Below are positions 1 to 37,721 of a stretch of DNA of 37,721 nt, piece after piece. Source of the stretch: Gammaproteobacteria bacterium (GTDB lineage: Bacteria > Pseudomonadota > Gammaproteobacteria > Chromatiales > Chromatiaceae); NCBI GenBank assembly GCA_011390365.1, contig JAABSM010000032.1:1-37721 (forward strand), given 5' to 3'. Both the position numbers and the translations under genes were made by a program. The stretch's first letter is position 1. The number at the start of each line of letters is the position of its first letter. The notes below the pieces were generated by a model that ran no database searches, was not told the DNA's origin, and was given only the letters and a program-made list of their open reading frames with translations.

Positions 1-31
1 CCTCCCCGGCCCTCCCCCGAGGGGGGAGGGA
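1..31. repeat. Palindromic repeat at left edge
   Basis: CCCTCCCCC-type arms around a short centre (cctcccccgaggggggagg) match the composition and form of the units at 416-587. It also lies in frame in the methyltransferase gene, encoding TPSPLGGGPGR. The element continues off the window, so its full length is unknown. Confidence 0.6.
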
Positions 32-2286
32 GTGTTTCTTCCGGATGCGCGGCCGTAGACGACGATACAGGGGAAGGTGTCGGCGTCTTCGAAGATGGGG
101 GCGTGGCCGAAGTCGATGATCTCTTCGAAGCGGGCCTGTTCGCTGAAGAGTCGGCGCAAAGGTTCGCCGTAGCCGGCGCGCAGCCATTTGTTGGTGACGA
201 TGTAGGCGGCCTTGCCGGCGGGGGCGAGCAGGCGCAGGGCGAGTTCGTAGAAGTAGAGGTAGAGGTCGCCCATGCCGTGGTAGGCGGCGTAGTGTTGTTG
301 CAGCCAGGGCTTGAAGGGGGCGAGGCTCTCCTGGCGGACATAGGGCGGGTTGCCGATGACGCAGTCGAAGCCGCCGCGGGCGAAGACCTGGGGGAAGGCG
401 GTTTGCCAGTTGAAAGTCCCTCTCCCCGAGGGAGAGGGATTTAGGGTGAGGGCTTCGGGGGTTTCGGTGGTTGCCTGAGATGGGCCTTGTTCGTCGCTAT
501 CGGCCCTCACCCCAACCCCTCTCCCGCGGGGAGAGGGGCTACTATTCTCCTCACCCCAACTCCTTTCCCCGGGGAGAGAGGGGCTCTGTGGCGGGTCGAG
601 CAGGGAGTTGCCGCAGCGGATGTTGGCGTCGAGGTTGTTCAGCGGGCGGTCGGGGCGGGCGGTCTTGAGCCAGAGGCTGAGCTTGGTGATCTCCACCGAT
701 TCGGGGTTGAGGTCGACGCCGAAGAGGTTCTGTTGCAGGATCTGGCGGTCGAGGTCGAACAGGTCCATCTGCTGGGGCTGGCCGGCGATCTCGGCGAGGC
801 GGCGATTGACCCGGGCGTATTCGGCGTGGAGGAAGTCGAAGGCGGCGACCAGGAAGGCGCCGGAACCGCAGGCGGGGTCGACGACCTTGATCTCGGCCAG
901 GGCTTCGCGGTAGGCCCGCCAGAGTTTCAGTTTGGCGGCGGTGCTGCGCAGGCCGCCGGCGGCCTTGGCCTCGGCTTCGAGGCGCTCGAAGCACTCTTGC
1001 AGCCAGCCGCCGATGGTGCGCGAGACCATCAAGCGGGTGATCCGTTCGGGGGTGTAGAAGACGCCGTCCTTCTTGCGTTTGGATTGGGCGCGCTCTACCG
1101 CCTCGCCGCGGATCTCGGCGCGGAGGTTCTCCAGGTCGGCGATGGACTGCTCGAAGATGTGGCCGAGGATGTTGACGTTGAGGTCGGTGGCGAAGTCGTA
1201 GTCGGCCAGCTCCAGCACCGGGGTCAGGGCCTGGTCGTCGACCTGGAGGGCGTCGAGGGCGGGATCCTTGGCGAACAGGCCGCCGTTGTAGGCGTTGATC
1301 CTGAGCGCCGGCTGGCCCTGGTCCACCGCGTTGCAGAGGCCGATGAACTGTTGCCAGCGGGTGACCTGGACGAAGCCGCCGTGGGCGACGGTGAGGACCT
1401 GGCGCAGCACCTGGGCGGGGAGCAGGCCGGTGTCTTCGCAGAAGGCGATGAAGAGCACCCGGTCGAGGATCTTCTGGGCCTGTTCGAGCAGGTGCTCTTC
1501 GTGGGCGGCGATCCGCTCCGGGTCGTCGGCGGCGGCGGGGTTGCGCGCGATCAGGTGCTGGAAGAGGCCGCCGCGCACGCCCCGGTAGTGGAGGTAGAAG
1601 GCCTTGGTGATGCGCTCTTCGGCGACATGGGTGTCGCCGGCGAGACGTTCCACCGGGCTCTCGTGGCGGCCATCGCCGAGCAGGGTCTCGCGCCCGAGCA
1701 GGAAGGAAAACTCCCGCAGCTTGGCTTCGTCGGCGAGATCGGCGAGGCGGAATTCATGGCAGTAGCCCTGGCCGCGGGCGGTGCGGTAGAGACGCAGGGT
1801 GACGAAGTTGCAGAGCAGCACCCAGCGGCAGCCGTCGTGCTTGGCGGCGTAGTTGAAGGCCTGTTCCACCGGGGTGATGTTGCCGTAGCCGGCCTGGCGG
1901 CTGTCGAGGTCCGCGCCGGGGGCCTTGAGCTCGACCACCGCCAGGGTGCGCTCGTACGCGCCACCGTAGAAGCCGAGGGCGGCGTCCGGGGTGCGCGCGC
2001 CCTTGACCTCGCGGGAGGCGGTCTCGGGCTTGAGGTGGTATTCGCCGGCGGAACCGGCCACCTGGCGGTAGCCCAACAGCTGATCGAACAGGCTGGTGAA
2101 GAGGTCGCCTTGCAGGGGCTTCTCCTTCACCCCGAGCTCCAACAGGGAGTGGGCCGCGGCGGCCCACTTGGCGGCGATGGCGCGGTGATTCGCGTCCGGC
2201 TCGCCGATCTCGGCTTGGCTCAAATAGGGTTTTTGGGCCTCGTCGAGCAGCTTTCGATGGAAAAGAGGTTTGTGATGATCAGCCAT
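1..2286 (-). CDS. Eco57I-like fused restriction-modification enzyme (N6-adenine methyltransferase), 3' end outside window
   Basis: The minus-strand frame is open for 762 codons from ATG at 2286 (an in-frame TAA lies four codons upstream) to the left edge. The N-terminal part resembles a PD-(D/E)xK nuclease: PD101, then E119-L-K121 in VVELKAP. Methyltransferase motif I is DPACGSGAF (residues 470-478), followed by the target-base motif NPPY (646-649) and YIVTNKWL. Family members methylate adenine and often cut DNA with the same polypeptide; target and cofactor needs cannot be read here. Between the conserved blocks GNSLLDPP and FNWQTAFPQVF (about residues 567-624) the frame carries nearly 60 low-complexity residues (SPSPRGRG-like) made of palindromic DNA repeats. 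Another repeat begins near residue 753 at the left edge. The frame stays open through both, so the gene may still be functional. The long plus-strand frames here are shadows. A BREX PglX-type enzyme is less likely. Confidence 0.85.
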   Translation of the reverse strand, partial: MADHHKPLFHRKLLDEAQKPYLSQAEIGEPDANHRAIAAKWAAAAHSLLELGVKEKPLQGDLFTSLFDQLLGYRQVAGSAGEYHLKPETASREVKGARTPDAALGFYGGAYERTLAVVELKAPGADLDSRQAGYGNITPVEQAFNYAAKHDGCRWVLLCNFVTLRLYRTARGQGYCHEFRLADLADEAKLREFSFLLGRETLLGDGRHESPVERLAGDTHVAEERITKAFYLHYRGVRGGLFQHLIARNPAAADDPERIAAHEEHLLEQAQKILDRVLFIAFCEDTGLLPAQVLRQVLTVAHGGFVQVTRWQQFIGLCNAVDQGQPALRINAYNGGLFAKDPALDALQVDDQALTPVLELADYDFATDLNVNILGHIFEQSIADLENLRAEIRGEAVERAQSKRKKDGVFYTPERITRLMVSRTIGGWLQECFERLEAEAKAAGGLRSTAAKLKLWRAYREALAEIKVVDPACGSGAFLVAAFDFLHAEYARVNRRLAEIAGQPQQMDLFDLDRQILQQNLFGVDLNPESVEITKLSLWLKTARPDRPLNNLDANIRCGNSLLDPPQSPSLPGERSWGEENSSPSPRGRGVGVRADSDEQGPSQATTETPEALTLNPSPSGRGTFNWQTAFPQVFARGGFDCVIGNPPYVRQESLAPFKPWLQQHYAAYHGMGDLYLYFYELALRLLAPAGKAAYIVTNKWLRAGYGEPLRRLFSEQARFEEIIDFGHAPIFEDADTFPCIVVYGRASGRNTPSPLGGGPGR
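416..587. repeat. Cluster of three palindromic repeats inside a coding frame
   Basis: Three copies of a G/C-skewed palindromic unit lie at about 416-459, 501-540 and 548-587. Each has a core such as CCCTCTCCCCGAGGGAGAGG flanked by CCCTCACCCCAAC-like sequence. The left copy runs opposite to the other two. They interrupt the methyltransferase frame without closing it and encode SPSPRGRG-like peptide. A related copy is at 1-31 and a hairpin of similar composition at 36874-36908. Confidence 0.8.
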
Positions 2287-2457
2287 TTCGGAAAAGTTTT
2301 ATGGTTGATGTGGTACGCTGGCCGTGCCTTCGCAAGCTCCATGGCGGCAGCGGCTTGGATGGTAGCACGCATTTCGCGGGGAGGTCGCTGCCCTGTTCGG
2401 GGTGGGGCGAGGTCTTGTCGCCGTGCATGCAATCCGCTCCCATAAGCCGGGGGGCGG

Positions 2458-2490
2458 AGGAGCGCCAGTCCTTCAAGGACTGGCGCTCCT
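2458..2490. repeat. Perfect 14-bp inverted repeat over a stop codon
   Basis: Arm AGGAGCGCCAGTCC (2458-2471) is repeated in inverse at 2477-2490 around a 5-base loop. It encodes the last residues (RSASP) and stop of the GGDEF-EAL gene. It could act as a terminator for that minus-strand gene, but no T-tract follows the stem, so an inserted palindrome that supplied a new C-terminus is equally possible. Confidence 0.6.
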
Positions 2491-4905
2491 GGGTTCCGTC
2501 AGCCAGCGTTTTTCGATCTCTTCGGCGCTGATCGGGCGGTCAAACAGGTAGCCCTGGAGCAGGTTGCAGCCGTGGTCGGCGAGGTACCGTTTCTGCTCTT
2601 CGGTCTCGACGCCCTCGGCGATGACCGCCATGCCGAGGTTGCGGGCGAGGCTGATGATGGTCTTGACCACCGCCTTGTCGGCGCGGTGGTCGGGGATCTC
2701 GCGGACGAAGGAGCGGTCGATCTTGAGGGCGTCGATGGGGAGGTGCTTGAGGTAGGCGAGGGAGGAGTGGCCGGTGCCGAAGTCGTCGATGGAGACGGAG
2801 ACGCCGAGTTCGCGCAGCTCCGCGAGTACCTTGGCGGCGGCCTGCATGTCCTGCATGATGGCGCTTTCGGTGATCTCCAGCTCCAGCAGCCTTGGCGGGA
2901 GGCCGTTGGCGGTGAGAATCTGCTCTACTTCATGACGCAGGTCGATGCGCAGAAACTGGCGCGCCGAGACATTGACCGCGACCCGGATCGCGTGACCCTG
3001 GCGCTGCCAGCGCTTGGCCTGACGGCAGGCGCTGTCCATCACCAGCCGTCCCAGCTCGACGATCAGGCCGGTCTCTTCGGCGATGGGAATGAACTGGGCG
3101 GGGGAGATCTCGCCGAGTTCGGGGTGTCGCCAGCGACATAGCGCCTCGACGGCGATGAGGCGCCCGTCGCCGGCGCTGACCTGGGGTTGATAGACCACCC
3201 GCAGCGCCTCTTCCCGCACCGCGGTGCGCAGCACCGATTCCAGTTGCAGGCGTTGAAGGGCCTGGCCGTCGCCCTCTCGATCATAGAAGCGGTAGGTGCC
3301 GCGACCCATGCTCTTGGCGCGATAGAGGGCGCTGTCGGCGCTCTTCATCAGGTGGGTGATGGTGCGGCCGTCGTGGGGGTAGGCGGCGATGCCGATGCTG
3401 GCGTTGATGAAGAACTCGTATCCCTCCACCTCCATGGTATGTTCCAGGGTGTCGAGGATGCGATGGGCGATGGTGATGATCTCGCTGCGCGTCAGCGCGC
3501 CGATCAGCAGCACGGTGAACTCGTCGCCGCCGAAGCGGGCCAGGTAGTGTTCGTCGCCCACCGCCTGTCGCAGGCGTTTGGCGACGATGCGCAACACCTC
3601 GTCGCCGATGTGGTGGCCGAGGGTGTCGTTGATGTTCTTGAAGCGGTCGAGGTCGATGAAGAGCACGGTCAGGCCGCCGACGCCGTCCTTTTCGTCGAGC
3701 AGGTTTTGCAGCGAGTCCTCGAAACGCAGCCGGTTGGGCAATTGGGTCAAGGGGTCGTGGTGGGCGAGGTGGCGCAGGTTGCGCTCCGCATGCACGCGCT
3801 GGGTGACGTCCCGGGAGACCTTGATGACCCCCTTGAATTCGCCCTTGTCGCCCCACAGCGGCGTCGCCAGCAGTTCGACGATGCGGGTTACGCCATCGCC
3901 GCGGGTGTGTTCGTGGGTTACCACTACCGGCTTGCCCTCGTCCCGGGCCTGGATCAGGGGGCAGGGCTCCAGCGGGGTGTGGGGGCAGGGTTCGGGGTTG
4001 TGGTGGATGATCTGGTGACAGCAACAATCTTCCAAATCCGGTTTCTGGTGGAATTCCCGGGCGGCGGGGTTGGCCATGCGAATGCGAAAATTTTCGTCGA
4101 TCAGCAGGATCGATTCGGCGACGCCGTCCATCACCAGTTGCAGGGCGGCCTTCTCCCGCCGGCTCGCCTCCGCCGCCACCAGCGCCTCCTGGCGGTTCTT
4201 GGCGTGGCGGGTGCCGGTGCGGATGCCGATCAGGCCCAGCAGCCAGATGACGCCGTGGCCGATCAGGTTGTTGCTCATCTGGCGCAACGCCGCCTGATCG
4301 TAGGCGGACATGGGTACCTTGACGCTGATACCGCCGCGTACCTCGCCGACCTGGTAGCCCTGCTCGGCGTGGCACTTCATGCACGCCTGCTCTACCATCA
4401 GCGGCTGCATCAGGCGGTAGTAGCGGCCATCCTGGTAGAGGCTCGCCACCTCCTTTTCGCCGGCGTCGAAGCGGCTGAGGGCGTTCTTTTCCCACGCGTC
4501 CGGGGCGTTGATGGGGTTTAGCGGGTCGAGGCTGGTGATGTGGGACTGGAGGCCGATGCGGTCCTCGGCCAGTTCGAAGACCTGGCGGGTCATGTAGGCG
4601 GGGTTGAGCATGGTCAGTTGCATGCCGCGATCGGTGGTGAGATCCCGGTCATGCACTTCGAGATAGGGGTTGGGCTGGCCGATCTCGGATACCGGCACGT
4701 AGACGCCGCCGTGACGGGCGTTCCACAGGCGGTAGATGATGTCTTTCTCGATGCTGGCGCGGGCGGTGACCTGGGCGGCTTGCAGGGCGCTTTGACGGGT
4801 GGAGTGGAGATTGATCAGCAGCGAAACGGCGAGCAAAAGGGTCCAGCCGACGGCGAGCCAGATCGCCGATTTAGAATCGCCTTTGACTGAACCGAGCAGG
4901 CTCAT
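2473..4905 (-). CDS. Membrane sensor with haem-c-like DUF3365 domain, PAS, GGDEF and EAL
   Basis: An 810-residue c-di-GMP enzyme. Order of parts: membrane segment (about 13-33); periplasmic DUF3365/Tll0287-like domain with one c-type haem motif C175-x-x-C178-H179; second membrane segment (about 213-230); PAS domain (about 252-375) with an unusual run of Cys and His (CCCHQ at 294-298, then PCPH and PCP); GGDEF domain with intact GGDEF at 459-463; EAL domain with EAL at 587-589 and DDFGTGHSS at 707-715. The RxxD inhibitory site before GGDEF is not present (GDEH at that place). GGDEF domains make c-di-GMP from GTP and EAL domains break it to pGpG; both look competent here, so net activity is unknown. 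A haem sensor in the periplasm suggests a redox or gas signal (inference). ATG at 4905. It lies downstream of phosphoribulokinase on the same strand, 133 bases away, so co-transcription is possible. Confidence 0.93.
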   Translation of the reverse strand: MSLLGSVKGDSKSAIWLAVGWTLLLAVSLLINLHSTRQSALQAAQVTARASIEKDIIYRLWNARHGGVYVPVSEIGQPNPYLEVHDRDLTTDRGMQLTMLNPAYMTRQVFELAEDRIGLQSHITSLDPLNPINAPDAWEKNALSRFDAGEKEVASLYQDGRYYRLMQPLMVEQACMKCHAEQGYQVGEVRGGISVKVPMSAYDQAALRQMSNNLIGHGVIWLLGLIGIRTGTRHAKNRQEALVAAEASRREKAALQLVMDGVAESILLIDENFRIRMANPAAREFHQKPDLEDCCCHQIIHHNPEPCPHTPLEPCPLIQARDEGKPVVVTHEHTRGDGVTRIVELLATPLWGDKGEFKGVIKVSRDVTQRVHAERNLRHLAHHDPLTQLPNRLRFEDSLQNLLDEKDGVGGLTVLFIDLDRFKNINDTLGHHIGDEVLRIVAKRLRQAVGDEHYLARFGGDEFTVLLIGALTRSEIITIAHRILDTLEHTMEVEGYEFFINASIGIAAYPHDGRTITHLMKSADSALYRAKSMGRGTYRFYDREGDGQALQRLQLESVLRTAVREEALRVVYQPQVSAGDGRLIAVEALCRWRHPELGEISPAQFIPIAEETGLIVELGRLVMDSACRQAKRWQRQGHAIRVAVNVSARQFLRIDLRHEVEQILTANGLPPRLLELEITESAIMQDMQAAAKVLAELRELGVSVSIDDFGTGHSSLAYLKHLPIDALKIDRSFVREIPDHRADKAVVKTIISLARNLGMAVIAEGVETEEQKRYLADHGCNLLQGYLFDRPISAEEIEKRWLTEPRSASP

Positions 4906-5038
4906 GGGTGATACCTCGGTTTTCCCTGACAGTTCCTTTCGCGACCTCCCGCGCAGCGGGGAGGGTACGGCCCATGGCCCATGCTACCTTGCTAGTGGCA
5001 GAGAAAAAACTCCACGACCCGTTTTTGCGAGTTGTATC

Positions 5039-6022
5039 TCAAGGACGGGCCTTGTGGCAATAGGCATCCCCCTCGCGACGGCGCTCCACCAGCTCCTTGA
5101 CCAGCGGCCCGCAGATTACCTCCAGGGCGATCTGCAATTCGCCGCCGGGGATGACAATGGTATTGCGGCGCGACATGAAGGAGTTCTCGAACATCTTGAT
5201 GAAATGGGGGAAGTCGTAACGCTTGGGCTCCCGGAAACGGATCACCAGCATGCTCTCATGGGCGCTCGGCACATCCCGGTCCTCCTCGAAGGGGTTGGCG
5301 GTGTCCACCAGCGGGATGCGCTGAAAGTTGATGTCGGTGAGGGAGAACTGGGGCGAGATATAGCGCACGTAATCGGGCATGTAGCGCAGGATGGTGTCGA
5401 TCACCGCCTCCTTGGAACAGCCCTTGACCTTGCAGTCGCGGTGGATCTTCTGAATCCACTCCAGGTTGACCACCGGTACCACGCCGATCAGCAGATCCAC
5501 CCACTGGGCGATATCCACCCCCGGATGATCGACGCTCTCCATCTGCTGACGCTTGCGAATGGCGATGGGGTTGTGGGAGGCGCTCATGCGGCGGTGGGAC
5601 CAGGTGCTCTCGATGGCGCCGCCATGCAGCCCCTTGTAGAAGAGCAGGTCGGTACCCTCCGGCACCTCCCGCCAGGGGGTGAAGGTGCCGGAGGGGAGCC
5701 CCTCCCGCTCCGCCTCTTCGGCGTTGCGAATGTAGCGTCGCACCAGCCCGTTGCCGGTGTGGGAGTACTCCCGGAACAGCCCCTCCAGGCGATCGAACAG
5801 ATTGGCGCAGGGGCCGAAGTGGTTGATCGGCTCGCCGCGACCGAGGGAGCGCTGGTAGGCATCCAGCATCTCCTGGCGGTTGTAGCGGCGAAAGCTGTCC
5901 CCCTCGACGAAGGCGGCGCTTATCCTTTCGCGGCGAAAGATGTGCTCGAAGGCGTGGCGGATGGTGGTGGTGCCGGACCCGGAGGCCCCGGTGACGGCGA
6001 TAATCGGGTGTTTGAGCGACAT
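5039..6022 (-). CDS. prk: Phosphoribulokinase, proteobacterial class I
   Basis: Makes ribulose 1,5-bisphosphate from ribulose 5-phosphate and ATP in the Calvin cycle. The 327-residue protein begins with IIAVTGASGSGTTT, whose GASGSGTTT P-loop sits at residues 12-20, followed by FEHIFRRE, the EGDSFRRYNR catalytic segment, and the NHFGP and HGG blocks seen in bacterial class I enzymes. Family members are usually near 290 residues; the extra length is at the C-terminus. No RuBisCO, cbbR or other Calvin genes are in the window, so this copy stands alone. The 230-base upstream region holds an AT-rich patch. ATG at 6022 is preceded by a weak GGAAG. Confidence 0.95.
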   Translation of the reverse strand: MSLKHPIIAVTGASGSGTTTIRHAFEHIFRRERISAAFVEGDSFRRYNRQEMLDAYQRSLGRGEPINHFGPCANLFDRLEGLFREYSHTGNGLVRRYIRNAEEAEREGLPSGTFTPWREVPEGTDLLFYKGLHGGAIESTWSHRRMSASHNPIAIRKRQQMESVDHPGVDIAQWVDLLIGVVPVVNLEWIQKIHRDCKVKGCSKEAVIDTILRYMPDYVRYISPQFSLTDINFQRIPLVDTANPFEEDRDVPSAHESMLVIRFREPKRYDFPHFIKMFENSFMSRRNTIVIPGGELQIALEVICGPLVKELVERRREGDAYCHKARP

Positions 6023-6154
6023 GGATCTGCTTCCCGGGACGGCCTTGGTCGCGCCCCTTTCTGGTTAAGGGCCATGGAAGGAATAATACCCTTGACTGTG
6101 CGATATTGGGACATCCTATCCTTTCCGCGGCGCTGATGGTGGCTCGAATGGATT

Positions 6155-6184
6155 TTTCTTATCAATATTTTATATTTATAAATA
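6155..6184. promoter_or_regulatory. AT-rich patch with palindrome upstream of phosphoribulokinase
   Basis: A 30-base AT stretch contains the perfect palindrome TATTTATAAATA (6173-6184), conspicuous in GC-rich sequence. It is about 135-165 bases upstream of the phosphoribulokinase start. It may be a promoter or regulator site, but no CbbR site can be firmly assigned. Confidence 0.3.
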
Positions 6185-6252
6185 CCGCGTGCGAGGCCTC
6201 AGGTCAAGACGAACCGCTCTCCAGGCCCATTCACCTCTTTCGCGAATGGGTA

Positions 6253-7167
6253 TCAGGCGGGCTTTTGTTTGTCGATGGCGGGCGCATTCACGAACATCAG
6301 TCGCGCCTTGACCCGGGTCGCGTCGAAGCCCGGGCGGTCCAGCACCTTGGGCCAGGTCGGGTGGAGGTAGTGTACCAGTAATGGATGGTCCCACGCAGCC
6401 GCCTCGTAGCGCCGGCGCGTGGCGTCATCGAGGCGGGGCAGGGCGAGCAGGCGCGGGGCGAGTTTGCGCAGATAGCCGTCGACCCGGGTCTGCTGCTCCG
6501 GCTCGGGCCAGTGTTCGCGCAGGCCGCTTTGGGGAAAGTGGGTGGCGTCGAGACGCTCGCCATCGCTGATGCCGTTCCCCTGTTCGTCCCGCTGAAACCA
6601 GCGTCGCAGGCCGCGCCAGGCGCGCATCGCCAGCTGTTTCTCCAGGGCCTCGGCGGCGTCTCGCCGCCGCGCCAGCCAGGCGCTATCCGGTTCTTCGATG
6701 GCGGGTTCCTTGTCGAAAGGGTAGCATTGCCATTGCAGCGGGTAGCCGGCGGTTCGCTGGGGCGGGGTTTCGGCGCTGGCGAGCAGGGCCAGCGGGCGTT
6801 GCGTCTCGTCATCCAGCAGCCATAGTTCATGGTGGTCGGCCTGGGGGTAGCGCAGTTCGTCGAACCGTTGCGCGAGTCTGGCGATGAATGTCTCGGCCTG
6901 GTGTTTCAGACCGCCCTCGTCGAGCTGCATCATCGGCGGCAGGGGCAGGCGGCGCAGCATCCCCTCATCGGGGGACCAGAAGGCGAAGGGGACGGCGGTG
7001 GCGGTCGCGGAGCGGTCGAGGATGCTCCAGCCGCGGCGCATGCCATCGATCCGCAGCTCGATCTGCCACACCGTGCCGTTGAGAGTGATCGCCGCCGCGC
7101 CCTCGCCCTGGACCACCAGGGTGACACCCATGTAGGGTTGCAGGCGACGCAGGGAGTAGCTCTCCAT
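6253..7167 (-). CDS. Hypothetical protein, unknown function
   Basis: About 304 residues, soluble, with no membrane segment, signal peptide or motif I recognise. It is rich in Arg, Trp and Leu, with a proline-rich block near the N-terminal third (RLPLPPMMQLDEGG) and an acidic/aromatic middle (YPFDKEPAIEEPDSAW). I chose ATG at 7167 (MESYSLRRLQ): it lies 4 bases after the stop of the small upstream gene and has AGGGTTAGGG just before it. A start at 7191 (MSRRRVRV) would overlap that gene by 20 bases. The tight spacing argues that the two genes form one operon and act together. Confidence 0.7.
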   Translation of the reverse strand: MESYSLRRLQPYMGVTLVVQGEGAAAITLNGTVWQIELRIDGMRRGWSILDRSATATAVPFAFWSPDEGMLRRLPLPPMMQLDEGGLKHQAETFIARLAQRFDELRYPQADHHELWLLDDETQRPLALLASAETPPQRTAGYPLQWQCYPFDKEPAIEEPDSAWLARRRDAAEALEKQLAMRAWRGLRRWFQRDEQGNGISDGERLDATHFPQSGLREHWPEPEQQTRVDGYLRKLAPRLLALPRLDDATRRRYEAAAWDHPLLVHYLHPTWPKVLDRPGFDATRVKARLMFVNAPAIDKQKPA

Positions 7168-7171
7168 GACC

Positions 7172-7369
7172 CTAACCCTGCGCCGACTCAAGGCTCGCCA
7201 GCCGCTGCCGCAACTGCTCCAGCACCTGCTCGGCCAGGTTCTGATGCTCGGGGGAGAGGTATTCGAAGACGAACTCCACCTCGTCCATCACCTTGTGCAC
7301 CGTCTCGGCGTCGGAAAGACTGTCCGCGGCCGCCGCGGCCTGTTGCAAAACACGTATTGGTTCGACCAT
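7172..7369 (-). CDS. Small hypothetical protein (65 aa)
   Basis: Encodes a 65-residue acidic protein, probably all helical (DAETVHKVMDEVEFVFEYL, then a Leu/Gln-rich C-terminal helix). The strong site GGGAGGAG lies just upstream of ATG 7369, and the next gene starts 4 bases after the stop, so this is a real first cistron of a two-gene operon. Function is unknown; a small helical adaptor for the downstream protein is an inference only. Confidence 0.65.
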   Translation of the reverse strand: MVEPIRVLQQAAAAADSLSDAETVHKVMDEVEFVFEYLSPEHQNLAEQVLEQLRQRLASLESAQG

Positions 7370-7381
7370 GATCTCCTCCCG

Positions 7382-7402
7382 GGAAAACGCCCGAGGGCGT
7401 TG
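7382..7402 (-). terminator. Rho-independent terminator after tRNA-Glu
   Basis: On the minus strand AACGCC and GGCGTT pair around a 4-base loop and run into TTTT (AAAA at 7384-7387 on plus). It lies downstream of tRNA-Glu and just before the ribosome site of the 65-aa gene, so it would end or attenuate tRNA transcripts. Confidence 0.6.
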
Positions 7403-7460
7403 AATTCGGTGCGAAAGGAGATGGAGGTTTGGGCCGGAAAAGGCAAGGCAAACGGGAAAG

Positions 7461-7535
7461 TGGCGCTCCCTAGGGGAATTGAACCCCTGTTACCGACGTG
7501 AGAGGCCGGCGTCCTAACCGCTAGACGAAGGGAGC
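7461..7535 (-). tRNA. tRNA-Glu (anticodon CUC)
   Basis: A 75-base cloverleaf on the minus strand. Acceptor arms are GCTCCCT and AGGGAGC, followed by an encoded CCA end (TGG at 7461-7463 on plus). The anticodon loop CTCTCAC reads CTC, for GAG codons. The T arm is AGGGG-TTCAATT-CCCCT. The anticodon stem has one G-T pair. It is similar overall to bacterial tRNA-Glu(UUC) but with C at position 34. Confidence 0.95.
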
Positions 7536-7626
7536 ATCTTGGCGAGGGACGTTGTATTATACGCATGCTTCGTCGCGTCGCAAGCGGAGATCCGCCGCGA
7601 AGAGAGAAAAATGGAATCGAATATAC

Positions 7627-8988
7627 ATGTGGAAAAAAGTCAAGAACTATTTTACCGGCGGTAGCCGGTCAAAGATCGTCGTTACCGCGGATGAACCGAG
7701 GATTATCCCGCGTTCCGAACATCAGATTTCGCGGGCCAACATCAGCGAAAACGCCCTCAAGGTGCTCTACCGCCTCAAGGATAACGGCTATCAGGCGCAC
7801 CTGGTGGGCGGCGGGGTGCGGGATCTGCTGCTGGGAAGGGAGCCCAAGGATTTCGATATCGCCACCGACGCCACCCCGGAAGAGGTGCGGCGGGTGTTTC
7901 GCAACTGCCGCCTGATCGGGCGGCGCTTTCGCCTCGCCCACGTCCACTTCGGGCGCGACATCATCGAAGTGGCCACCTTCCGCGGTCTCGGCGACGGCGA
8001 GGAGCAGGCGACCCGGGAGAACGGCAACGGCATGCTGGTGCGGGACAACGTCTACGGCGCCATCGAGGAGGACGCCGCCCGTCGCGACTTCACCGTCAAC
8101 GCCCTCTACTACAACATCGCCGACTTCTCGGTGATCGACTACGCCGACGGCGTGCGCGACCTGGAGGCGGGGCGGCTGCGGCTGCTGGGTGATCCGGAGG
8201 TGCGCTTCCGCGAAGATCCGGTGCGCATGTTGCGGGCGGTGCGTTTCGCCGCCAAGCTCGGTTTCGTCATCGACGAGACCTGCGAAAGGCACATCTTCGA
8301 ACTCGGCCACCTGCTGCGCGAGGTGCCGGCGGCGCGACTCTTCGACGAGGTGCTCAAGCTGTTCATGGGCGGCGCGGCGGTGGAGACCTTCGAAAAGGTG
8401 CGTCACTACGACCTCTTTCGCCACCTCTTTCCGGAGACCGAGGAGGCGCTGGCCCACGAGGAACACGACTTCCCCATCACCTTCGTGCTGCGCGCCATGG
8501 GCAACACCGACAAGCGGCTGTCCGAGGACAAGCCGGTCACCCCGTTCTTTCTCTATGCCGCGCTGCTGTGGGAGCCCACCCGGTTGCGCTGGGAGGAGCT
8601 GATCGCCGACGGCGAGCATCCGATTCCGGCGATTCAGCAGGCCGGCTCCGACGTGCTCGCCAATCAGGTCAAGCACATCACCATCCCCAAGCGCTTCTCC
8701 ATCCCCATGCGCGAGATGTGGAACCTGCAACCCCGTTTCGAACAGCGCAACGGCAAGCGCCCCCAGCAGTTGCTCACCCACCCCCGCTTTCGCGCCGCCT
8801 ACGACTTTCTGCTGCTGCGCGCCGAATCCGGCGAGGCGGATAGCGAACTGGCCGAGTGGTGGACCCGCTTCCAGGGCAACCAGGGGGGCGACCAGGAGCA
8901 GATGACCCAAGGCCGCCGCGACGACGGCGGGGGCCGAAGCCGTCGCCCGCGCCGCCGCCGGCGCAAGCCGAAGACCCAGGATGGATGA
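7627..8988 (+). CDS. pcnB: Poly(A) polymerase I
   Basis: Adds 3' poly(A) tails to RNA and so promotes decay. The protein carries the nucleotidyltransferase core LVGGGVRDLLLGREPKDFDIATDA, the GRRFRLAHV block, and the DFTVNALYYN and VRMLRAVRFAAKLGF blocks of the class II tRNA-nucleotidyltransferase/poly(A) polymerase family; the long NCRLIGRRFRLAHV form and basic tail (RRPRRRRRKPK) favour PcnB over CCA-adding enzyme. ATG 7627 (MWKKVKNYF) was chosen because it matches the usual PcnB N-terminus; a frame start at 7552 adds 25 unlike residues. No clear ribosome site is seen. The end overlaps folK by 8 bases, a common pcnB-folK arrangement. Confidence 0.95.
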   Translation: MWKKVKNYFTGGSRSKIVVTADEPRIIPRSEHQISRANISENALKVLYRLKDNGYQAHLVGGGVRDLLLGREPKDFDIATDATPEEVRRVFRNCRLIGRRFRLAHVHFGRDIIEVATFRGLGDGEEQATRENGNGMLVRDNVYGAIEEDAARRDFTVNALYYNIADFSVIDYADGVRDLEAGRLRLLGDPEVRFREDPVRMLRAVRFAAKLGFVIDETCERHIFELGHLLREVPAARLFDEVLKLFMGGAAVETFEKVRHYDLFRHLFPETEEALAHEEHDFPITFVLRAMGNTDKRLSEDKPVTPFFLYAALLWEPTRLRWEELIADGEHPIPAIQQAGSDVLANQVKHITIPKRFSIPMREMWNLQPRFEQRNGKRPQQLLTHPRFRAAYDFLLLRAESGEADSELAEWWTRFQGNQGGDQEQMTQGRRDDGGGRSRRPRRRRRKPKTQDG

Positions 8989-9484
8989 CAGCGTCATCGT
9001 TCATATCGGCCTGGGGGCCAATCTCGACGACCCCCGCCGCCAGATCCTCGATGCCTTGGTGGAGCTGGAGCAGCTGGAGGGCTGCGCCGCCCTGCGCGCC
9101 TCCTCCCTCTACGCCTCCCTGCCGATGGGGCCGCCGGACCAGCCCGACTACATCAACGCCGTGGCCGAGATGGAGTGCCGCCTGCCCCCGGAGATTCTCC
9201 TCGACGCCCTGCAAATCCTGGAAAACCGCCACGGTCGCATCCGTCGTCAGCACTGGGGACCCCGCACCCTCGATCTGGATCTGCTACTCTTTGGCGAAAG
9301 GCGTATCGACACCCCCCGTCTCAAGATCCCCCATCCGGGTCTGACGGAACGCGCCTTTGTGCTGCTGCCGCTGGCGGAGCTGATGGGGGAGGAGTGGCGG
9401 ATTCCGGGAGTTGGGCGGTTGGGGGATTGTCTGGAGCGGGTTGATTTGGCTGGCGTTCGGCGGTTGGGTGGGGGGGAGGCTTGA
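8981..9484 (+). CDS. folK: 2-amino-4-hydroxy-6-hydroxymethyldihydropteridine pyrophosphokinase
   Basis: Transfers pyrophosphate from ATP to 6-hydroxymethyl-7,8-dihydropterin in folate synthesis. The 167-residue protein has the family blocks HIGLGANLDDP near the start, DYINAVAEMEC, the signature RTLDLDLLLFGE and IPHPGLTERAFVLLPLAEL. ATG 8981 overlaps the pcnB stop by 8 bases, so translation is coupled. The last 15 or so residues are Gly/Arg-rich. Confidence 0.95.
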   Translation: MDDSVIVHIGLGANLDDPRRQILDALVELEQLEGCAALRASSLYASLPMGPPDQPDYINAVAEMECRLPPEILLDALQILENRHGRIRRQHWGPRTLDLDLLLFGERRIDTPRLKIPHPGLTERAFVLLPLAELMGEEWRIPGVGRLGDCLERVDLAGVRRLGGGEA

Positions 9485-9507
9485 GGCTTGAGGCTGGAGG
9501 GGTGCGT

Positions 9508-9694
9508 TTTTTGGACAGGATTCACGGGATTTACAGGATTGCTGTTTGAAGGATGTGCGAGGAGGTCGTAGTCTGTAGACACTCATCTCTCATCTCGTAA
9601 CACCGCTCCGGCGGTGTTACGCTTGATCGGTCACACCGCAGGAGCGGTGTGACCAGAAAATAATCCTGTAAATCCCGTTAATCCTGTCCAAAAA
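9508..9694. repeat. Nested inverted-repeat cassette between folK and panB
   Basis: About 33-base arms (9508-9540 and 9662-9694) are inverse copies with one mismatch; each contains TTGGACAGGATT and GGGATTTACAGGATT. Between them are two perfect hairpins: GTAACACCGC with its complement (9597-9620) and TCACACCGC with its complement (9631-9652). The arm sequence recurs, degenerated, near 19256-19290, 19443-19485, 22236-22280 and 22420-22460. It may be a MITE-like element or a terminator of pcnB-folK. Confidence 0.8.
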
Positions 9695-9710
9695 CAAACC
9701 GGATAAGAGC

Positions 9711-10508
9711 ATGAAAAGAATCACCGTAACCACCCTGCAAAAGATGAAAGAGGCGGGCGAGAAGATCGTCATGTCGACCTGTTACGATGCCTCCTTCGCG
9801 ACGATTCTGGAGGAGAACGGGGTCGAGGCGATGTTGGTGGGGGACTCCCTGGGGATGGTCTTTCAGGGGCTGGAGAGCACCCTGCCGGTGGAGTTGGATC
9901 AGATGATCTACCACACCCAGTGCGTCGCCCGCGGTCGTCAGCGCGCGCTGCTGATCACCGACATGCCGTTCATGTCCTACAGTACCCCGGAGCTGGCGAT
10001 GGCGACCGCCGGGCGTATCCTGAAAGAGGGCGGCGCGCACATGGTGAAGCTGGAGGGGGGCAGTACCCAGCTCGATACCGTCGCCCGCCTTACCGACCAT
10101 GGCATCCCGGTGTGCGCCCACCTCGGTCTGCTACCCCAGTCGGTCCACAAGACCGGCGGTTACAAGGTGCAGGGGCGGGATGCGGCGGGGGCGGCGGCGA
10201 TTCGCGACGATGCCCTGGCCCTGCAAAAGGCGGGGGCGCAGATGCTGGTGCTGGAGTGCGTGCCGGCGGCGCTGGCGGGGGAGATCTCCGCCTCGCTGCG
10301 CATCCCGGTGATCGGCATCGGCGCGGGCAATGGCTGCGACGGCCAGGTGCAGGTGCTGTACGACATGCTCGGCATCACCCGCGGCAAGCTGCCCAGCTTC
10401 TCCCGCAACTTCCTCGCCGAGGCGGCCTCCATCGAAGAGGCGGTGGCGAGCTACTCGGCGGCGGTCAAGTCCGGGGCCTTTCCCGATGCGGAGCGCAGTT
10501 TCCAATGA
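9711..10508 (+). CDS. panB: 3-methyl-2-oxobutanoate hydroxymethyltransferase
   Basis: First committed step of pantothenate synthesis: adds a hydroxymethyl group from methylene-tetrahydrofolate to 2-oxoisovalerate. The 265-residue sequence has STCYDASFATILEENG, the metal and substrate block LVGDSLGMVFQG, the TDMPFMSY segment, MVKLEGG, and GIGAGNGCDGQVQVLYDMLG, all typical of PanB. Its stop overlaps the panC start as ATGA, so the two are an operon. The gene begins 16 bases after the repeat cassette. Confidence 0.97.
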   Translation: MKRITVTTLQKMKEAGEKIVMSTCYDASFATILEENGVEAMLVGDSLGMVFQGLESTLPVELDQMIYHTQCVARGRQRALLITDMPFMSYSTPELAMATAGRILKEGGAHMVKLEGGSTQLDTVARLTDHGIPVCAHLGLLPQSVHKTGGYKVQGRDAAGAAAIRDDALALQKAGAQMLVLECVPAALAGEISASLRIPVIGIGAGNGCDGQVQVLYDMLGITRGKLPSFSRNFLAEAASIEEAVASYSAAVKSGAFPDAERSFQ

Positions 10509-11365
10509 GTCGCACGATGGTTCGGGTGGAGACGATTCCGGCGCTGCGCCGGACTCTTGGCGAGTGGCGATTGCGCGATGAGCGTATCGCGCTGGTACCG
10601 ACCATGGGCAATCTGCACGCCGGGCATCTGCAACTGGTGCGACGGGCGCGGGAGATCGGCGATCGGGTGGTGGTCTCGATCTTCGTCAACCCCACCCAGT
10701 TCGGCGAGGGGGAGGATTTCGGCGCCTACCCGCGCACCCTGGAAGAGGACGCCCAGGCGCTCAAAGGGGCGGGGGCGGATCTGCTCTTCAGCCCGTCGGT
10801 GGCGGAGGTCTATCGCCGCCCCCAGGAGCAGCTCAGCCTGATCCACCTCCCCGGCATTTCTGAAATGCTATGCGGGGCGAGTCGTCCCGGCCATTTCGAT
10901 GGCGTCGCCACGGTGGTGTGCAAGCTCTTCAATATGGTCCAGCCGGGCCTGGCGGTGTTCGGCGAGAAGGATTTCCAGCAACTGCTGGTGATTCGGCGCA
11001 TGACCGAGGACCTGGACCTGCCGGTGGAGATCGTCGGCGTGCCCACGGTGCGGGAGAAGGACGGGCTGGCGATGAGTTCCCGCAACGCCTATCTGCGCCC
11101 GGAGGAGCGCAAGATCGCCCCCAACCTGCACCGTATCCTGCGCGAGGTCGCCGACAAGGTGCGCGCCGGCGAGGGCAACCTCGTCGGGCTCAAATCCATC
11201 GCCCGCGCCGAACTCACCGAGCTGGGCTTTCGCCCCGACTACCTGGAGATCCGCCGCGCCGCCGATCTCGCCCCGCCGAAGCCTGAAGACCGGCGTCTGG
11301 TGGTGCTCGCCGCCGCCCACCTGGGGCGCGCGAGGCTGATCGATAATCTGCCATTTCGTCGGTAA
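10505..11365 (+). CDS. panC: Pantoate-beta-alanine ligase (pantothenate synthetase)
   Basis: Condenses pantoate with beta-alanine using ATP to give pantothenate. The start is ATG 10505 (MSRTMVRVET), overlapping the panB stop by 4 bases; the frame is open further upstream but that part is shadow. The 286-residue protein shows PTMGNLHAGHLQLV (HIGH-like motif), FVNPTQFGEGEDF, GHFDGVATVVCKLFNMV, FGEKDFQQL and the KMSKS-like MSSRNAYL. No panD is in the window, so beta-alanine must come from elsewhere. Confidence 0.97.
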   Translation: MSRTMVRVETIPALRRTLGEWRLRDERIALVPTMGNLHAGHLQLVRRAREIGDRVVVSIFVNPTQFGEGEDFGAYPRTLEEDAQALKGAGADLLFSPSVAEVYRRPQEQLSLIHLPGISEMLCGASRPGHFDGVATVVCKLFNMVQPGLAVFGEKDFQQLLVIRRMTEDLDLPVEIVGVPTVREKDGLAMSSRNAYLRPEERKIAPNLHRILREVADKVRAGEGNLVGLKSIARAELTELGFRPDYLEIRRAADLAPPKPEDRRLVVLAAAHLGRARLIDNLPFRR

Positions 11366-11403
11366 ACATGGCGTATAACCCCGGTGCTCCAAAAGAACAC
11401 CGT

Positions 11404-11580
11404 CATTCCGGCCAAGGAAGGCCGGAATCCAGCGCCACGGATGGCGTTCACTCCACCGGATATCGCGGACGCCCGCGCAACTCGACGAAGCGCCCGCGCA
11501 GCCCGGATGTAGCGCAGCGAAATCCGGGTGGACGAAGCCATCCGCCCCCGGACTCCGCGCGGCTCCATCCGGGCTACGGG
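11404..11580. repeat. REP-like hairpins between panC and comEC
   Basis: ATTCCGGCC and its complement (11405-11413, 11420-11428) form one hairpin. CCCGGAT and its complement flank GTAGCGCAGCGAA (11502-11528), with a half copy CATCCGGGCTACGGG at 11567. Both forms are common intergenic repeats in gammaproteobacteria. The first recurs inverted at 24031-24077. Confidence 0.7.
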
Positions 11581-11597
11581 ATTGCCAGAACAGACCC

Positions 11598-13964
11598 TTG
11601 CTTGCACCTCCACGGGTGCTCTCCAACCCGGTGATCCGATTTTTCCAGGCAGCCCGGCCCCTGGCCCGCGACTTCGTCGCCAGCTTCCAGTTCGCCGTCA
11701 TCGCCTTCGTCGCCGGGGTGCTGTGGCTGCAACAGCAGGCCCAGTTGCCCCACCTGGGCTGGACGGTTGCGATCCCGTTTCTCCTCGTCGCCCTCCGCGG
11801 CCGTGCGCTTCGCCCAGTTGCGGCTCTGGCGCTGGGCTTGCTGTGGGCGAGTCTCTACGGCCACTGGCAATTGCAAGGCGGTACCCCGCCGCAACTGGAA
11901 GGGGAGGACCTCCAGCTGGAAGGCTGGGTCGCCTCGCTGCCGGATCGGGATGGGCGTCGCAGCCGCTTCCTCTTCGATGTCGAGGGAATGGCCCATGAAG
12001 GTGTCGAGGTCAACACGCCGGGCCGGGTGCGCCTGAGCTGCTACGACTGCGAGACCCGTTTCGCGCCCGGCGAGAAATATCGCCTTACCGCCCGCCTCAA
12101 GCGTCCCTCCGGCTTCATGAACCCCGGCGGCTTCGACTACGAAGGATGGCTGTTCCGCAAGGGGGTGCGGGCCACCGGCTATGTGCGGGATCGAGAGCCC
12201 ATCCAGCGCATCGAGGCGTCCCATCCCCGCTATCGGCTGTTACGACTGCGCATGGGGATCCGCGACCTGATCCAGCGCGAGGTGGAGGGACCCGCGGCCG
12301 GGCTCATCGCCGCGCTGGCCATCGGCGACCGCGGCGGCATCGAGCGGGAGCAGTGGGAGCGCTATACCCGCAACGGCATCAACCACCTGGTCGCCATCTC
12401 GGGGCTGCACATCGGCATCATCAGCGGCCTCTGCTACTGGCTGGTGCAGTGGGGCTGGCGACGTTCACCGCGTCTCGTCCACGCCTTGCCGGCGCAGAAG
12501 GCGGGCATCGTCGCGGCGCTGTTCGGCGCCACCCTCTACGCGGCGCTGGCGGGCTTCGCCATCCCCACCCAGCGGGCGCTGATCATGGCGCTGGTGCTGC
12601 TCGGCGGGCTGCTCGCCGGGCGTATGAGCCGGCCCTCCCGCAATCTCGCCCTGGCGCTGCTGCTGGTGACGATATGGAACCCGCTGGCGGTGCTCTCCGC
12701 CGGCTTGTGGTTCTCCTTCGCCGCGGTGGCGGCGATCTTCCTCATCTACGCCGGGCGGCTCGGGCGTCCCCATCCGCTGCTGGCCTGGGGCGGCATCCAA
12801 TGGGCCATCGCCCTGGCGCTGGCGCCGCTGCTGATCGCCCGCGGCATGCAGGTGTCGCTGGCGGGGCCGCTGATCAACCTGCTGCTGGTGCCCCTCTTCA
12901 CCTTTCTGGTGGTGCCCGGGGTGCTGGCGGGGGTGCTGCTGACGGCCCTCTACCCGCCGCTGGGCGGCGAGGTGTTGCGGGGGCTGGCCTGGCTGTTGGG
13001 GTACATGGAGATGGGGCTGGCGCTGGTGGCGGACTACTCCTGGGCGGCGATCCGCCCGCCGCAAGCGCCGCCGTGGCTGTGGTTGCTGGGGCTGGCGGGG
13101 GCGATCTGGGCGCTGTTGCCGCGCGGGGTTCCGGGGCGCGGCCTGGGTCTGCTCGCGCTATTGCCGCTGCTGCTCTGGTCGCCGCCGACACCGCGGTCAG
13201 GCGAGGTGCGCATCACCCTCCTCGACGTGGGTCAGGGCATGGCGCTGGTGGCCGAGACCCGCCGCCATACCCTGGTCTACGATACCGGGCCGCGCTTTCC
13301 GTCGGGCTTCAACACCGGCTCGGCGGTGGTCGCGCCGTTTCTGGAGAGTCGCGGCATCGGCCATATCGATCGACTGGTGGTGAGCAATGGCGACATCGAT
13401 CACGCCGGCGGCCTGCATGGCCTGCTGAGCCGCATCCCGGCCGGCGAGATCTTCAGCGGCGAGCCCGATGCCCTGGAGATGTCCGGCGTCGAGGCCTGTC
13501 TGGCGGGGCGGGAGTGGCGATGGGACGGCGTCACCTTCCGCTTCCTGCACCCGGACGCCAGCCGCCCCTGGCGCGGCAACGACGCCTCCTGCGCGTTGCG
13601 CATCTCCGCCGGCGGCAGCCACATGCTGGTCAGCGGCGATATCGAGGAGCGCGCCGAGCGTCGCATGCTGGAGAGCGGCCAGGAGCTGCGCGCCGATGCC
13701 GCGATCGTTCCCCACCACGGCAGCAAGAGCTCCTCCAGCCCGGTCTTCGTCGCCGCCGTCGGCGCGCGCTGGGCGCTGGTCTCGGCGGGCTATCGCAACC
13801 GCTTCGGGTTGCCGCGGGAGGAGATCCTGGCGCGCTGGCGGGCGTCGGGGGCGGAGATTCGGGACACCGCTGGCGAAGGCGCCTTGACGCTGGTGCTGCG
13901 TGACGACGGCATCAGCGGCCCCCGATCCTGGCGACGGCTGGCGCGGCGCTACTGGAATCGGTGA
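11598..13964 (+). CDS. comEC: DNA internalization-related competence protein ComEC/Rec2
   Basis: Inner-membrane channel that passes single-stranded DNA into the cytoplasm in natural transformation. The 788-residue frame has an N-terminal DUF4131-like membrane and OB-like region, the competence domain (about 210-500, many hydrophobic helices, NHLVAISGLHIGI motif) and a C-terminal metallo-beta-lactamase-like domain starting with LLDVGQGMAL near residue 541. The usual S-H-x-D-x-D-H metal motif reads SNGDIDH, with Asn597 where His is expected; the later PHHGSKSSSS block is intact. No ATG lies near the start: TTG 11598 and GTG 11616 or 11631 are candidates, none with a good ribosome site. It may be mainly degenerate in its hydrolase part. 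Confidence 0.93.
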   Translation: MLAPPRVLSNPVIRFFQAARPLARDFVASFQFAVIAFVAGVLWLQQQAQLPHLGWTVAIPFLLVALRGRALRPVAALALGLLWASLYGHWQLQGGTPPQLEGEDLQLEGWVASLPDRDGRRSRFLFDVEGMAHEGVEVNTPGRVRLSCYDCETRFAPGEKYRLTARLKRPSGFMNPGGFDYEGWLFRKGVRATGYVRDREPIQRIEASHPRYRLLRLRMGIRDLIQREVEGPAAGLIAALAIGDRGGIEREQWERYTRNGINHLVAISGLHIGIISGLCYWLVQWGWRRSPRLVHALPAQKAGIVAALFGATLYAALAGFAIPTQRALIMALVLLGGLLAGRMSRPSRNLALALLLVTIWNPLAVLSAGLWFSFAAVAAIFLIYAGRLGRPHPLLAWGGIQWAIALALAPLLIARGMQVSLAGPLINLLLVPLFTFLVVPGVLAGVLLTALYPPLGGEVLRGLAWLLGYMEMGLALVADYSWAAIRPPQAPPWLWLLGLAGAIWALLPRGVPGRGLGLLALLPLLLWSPPTPRSGEVRITLLDVGQGMALVAETRRHTLVYDTGPRFPSGFNTGSAVVAPFLESRGIGHIDRLVVSNGDIDHAGGLHGLLSRIPAGEIFSGEPDALEMSGVEACLAGREWRWDGVTFRFLHPDASRPWRGNDASCALRISAGGSHMLVSGDIEERAERRMLESGQELRADAAIVPHHGSKSSSSPVFVAAVGARWALVSAGYRNRFGLPREEILARWRASGAEIRDTAGEGALTLVLRDDGISGPRSWRRLARRYWNR

Positions 13965-14117
13965 CCCGGTTCCTTGACAACACTTGCCAAGCCGCTGCCT
14001 TTCGTTTATTTTGCAATGGCATAAAAGTGAAATATAACAAAACGAATCAAAGTGATTTCTTCTTTCGGCAATCCAAGCGGCCATCCTGGCCGGGAACCGA
14101 ATGGAGGAGAGAGTGCA

Positions 14118-14393
14118 ATGGATAAGAAGATGCCTTGTGCGGTCGCTGGCGCGACGGCGTTCGGGCGCCCTGACAATTCCGCCCAGGCCGGACCCAATGC
14201 CATTACGTTAACGCTACGCCATGCTCCAGCACCTGCTGCGCCTCATTCCGCGGCAACCCGGAAATCACCGGACTCGCATAGAATGCGCCGAATAAAAAGC
14301 CTTGCCGCTCGGTCGACGGCGCATCCCATGCGGAACCCAAAATGGTCGAAGTGTCCACGAAGTGAGGCGCATCATCTCTGGAGAACGCTATGA
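14118..14393 (+). CDS. Doubtful small ORF, possibly a truncated gene
   Basis: ATG 14118 (MDKKMPCAVAGATAFG) has a strong ribosome site, GGAGGAGAGAG, ending a few bases upstream. The first 25 to 30 codons look natural, but from about 14205 the frame runs into a dispersed repeat also present at the right end of the window, and the remaining residues are Arg/Pro/Ser-rich like a non-coding frame. I read it as a possible gene start cut by repeat insertion. No function can be assigned. Confidence 0.25.
   Translation: MDKKMPCAVAGATAFGRPDNSAQAGPNAITLTLRHAPAPAAPHSAATRKSPDSHRMRRIKSLAARSTAHPMRNPKWSKCPRSEAHHLWRTL
14205..14391. repeat. About 190-bp dispersed repeat, copy A
   Basis: Matches 37534-37721 over its length with many substitutions. 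Its best conserved part has GCATAGAATGCGCC (14276-14289) and GGCGCATCCCATGC (14318-14331), a near-perfect stem around a GCTCGGTCGAC-containing loop, then GAGGCGCATCA. It fills most of the 511-base gap between comEC and the HD-GYP gene; the rest (13965-14117) is AT-richer spacer with no clear promoter. Confidence 0.75.
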
Positions 14394-14475
14394 TGGTTTA
14401 TCTTGATCACATTGAGGCAGGACCTCCACCGCGAAACCCCGCGAGTCCGCCGGACCGCGGAAATCAATCCGGCCA

Positions 14476-15618
14476 ATGAGCGGAGAAACCTTTCTCTACC
14501 GCGACTCCCTGGTAGGCCTGAGCGAGGACATCCCCCTCACCCAGAAGCTGGAGCGGGTGCGCGCCACCCTTTCCCGCCAATACCCCTTCATCACCCGCAT
14601 CGCCGCCGCCCTTTACGACGAGCACACGGATCTGCTGAAGACCTTTCTGCACAGTGGTGACGCCCAGAACCCCCTCACCTGGTACGAGGCCAGGCTCGCG
14701 GACTCCCGCTCCCTCAGCGAAATCCGGGATCTGCGCCTGCCGCGGGTGGTCAATGACCTCAGCGTCTTTTCCGGCGCCGAAAAGCGCCATACCAAGGCGA
14801 TCGCCGAGCAGGGCTTCGCCGCCAGCTATACCCTGCCGATCTACCACAAGGACGACTTTCTCGGCTTCGTCTTCTTCAACTCGGACCACAAGGACGTCTT
14901 TCAGGATCAGGTGCTGTTCTATCTCGACAGCGTCGCCAACCTCCTCTCCCAGGCCATCGTCCAGCAACTGCTGGAGGTGCGCACCCTGCTGGGCGCGGTC
15001 AAGACGGTGCAGGACATCGCCCACACCCGCGACAACGAGACCGGCGACCACCTCCGCCGCATGGCCTGCTACGCCCGCATCATCGCCAGGGAGCTGGGGC
15101 CGGTGTTGAATCTCAACGACGAATTCATTGAGTACATCCACCTCTTCGCGCCACTGCACGATATCGGCAAGATCGCTATCCCCGACGAGATCCTGCTCAA
15201 GCAGGGGCCGCTCAGCGACGAGGAGTTCGAGATCATGAAGACCCACACCACCGAGGGGCGCAAGATCATCGAATGCATGCTCGACCACTTCAAGTTGCAG
15301 GGTTTCGAATACGCCGACCTGCTGATCCAGATCGTCGAGGATCATCACGAAAAGCTCGATGGCAAGGGCTATGGTCGCCGCATGCCCGGTGAAGAGGTGC
15401 CGCTGGCGGCGCGCATCATCGCCGTCGCCGACGTCTTCGACGCCCTCACCAGCAAGCGCCCCTACAAGGAGGCCTGGAGCAACGACCGCGCCTTTGCCTT
15501 GCTGCGGGAGCTGGCGGACGTCGAACTCGACGGCCGCTGCGTCGCGGCGCTGTGCAACAATATGGAGAGGGTCGTGGAGGTGCAGCGGCAGTTCGGCGAG
15601 CACAACGACCTTGGCTGA
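14476..15618 (+). CDS. GAF/HD-GYP domain protein, putative c-di-GMP phosphodiesterase
   Basis: A 380-residue soluble protein. A GAF-like sensor fills about residues 20-165; an HD-GYP domain follows from about 175, with H228-D229 in HDIGK and H290-H291-E in HHEKLDGKGYG. HD-GYP enzymes hydrolyse c-di-GMP to pGpG or GMP with a bi- or trinuclear metal site. The metal-binding residues are present; the name-giving GYP reads GYG at 298-300, a variant that can alter partner contacts. The start ATG 14476 has no good ribosome site. The stop overlaps the next gene by 8 bases. Confidence 0.92.
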   Translation: MSGETFLYRDSLVGLSEDIPLTQKLERVRATLSRQYPFITRIAAALYDEHTDLLKTFLHSGDAQNPLTWYEARLADSRSLSEIRDLRLPRVVNDLSVFSGAEKRHTKAIAEQGFAASYTLPIYHKDDFLGFVFFNSDHKDVFQDQVLFYLDSVANLLSQAIVQQLLEVRTLLGAVKTVQDIAHTRDNETGDHLRRMACYARIIARELGPVLNLNDEFIEYIHLFAPLHDIGKIAIPDEILLKQGPLSDEEFEIMKTHTTEGRKIIECMLDHFKLQGFEYADLLIQIVEDHHEKLDGKGYGRRMPGEEVPLAARIIAVADVFDALTSKRPYKEAWSNDRAFALLRELADVELDGRCVAALCNNMERVVEVQRQFGEHNDLG

Positions 15619-16327
15619 TTTCAACACCCACCTCTCGGTCGGCATCGCCGTCAGCGGCGTCTGCGCCAGCGCCGCGATGGTGGCGGGCCTCGCCGATCGC
15701 GCCGAGGTGCTGCCCTGCTTCCTGCTCGGGGCCATCGGCGGGCTGTTGCCGGACGTGGACGCCGACTACTCCACGCCCTTGCAGATCGCCTTCACCCTCT
15801 TCTCCATCGTCATCGCCTTCCTGCTGATGTTCGCCGCCGCCATCCACTTCACCAGCCTCGCCGAACTGCTGCTGGTGTGGCTGGCCGGCTACCTGGCGAT
15901 TCGCTGGGGGGTGTTTCAGCTCTTTACCCGCCACACCACCCATCGCGGCATGATCCACTCCCTGCCGGTCGCCGCCGCCAGCGGCATCTTCACCGCCGCC
16001 ATCGCCTACTGGCTGTTCGAGCTACCCTCGCTCAAGGCCTGGCTCTATGGCGCGTTCGTCACCCTCGGCTTCCTTACCCACCTGCTGCTGGACGAGATCA
16101 GCGCCATCAACCTCTTCGGCATCCGCTCCCGCCGCTCCTTCGGCAGCGCCATGAAGCTCTGGTACCGCAACAGCTGGCGCGCCACCCTCGCCGCCTACAT
16201 CGCCCTCGCCATCACCCTGCCGCTTGCGCCCCCCATCCACGACTTTCGCGACGCCATCCTCGATCTCTCGCCCAGGGCCATGCTCGAAGACAAACTCTTT
16301 CCCGAAGGCGGCTGGTTCGCCATCTGA
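15611..16327 (+). CDS. YdjM/DUF457-family membrane-bound metal-dependent hydrolase
   Basis: A 238-residue membrane protein with about five hydrophobic helices. Family motifs are THLSVG near the N-terminus, GLLPDVDADYS, HRGMIHS and THLLLDEI, whose Asp and His residues bind metal. Family members in Bacteria are linked to membrane or phospholipid metabolism and DNA-damage induction; the substrate is not known. I chose TTG 15611 (then ADFNTHLSVG), which gives the family N-terminus and overlaps the HD-GYP stop by 8 bases, so translation is probably coupled. Confidence 0.85.
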   Translation: MADFNTHLSVGIAVSGVCASAAMVAGLADRAEVLPCFLLGAIGGLLPDVDADYSTPLQIAFTLFSIVIAFLLMFAAAIHFTSLAELLLVWLAGYLAIRWGVFQLFTRHTTHRGMIHSLPVAAASGIFTAAIAYWLFELPSLKAWLYGAFVTLGFLTHLLLDEISAINLFGIRSRRSFGSAMKLWYRNSWRATLAAYIALAITLPLAPPIHDFRDAILDLSPRAMLEDKLFPEGGWFAI

Positions 16328-16455
16328 GCGGCGCCGGCCTCCTCAAAAAGCCCTTTTGCGAAAGGGGGTACTGATTGCGGGGCGCTTCCTTGGAATAAAA
16401 CTACCATACGCGCGACACTAGCACCCTTTTAATATCGCTGTTTCTGGAAATCGCC

Positions 16456-17049
16456 TTACCCTCCCGGTCCCCGATGAAACACCAGCCGATCCCCCTCGGC
16501 ATGACGTCGGATCCGGCTGAGGCAGGCATAGGGCGCCTCGATGCGAAAAAAGCGCTCCAGCGGGGTCGCCAGGATGCGGCGATAGATCGCCCGTATTACC
16601 GCGCCATGGCAAACCAGCAAGACATGCTTGCCGCCATGCCGCTCCAGCAGCCCCTCCCAGGCATGGTCGATACGCCCACAGAAATCCCCCAGCGGCTCGC
16701 CGCCGGGCGGGGTATGGCTGAGTGGATCGGCGAAAAAACCGGCAAAGGCCGCCGGATCGTTACGCCGCATCTCTTCATAGCTCACCCCCTCCCACTCGCC
16801 GAAGGCCAGCTCCGCAAAACCGGCATCCGTCTCCAGCGGCAGCCCAAGCCGTTTCGCCAGCTCCCCGGCGAACTCCGCGCAACGCGACAAGGGCGAGGTC
16901 ACTACTTGCTCCCACCCTGCCTCACCCTCGACGCTCGCCCGCATCTGCCGCCAGCCCAATTCACTCAAGGGGTCGTCACGGGTACCCCGAAAACGGTCGC
17001 CCCCCTGGGGCTGGCCGTGGCGAAGCAGATCAATGAAATGGGATTTCAT
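16456..17049 (-). CDS. Histidine phosphatase, CobC (alpha-ribazole phosphatase)-like
   Basis: A 197-residue phosphoglycerate-mutase-fold phosphatase. The phospho-His motif is LLRHGQPQGGDRFRG at about residues 9-23, the second Arg is in SPLSRC, Glu in FGEWEG and the second catalytic His in LLVCHGAVIR. The GG-x-x-FRG-x-x-D-D-x-L extension after RHG is typical of alpha-ribazole phosphatases, which finish the lower ligand of cobalamin, but no other cobalamin genes are nearby, so the role is open. It is the last gene of a minus-strand set after hypE and the [2Fe-2S] protein. Confidence 0.85.
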   Translation of the reverse strand: MKSHFIDLLRHGQPQGGDRFRGTRDDPLSELGWRQMRASVEGEAGWEQVVTSPLSRCAEFAGELAKRLGLPLETDAGFAELAFGEWEGVSYEEMRRNDPAAFAGFFADPLSHTPPGGEPLGDFCGRIDHAWEGLLERHGGKHVLLVCHGAVIRAIYRRILATPLERFFRIEAPYACLSRIRRHAEGDRLVFHRGPGG

Positions 17050-17068
17050 GGCGGGGCTTCGGGTTGCT

Positions 17069-17392
17069 TTACCAGAGCTCTGGTGCGGCCTTGAGACGCT
17101 CGACCGGTTCGCCGGCGATCAGGTGGTTATCGACGATCTCGGCGATGTCGTCCTTGGTCACCTTGGTATAGAGTACCCCTTCCGGGTAGACGAGGACCGC
17201 GGGGCCGTTGTCGCAGGCGCCGATGCAGCCGCTGGGGGTGAGCATGCATTTCCCCCACAGGCCCTTCTCTTCGAACTGTTCGCCGAAGGCCATCATCAGA
17301 TCCTGGGCGCCCCGTTCGGTGCAGGAGCCGCGCGGGTGGCCGGCGGGACGGGACTGGGTGCAGACGAAGACGTGTTTGTCGGGTTTTGCCAT
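17069..17392 (-). CDS. Thioredoxin-like [2Fe-2S] ferredoxin
   Basis: A 107-residue protein. The thioredoxin-like [2Fe-2S] fold (NuoE, Shethna type) is shown by two Cys near the N-terminus in VCTQSRPAGHPRGSC, and by the second pair in GCIGACDNGPAV; the spacing C-x3-C is the family one. A middle Cys (KCML) is extra. Such proteins pass electrons in hydrogenase and NADH-dehydrogenase systems. ATG 17392 is preceded by GGAGAAG; a TTG one codon earlier is unlikely. It lies 105 bases downstream of hypE, so a hydrogenase-linked role is possible. Confidence 0.85.
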   Translation of the reverse strand: MAKPDKHVFVCTQSRPAGHPRGSCTERGAQDLMMAFGEQFEEKGLWGKCMLTPSGCIGACDNGPAVLVYPEGVLYTKVTKDDIAEIVDNHLIAGEPVERLKAAPELW

Positions 17393-17500
17393 CAAGCTTC
17401 TCCATTACCAAGTATTGACGGAATTGTTCAGCATATCCCAAATGGGTAGGGTTTACATCGGGAATATGGCGGGGATATTGAGGAAGGACCTTCCTGGGGG

Positions 17501-18505
17501 TCAGCAGATGCGCGGCAGCGGGTCGTCTTCCAACTCCTCCAGGATACGTTCGCCGCCCAGTTCGGTACGCAGCGTGACCAAGCCGTCGCCAGCCTCCGTG
17601 TCGCCGATGATCGCCGCCTCTTCGCCGCCGGGCAGGGCTTGCCAGGCGGCCAGCGCCGCCTCGGCCTGATCCTCGGCGACCACCGCCACCACCCGCCCCT
17701 CGCAGGCCAGGTAGAGGGGGTCGTAGCCGAGCATTTCGCACACCGCGATGACCGGGTCGCGCAGGGGGATGGCCTGCTGGTCGAGGCGAATCCGCAGGCC
17801 GCGATGGCGGGCGATCTCGTGGGCGACGGTGGCGAGCCCGCCGCGGGTGGGGTCGCGCATGAAGCGCAGCCCGGGCAGCTCCAGCAGCGCTTGGGTAAAG
17901 GGCAGCACCGAGGCGGCGTCCGATTGCAGATCGCCGCGCATGCCGAACGCCTCCCGCGCCAGCATCACCGAGATGCCGTGGTTGCCCACCGAACCGCTCA
18001 CCAACAGCTTGTCGCCGGGCTGGATATTCGCCATCGACAGCCGGGGACCTTTCTCCCGAACCCCGACGCCGGTGGTAGCGAGGTAGACCCCGCCCCCCTC
18101 GCCGCGATTGAGCACCTTGGTATCGCCGGCGACGATCTTGACGCCGATCTCCGCCGCGGCCGCCGCCATGGCGACGACGATGCGTCGCAGCAGTTCCACC
18201 TCGGTACCCTCTTCGATAAAGGCGTTGAGGCTCAGGTACAGTGGTGTTGCGCCGCTCACCGCCAGGTCGTTGCAGGTACCGTGGATCGCCAGCGAGCCGA
18301 TGTTGCCGCCGGGAAACTCCAGCGGCTGCACCGTGAAACCATCGGTGGTGAACAGCACCTCGCCCGGCGGCAGCGGGATCGATGCCGCGTCGGCGTGGAT
18401 ATCCAGCTCCGGGTTTTGCAGGCTGGCGGCGAAAACCTCTTCGATCAGCTCCCGCATGAAGCGACCGCCGTTGCCGTGGGCGAGGGTGATGTGGGTCTCT
18501 TGCAT
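17501..18505 (-). CDS. hypE: Hydrogenase maturation protein HypE
   Basis: Dehydrates a carbamoyl group on its own C-terminal Cys to thiocyanate, the source of the cyanide ligands of [NiFe] hydrogenase. The 334-residue protein has HGNGGRFMREL, the TDGFTVQPLEFPGGNIG block, HGTCNDLAVSGA, KIVAGDTKV, MRDPTRGGLATV, and ends in the diagnostic PRIC. All parts look intact. No hypABCDF or hydrogenase subunits are in the window, so it is separate from a hyp cluster or that cluster is elsewhere. The promoter must lie in the 68 bases shared with the divergent peptidase gene. Confidence 0.96.
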   Translation of the reverse strand: MQETHITLAHGNGGRFMRELIEEVFAASLQNPELDIHADAASIPLPPGEVLFTTDGFTVQPLEFPGGNIGSLAIHGTCNDLAVSGATPLYLSLNAFIEEGTEVELLRRIVVAMAAAAAEIGVKIVAGDTKVLNRGEGGGVYLATTGVGVREKGPRLSMANIQPGDKLLVSGSVGNHGISVMLAREAFGMRGDLQSDAASVLPFTQALLELPGLRFMRDPTRGGLATVAHEIARHRGLRIRLDQQAIPLRDPVIAVCEMLGYDPLYLACEGRVVAVVAEDQAEAALAAWQALPGGEEAAIIGDTEAGDGLVTLRTELGGERILEELEDDPLPRIC

Positions 18506-18573
18506 GGTATTCTTATCCGGTAAAATCGGGGAACGCGGGATGGATCAAGCTTGTCTCAGCCTTGAGGATCAAG

Positions 18574-19248
18574 ATGCATATCATACTTATATTACTACTC
18601 CTGCTTGGCTTGCTCTACGGCCCGACCCTGTGGGTGAATCTGGTGATGAACCGCCATCGTCGCCAGGAGAGCTTTTCGTTCAGCGGGCGGGAGCTGGCGG
18701 AGCGGCTACTCAAGGAGCTGAAGCTCCACGACGTGCGGGTAGAGACCACGCCCCACGGCGATCACTACGATCCCCAGGCCAAGAGCGTGCGCCTTAACCC
18801 CCTCAATCACGACGGGCGCAGCCTCACCGCCATCACCATCGCCGCCCACGAGGTGGGCCACGCCCTGCAACACGCCCGCGGCGAGCGGCCCTTCCAGACC
18901 CGTCAGGATCTGGTGCTGTGGTCCATGAAGATCCAGCGCATCGGCGGCTTCGCCATGCTCGCCGCGCCGTTTCTGGGCATCCTCGCCCGCCACCCGGTAC
19001 CCTCGATAATCCTGTTTCTGCTTGGGCTGGCAACCCTCGGCTCGGCGGCACTGGTCCACTTCGTGACCCTGCCGGTGGAGCTGGACGCCAGCTTCAACAA
19101 GGCGCTGCCGCTGTTAAAGGGCATTATCCCGGAGGAGAAGGAGCCGGCGGCGCGGGGCATCCTCAAGGCCGCGGCCTATACCTACATCGCCGGCTCGCTC
19201 GCTTCACTGCTTAATGTCTGGCGGTGGTTTCGGTTGATGCGGCGGTGA
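18574..19248 (+). CDS. YugP-like membrane zinc metallopeptidase
   Basis: A 224-residue membrane protein with the HEVGH zinc motif (H92-E93-x-x-H96) after one N-terminal membrane helix, then two hydrophobic segments at about 125-160 and one at the end. Order and length match the YugP/DUF-type neutral zinc peptidases; physiological substrate is unknown. I chose ATG 18574 (MHIILILLLLLG), preceded by GAGGATC; the TTG at 18562 is less likely. It is transcribed away from hypE. Confidence 0.85.
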   Translation: MHIILILLLLLGLLYGPTLWVNLVMNRHRRQESFSFSGRELAERLLKELKLHDVRVETTPHGDHYDPQAKSVRLNPLNHDGRSLTAITIAAHEVGHALQHARGERPFQTRQDLVLWSMKIQRIGGFAMLAAPFLGILARHPVPSIILFLLGLATLGSAALVHFVTLPVELDASFNKALPLLKGIIPEEKEPAARGILKAAAYTYIAGSLASLLNVWRWFRLMRR

Positions 19249-19255
19249 ACGCGGA

Positions 19256-19503
19256 AAAATAGACAGGATTACCAGGATTTCTCAGGATTGACGGAATGGC
19301 TTGTTGTGGAGTCCGGCCAACGGGTATGGGGAGATTAAGATTGGCGCGTTCCGCGGTCTCGTGTCTCCTGCTAAGCATCGGGGCGCATTTTTGGGGCCTT
19401 CTGTTGGGTACGATCTACGACGTATGAGCGGTCGTGCTTTCTCATATCCTGTAAATCCTGTAAATCCTGTTAATCTTGCCTATTTCCATTTTCGATAAGG
19501 CAC
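19256..19503. repeat. Inverted 'ACAGGATT' arms around a copy of a 170-bp repeat
   Basis: AGACAGGATTACCAGG (19261-19276) pairs inversely with the ATCCTGTAA/ATCCTGTTAATC run at 19443-19480. Inside is copy R1 (about 19341-19503) of a repeat also found at 22110-22286 and 22287-22475, recognised by CCGCGGTCTCG, TTCTGTTGGGTA and CGATAAGGCACG. With the next entry it accounts for the whole gap 19249-19630. Confidence 0.7.
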
Positions 19504-19600
19504 GGTGGCGCGTCAAGCGCATAGGATGTGCCGAGGAACGAGGCGCATCATTCCCGGCCGGTACGATACGCCTCCTGCGTCGGCGCATTCTGTAGCTGAA
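19504..19600. repeat. Degenerate copy of the GCATAGGATG repeat family
   Basis: GCGCATAGGATGTGCCGA followed by GAGGCGCATCATTCCCGG resembles the hairpin part of the repeats at 14205-14391 and 37534-37721 with its middle missing. Short relatives lie at 37025-37040 and 37113-37130. Confidence 0.55.
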
Positions 19601-19630
19601 CCGTATTTACACCCTATTCTGACAAAATCG

Positions 19631-20452
19631 ATGAACAGCGACCCAAGACAACCCGCGATCTTCCCAGAAGCCTGGGCCTCCTGCTGGGGCGAGGACGAAT
19701 ATGGCCTATGGATGGGCTTTACCTACAAGGGGGTGGACCATCGCCTGCGCTGGATCGAACCGGGGACGTTTCTGATGGGATCGCCGGAGGACGAGCCGGA
19801 GCGATTCGATGACGAAAACCAGCATCAGGTCACCCTGAGCGAAGGCTTCTGGCTGGGCGAGACCACGGTGACTCAGGCGCTGTGGCAAGCGGCCATGGGC
19901 GACAATCCCAGCGACTTCAAGGGCGAAGAGCGACCGGTAGAGCAGGTGAGCTGGGACGATACCCAGCGCTTTCTCGAAACCTTGAACAGTGAACGGGACG
20001 ATATCGGCTTGCGCCTGCCCAGCGAGGCGCAGTGGGAGTACGCCTGCCGGGCTGGGACCACAACACCCTTCTGGTTTGGCGAAAACATCACCACGGAGCA
20101 GGTGAACTATGACGGCAACCACCCCTACGCAGGAGGGGAGAAGGGCGAATATCGGAAGCATACCGTCGAGGTCAAGGCGCTGCCCTGCAACGGCTGGGGG
20201 CTGTATCAAATGCACGGCAATGTCTGGGAGTGGTGCCAGGACTGGTATGGCAAGTATCCGCCAGGGCCGGTGACGGACCCGCAAGGCCCCGATGCCGGAG
20301 AGTACCGTGTGCTGCGCGGCGGCGCCTGGATCGGCGTCGGCTGGTTCTGTCGTTCCGCCAACCGCTACAGGAACAGGCCGGACTACCGCGTCAACGACTC
20401 CGGCTTCCGGCTTGCCCGAGGTCGACAGGTCAAGCGCCCGGAGGGCGAGTAG
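19631..20452 (+). CDS. SUMF1/formylglycine-generating-enzyme-fold protein
   Basis: A 273-residue protein of the FGE-sulfatase fold: FLMGSPEDE near residue 50, the LPSEAQWEYACRAGT block, the GLYQMHGNVWEWCQDW block and the C-terminal LRGGAW, CRSANR, SGFRLAR blocks. True formylglycine-generating enzymes have two active-site Cys in the C-terminal part; here only C240 is seen, so enzyme activity is doubtful. Many bacterial members are binding or effector proteins, and some are targets of diversity-generating retroelements. ATG 19631 (MNSDPRQ) starts right after a repeat; an upstream start at 19505 would translate the repeat. Dispersed repeats flank it on both sides. Confidence 0.85.
   Translation: MNSDPRQPAIFPEAWASCWGEDEYGLWMGFTYKGVDHRLRWIEPGTFLMGSPEDEPERFDDENQHQVTLSEGFWLGETTVTQALWQAAMGDNPSDFKGEERPVEQVSWDDTQRFLETLNSERDDIGLRLPSEAQWEYACRAGTTTPFWFGENITTEQVNYDGNHPYAGGEKGEYRKHTVEVKALPCNGWGLYQMHGNVWEWCQDWYGKYPPGPVTDPQGPDAGEYRVLRGGAWIGVGWFCRSANRYRNRPDYRVNDSGFRLARGRQVKRPEGE
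20315..20410 (+). other. Possible diversity-generating-retroelement variable region
   Basis: The C-terminal segment RGGAW...CRSANRY...GFRLAR has the layout of retroelement variable regions in C-type-lectin/SUMF1-fold proteins. Codons at the positions that usually vary are mostly NNC (ATC, GGC, GTC, TTC, TAC, GAC, TCC), as expected if an AAC-rich template had been mutated at A. NNC codons are also favoured by GC-rich genomes, so this is suggestive only. No template repeat or reverse transcriptase is seen in the window. Confidence 0.3.
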
Positions 20453-20595
20453 AGGCAGGGAGGCAGCCCCGGCAAGCGGCCAGACCAGGGCCGTCGCGGA
20501 GCAGGCCCAGGTCAGGCCGATTGCGGGGGCTGCCGATGGAATGATGGATCGCCGAGCTGCGCTCGGCATTGCAGCTAGTAGGGGCTGCCGAAGGG

Positions 20596-20653
20596 CGGAG
20601 CGCGCGGCTTGACGCGCCAACGCCGGCACGGGCGCGTCAAGCCGCGCGCTCCG
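20596..20653. repeat. Perfect 23-bp inverted repeat
   Basis: Arms at 20596-20618 and 20631-20653 are exact inverse copies around a 12-base loop. The arm core GGCGCGTCAAGCCGCGCGCT is also the central block of the 170-bp repeats at 22110-22475, so this is a head-to-head pair of the same unit. Confidence 0.9.
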
Positions 20654-20662
20654 CGTTTTCTG

Positions 20663-21001
20663 GTTCCCATGCGCCGGTTCTGGTTCCCAAGCGCCGCTTG
20701 GGAACCGATGCTTGGATGCGTCGCATCCGCCCCGGACCGCGGCGCGGTCAAGACAGCATTCCCAGGCGGCGCCTGGGAACGAGGGAGGCGGCGCCTGGGA
20801 ACGAGGGAGGCGGCGCCTGGGAACGAGGGAAAGGGGACCTTGGGTACGAGCGGAAGCGGGGTCGCGGTGCGGAGCGCCGTCGATGGGTTGAGCTGGTACC
20901 CATGCGCCGCGTGGGTACCTCTTGCTGGCGCGCTGCGCCGGCCCCTCGATGGGGTTGACGTAGCACGCCAATGGAGGGCGCCCACGCAGCGCGTGGGCGC
21001 C
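20663..21001. repeat. Cluster of palindromes around a GCGCCGC centre
   Basis: Hairpins with like centres but different outer stems: GGTTCCCAAGCG plus its complement (20682-20706), GGTACCCATGCG with a near complement (20895-20919), GGCGCCCACGC plus complement (20977-21001), and a half copy at 20663-20678. A further member, TTTCCATGCG plus complement, is at 37058-37078. With the 23-bp repeat and the 22-bp tandem array these fill the gap 20453-21035. Confidence 0.8.
20764..20829. repeat. Three tandem copies of a 22-bp unit
   Basis: Unit begins AGGCGGCGCCTGGGAACG and repeats exactly at 20764, 20786 and 20808. With the CCC before it the unit also forms the palindrome CCCAGG-CGGCG-CCTGGG. The repeats have no spacers, so this is not a CRISPR array. 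Confidence 0.9.
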
Positions 21002-21035
21002 AGCCGCGGGGAAAGATTTCTTGTTAAGGTGAAAC

Positions 21036-21992
21036 ATGAGCAAACAGAAGAAACCATCGCCAAAGATCCAGGCCAAGGGGCCTTTGGCGCGTAAGGTGTT
21101 GAGCAAGTATCGGGGCTTGATGCGGGAGAAGGTTGCCGATCTGGGGGCCTGGCGGGAGGGCAGGCGGCTGGCGGATGAGGTGAAGGCGACCTTGGCCGCC
21201 AAGGGTGGGCAGGAGGATCTGGATCCGTTGCATGGGCTGTTCGTGTTCGCCCAGCACCATCTTTCGGTGATGGTGGAGATGTTGGCGATGTTGCCGGAGC
21301 TGCGCAAACTTACCGATGCGCTGGCGGCGGCGGAGGAGGAGTATCTGCCTTCCGGCCCGCCCATGAGCCCCCTGACTCACTCCTACTTCCTCTGCTGGAG
21401 CACGCTGGACCTGACCGCCGGTCCCAAGCAGGAGAGCTTCGCCACCGTTGCCCTGGATCTCTACCGCCAGTTCGGGATGGAACCGGAATTCCTGCAACTG
21501 ATCAGCGCCGTCGAGGGTACGCGCATGGGGCTCTATGTCCATGAGGGAAGCCGGGGCGAGCGCATCCAGCTGCGGGAGCTGGTCACCGGGCTGCGGCATG
21601 AGGTGATCTGTCCGGCGGGCTATACGGGTCATAAAGACGAGGTGTGGCTGGTTCGCCTGCTTCACTGGCCGTTCGCCTCCCCCGGCCCCGGGTATTCGGT
21701 GGTGCTCAACACGCCCTATGTGATCGTACCCATCGGCACCAAGGACCCCGCCGCGCCCAAGCTGGGCGCCGCCGCGGACTGGATGGGCTACTTCAGCCGC
21801 ACCCTGCCCCGGGGTAGCCGGGAGGAGCAGGAGGCGGCCTACGTGAACCTGATGAAGTACGGCCCGAGCAAGAATTACTGGAACGAGTATATCTTTCTGG
21901 CCTATGTGAACTATCAGCAGGATATGGTGCTGCTGAGCGGCATCCCGGATCGGCGGGAGAGCCTGCCGGTTGGCGATCTGGCCAGGAACTGA
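21036..21992 (+). CDS. Hypothetical protein, 318 aa, unknown function
   Basis: The N-terminus is very basic (MSKQKKPSPKIQAKGPLARK), followed by a mostly helical half (about 20-105, rich in Leu, Ala, Glu and containing HGLFVFAQHHLSVMVEMLAML) and a mixed second half with many aromatic residues (THSYFLCW, LLHWPF, YNEYIFLAYVNYQQ-like region). No known motif, signal peptide or clear membrane helix is recognised. AAGGTG lies just before ATG 21036. Codon use is like that of its neighbours, so it is a real gene. It stands between repeat clusters and next to a SUMF1-type gene and a SUMF1 fragment, that is, in the accessory part of the window. Confidence 0.75.
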   Translation: MSKQKKPSPKIQAKGPLARKVLSKYRGLMREKVADLGAWREGRRLADEVKATLAAKGGQEDLDPLHGLFVFAQHHLSVMVEMLAMLPELRKLTDALAAAEEEYLPSGPPMSPLTHSYFLCWSTLDLTAGPKQESFATVALDLYRQFGMEPEFLQLISAVEGTRMGLYVHEGSRGERIQLRELVTGLRHEVICPAGYTGHKDEVWLVRLLHWPFASPGPGYSVVLNTPYVIVPIGTKDPAAPKLGAAADWMGYFSRTLPRGSREEQEAAYVNLMKYGPSKNYWNEYIFLAYVNYQQDMVLLSGIPDRRESLPVGDLARN

Positions 21993-21993
21993 C

Positions 21994-22110
21994 GGGACGA
22001 TTGAGCCGGGGACTTTACTTAATGGGGTCGCCGGAGGATGAGTCTGAGCGCGAAAGTTTTGGTGCGGATGAAACCCAGCATGAAGTGACTCTGAGCGAAG
22101 GCTTCTTTCT
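21994..22110 (+). pseudogene. Truncated, frameshifted SUMF1-fold gene fragment
   Basis: Translation gives IEPGT in one frame, then MGSPEDE and TQHEVTLSEGFF in the next, colinear with residues 42-74 of the SUMF1 protein at 19631-20452 (WIEPGTFLMGSPEDE to HQVTLSEGFW). One extra base near 22020 shifts the frame. Homology stops at 22110, exactly where a 170-bp repeat (TTTTCGATAAGGCACG) starts. It begins just after the stop of the 318-aa gene. Confidence 0.8.
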
Positions 22111-22286
22111 TTTTCGATAAGGCACGTTGGCGGGTCAAGCCGCGCGCTCCGCGGTCTTGGGTCGCCTGCTGGGCGTCGGGATGCATTTTTGAGGTCTTCT
22201 GTTGGGTATGATCTACGACGGATGCGCGGTCGTGCTTTCTCATATCCTGTAAATCCTGAAACATCCTGTTAATCCTGTCTATTTCC
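22110..22286. repeat. 170-bp dispersed repeat, copy R2
   Basis: Starts CGATAAGGCACGTTGG, then GGTCAAGCCGCGCGCTCC, TTCTGTTGGGTATGATC, GCGGTCGTGCTTTCTC, and ends in the ATCCTGTAA run with CCTGTCTATTTCC. The closest relatives are R1 (19341-19503) and R3 directly adjacent. Confidence 0.8.
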
Positions 22287-22475
22287 TTTTTTGATAAGGC
22301 ACGTTGGCGCGTCAAGCCGCGCGCTCCGCGGTCTCGGGTCTCCTGCTGGGCGTCGGGATGCATTTCTGGGAGCCCTGGGTTGGGGTACAATCAGCGCCGT
22401 GGAGGCAGGGACGAGTTCAAATCCCGTAAATCCTGAAAATCCAGTCAATCCTGTCTATTTCTTCTCTTGATAAGC
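22287..22475. repeat. 170-bp dispersed repeat, copy R3
   Basis: In direct tandem with R2: TTGATAAGGCACGTTGG, GGCGCGTCAAGCCGCGCGCT, GGGCGTCGGGATGCATT, then a diverged middle and the ATCCTG run ending CCTGTCTATTTC. R2 and R3 with the SUMF1 fragment account for the gap 21993-22507. Confidence 0.8.
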
Positions 22476-22507
22476 CGCGCCGAAGGTTCGTTGTAGTTTG
22501 TATCCAA

Positions 22508-23470
22508 ATGAAAATCATCGATAAACTCCTGATCATCTGGGCTGCGCTGTTATCGCAGCCCCTCTTTGCCCTGACCTTCCCGCTGCCGCCAGAGGGCGAG
22601 GCGGTGGTGGGGGAGAACTATCTCTACTGGACCAGTCCCAACGAGGATCTGTTCGATGTCGCCCACTTGCGGGATCTGGGCTATGAGGAGCTGACCGCCG
22701 CCAATCGCGAGGTGGATCCGCTGGTGCCGGGGGAGGATACCCGCTTGCGGGTGCCGACCCAGTTCATCCTGCCCGATGGGCCGCGGGAGGGGATCGTGAT
22801 CAACCTGGCCGAGCCGCGGCTCTATTTTTATCCCAAGGGGCGGGATGAGGTGATTACCTACCCGCTGGGCATAGGCCGGGACGGTTGGTCGACGCCGCTG
22901 GGCGATACCCGGGTGACGCGCAAGAAGGAGGGACCGACCTGGCGGCCGCCGGAGTCGATCCGCAAGGAGCATGAGGAGATGGGCGATCCGCTGCCAGAGG
23001 TGGTGGTGCCGGGGCCGGATAATCCGCTAGGCAGCCATGCCATCTATCTCGGCCTGCCCGGTTACCTGATCCACGGCACCAACAAGGAGAAGGGTTGGGG
23101 CGTGGGGCGTCGCGTCAGTCACGGCTGCATGCGCCTCTATCCCAAGGATATCGCGGCGCTGTTTCCCGAGGTGCCGGTCAACAGCAAGGTGCGCATCATC
23201 CAGCAGCCCTACAAGGCGGGCTGGCGGGATGGGCGGCTCTATCTGGAGGTGCAGCCGCCGCTGATCAATCTGGATGAAGATCCGCGGTTCGACGGCAAGC
23301 GCATGATCGAGTCCCACATCGACGACAATATCAATCTTACCGAGGTGGTGCGGGTGGTCATGGCGGCGATCGGGGAGGATAATCCGCGTCTCGACTGGGA
23401 CAAGATCCAGCAAATGGCCCGTGAGCAGAGCGGCGTGCCGGAGGTGATCTCCCTGGAAGGCGGCCGATGA
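22508..23470 (+). CDS. L,D-transpeptidase (YkuD/ErfK family)
   Basis: A 320-residue exported protein. A signal peptide covers about residues 1-21 (hydrophobic LLIIWAALLSQPLFA). A LysM-like stretch follows (YLYWTSPNEDLFDVAHLRDLGYEEL trimmed here to its start), then the YkuD catalytic domain, with His189 in YLIHGTN and the nucleophile Cys207 in SHGCMRL. Family enzymes form 3-3 peptidoglycan crosslinks or attach lipoprotein to peptidoglycan in the periplasm. Its stop overlaps the next gene by 4 bases (ATGA), so they are co-translated. Confidence 0.93.
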   Translation: MKIIDKLLIIWAALLSQPLFALTFPLPPEGEAVVGENYLYWTSPNEDLFDVAHLRDLGYEELTAANREVDPLVPGEDTRLRVPTQFILPDGPREGIVINLAEPRLYFYPKGRDEVITYPLGIGRDGWSTPLGDTRVTRKKEGPTWRPPESIRKEHEEMGDPLPEVVVPGPDNPLGSHAIYLGLPGYLIHGTNKEKGWGVGRRVSHGCMRLYPKDIAALFPEVPVNSKVRIIQQPYKAGWRDGRLYLEVQPPLINLDEDPRFDGKRMIESHIDDNINLTEVVRVVMAAIGEDNPRLDWDKIQQMAREQSGVPEVISLEGGR

Positions 23471-23994
23471 GGGTCTATCTCGCCGGCTGGGATGTCTTTC
23501 TCGATGACGCCCGCGCCGCCATGGCGGGCAACGAGGCGCTGTGTCGCGAGTACGGCATCGAGCCCCTCAATCCGCTGGATAACGATACCGGGGAGGGGCC
23601 GGATCCCGCCGTGCTGCGCGCCAGCATCAACGCCGGCAATCTCGCCATGATCCGCCGCTGCGATGCGGTGATCGCCAACCTCAACCCCTTTCGCGGCTTC
23701 GAGCCGGACTCCGGCACCGTCTTCGAGTGCGGCTTCGCCTGCGCCCTGGAGATCCCGGTGTTCGGCTATATCGCCGACCTTCGCCCGCTGGTCGAGCGTT
23801 ATCGGGACTATGACCCGGCAACCCGGGAGCGCCAGGGGCGCATCGTCGACGGCGAGGGGCGGATGGTGGAGAATCTTGGCAACATCCACAACCTGATGCT
23901 GGAAGAGAATCTGCGCATCGTCGGCGGCGGTTTCGCCGAGGCGTTGGCGTGCATGTTGGCGGAGGTGGGGGAGGCGCGTATCTCCGTGGCTTGA
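23467..23994 (+). CDS. Nucleoside 2-deoxyribosyltransferase family protein
   Basis: A 175-residue protein. MRVYLAGWDVFLDD at the N-terminus, the NPLDND block, the DAVIANLNPFRGFEPDSGTVFECGFACAL signature (shown in part: Asp in the DSGT motif and Glu in FECGFA are the catalytic pair) and GNIHNLML are typical. These enzymes transfer deoxyribose between bases or cleave nucleoside monophosphates (as in Rcl/BlsM-like hydrolases). Overlap with the L,D-transpeptidase gene implies an operon, though no shared function is obvious. Confidence 0.88.
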   Translation: MRVYLAGWDVFLDDARAAMAGNEALCREYGIEPLNPLDNDTGEGPDPAVLRASINAGNLAMIRRCDAVIANLNPFRGFEPDSGTVFECGFACALEIPVFGYIADLRPLVERYRDYDPATRERQGRIVDGEGRMVENLGNIHNLMLEENLRIVGGGFAEALACMLAEVGEARISVA

Positions 23995-24025
23995 GCAAGC
24001 CAGGGCCAGGGAGGGCATCCCTGCC

Positions 24026-24090
24026 GCTGGATTCCGGCCTTTCCCCTGCCTTATCAGGGGCAGGCTATGGCCGGAATGACGGTAGCACGG
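24026..24090. repeat. REP-like hairpin downstream of the deoxyribosyltransferase gene
   Basis: ATTCCGGCC (24031-24039) pairs with GGCCGGAAT (24069-24077), enclosing a second stem CCCCTG/CAGGGG. It is the same family as the hairpin at 11405-11428 and may serve as a terminator between the convergent genes. Confidence 0.7.
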
Positions 24091-24133
24091 GGTATTTCGT
24101 CAGCACTTAACGCAGACAGAGCCTATTGAAAAT

Positions 24134-24167
24134 TCTCCGTGTGCTCGGTGTCTCCGCGGCGTTAATG
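24134..24167. repeat. Short CACGGAG-type repeat
   Basis: TTCTCCGTGTGCTCGGTG followed by TCTCCGCGG is the inverse of the element at 29802-29833 (CACGGAGGCGCGGAG then CACGGAGAA). Such units are common between genes in proteobacteria; function is unknown. Confidence 0.4.
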
Positions 24168-24188
24168 CCCTTTATCAGGTCAGGGGTG

Positions 24189-25541
24189 TCAGGCCATCTC
24201 GATGCGGTCGCGGCCGCCGTGCTTGGCGCAGTAGAGGGCCTCGTCGGCCTGGCGGACCAGGTCCTCCTCGGTTTCGGCGTCGCTGTCGGGATAGGCGATG
24301 CCGCCGATGCTGGCGGTGACCTCGATCTTCTGGTCGCCATCCTTGATCTCGCACTCCTTGATCATGCGGCGAATGCGCTCGGCGATGCCCAGGGTGTCGC
24401 TGGCGGAGGAACCGGGCAGCAGCGCCATGAACTCCTCGCCGCCGTATCGAATCAGGATATCCCCCTCGCGCATGGCGCTGCGCACCACCGCGCTGACCCG
24501 GCTCAACACCCGATCGCCGACGATGTGGCCATAGGTGTCATTGATGTTCTTGAAGTGGTCAAGGTCGATCATGAGGATACCCAGCGGCGTGTTGGAGCGC
24601 TCGGCGCGGGTGAACTCTTCGTGCAGGCGGGCGGCGCCGAAACGGCGGTTGTAGGCGCCGGTGAGCGGATCGATGGCGGCCATGCGCTGCAAGCGGTCGT
24701 GGGCCAGGGCGTTATTCAGGGCCAGCCCCAGCCCCTGCCGGAAAAGCCCCAGCAGCCATTCGGATTCGGGGCTGAACGGATGGCTACTGGCCAGCACCAC
24801 CACCGCCAGGCTGGTCTTCTTGAAGGCGACGGGCACCACCATGATCTCGCGCGGGCGCACATCCGCCAGCAATGCCTCCACCCGCACATCCTCGGGCAGC
24901 TCGATCTTGCGGCAGTCGCCGGTGCGCAGCGCCTCGCGGATATGGTCCGACTCCGCCAGCCGTTGCGGGTCCCGCAGGCCGTGACGGATGGCCACCTTCA
25001 GCTCGCCGGCGGCCTCTACCAGCAGTGCCCCCGCCTCGGCGTTGGTGTGGCGCATCAACTGGCGCAGCGCCATCTTGTTGAGGGTATCCAGGTCGAGCTC
25101 GGAGGAGAGGGTGTTGGCGAAGTCGCTGACCGCGGACTCGATCTCGTGGGAGCGGAACAGGGTCTCCACCAGGTCGTTGAAGGAGCCCGCCGCATCGCCG
25201 ATCTCATCATGGGAATCGACGGGGACGCGGCAGCGCTCTGGAGTACAGGCGGACCAGTCGCCGGTGTAGGTTGCCCCATGCAGGGTATCCTCGACCAGCC
25301 GCATGCGACTCGATAGCAGTTGCAGGCGTGGACGGATTACGGTGCGCGCCAGCAGATAGTTGGCGGCGCCGGCGATCAGGCCGGCGCACAGGGTGGCGAA
25401 GAAGAAGCGGGGTTGCAGCGCCTGTTCCGAAGAGATGCCCAGGGCGATGGTGAAAAACGGAAAACAGAGGGCGATGATCAGGCCGAAGGATACCATCCAG
25501 ATCGCGAGGTCGAGGAACACTTTTTTGGTGAGTCGTGGCAA
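24189..25541 (-). CDS. Membrane GAF/GGDEF diguanylate cyclase
   Basis: A 450-residue protein: two membrane helices (about 10-36 and 46-66), a HAMP-like linker with DEIGDAAGSFNDLV (about 112-125), a GAF domain (about 140-285) and a GGDEF domain. The active site GGEEF is at 367-371 and the inhibitory RxxD site R358-E-G-D361 is intact, so it should make c-di-GMP from two GTP and be product-inhibited. The segment between the two helices is short, so the signal is probably cytoplasmic and read by the GAF domain (inference). It is transcribed alone, convergent with the deoxyribosyltransferase gene. Confidence 0.94.
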   Translation of the reverse strand: MPRLTKKVFLDLAIWMVSFGLIIALCFPFFTIALGISSEQALQPRFFFATLCAGLIAGAANYLLARTVIRPRLQLLSSRMRLVEDTLHGATYTGDWSACTPERCRVPVDSHDEIGDAAGSFNDLVETLFRSHEIESAVSDFANTLSSELDLDTLNKMALRQLMRHTNAEAGALLVEAAGELKVAIRHGLRDPQRLAESDHIREALRTGDCRKIELPEDVRVEALLADVRPREIMVVPVAFKKTSLAVVVLASSHPFSPESEWLLGLFRQGLGLALNNALAHDRLQRMAAIDPLTGAYNRRFGAARLHEEFTRAERSNTPLGILMIDLDHFKNINDTYGHIVGDRVLSRVSAVVRSAMREGDILIRYGGEEFMALLPGSSASDTLGIAERIRRMIKECEIKDGDQKIEVTASIGGIAYPDSDAETEEDLVRQADEALYCAKHGGRDRIEMA

Positions 25542-25925
25542 CGGGGTTCTCCTTGCTTTTCATCCTGAATGGGGGCTTTGGATCCTGACGGGGCCGCCCT
25601 GATGCGTTCGTTCCGGAATGGGAATCCTTGCGTTTGCCGGTCCCCCTGATTTTTATTCTTCGCATCAATCCCGGCAGCGGAGGCCTTGCTGAGCGGGCGC
25701 GTCACGCGCGCGCCGCGCCGCCGATGGCCGTTGACCAAATGTAGGCTAATCGAAGTCTCGTCTCAAGTGATTTCTTGAGGCGGGATTCCGGCAACGGCGC
25801 CCCGAGGACCGCGCCCGCAACGGCTTCGTCTGAAAGCGAACAAGTGATATATTTCCGAGCATGTTGGTGTTGGCGTCAACTTTTCGCACGCCCGGCTGGG
25901 GACGATCCTATTCTCTCCGCGGCGC

Positions 25926-25955
25926 TGACTTGCCAGCCGGTGATTGCGCTACAAT
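25926..25955 (+). promoter_or_regulatory. Possible promoter for the TPR-ispE block
   Basis: TACAAT at 25950-25955 fits a -10 box; TGACTT at 25926-25931 is a weak -35 box 18 bases upstream. It is 82 bases before the TPR gene. The rest of the gap 25542-26037 shows one small hairpin (CTCAAG/CTTGAG, 25762-25779) and no supported gene. Confidence 0.35.
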
Positions 25956-26037
25956 ATGAACTTCTGAAGCGGCTTGACGTCGAAGCGTGAAGCCTTGGCC
26001 ACCTCAATTACAATCGATATGGAAAGCCTGACGATCC

Positions 26038-27816
26038 ATGACCATGCGTAGCCTGATCGCGATACTCTTCTCCGCAATCCTCCTCACCGTTACGGGGTGC
26101 GCCGGCCTTGTGGCGCCGTCGGCGGACCCCGCGACGGCTGAGGCCAGTGCGCAAACGGACCGCGCCGATGAGTCGGCCAAGGCGGGGGCGGCGCGCGAGG
26201 AACGGGCTACCGAGAAGGATGTTCGGGATTTTCTGACCAGCGACATGGTCTACGAGGCGCTGGCGGGGGAGCTGAGTCTTCAGCGCAAGCAGCTGGAAGT
26301 GGCCTATTCCCATCTCTACCGCGCCGCCGAGCTGGCGCGGGACGCCCAGGCCGCCGAGCGGGCGATGAAGGTGGCGATGATGGCCCAGGATCAGGCGGCG
26401 GCCCAGGCCGCCGGCGAGCTGTGGCTGGAGATTGAGCCGGATAACTTGCAGGCATTGCAATTGGCGACGGTGCTGGCGATGCGCGGCGACGACGATGCGC
26501 GGGTCCAGGATTACCTGGCGGCGATCATCGTCAAGGGCGATGCCGAGGAGCGGGACGGCTTCATCGATGCCATGTCCGCGACCCTGCAAGACAAGGATCA
26601 TGACAAGGCCGCGCAGGCGATGGGGCGGCTGGCGGAGTCCTATCCGCGGCGCGCCGAAGGCCCCTATACCCTGGCGCTGATGGCGAGCATGCGTGAGGAC
26701 TACGCCAGCGCCGAGGAGCAGGTGCGGCGCGCGCTGGAGATCGCGCCGGGGATGCCCCGCGCGGTGGGCCTGCTGGCGCGCATTCGCATCGCGCGGGACG
26801 ACAAGGAGGGGGCGCTGGAGATCCTGCGCCAAGGGGTGGAGGACGCTCCCGAGGAGGCCATGCTGCGCGCCTCCCTGGCGCGGATCCTGGTCGAGGAGGA
26901 GCGTATCGAAGAGGCCTACCAACAGTATCAGGCGCTGGTCGAGCTCAACCCCGACGATCACGACAGCCGCTTCGTGCTGGGGGTGCTGGCGCTGCAACTG
27001 GAGCGCCGGGATGAGGCGCGCCAGTGGTTCGAACAGCTTTATCAGCAGGGCGTCAAGCGCAATCAGGCGGCCTTCTATCTGGGCTGGCTGGCGGAAGAGG
27101 CGGACGAGGTCGAGCGCGCCATGGAGTGGTACACGCGGGTAGAGCAGGGCGAGACCCATGGCGATGCCCGCATGCGTGCCGCGCGTCTGATCGCCGATCA
27201 GGATCTGGAGGCGGCGCGGGAGATCCTGCAACGCCTGCGCGGCGGTGCGGCCAGCCGCGACGAGGAGCTGCGCATCATCCAGGTCGAGGCCAGTCTGCTC
27301 GCCGAGCATGCCGACAACGACGCGGTCTACGACTTCTACGCCAGGGCCCTGGAAACCTATCCCGGAGAGTCGGAGCTGCTCTACGCCCGGGCCATGTTCG
27401 CGGTCAGCGTGGACAATATCGCGATGCTGGAGGAGGACCTGCGGCGGATCCTCGAACAGGATCCCGATCACGCCGACGCCCTCAACGCCCTTGGCTACAC
27501 CCTTGCCGATCGCACCGAGCGGTTCGACGAGGCCTACCAGTACATCAAGCGCGCCCATGAACTCAATCCGGAATCGCCGGCGATTCTCGATAGCATGGGC
27601 TGGGTGCTCTATCGCCTCGGCAATCTGGAGGAGTCCCTGGAGTACCTGCGCCAGGCCTACGAACTCTCCGAGGATGCGGAGATCGCCTCCCACTATGGCG
27701 AGGTGCTGTGGTTCAGCGGCGACAAGGCGATGGCCCGAGAGGTGTGGGAGAAGGCCAGGGAGGCGGAGCCGGAGAGCGACTACCTGCGCAAGACCCTGGA
27801 GCGCATCGATCCCTGA
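26038..27816 (+). CDS. TPR-repeat lipoprotein
   Basis: A 592-residue protein with a lipoprotein signal (LFSAILLTVTGC, lipidated Cys21), an Ala/Asp/Glu-rich linker to about residue 55, and many tetratricopeptide repeats to the end, the clearest being LNPDDHDSRFVLGVLALQ, DPDHADALNALGYTLADR and NPESPAILDSMGWVLYRL. TPR arrays hold protein partners together; this one probably sits at the inner face of the outer membrane. In related genomes a similar TPR gene lies before lolB and ispE; here ispE follows after 3 bases and lolB is missing. The second ATG at 26044 is an alternative start. Confidence 0.88.
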   Translation: MTMRSLIAILFSAILLTVTGCAGLVAPSADPATAEASAQTDRADESAKAGAAREERATEKDVRDFLTSDMVYEALAGELSLQRKQLEVAYSHLYRAAELARDAQAAERAMKVAMMAQDQAAAQAAGELWLEIEPDNLQALQLATVLAMRGDDDARVQDYLAAIIVKGDAEERDGFIDAMSATLQDKDHDKAAQAMGRLAESYPRRAEGPYTLALMASMREDYASAEEQVRRALEIAPGMPRAVGLLARIRIARDDKEGALEILRQGVEDAPEEAMLRASLARILVEEERIEEAYQQYQALVELNPDDHDSRFVLGVLALQLERRDEARQWFEQLYQQGVKRNQAAFYLGWLAEEADEVERAMEWYTRVEQGETHGDARMRAARLIADQDLEAAREILQRLRGGAASRDEELRIIQVEASLLAEHADNDAVYDFYARALETYPGESELLYARAMFAVSVDNIAMLEEDLRRILEQDPDHADALNALGYTLADRTERFDEAYQYIKRAHELNPESPAILDSMGWVLYRLGNLEESLEYLRQAYELSEDAEIASHYGEVLWFSGDKAMAREVWEKAREAEPESDYLRKTLERIDP

Positions 27817-27819
27817 GCC

Positions 27820-28659
27820 ATGGGGGATGCCGCATACTGGCCGGCACCGGCCAAGCTGAATCTGATGCTGCGCGTCGTCGGGCGGCGCGACGACGGCTAC
27901 CACCTGTTGCAGACCGTCTTCCAGTTCCTGGAGATCCACGATCGCCTCGCCTACCGCCTCCGCGATGACGGGGAGATTCGCCGGTTGCGCGAACTGGCCG
28001 GAACCGATCCGGATCAGGACCTCACCCTGCGCGCCGCGAGGCTGCTGCGAGAACATTGCGGGACCCGCCGAGGCGTGGAGATCGACCTCGACAAGCGCCT
28101 GCCCATGGGCGGCGGACTGGGCGGCGGCAGTTCCGATGCCGCGACTACCCTGGTCGCCCTCAACCGGCTGTGGGGATGCGGTCTGGATCGCGACGAGCTG
28201 GCCCGACTCGGTCTCCGACTGGGGGCCGATGTGCCGGTGTTCGTTTACGGCCATGCGGCCTGGGGCGAGGGGGTGGGCGAGCACCTGCAAGCGATCGTCC
28301 TCCCCGAATCCTGGTATCTGCTCCTCTTCCCCGGCTGTCATGTCTCCACCGCGGAGATTTTTCGTCATCCCGAATTGACACGCAACTCAACTCCGGTCAA
28401 AATATCGGACTTCTTTTCCGGCGACGAGCGGAACGACTGCGAACCCCTGGTCAGGCGTCTCTACCCTCGGGTCGACGCGGCCATGGCCGGTCTGGGCCAG
28501 ATCGCCAGGGCGCGCCTGACCGGAACCGGCGCGACCGTATTCGCCGCCTTCGACACCCGCGAAGCCGCCCACGGGGCGCTGCACGAAATGCCCGCGGAGT
28601 ATCACGGCGTGGTGACGCGAGGCGTCAATCGCTCGCCGCTTTTCGACCGGAATCGATGA
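27820..28659 (+). CDS. ispE: 4-diphosphocytidyl-2-C-methyl-D-erythritol kinase
   Basis: Phosphorylates CDP-methylerythritol in the non-mevalonate isoprenoid pathway. The 279-residue GHMP kinase has PAPAKLNLMLRVVGRRDDGYH at the N-terminus (trimmed: AKLNL and DGYH are the key blocks), the ATP loop PMGGGLGGGSSDAA, LGADVPVFVYG and the C-terminal LTGTGATVFAAF. It begins 3 bases after the TPR gene and is followed 5 bases later by tRNA-Gln, the usual gammaproteobacterial order. Confidence 0.97.
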   Translation: MGDAAYWPAPAKLNLMLRVVGRRDDGYHLLQTVFQFLEIHDRLAYRLRDDGEIRRLRELAGTDPDQDLTLRAARLLREHCGTRRGVEIDLDKRLPMGGGLGGGSSDAATTLVALNRLWGCGLDRDELARLGLRLGADVPVFVYGHAAWGEGVGEHLQAIVLPESWYLLLFPGCHVSTAEIFRHPELTRNSTPVKISDFFSGDERNDCEPLVRRLYPRVDAAMAGLGQIARARLTGTGATVFAAFDTREAAHGALHEMPAEYHGVVTRGVNRSPLFDRNR

Positions 28660-28664
28660 ACATT

Positions 28665-28739
28665 TGGGGCGTCGCCAAGCGGTAAGGCACAGGGTTTTGA
28701 TCCCTGCATACCCAGGTTCGAATCCTGGCGCCCCAGCCA
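28665..28739 (+). tRNA. tRNA-Gln (anticodon UUG)
   Basis: A 75-base cloverleaf with acceptor arms TGGGGCG and CGCCCCA, encoded CCA end, anticodon stem CAGGG/CCCTG around TTTTGAT (anticodon TTG) and T arm CCAGG-TTCGAAT-CCTGG. The position between ispE and prs is conserved in gammaproteobacteria. Confidence 0.97.
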
Positions 28740-28791
28740 TACAACCCCCATGGCCCTCAGCGGTCGCACCCAACCTGTTCGGAGCCAAGCC

Positions 28792-29745
28792 GTGGCAGCT
28801 ACCGGCATGATGGTATTTTCGGGAAACTCCAATCCCGAACTCGTCAGCGAGATCCAGGAACGTCTCTGCATCCCCCCCGGCAATGCCGTGGTGGGGCAGT
28901 TCAGCGACGGCGAAGTGATGGCGGAGATCCGCGAAAGCGCCCGCGGGCGGGATGTCTTCGTGGTCCAGTCTACCTGTCAGCCCACCAATGACAACCTGAT
29001 GGAGCTGCTGGTGATCATGGACGCCCTGCGCTGGGCCTCAGCCAAGCGCATCACCGCGGTGATTCCCTACTTCGGCTACGCCCGTCAGGATCGCCGTCCC
29101 CGTTCCTCCCGGGTGCCCATCACCGCGCGCCTGGTGGCCAAGCAGATCGCCGCCGCCGGCGCCGATCGGGTCGTCACCGTGGATCTTCATGCCGACCAGA
29201 TCCAGGGCTTTTTCGACATCCCCGTGGATAACATCTACGGCCTGCCCAACCTGCTCGGCGACGTCTGGAAGCAGACCTACGACGACCCCATGGTGGTGTC
29301 GCCGGACGTCGGCGGCGTGGTGCGCGCGCGGGCGCTGGCCAAACTGCTGGACGACGCGGATCTGGCGATCATCGACAAGCGCCGTCCCAAGGCCAACGAG
29401 GCGCGGGTGATGAACATCATTGGTGACGTGGAGGATCGCACCTGCATCCTCATCGACGACCTGGTCGATACCGCCGGCACCCTGTGCAAGGCCGCCGCGG
29501 CGCTCAAGGAACATGGCGCCAGGATGGTGGTGGCCCACTGTACCCACCCGGTGCTCTCCGGGCCGGCGGTGGAGAACATCAGCAACTCCCATCTCGATGA
29601 ACTGGTGGTCTCCAATACCATCCCGCTCAAGCCCGAGGCGGCGGCCTGCGGCAAGATCCGGCAGATCAGCATCGCCGACCTGCTGGCCGAGACCATGCGC
29701 CGTATCCACAACGACGAATCGGTAAATTCCCTGTTCATGGATTGA
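28792..29745 (+). CDS. prs: Ribose-phosphate pyrophosphokinase (PRPP synthetase)
   Basis: Makes phosphoribosyl pyrophosphate from ribose 5-phosphate and ATP for nucleotide, His and Trp synthesis. Family blocks: [44 protein letters not shown] (in part), [37 protein letters not shown] (in part), and the PRPP loop [13 protein letters not shown] chose GTG 28792, preceded by CGGAGCC, giving 317 residues, close to the usual 315. ATG 28750 would add 14 unlike residues and crowd the tRNA end; ATG 28807 is a further option. Confidence 0.93.
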
Positions 29746-29801
29746 GCGGCGAACGAGCCCGAAGCGGGCAGGGTTTCCGAGTACCGTTATTATCCTCACG
29801 G

Positions 29802-29833
29802 AGGCGCGGAGCGCACGGAGAAAACTCTCGTTG
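29802..29833. repeat. Short CACGGAG-type repeat
   Basis: CACGGAGGCGCGGAG followed by CACGGAGAA, between prs and rplY; inverse relative at 24134-24167. Confidence 0.35.
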
Positions 29834-29982
29834 ATCTCAGCGCCTTCGTGAAAGTTTTGGCATTTGGCGGTACCACGAAGGCGTACGCGAGGTGGTAGGC
29901 GCCACGGAATTTACACCGACACCGTCGTCCTGGTCGCGGGGCGGCGGTGTTTTTACCTCAACCAAGTGATTTGGAGAAAATC

Positions 29983-30594
29983 ATGCAAGAAACCTTTGAA
30001 GTTATCGCCGAAGCGCGTAGTGACACGGGTAAGGGTGCGAGCCGCCGCCTGCGTCGCACGGGCAAGATACCGGCGATCGTATACGGCGCCCACAAGGAGC
30101 CTGCGATGATTCAGCTGGTCCACAGCGAGATGCTGCTGCACCTGCAACACGAGGCCTTCTACTCCCACATCCTCGAACTCAAGGTGGATGGCGGAGCCCA
30201 GCAGGTGATCCTCAAGGACTTGCAGCGTCACCCGGCCAAGCCATTCATCATGCATGTCGACTTTCTGCGCGTCAGCGCCGACGAGAAGCTCAAGACCCAT
30301 GTCCCGCTCCACTTCATGAATGAAGAGAAGTGCGCCGGCGTCAAACACGGCGGCATCGTCTCCCACAACCTGACCGACGTGGAAGTGACCTGCCTGCCCA
30401 AGGACCTGCCGGAGTTCATCGAGGTCGACATGACCGACCTCGACGTCGGCGATATCGTCCACCTCTCCGACCTCAAGCTGCCGCAAGGGGTCGAGATCGT
30501 CGCCCTGCTCGCCGGTCCCGAGCACGACGTGCCCGTCACCACCATCCACGGCAAGAGCGCCGGCGCGGAAGAGGGCGAAGGCGAGGGGGAGTGA
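29983..30594 (+). CDS. rplY: 50S ribosomal protein L25/general stress protein Ctc
   Basis: Binds 5S rRNA in the large ribosomal subunit. The 203-residue long (TL5/Ctc) form has an N-terminal L25 domain (RSDTGKGASRRLRRTGKIPAIVYG) and a C-terminal beta domain (PEFIEVDMTDLDVGDIVHLSDL in part), then a Glu/Gly-rich tail. ATG 29983 is preceded by GGAGAAAATC; the frame opens at 29947 but that start gives unlike residues. The usual next genes pth and ychF are absent; a terminator follows at once. Confidence 0.96.
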   Translation: MQETFEVIAEARSDTGKGASRRLRRTGKIPAIVYGAHKEPAMIQLVHSEMLLHLQHEAFYSHILELKVDGGAQQVILKDLQRHPAKPFIMHVDFLRVSADEKLKTHVPLHFMNEEKCAGVKHGGIVSHNLTDVEVTCLPKDLPEFIEVDMTDLDVGDIVHLSDLKLPQGVEIVALLAGPEHDVPVTTIHGKSAGAEEGEGEGE

Positions 30595-30618
30595 TCCGTT
30601 CCTTGTCATCCGCCTGAC

Positions 30619-30653
30619 AAAGGCGGCCGCCCCAAGGGGCGGTCGCCTTTTTT
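30619..30653 (+). terminator. Rho-independent terminator after rplY
   Basis: AAGGCGGCCGCCCC pairs with GGGGCGGTCGCCTT around AA, with one G-T pair, and runs into a T tract (TTTTTT at 30648-30653). It is the strongest terminator in the window and ends the TPR-ispE-prs-rplY block. Confidence 0.92.
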
Positions 30654-30803
30654 ATGCGTGGTAGCGGGCCATGACCTCCTCCAGGCGCCCGGTCGGGCGA
30701 AGCCTTTGACCTTCCGCACGAATGACCATCACAGGAGCTATCGACCATGTCCGAGCTGTTCGTCAGACTCAAGGGATGGCGGGCGCCTCCGTGAGCGGGG
30801 TTG

Positions 30804-31883
30804 TCAGGGATTGCCGGGGCCCCTGCGCGGCATCAGCAGGGTGTAGTCCAGGTCGAGGACGAGGTTGGGGTGGTAGACCTGGCGGCCGTCCTTGTCGATC
30901 TTGGCGTCGGCCAGTTGCTGGGTCTCCATATCCTTGACGCCAAGGGTGCGAACCCGCAGGGCCCCCAGGTCGCCGCGCCCCGGGATCTCCCATCGTTCGA
31001 CGATCTCGCTCCAGGTGTAGAAGGTGTTGCCCGCGAAGGACGGGTTGCAGTGGCTGCCGCCGTTGATGGCGGCGATGCCAAGGCTGTTGGCGAGGCCGTT
31101 GAAGGAGAGGGCGCGGCACAGCGAGATGACGTGGCCGCCGTACATCAGTCTGCGGCCGAAGCGGGAGGGCTTCATCATCAGCTCTTCAAAATGGAGTCGT
31201 GCATTGTTCTGGTAGAGGCGGGTCGCCAGGGTGTGGTCGCTCTCATCGACGGTCATGCCGTTGATGTGATCGATTCGCTCGCCCGGCTGGTAGTCTTCCC
31301 ACAGGTGCTTCGAACCCGTCCAGGCGGTATCGTAGGCGCTGGCGTCCAGCCCCGCGGGGATGGGCAGCTGCTCGGGGGCGACATGGGACGGGAGTTCGGG
31401 GATATGCGGCTCGGGCGCGGGGCTTTCCGGCGAGCGCTTGTGGACCATCACCCAGCGCGCCCAGGTCAGTACCGCTTCGCCGGACTGGTTGTAGCTGGTG
31501 GAGCGGACGTAGACGTTGCCGTTCTTGCCGCTGGAGTTCTGCTTGAGACCGATCACCTCGCTTTCCGACTGAAGCGTGTCGCCGGCATACACGGGTTGCA
31601 GGAAACGGACATCCGCATAGCCGAGATTGGCGAGGGCATTGAAGGAGATGTCGTTGACCGTCTTGCCAAAGGCGATGTGGAAGGCTAGCAGTTCGTCAAG
31701 GGGACGATCCCGTAATCCGAGGGCGCGGGCGACCGGGGTCGCGCTGGAGACGGGAAAGCGACTGCCGGTGAGGGCGGTGTAGAGCGACGCGTCGCCGTCG
31801 GTGACGGTGCGGGGGGTGCCGTGGACCAGCCGTTGTCCCAGGCTGAAGTCCTCGAAAAAGTTTCCGGTGGAGAGTTTGGACAT
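30804..31883 (-). CDS. mch: Mesaconyl-CoA hydratase (MaoC-like, Mch)
   Basis: A 359-residue double hot-dog enoyl-CoA hydratase. The N-terminal blocks GNFFEDF, GTPRTVTDGDASLYTALTGSR (in part), FHIAFGKTVNDISFNALANLGYA (in part), VYVRSTSYNQSGE and WARWVMVHKR are those of Mch from the ethylmalonyl-CoA pathway and the 3-hydroxypropionate bicycle, which interconverts beta-methylmalyl-CoA and mesaconyl-C1-CoA. The second half carries the FGRRLMYGGHVISL block. Its ribosome site GAGGAG is formed by the last codons of the upstream lyase (stop 4 bases away), so it is translationally coupled. It is the last gene of the four-gene operon. A close relative acting on itaconyl- or citramalyl-CoA cannot be excluded. 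Confidence 0.9.
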   Translation of the reverse strand: MSKLSTGNFFEDFSLGQRLVHGTPRTVTDGDASLYTALTGSRFPVSSATPVARALGLRDRPLDELLAFHIAFGKTVNDISFNALANLGYADVRFLQPVYAGDTLQSESEVIGLKQNSSGKNGNVYVRSTSYNQSGEAVLTWARWVMVHKRSPESPAPEPHIPELPSHVAPEQLPIPAGLDASAYDTAWTGSKHLWEDYQPGERIDHINGMTVDESDHTLATRLYQNNARLHFEELMMKPSRFGRRLMYGGHVISLCRALSFNGLANSLGIAAINGGSHCNPSFAGNTFYTWSEIVERWEIPGRGDLGALRVRTLGVKDMETQQLADAKIDKDGRQVYHPNLVLDLDYTLLMPRRGPGNP

Positions 31884-31886
31884 GGT

Positions 31887-32825
31887 TTACTCCTCTTCAA
31901 AGGCGCGTTTACGGGCCGCGACGGCCTCGCTGAAGTCGAGGCATCTGTGGGCGGCATCGAGTTCCGAGGGTTGCAATAGTCGGCTATCCATCATGGCGTA
32001 GGAGCGGCCATGGGTGCGGGCCTCCTCCATCAACTGAATGATCCGGCGCTTGCGCTCCAGATCCTTGGGTTTCGGCGTGAAGGCGTCGTTGGTGTAGGCC
32101 AGTTGCACGGGGTGAATGACCGCCTTGCCATCGAAACCGAAATCGCGACTCTGGCGGCAGGCATATTCGCAGTCGGTGGGTTCGGTGATGTCCAGGTGCG
32201 CCCCGTCGGCGACGCCGATGCCATGGGCGCGGGCCGCCAGTACCACCAGCGCGAGGCTGCTGAAGAGGCCGGTGCGTTCCTGAGAAGGGGGAAGATGCAT
32301 GCTGGTCGCCAGGTTGGCGGTGCTGACGATGATGCAGGCCATGCGCGGATCGGCCGCGGCGATCTTTTCGGCGTTGAGGACGGCAAGGGGGGACTCGATC
32401 ATCGCCATTAGCGGCAGTTTGGCGGAGCGTTCTTCGTCGTCGATCGCCCGCTTCAACTGCCCGGCGGCGACGCGCATCTCGTCGGGACCGCTGATGCCGG
32501 TGAAGAGTACGGCATCGATGGGCAGCGCCGCCGCCAGCGCGAGGTCATCGGCGAACCATTCGGAGTGAAGCGGATTGACGCGCAGGATCCGCTCTTGCCC
32601 GCGAAAGTGCGGCGTGTCTTCAAGCAGATGCAGCCGTAATCGCTGGCGTCCGCGTTCCTTGAATTCGGCGGCGATGGATTCGTGCAGGTCATAGATGATG
32701 GCGTCGGTTGGCAATTGCGGGGCCTTGTCGATATGCCGCTGAATGTCGGCGGAGACATACAGTAGCGTGCGACGGGGCCGTTGCCGGGCCTGCCTGATGG
32801 ATTCGGGGACGGCTGCTGCTGTCAT
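31887..32825 (-). CDS. Divergent CitE/HpcH-fold CoA-ester lyase-like protein
   Basis: A 312-residue TIM-barrel protein of the CitE/malyl-CoA lyase family: RTLLYVSAD near the start, RVNPL with R82, IESPLAVLNAEKIAAA with E144, and FDGKAVIHPVQL near 232-242. Two conserved places are altered: the usual DLEDAV reads DLHESI (46-51), and the metal-ligand Asp of G-x-x-D-L is Asn171 (STANLA). The PKVE motif is also lost (FTGIS). It may have changed chemistry, act without metal, or serve as a partner of an active lyase. The start is ATG 32825, overlapping the ligase stop by 4 bases; a longer frame to 33056 is shadow. Confidence 0.85.
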   Translation of the reverse strand: MTAAAVPESIRQARQRPRRTLLYVSADIQRHIDKAPQLPTDAIIYDLHESIAAEFKERGRQRLRLHLLEDTPHFRGQERILRVNPLHSEWFADDLALAAALPIDAVLFTGISGPDEMRVAAGQLKRAIDDEERSAKLPLMAMIESPLAVLNAEKIAAADPRMACIIVSTANLATSMHLPPSQERTGLFSSLALVVLAARAHGIGVADGAHLDITEPTDCEYACRQSRDFGFDGKAVIHPVQLAYTNDAFTPKPKDLERKRRIIQLMEEARTHGRSYAMMDSRLLQPSELDAAHRCLDFSEAVAARKRAFEEE

Positions 32826-34438
32826 GACGGGTTTGCCTCGATCTGCTGTTTGAGCTGACTGCGGATCACCTTGCCATTCTTGGTGCGCGGATAGTCTTGC
32901 AGGATATGGATGAGTTTGGGGCGCTTGTAGCCGGCGAGATGCTGCTCGCCAAAGGCCAGCAACGCCTCTTCGGAGACCGTCTCGCCGGGGCGCACCACCA
33001 CGCACGCCGCTACCAGGGTCTTGTCCTTGGTAAGATCCTGACCGATCGCCACGCAATCGGCGACCTGAGGATGGGTCTTCATGACCCGTTCGACTTCGTG
33101 GGGTGAAACCCGAAAGCCGAAGGTATTGATGATGTCATCCTTGCGCCCGAGGAACCAGATGTAGCCATCTTCGTCCATGCGCGCATAGTCGCCGGTAAAG
33201 AACCAGCCGTCGTGACGCACACTCGCGGTCTCCTCCGGCCGGTTCCAGTACTCAAGGAACAGGCCCGGATCAGAGTCCGGGATGCTGATCATCCCCTCCT
33301 CCCCCTGGGGCGCCGGCTTCAGCGCCTTGTCCAGCAGCTGCACGTCGTGGCCCGGCTGCGGAAAGCCGGCCGAGCCGGGGCGAATCGGATGGTGGCGATT
33401 CTGGGAGATGTAGTAGGAGATTTCGGACATGCCGATCGCCTCATAGACATCCATGCCGAAGCGATCCCGCCAGGCGCTGAGCATCTCATCCGAGAGGTGC
33501 TCGCCGGCGCTCATGCAGTGGCGCAGGCTGGGAACATCCTTGGCGGAGAAGTCCGTCTTCTGGATGATCTGGCGGTAGATGGTGGGGACGCCGATGAAGA
33601 TGGTGCATTGGTGACGGGCGATCAGCCGCGGCCAGGTGGTGGCGTCGTTCTTGCCTTCGTGAACGATGACCGTCTTCCCCTTGTAGAGCGGGTCCATCAG
33701 CGCCGAGCCCAGCACATAGGTCCAGTTGAACTTGCCCGAGTGCATGATGCGGTCGCCCTCGTGGAAGTCGAACCAGAAGTCGGATGCCGGCTCGCGACCG
33801 ATCATCGCGCGATGGGCGTGCAGCACCCCCTTGGGATGACCGGTGGTGCCCGAGGTGTAGACCAGGTAGGCGGGGTCATCGGCGCGGGTCACCGCGGCCG
33901 GCTCCCAGGCATCGATGGCGGCGAGCTCCTTGTCCAGATCGTGGAGCTGGATGTGGGTGCGCGACTCGGGCAACGGCCCGTCGCCGGCCAGAAAGACGTG
34001 ACGCAGCCCTTCGATCTGGTCCAGCGGACCGGCTAGCTCCGCCCACTGGGATTTGTGGGTGACCAGCACCGCCGCCCCGGAGTCGGCGGCCAGATAGGCG
34101 ACCTCTTCGCCCACCAGCAGCGTCGAGGTGGGCACCGCAATGGCGCCCCGCTTCATGGCGCCGAGAAAGGCAGTGGGATAGGCCAGGGAGTTGGGCAGTC
34201 GCACCAGCACCCGCTCCCCGGTCTCGACGCCGAGGTTGCGCAGCAACTGGGCGAAACGGCTGGTCAGCTCGGCCAGTTCGGCGTAGGTCGCGCTGCTGGT
34301 GCCGCGCTGATCATCCTCGACGATCATCGCGGTGCGATCGGCGGTCTCGCTACCCAAGTGGGCGTCGGTACATGCCACGCCAATGTTGAATTCGGCGGGG
34401 ATCTCCCATTTCCAGGCGGTATTCGTCTCGGTCTTCAT
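32822..34438 (-). CDS. AMP-forming acyl-CoA synthetase
   Basis: A 538-residue ANL-superfamily ligase: activates a carboxylic acid with ATP to acyl-AMP and then to acyl-CoA. The P-loop YTSGTTGHPKG is at about 193-203, the A5-type block YEAIGMSE at about 334-341, then DGWFFTGDYARMDEDGY (in part), FGFRVSPHEVE and the catalytic Lys in RTKNGKVIR near the end. It resembles benzoate/acetate-type ligases, but the substrate cannot be read. In this operon, after a CoA-ester lyase and before another, a dicarboxylic acid such as mesaconate or methylmalate is the attractive guess (inference). Start overlaps the upstream gene by ATGA. Confidence 0.92.
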   Translation of the reverse strand: MKTETNTAWKWEIPAEFNIGVACTDAHLGSETADRTAMIVEDDQRGTSSATYAELAELTSRFAQLLRNLGVETGERVLVRLPNSLAYPTAFLGAMKRGAIAVPTSTLLVGEEVAYLAADSGAAVLVTHKSQWAELAGPLDQIEGLRHVFLAGDGPLPESRTHIQLHDLDKELAAIDAWEPAAVTRADDPAYLVYTSGTTGHPKGVLHAHRAMIGREPASDFWFDFHEGDRIMHSGKFNWTYVLGSALMDPLYKGKTVIVHEGKNDATTWPRLIARHQCTIFIGVPTIYRQIIQKTDFSAKDVPSLRHCMSAGEHLSDEMLSAWRDRFGMDVYEAIGMSEISYYISQNRHHPIRPGSAGFPQPGHDVQLLDKALKPAPQGEEGMISIPDSDPGLFLEYWNRPEETASVRHDGWFFTGDYARMDEDGYIWFLGRKDDIINTFGFRVSPHEVERVMKTHPQVADCVAIGQDLTKDKTLVAACVVVRPGETVSEEALLAFGEQHLAGYKRPKLIHILQDYPRTKNGKVIRSQLKQQIEANPS

Positions 34439-35556
34439 AGCAGTGCTCCGTAGGGCCAGTTCTCGCGAATAACGCGGACCGGTAGTTTCTTGAGGACTTC
34501 CAGGGCAAAGTGGGTATCTTCCGGGCCCAGCGCATTCAGCGCCCTGGCCCGCAGCAGGCCTTGCAAGGCCTTGCCGAACATCGGCGGATCAAGCATCTCC
34601 CCCTCGAAGCGAATGGCCCCGCCAAGCAGGGCGTCGGCATCTACCGCCGCATGCAGGATGGCGATATTGCGCTGAATCTGGGCGGGGGAGGGGGTAAAGG
34701 CGACCTTGCAAAGATGGATGTGGTTGGGGTGAATCACCTGCTTCCCGGTGAGCCCCAGCGCGCGCTCTTCGCAGGCGTGCTGGTAAACAACGTGGGACTC
34801 CTTGTCGCCATGCAGGTCGAGCCAGCGGCGAACGTCGTGGTTTTCGACGAACTCCTCGGGCATGGGGTGTTCATTGATCAGGACCTCAACGCCACCGATG
34901 ACCCCCTTGCCCTGAATGCGCGCCTCCAGCAGCAGCAGGTTGAGGAAGGTGCGCAGCTCCCGGGTCCAGTGTTCCGGCGTAATGTGGATCGCCATCGCCT
35001 TGGAGAAGTCGTGAATGCCGAACACCACATGCTTGACGGTCGGGAAATCCATCAACTCCGGCGCCAGTTTCAGCGATTTCGGGTGCTCGATGATCGGCTG
35101 TATGGTGATACTGCCGTTGACCCCGGTCAGCCAGGACGAGAGATCCCGAATCTCCGCCGCGCCGTAGGACTCTCCCGCCTTGGCGAGACAGATGTGATCG
35201 ACATGCTCACCGATCTTCCGGAGCATGTGCAGATCCTTTTCGTACTCGTCGGTGCGAAAGGGATTGATACGCACGGCGATCTGCACATCCTCGCGCTCGA
35301 AACCGGGTAGCTCCTGGATCAGCAGCTCCCGGCTCAGCGCCTTCTGACGACAGCCGTCCTCCAGGTCAAAAAGCAGGGTGTGGGCGCTGGTTTCCAACGC
35401 GTGTTTGCGAAAACGTCGTGAGGCCGCCTCCAGATCCTCATACACCCCGAGCGCAGGCGCGTATTTAACCGGGGGGTAGTAGAGCTGAATGCCCGGCCAG
35501 CAGTCGCCGAGTACCGCTTCATCCGTGACGTCGGTCAGGTATGCCGTTTGATACAT
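34435..35556 (-). CDS. CitE/HpcH-family CoA-ester lyase (long form)
   Basis: A 373-residue protein, longer than typical CitE (near 290), with intact active-site blocks: DLEDG (64-68), RINPF with R96, LAKAGE (124-129), IIEHP with metal ligand E157, FGIHDF with metal ligand D183, and KQVIHPNHIHLCK. Related enzymes cleave malyl-, methylmalyl- or citramalyl-CoA into acetyl- or propionyl-CoA plus glyoxylate or pyruvate. First gene of the four-gene operon; GAAGGGGGAT precedes ATG 35556. The 253 bases to the divergent third lyase must hold both promoters. Confidence 0.9.
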   Translation of the reverse strand: MYQTAYLTDVTDEAVLGDCWPGIQLYYPPVKYAPALGVYEDLEAASRRFRKHALETSAHTLLFDLEDGCRQKALSRELLIQELPGFEREDVQIAVRINPFRTDEYEKDLHMLRKIGEHVDHICLAKAGESYGAAEIRDLSSWLTGVNGSITIQPIIEHPKSLKLAPELMDFPTVKHVVFGIHDFSKAMAIHITPEHWTRELRTFLNLLLLEARIQGKGVIGGVEVLINEHPMPEEFVENHDVRRWLDLHGDKESHVVYQHACEERALGLTGKQVIHPNHIHLCKVAFTPSPAQIQRNIAILHAAVDADALLGGAIRFEGEMLDPPMFGKALQGLLRARALNALGPEDTHFALEVLKKLPVRVIRENWPYGALL

Positions 35557-35809
35557 GAAAATCCCCCTTCAGGAACCCGTTGATAGGACCCGATGCGGAT
35601 AAAATCCGCCATGGTGCGGGTGAAAACTAATAGTATTTTTCGTTTGTATTGGTTTGTGTCATACTAGCCAAGGAGATGCTGCAATGCAACATGTGAGATG
35701 AAAATGCCGCGTCGAATTCTTCGGCGATGACGTGGTATTGACAATAAAAGCAATTGATATCGATCGATTCAAACTGAATGCCTGTTGATCCATAAGGAGG
35801 AAGATAGTG

Positions 35810-36805
35810 ATGACCACCGCAGTACACCCAAGCCAGGCCCTCTTCAGCGGCGAGAAACCCTTCCCGATCGTCCCTACCTGCGAGCACTTCGCGGGGAGCG
35901 AGAAGCTGATCGGCAAGGCCTTGGCGATGCAGGACAAACTCGGCCCCATCTTTGACATCACCTGCGACTGCGAAGATGGCGCACCCGCCGGCCGCGAGCA
36001 GGAGCATGCCGAAATGATCGTGCGCATGCTCAACAGCGAAGCGAACCGCCACCGCATGGCCGGCGCGCGCATCCACGACTACAGTCACGATCACTGGCGC
36101 AAGGATGTGGATATCCTGGTTGGCGGGGCGGGCGAGATCCTCACCTATATCACCATCCCCAAGACCACCGACGTGGCCCATCTGCGCGAGATGGTCGACT
36201 ACATTCGCGGCGTCGCCGCCAATGCCGGCATCCAGCGCGAAATCCCCCTGCATATCCTCATCGAGACCCACGGCGCCCTGCGCGATGTCTGGCGGATTGC
36301 CGCCACGGACTGGGTTCAGGTGCTGGATTTCGGGTTAATGGATTTTGTCAGCGGCCACCATGGCGCCATCCCGGCCTCGGCCATGCGCAGCCCGGGGCAG
36401 TTCGAGCATCGCCTGCTAGCGCGCGCCAAGTCCGAAATGGTCGCGGCGGCGCTGGCCAATGGCTGCGTCCCGGCCCACAACGTCAGCCTGGACCTCAAGA
36501 ACAGCTACTCGACCTACCAGGACGCCTACCGCGCCCGCAACGAATTCGGCTTCCTGCGCATGTGGAGCATCTACCCCGCCCAGATCCAGGCCATCGTCGA
36601 CGCGATGAAACCGAGTTACAGCGAAATCGAGGACGCGGCGGCGATCCTGCTGGCCGCCCAGCAGGCGGACTGGGGACCCATTCAATATGCCGGTGAATTG
36701 CACGACCGCGCCACCTATCGCTACTACTGGGAACTGCTGCGCAAGGCGCGGGTTACCGGTGTAGCGATCCCTGAGGCCGCGACGACCGCCTTTTTCGCCG
36801 ACTGA
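35810..36805 (+). CDS. CitE/HpcH-family CoA-ester lyase (third, divergent)
   Basis: A 331-residue TIM-barrel protein. DCEDGAPAG (53-61), R87 in ARIHDY, IPKTTD in place of PKVE, LIETHG with metal ligand E152, and FGLMDFVSGHHG with metal ligand D178 give the malyl-CoA/citramalyl-CoA lyase pattern. ATG 35810 is preceded by an ideal TAAGGAGG nine bases away, so expression should be strong; a GTG one codon earlier is unlikely. Transcribed away from the four-gene operon, probably under a shared regulator. It is a different subfamily from the two lyases of that operon, so it is not a recent duplicate. Confidence 0.9.
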   Translation: MTTAVHPSQALFSGEKPFPIVPTCEHFAGSEKLIGKALAMQDKLGPIFDITCDCEDGAPAGREQEHAEMIVRMLNSEANRHRMAGARIHDYSHDHWRKDVDILVGGAGEILTYITIPKTTDVAHLREMVDYIRGVAANAGIQREIPLHILIETHGALRDVWRIAATDWVQVLDFGLMDFVSGHHGAIPASAMRSPGQFEHRLLARAKSEMVAAALANGCVPAHNVSLDLKNSYSTYQDAYRARNEFGFLRMWSIYPAQIQAIVDAMKPSYSEIEDAAAILLAAQQADWGPIQYAGELHDRATYRYYWELLRKARVTGVAIPEAATTAFFAD

Positions 36806-37533
36806 GAGAGGCTTCACCGATACCCGGCGAGCCGGCACATCCCCCGTAACCCGTTTACGCCCCCTATCGAAAACGCCCTCTCCGGCCGGCGGAAGACCGG
36901 GGAGAGGGCTCAGGACAGCAAGGGGGGCGTGAACGCAGCCCCTTCCGAATGTTCTCGTCAACCTGCCACGGCTGCACGGGTTGACGCCCTGGTGCAGCAC
37001 CCGCCAAGTGACTATGAATAATGCGGCGCATAGGATGTTGATTTTCTCGTTTTCTCGTTTCCATGCGCCGCATGGAAATGCAGTCTTGACCGCGTCGCGG
37101 TCCGAGTCGGGATGCGGCGCATAGGGTGTGGATTTTTATATAAATAGAGTTATTGCTTATGTAGCGGGTGCTGCACTAGCGTCAAACCCCCGCGCCACCC
37201 TCCTACTGTGGAATATAGCCCTCGGCCTGTGCCACCTTCATACGCACGCACCAACCCGAACCATCACGACCCGCTCCCCAAAAAATGGTTTAAAAGTTGA
37301 ATATCAAAAGGTAGACTTATATGAATCAAGTAATATCAGCCCCGCGACCAAGGCAAAAACGGTGGGAATCACGGCGAGGCGACAAGGCCCCCTTGGCTTA
37401 GAAAATCGATTGGTATGCAATTTCTAAGAATAGGGTTAGTATATTTGGGAACCTACATCTGGCGAGGCTTCGCCTCAGACCAACGAGTCATGGGGCGGGT
37501 TTTTTGGGCTACAAATGCACGCTCATATTAAAT
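36806..37533. other. Gene-free stretch with hairpins and an AT-rich section
   Basis: Holds a CTCTCC/GGAGAG hairpin of the left-edge repeat type (36874-36908), GCGCATAGGATG half copies (37025 and 37115), the palindrome TTTCCATGCG plus complement (37058-37078), an AT-rich section (about 37130-37440) and a GAGGC-TTC-GCCTC hairpin (37464-37476). Two small frames (37128-37427, and 26 codons from 37321) have no support as genes. Confidence 0.6.
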
Positions 37534-37721
37534 GTCATTAACTTAAGCGCCACGCCAGGTTCCCGCCCTTGATGCGCCTTACTCCGGGGCAGCCTGGAAA
37601 TCGTCGAACCGGCATAGGATGTGCCGAATAAAAGGCCTTGTCGCTCGGTCGACGGCACATCCTATGCAGAACCAAAAACGGTCGGCGCACCCACGAAATG
37701 AGGCGCATCAGTCCCGGAGAA
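37534..37721. repeat. About 190-bp dispersed repeat, copy B (to window edge)
   Basis: Second copy of the element at 14205-14391. Here GCATAGGATGTGCC (37612-37625) and GGCACATCCTATGC (37654-37667) are perfect inverse arms, followed by GAGGCGCATCA. It may continue beyond the window. Confidence 0.8.

Follow-up and report, generated by a model that had tools for sequence, protein, structure and literature searches.

We conclude with moderate confidence that a five-gene cassette on a gammaproteobacterial contig (JAABSM010000032.1) encodes the distinguishing portion of a citramalate cycle, which would yield glyoxylate and C4 acids from acetyl-CoA without isocitrate lyase (ICL). The window, meaning the whole stretch of DNA analyzed, is one entire contig of 37,721 nucleotides. 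From gene order, protein families, catalytic residues, and co-occurrence, we infer the substrates, stereochemistry, direction, and thioesterase role of the following scheme. LyaseB would join acetyl-CoA and pyruvate into citramalyl-CoA, which would lose CoA by hydrolysis, probably via the Mcl2-like protein CitE2. The resulting (S)-citramalate would be dehydrated to mesaconate by a class I fumarase encoded elsewhere in the genome, the ligase would use ATP to convert mesaconate to mesaconyl-C1-CoA, Mch would hydrate this to β-methylmalyl-CoA, and LyaseA would split the product into propionyl-CoA and glyoxylate. In most carriers propionyl-CoA would return to pyruvate via the methylcitrate cycle, for a sum of acetyl-CoA plus oxaloacetate to succinate plus glyoxylate and a carbon balance as for ICL; in the window's clade it would be recycled via propionyl-CoA carboxylase and methylmalonyl-CoA mutase. 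Since malate synthase is not seen in most carriers (below), glyoxylate and acetyl-CoA would probably form malate through LyaseA and CitE2.

Features of the cassette locus in the window
Feature	Coordinates	Strand	Length	Family, nearest structure, or remark
Mch	30804-31883	-	359 aa	PF19315/PF01575; PDB 4e3e
CitE2, Mcl2-like protein	31887-32825	-	312 aa	PF03328
AMP-forming acyl-CoA ligase	32822-34438	-	538 aa	PF00501 + PF13193
LyaseB	34435-35556	-	373 aa	PF03328; CitE-fold C-C lyase
Divergent intergenic region between arms	35557-35806	no strand		Weak palindrome 35748-35769
LyaseA	35807 (GTG) or 35810 (ATG) to 36805	+		PF03328; PDB 3qqw

The coordinates confirm an earlier reading of the sequence alone, which had described four coupled genes with a third CitE-fold gene divergent from them. 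Four-base ATGA overlaps join LyaseB to the ligase and the ligase to CitE2, and 3 bases separate CitE2 from Mch. About 250 bp containing a single weak palindrome lies between the divergent arms; many relatives instead have a gene for a GntR-like regulator at this position. That reading also held that an ATP-driven ligase replaces the usual CoA transferase, and a ligase with PF00501 and PF13193 domains does adjoin LyaseB. Its three CitE-fold lyases proved partly right: Pfam matched HpcH_HpaI (PF03328) in all three proteins, but CitE2 lacks the catalytic Asp.

Judged from alignment, LyaseA and LyaseB have the full published sets of catalytic residues. In alignments with 4l9y, 5ugr, and CLYBL, the equivalent of catalytic Asp299 sits in a G-x-[ML]-[IV]-D motif and is kept in LyaseA and LyaseB and changed in CitE2. 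LyaseA matches PDB 3qqw (E value of 2.7e-155) and also 3r4i, both named only "citrate lyase," and its residues E55/D56, R87, E152, D178, and D299 are invariant in 20/20 sequences; it is a candidate β-methylmalyl-CoA lyase, predicted to give propionyl-CoA and glyoxylate. LyaseB has only distant similarity to the solved CitE/MCL proteins (best E value, 3.8e-10), and confidence in its predicted model is low (pLDDT, 64.8); residues E66/D67, R96, E157, D183, and D323 are invariant in all 22 family members compared. Gene context makes it a candidate for forming or cleaving (S)-citramalyl-CoA, with acetyl-CoA and pyruvate as the other partners. To our knowledge, no enzymatic activity is known for LyaseA, LyaseB, or the ligase.

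The closest solved relatives of the ligase are aryl-CoA ligases; from its setting we propose it as a candidate mesaconate:CoA ligase forming mesaconyl-C1-CoA. Mch scored above the PF19315 cut-off, matched PDB 4e3e (E value of 6.5e-134) and 8hgn, a "beta-methylmalyl-CoA dehydratase" (4.8e-121), and is by family assignment a mesaconyl-C1-CoA hydratase/β-methylmalyl-CoA dehydratase. Families and catalytic residues thus support the earlier suggestion that the set is suited to C5 dicarboxyl-CoA chemistry (mesaconyl-, methylmalyl-, and citramalyl-CoA). Itaconate degradation through RipB/RipC was rejected on NCBIfam equivalog cut-offs, with P0001 scoring 108 bits against 340 and P0002 scoring 89.5 against 375.

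CitE2 is probably not a lyase and resembles the Mcl2 malyl-CoA thioesterase. It is 35% identical to a Ruegeria CoA ester lyase encoded between mdh and a MaoC/Mch gene plus sdhC, and the window's Mch is 50% identical to that Ruegeria MaoC/Mch protein. Glu in place of catalytic Asp299 is described as the mark of the Mcl2 (3S)-malyl-CoA thioesterase (PMC3832036). The Ruegeria homologue has Glu at this position, as do 14 of 19 relatives of CitE2; the other five and the window protein have Gln, so that the window's CitE2 lacks this hallmark. In the window protein a Mg ligand is also changed from D to N, a loss of the metal ligand that extends across the window genome's clade. With the catalytic Asp lost, and in that clade the metal ligand too, CitE2 is improbable as an ordinary lyase. 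Its model (pLDDT, 82.9) has malyl-CoA lyases as nearest folds, at a TM score of ∼0.6 with large rmsd. We therefore propose CitE2 as a candidate thioesterase for citramalyl- and malyl-CoA, partly degenerate in the window's clade, where Gln and Asn at catalytic positions mean that hydrolysis may need another enzyme. A role as plain malate synthase replacement was discarded, since Burkholderiales have both CitE2 and malate synthase.

To assess conservation, we compared 80 loci, those ranking highest in LyaseB similarity among 258 confirmed stretches. Among these best 80 of 258, LyaseB and the ligase are adjacent in 80/80, all five genes lie inside the retrieved stretch in 58, and the exact five-gene order of the window recurs in 30; the adjacency and the exact order place the arrangement far above chance. 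The earlier reading had called for a search across Chromatiales-type genomes; run widely, it showed the cassette to be shared beyond Chromatiales, with Methylophilaceae, Methylophaga, Gallionellaceae, Thiobacillus, Sulfuricella, Kangiella, and Burkholderiales bins. LyaseB had no match on PLSDB plasmids. Pairwise distances of the five proteins co-vary (r of 0.65 to 0.90) across 73 genomes, those kept of 84 entered after 11 were dropped because a gene was missing from the DNA stretches used, which reached a contig end or did not include a second locus.

The neighbors of the cassette are informative. Methylcitrate-cycle, succinate dehydrogenase, and class I fumarase genes flank it in Methylophilaceae and Burkholderiales, malic enzyme is found beside it in Methylophilaceae and Methylophaga, and Acs-type genes are also among its linked neighbors in relatives. 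The order in Methylophilaceae is GntR-malic enzyme-sdh-LyaseB-ligase-fumarase opposite CitE2-Mch-LyaseA-PrpB-PrpC. Among the best 80 of 258 loci, a class I fumarase gene lies within 1.5 kb of the ligase on the same strand in 24, and no more than 600 bp separates LyaseA from Mch in 27. Class I fumarases are described as hydrating mesaconate to (S)-citramalate (PMC4682846), and the enzyme encoded beside the cassette is a possible mesaconase.

Co-occurrence was evaluated in a panel of 50 carriers, comprising the 6 LyaseB genomes of a class-wide search and 44 picked for spread from the 80 loci (two of the latter, L013 and L047, share their contigs with G208 and G160). The genomes are draft bins, so single gene absences can be assembly gaps. 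LyaseA was found in 50/50 of these LyaseB genomes and adjoins PrpB in 22 of the 50, as tallied by eye from gene coordinates. ICL was above the TIGR01346 cut-off in 0/50 carriers. In the class-wide sample it was above the cut-off in 93 of 369 genomes and in 5 of 7 with LyaseA but without LyaseB, versus 0 of 6 with both, a zero that taken alone is weak evidence. Both ICL-positive genomes in the window's family (G141 and G350) show no LyaseB, nor does ICL-positive G343, from the family of carrier G247. The absence of ICL from carriers is partly a matter of lineage inheritance, since the other 276 of 369 genomes fall below the cut-off anyway and neither ICL nor LyaseB occurs in G254 (window's family) or G002 (family of carrier G160).

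A route returning propionyl-CoA, which the cycle requires, is present as genes in 49/50 carriers: PrpB in 44, and a complete or fragmentary methylmalonyl-CoA mutase in 5 of the 6 others. In the window genome, PrpE-like, mutase, carboxyltransferase, and biotin carboxylase genes stand in a row, so the propionyl-CoA carboxylase that the sequence-only reading proposed to look for has probable genes beside the mutase. Class I fumarase is encoded in 49/50 carriers, G000 included. The exception to both counts is G369, which has the cassette without PrpB, mutase, or class I fumarase. Malate synthase was found in 14/50 carriers and not found in 36, the window genome included, versus 42 of 47 ICL-positive genomes (a set of 50 less the ICL-negative G254, G116, and G330). 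As a general purpose, replacement of 2-oxoglutarate dehydrogenase is weakened by the presence of that enzyme in 35/50 carriers, among them the window genome.

The same enzymes could run in reverse, as a ligase-based second half of the 3-hydroxypropionate bicycle that turns glyoxylate and propionyl-CoA into pyruvate and acetyl-CoA. β-Methylmalyl-CoA would pass through mesaconyl-C1-CoA, mesaconate, and citramalate to citramalyl-CoA (by the ligase), for photorespiratory glyoxylate salvage or propionate co-assimilation. Calvin-cycle capacity, as claimed earlier for the window, is borne out to the extent of a phosphoribulokinase-family gene at 5039 to 6022, while a Pfam scan of 40 other window open reading frames gave no RuBisCO match; with the former gene present, photorespiratory glyoxylate and reverse flow are both conceivable. 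A partial 3-hydroxypropionate bicycle for assimilation has been proposed in the sulfur-oxidizing symbiont Kentron (PMC6593406), the LyaseA-PrpB linkage suits a propionyl-CoA consumer, and glyoxylate use fits the missing malate synthase, so that both of these features are compatible with reverse flow too. However, cassette-bearing Methylophilaceae are reported to have neither a Calvin cycle nor a glyoxylate shunt nor an ethylmalonyl-CoA pathway (PMC6794327) and thus have no obvious glyoxylate source, a glyoxylate sink does not predict the missing ICL in 50/50 carriers, and an Mcl2-like CitE2 suggests hydrolysis of a 3-hydroxyacyl-CoA rather than of mesaconyl-CoA. The Mcl2-like CitE2, the wide sharing of the cassette, its methylcitrate, sdh, and fumarase neighbors, and the absence of ICL in the 50 carriers together argue for a citramalate-type cycle over the partial 3-hydroxypropionate cycle of the sequence-only reading; what survives of the latter is the reverse direction, which we consider possible but unlikely.

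We find it still harder to credit that the cassette serves catabolism of external C5 dicarboxylates (mesaconate, citramalate, and methylmalate), with the ligase activating them and two lyases splitting citramalyl-CoA and methylmalyl-CoA. Burkholderia xenovorans is reported to use mesaconate via class I fumarase, CoA transferase, and citramalyl-CoA lyase (PMC4682846), and the one-operon LyaseB-ligase-fumarase of Burkholderiales and Methylophilaceae would be enough for this. Yet the cassette is retained in Methylophilaceae bins down to 1.5 Mb in size, in genera of iron and sulfur oxidizers, and in Kangiella; its linked genes include sdh, malic enzyme, Prp, and Acs-type ones; no recurrent C5-acid transporter was recognized among the annotated part of its neighbors; and both the absence of ICL and the constant lyase pair (50/50) would be left unexplained. 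A methylaspartate-like cycle, in which mesaconate would derive from glutamate, the ligase would replace the CoA transferase, LyaseA would act on methylmalyl-CoA, and LyaseB with CitE2 would make malate from acetyl-CoA and glyoxylate, seems very improbable. Haloarchaea are described as using mesaconate activation, Mch, and a CitE-fold lyase/malate synthase in the same order (PMC5592240 and PMC3832036), but glutamate mutase is stated to require B12 (PMC4682846), pelagic Methylophilaceae reportedly lack B12 synthesis (putative B12 transporters are annotated) (PMC6794327), and the class I fumarase encoded beside the ligase in 24 of the 80 loci would be superfluous.

The citramalate cycle was proposed for Rhodospirillum rubrum by Ivanovsky et al. 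in 1997 (via PMC8307300 and PMC4682846). The cassette reading shares its intermediates, from acetyl-CoA and pyruvate through citramalate, mesaconate, and mesaconyl-CoA to methylmalyl-CoA, and its end, in glyoxylate and propionyl-CoA that returns to pyruvate. It differs in that the proposal carries no genes in the passages available, whereas conserved genes, among them one for an ATP-dependent ligase, make up the cassette, and in that most carriers have the methylcitrate cycle, not methylmalonyl-CoA, for propionyl-CoA. With the ethylmalonyl-CoA pathway of Rhodobacter and Methylobacterium it shares the methylmalyl-CoA split, the absence of ICL, and the pairing of an Mcl2-like CitE2 with Mch and TCA genes, but its mesaconyl-CoA would come from a ligase, and LyaseA and LyaseB belong to other CitE subfamilies. 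That pathway was rejected as the setting: a PF01642 protein, the candidate ethylmalonyl-CoA mutase, is missing from 36/50 carriers, and the window genome has a single such protein, which scores as a methylmalonyl-CoA mutase (1,281 bits against a cut-off of 876). The second cycle of the Chloroflexus 3-hydroxypropionate bicycle likewise has Mch and interconverts glyoxylate plus propionyl-CoA with pyruvate plus acetyl-CoA, through a trifunctional lyase, Mct, and Meh instead of two lyases and a ligase (and fumarase). The methylaspartate cycle of Haloarcula shares activation of mesaconate to the C1 ester, Mch, CitE-fold lyases, and the products glyoxylate and propionyl-CoA; it uses a CoA transferase and glutamate-derived mesaconate, in contrast to a ligase and probably citramalate-derived mesaconate.

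Published expression data touch on the proposed citramalate cycle in the OM43 methylotroph NB0046. There, an adjacent citrate-lyase-like/CoA-ligase pair, which we take to be LyaseB-ligase, was reported as highest in a dissolved-organic-matter treatment, in which methylcitrate genes were also up (PMC5120137). The pair was also up with nutrients plus vitamins on methanol (PMC5120137), so that its increase with dissolved organic matter over replete culture is just three- to fourfold. More speculatively, in obligate methylotrophs without 2-oxoglutarate dehydrogenase, the super-operon GntR-malic enzyme-sdh-LyaseB-ligase-fumarase // CitE2-Mch-LyaseA-PrpBC might constitute a complete second respiratory cycle, a "citramalate-methylcitrate cycle," although we give this tentative extension a low probability. 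Acetyl-CoA would pass via citramalate and methylcitrate to glyoxylate and then to malate, pyruvate, and CO2.

In searches of open-licence literature, we found no paper that describes the cassette or assigns its genes to a citramalate cycle. A 2021 review presents the status of the cycle in R. rubrum as contested and states that data on two of its enzymes in Rba. capsulatus are not available (PMC8307300). If our reading is correct, the cycle gains a gene signature across sulfur oxidizers, iron oxidizers, methylotrophs, and Kangiella-type heterotrophs, with named strains among the carriers in which it is testable. For synthetic acetyl-CoA assimilation, the analysis also offers a candidate mesaconate-CoA ligase along with new subfamilies of CitE proteins, and it cautions against annotating such gene sets as a partial 3-hydroxypropionate bicycle. 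Two puzzles are in print for methylotrophs with a broken TCA cycle, why the methylcitrate cycle is retained and what purpose succinate dehydrogenase serves (PMC5120137), and the citramalate-cycle reading, if true, bears on both. The citramalate-methylcitrate cycle, were it real, would explain the retention of both in these methylotrophs and would take the place of the glyoxylate shunt as well as of their broken TCA cycle.

The four minus-strand genes of the cassette, encoding LyaseB, an acyl-CoA ligase, CitE2 and Mch, are joined by two 4-base ATGA overlaps and one 3-base gap. The sequence-only reading had described these four coupled genes and a divergent lyase gene, LyaseA; the coordinates, overlaps and gap agree, and the gene families it named were borne out by Pfam, NCBIfam and PDB comparisons. 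Mch, which matched PDB entries 4e3e (E 6.5e-134) and 8hgn, a beta-methylmalyl-CoA dehydratase (E 4.8e-121), is the surest family assignment. In the PDB comparison, the ligase lacked a close solved relative, its best matches being anthranilate- and benzoate-CoA ligases, and LyaseB was distant from all solved CitE-like proteins. LyaseA matched 3qqw and 3r4i, which carry no more specific depositor names than putative citrate lyase and citrate lyase. The window spans a whole contig of a genome of 4.26 Mb in 169 contigs, so the DNA beyond LyaseA cannot be read further. By eye, a short motif (about GGCGCATAGGATGT) recurs, in near-identical form and also as its reverse complement, in the contig end beyond LyaseA (36990-37700), resembling small dispersed repeats. 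The Calvin-cycle capacity mentioned for this window is likely the phosphoribulokinase/uridine kinase family gene at 5039-6022; no RuBisCO match was found among the 40 window ORFs scanned with Pfam.

Cassette genes and the kinase gene of the window, with the basis of each assignment
Feature	Position	Strand	Basis
LyaseB	35556-34435	minus	CitE-fold; Pfam, NCBIfam, PDB comparison
Acyl-CoA ligase	34438-32822	minus	Pfam, NCBIfam, PDB comparison
CitE2	32825-31887	minus	CitE-fold; Pfam, NCBIfam, PDB comparison
Mch	31883-30804	minus	Pfam, NCBIfam, PDB comparison
LyaseA	35807 or 35810 to 36805	divergent from other four	Pfam, NCBIfam, PDB comparison
Phosphoribulokinase/uridine kinase family protein	5039-6022	minus	PF00485, E 9.5e-52

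LyaseB is rare: at E <= 1e-20, a class-wide sample of 369 genomes yielded it in 6, one of them the window's genome. Scanning GTDB contigs for LyaseB gave 258 confirmed stretches, the best 80 of which were taken as loci. The names in their record titles include Sedimenticola, Thiobacillus, Sulfuricella, Gallionella, Sideroxydans, Methylophaga, Methylophilaceae, Kangiella, Pleionea, Aliikangiella, bins of Burkholderiales or other betaproteobacteria, and others, so the gene-order search suggested for Chromatiales-type genomes led well outside that order. LyaseB adjoined the ligase in all 80 of these best loci, the whole five-gene set lay inside the fetched stretch in 58, and 30 had the window's exact gene order. 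The cassette is two separable modules, LyaseB-ligase and CitE2-Mch-LyaseA. In 15 genomes with LyaseB-ligase alone, from which a second locus was retrieved (L056, L067, L074, L076, L077 and L091, also with the pair alone, were left out), the CitE2-Mch-LyaseA module, or as much of it as the contig covered, was present in each; at some loci the pair stands alone merely because of a contig end. LyaseA was present in all 50 LyaseB genomes examined (hereafter carriers). Pairwise distances of the five proteins co-varied across 73 genomes (r 0.65-0.90, against a maximum of 0.21 in 300 permutations per pair), to which shared descent contributes.

Catalytic residues separate the three CitE-fold proteins. 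In the malyl-CoA lyase superfamily, Glu44/Asp45, Arg76, Glu141, Asp168 and Asp299 (R. sphaeroides numbering) are conserved, the exception being the malyl-CoA thioesterase group, in which Glu replaces Asp299 (PMC3832036, in excerpt). The full set was kept in 22/22 aligned LyaseB and 20/20 LyaseA sequences. Among 20 CitE2 sequences, the Asp299 site was Glu in 14 and Gln in 6 (the window protein and near relatives); these 6 also had Asp168 changed to Asn, and Glu44 was lost in 17. A "CoA ester lyase" of Ruegeria sp. TM1040, with Glu at the Asp299 site and 35 to 50% identity to nine CitE2 proteins, is encoded between mdh and a MaoC/Mch gene plus sdhC, at what we take to be the locus of the characterized Mcl2 of Rhodobacter. 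A Marinibacterium plasmid protein annotated "mcl2" has Asp at this site and lower likeness to CitE2, so its annotation is unhelpful for CitE2. The CitE2 model (pLDDT 82.9) was nearest to malyl-CoA lyase folds, with a TM score of about 0.6 and a large rmsd. The residue pattern points to two lyases and one probable thioesterase: LyaseA and LyaseB stand as the lyases first proposed, while CitE2 is probably a thioesterase, with reduced confidence for the window's clade.

The neighbors of the cassette recur across lineages. Fumarase, malic enzyme, PEP synthase regulator, acetyl-CoA-synthetase-type, UPF0114, PrpB and PrpD genes were identified by Pfam on one member per group; GntR, sdh, PrpC and PEP synthase were named by eye. 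In Methylophilaceae, GntR-malic enzyme-sdhCDAB-LyaseB-ligase-class I fumarase lies on one strand and CitE2-Mch-LyaseA-PrpB-PrpC on the other. Methylophaga carries PrpD-PrpC-PrpB-LyaseA-Mch-CitE2 versus GntR-malic enzyme-LyaseB-ligase-PEP synthase regulator-PEP synthase. Bins of the Burkholderiales type have LyaseB-ligase-(UPF0114)-fumarase facing an acetyl-CoA-synthetase-type gene, and GntR|CitE2-Mch-LyaseA-PrpB-PrpC-(PrpD) is near sdh. PrpB immediately adjoins LyaseA in 22/50 carriers (coordinates counted by eye). Class I fumarase lies within 1.5 kb of the ligase in 24/80 loci, always on the same strand, and an acetyl-CoA-synthetase-type gene within 1.5 kb of LyaseB in 15/80. A LyaseA homolog directly follows mch on a Sphingobium sp. 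TomTYG74 plasmid. On Cupriavidus pinatubonensis plasmid p2 (L146), a LyaseA homolog comes right after a gene for pyruvate carboxylase; genes for a second CoA ester lyase and a tripartite tricarboxylate transporter protein lie upstream. Locus L060, titled Candidatus Methylopumilus universalis, has the cassette and PrpB; the methylcitrate pathway is reported absent from all Ca. Methylopumilus strains (PMC6794327, in excerpt), and this genome is possibly a mislabeled bin.

The window's genome encodes class I fumarase on contig C85 and, on contig C119, a PrpE-like ligase, a methylmalonyl-CoA mutase (1281 bits, PRK09426), a carboxyltransferase and a biotin carboxylase. The propionyl-CoA carboxylase sought here is probably present: both candidate subunits lie beside the mutase; they, like the PrpE-like protein, score below the equivalog cutoffs for propionate enzymes, so the carboxylase is read from context. 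In two other carriers (G084, G208), fumarase lies a few kilobases from the PrpE-like gene and mutase. In the window's genome, about 2.5 kb with other ORFs (L123:5372-7637), one bearing a GKNGSGKSS motif, splits the PrpE-like gene from the mutase; about 200 bases separate them in a Sedimenticola bin (L126), by comparison with which the stretch looks like an insertion. G370 and G371 encode, close to their PrpE-like/mutase cluster, a PrpB-like protein that scores below the PrpB cutoff (248 to 263 bits; L128:2855-3745, L124:8448-9284); in the window's genome such a gene is on a separate contig, C92.

These enzymes probably carry out a citramalate cycle, in which acetyl-CoA and pyruvate would pass through citramalate, mesaconate, mesaconyl-C1-CoA and beta-methylmalyl-CoA to glyoxylate and propionyl-CoA. 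Chloroflexus shifts the CoA with the transferase Mct, whereas cassette carriers would take a putative detour through a thioesterase, class I fumarase and the ATP-driven ligase, via free citramalate and mesaconate. In citramalyl-CoA, the CoA is on the acetyl-derived carboxyl, and the Mch substrate is mesaconyl-C1-CoA (PMC5592240, in excerpt). Such a route would employ every cassette gene and the recurrent neighbors. Summed with the methylcitrate cycle, it would convert acetyl-CoA and oxaloacetate to succinate and glyoxylate, a carbon balance identical to that of citrate synthase, aconitase and isocitrate lyase at the extra cost of one ligase ATP. Run in reverse, as in the 3-hydroxypropionate bicycle, the same enzymes would instead assimilate glyoxylate, with propionyl-CoA, into pyruvate and acetyl-CoA; sequence does not give the direction, and glyoxylate assimilation has been proposed for Kentron, with other enzymes (PMC6593406, in excerpt).

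None of the 50 carriers had isocitrate lyase over the cutoff; 47 had a short PrpB-type match alone to its profile (E no better than 2e-22, about 90 to 100 of 527 positions). The base rate in the class sample was 93/369, with about 30 more genomes, by eye, having several weaker pieces (E 1e-27 to 1e-34) that may be a second type. Malate synthase was present in 14/50 carriers versus 42/47 isocitrate-lyase-positive controls. Isocitrate lyase without LyaseB is seen in G141 and G350 of the window's family and in G343 of the family of carrier G247; a third member of the window's family (G254) and G002, in the family of carrier G160, have neither. Close relatives with isocitrate lyase and without LyaseB argue for replacement. 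Within the class sample, LyaseA-bearing genomes (E <= 1e-60) had isocitrate lyase in 0/6 cases with LyaseB versus 5/7 without (one-sided Fisher 21/1287 = 0.016, by hand; lineage effects remain), and the exclusion is therefore supportive, not decisive. In the five genomes with both isocitrate lyase and LyaseA, the fetched DNA showed no Mch, CitE2 or LyaseB gene with LyaseA. A LyaseA homolog (62%) in G014 (L138:12522-13529) lies between isocitrate lyase (~8 kb) and malate synthase (~6 kb) genes; this protein and LyaseA of G087, G211, G116 and G330 are without Mch, CitE2 and LyaseB, and in G224 and G107 LyaseA adjoins GntR-sdh. LyaseA may therefore have another role in such genomes.

Genes for a propionyl-CoA sink, PrpB or a mutase or mutase fragment, were found in 49/50 carriers: PrpB was over the cutoff in 44 and PF01642 mutases were present in 14. 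Matches above 780 bits came from the window's genome, G084, G208, G371 and G406, and G370 has a fragment at a contig end; the remaining PF01642 proteins, mostly ~1100-aa reading frames, were taken for putative fused isobutyryl-CoA mutases, finer typing covering the window genome's protein only. Class I fumarase was likewise present in 49/50, the exception, a 2.1-Mb bin (G369), having neither PrpB nor mutase. 2-Oxoglutarate dehydrogenase was found in 35/50 carriers and was missing from 8/8 Methylophilaceae, 3/3 Methylophaga of the panel and 4 others.

An expression hint comes from OM43 strain NB0046, in which adjacent "HpcH/HpaI aldolase/citrate lyase" and "long-chain fatty acid-CoA ligase" genes reached, per 1,000 cells, 101/104 transcripts in nutrient-deplete, 269/341 in replete, 420/487 in vitamin-amended and 1,055/1,045 in dissolved-organic-matter cultures, the last also having raised methylcitrate genes (PMC5120137, in excerpt). 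The strain is without 2-oxoglutarate dehydrogenase E1, and the role of its succinate dehydrogenase was unclear to the authors (PMC5120137, same excerpt). From gene order and annotation alone, we infer that this pair is LyaseB-ligase.

The scheme corresponds to the citramalate cycle proposed by Ivanovsky and others (PMC8307300 and PMC4682846, in excerpt), whose propionyl-CoA arm was described via succinyl-CoA (PMC8307300, in excerpt), a route that would suit the mutase of the window's genome. In open-licence full text (subscription papers were not covered), we found neither a description of the five-gene set nor an assignment of genes to this cycle. As an idea, the pathway is long-standing; what appears to be new is the gene cassette, together with the ligase bypass and the link to the methylcitrate cycle.
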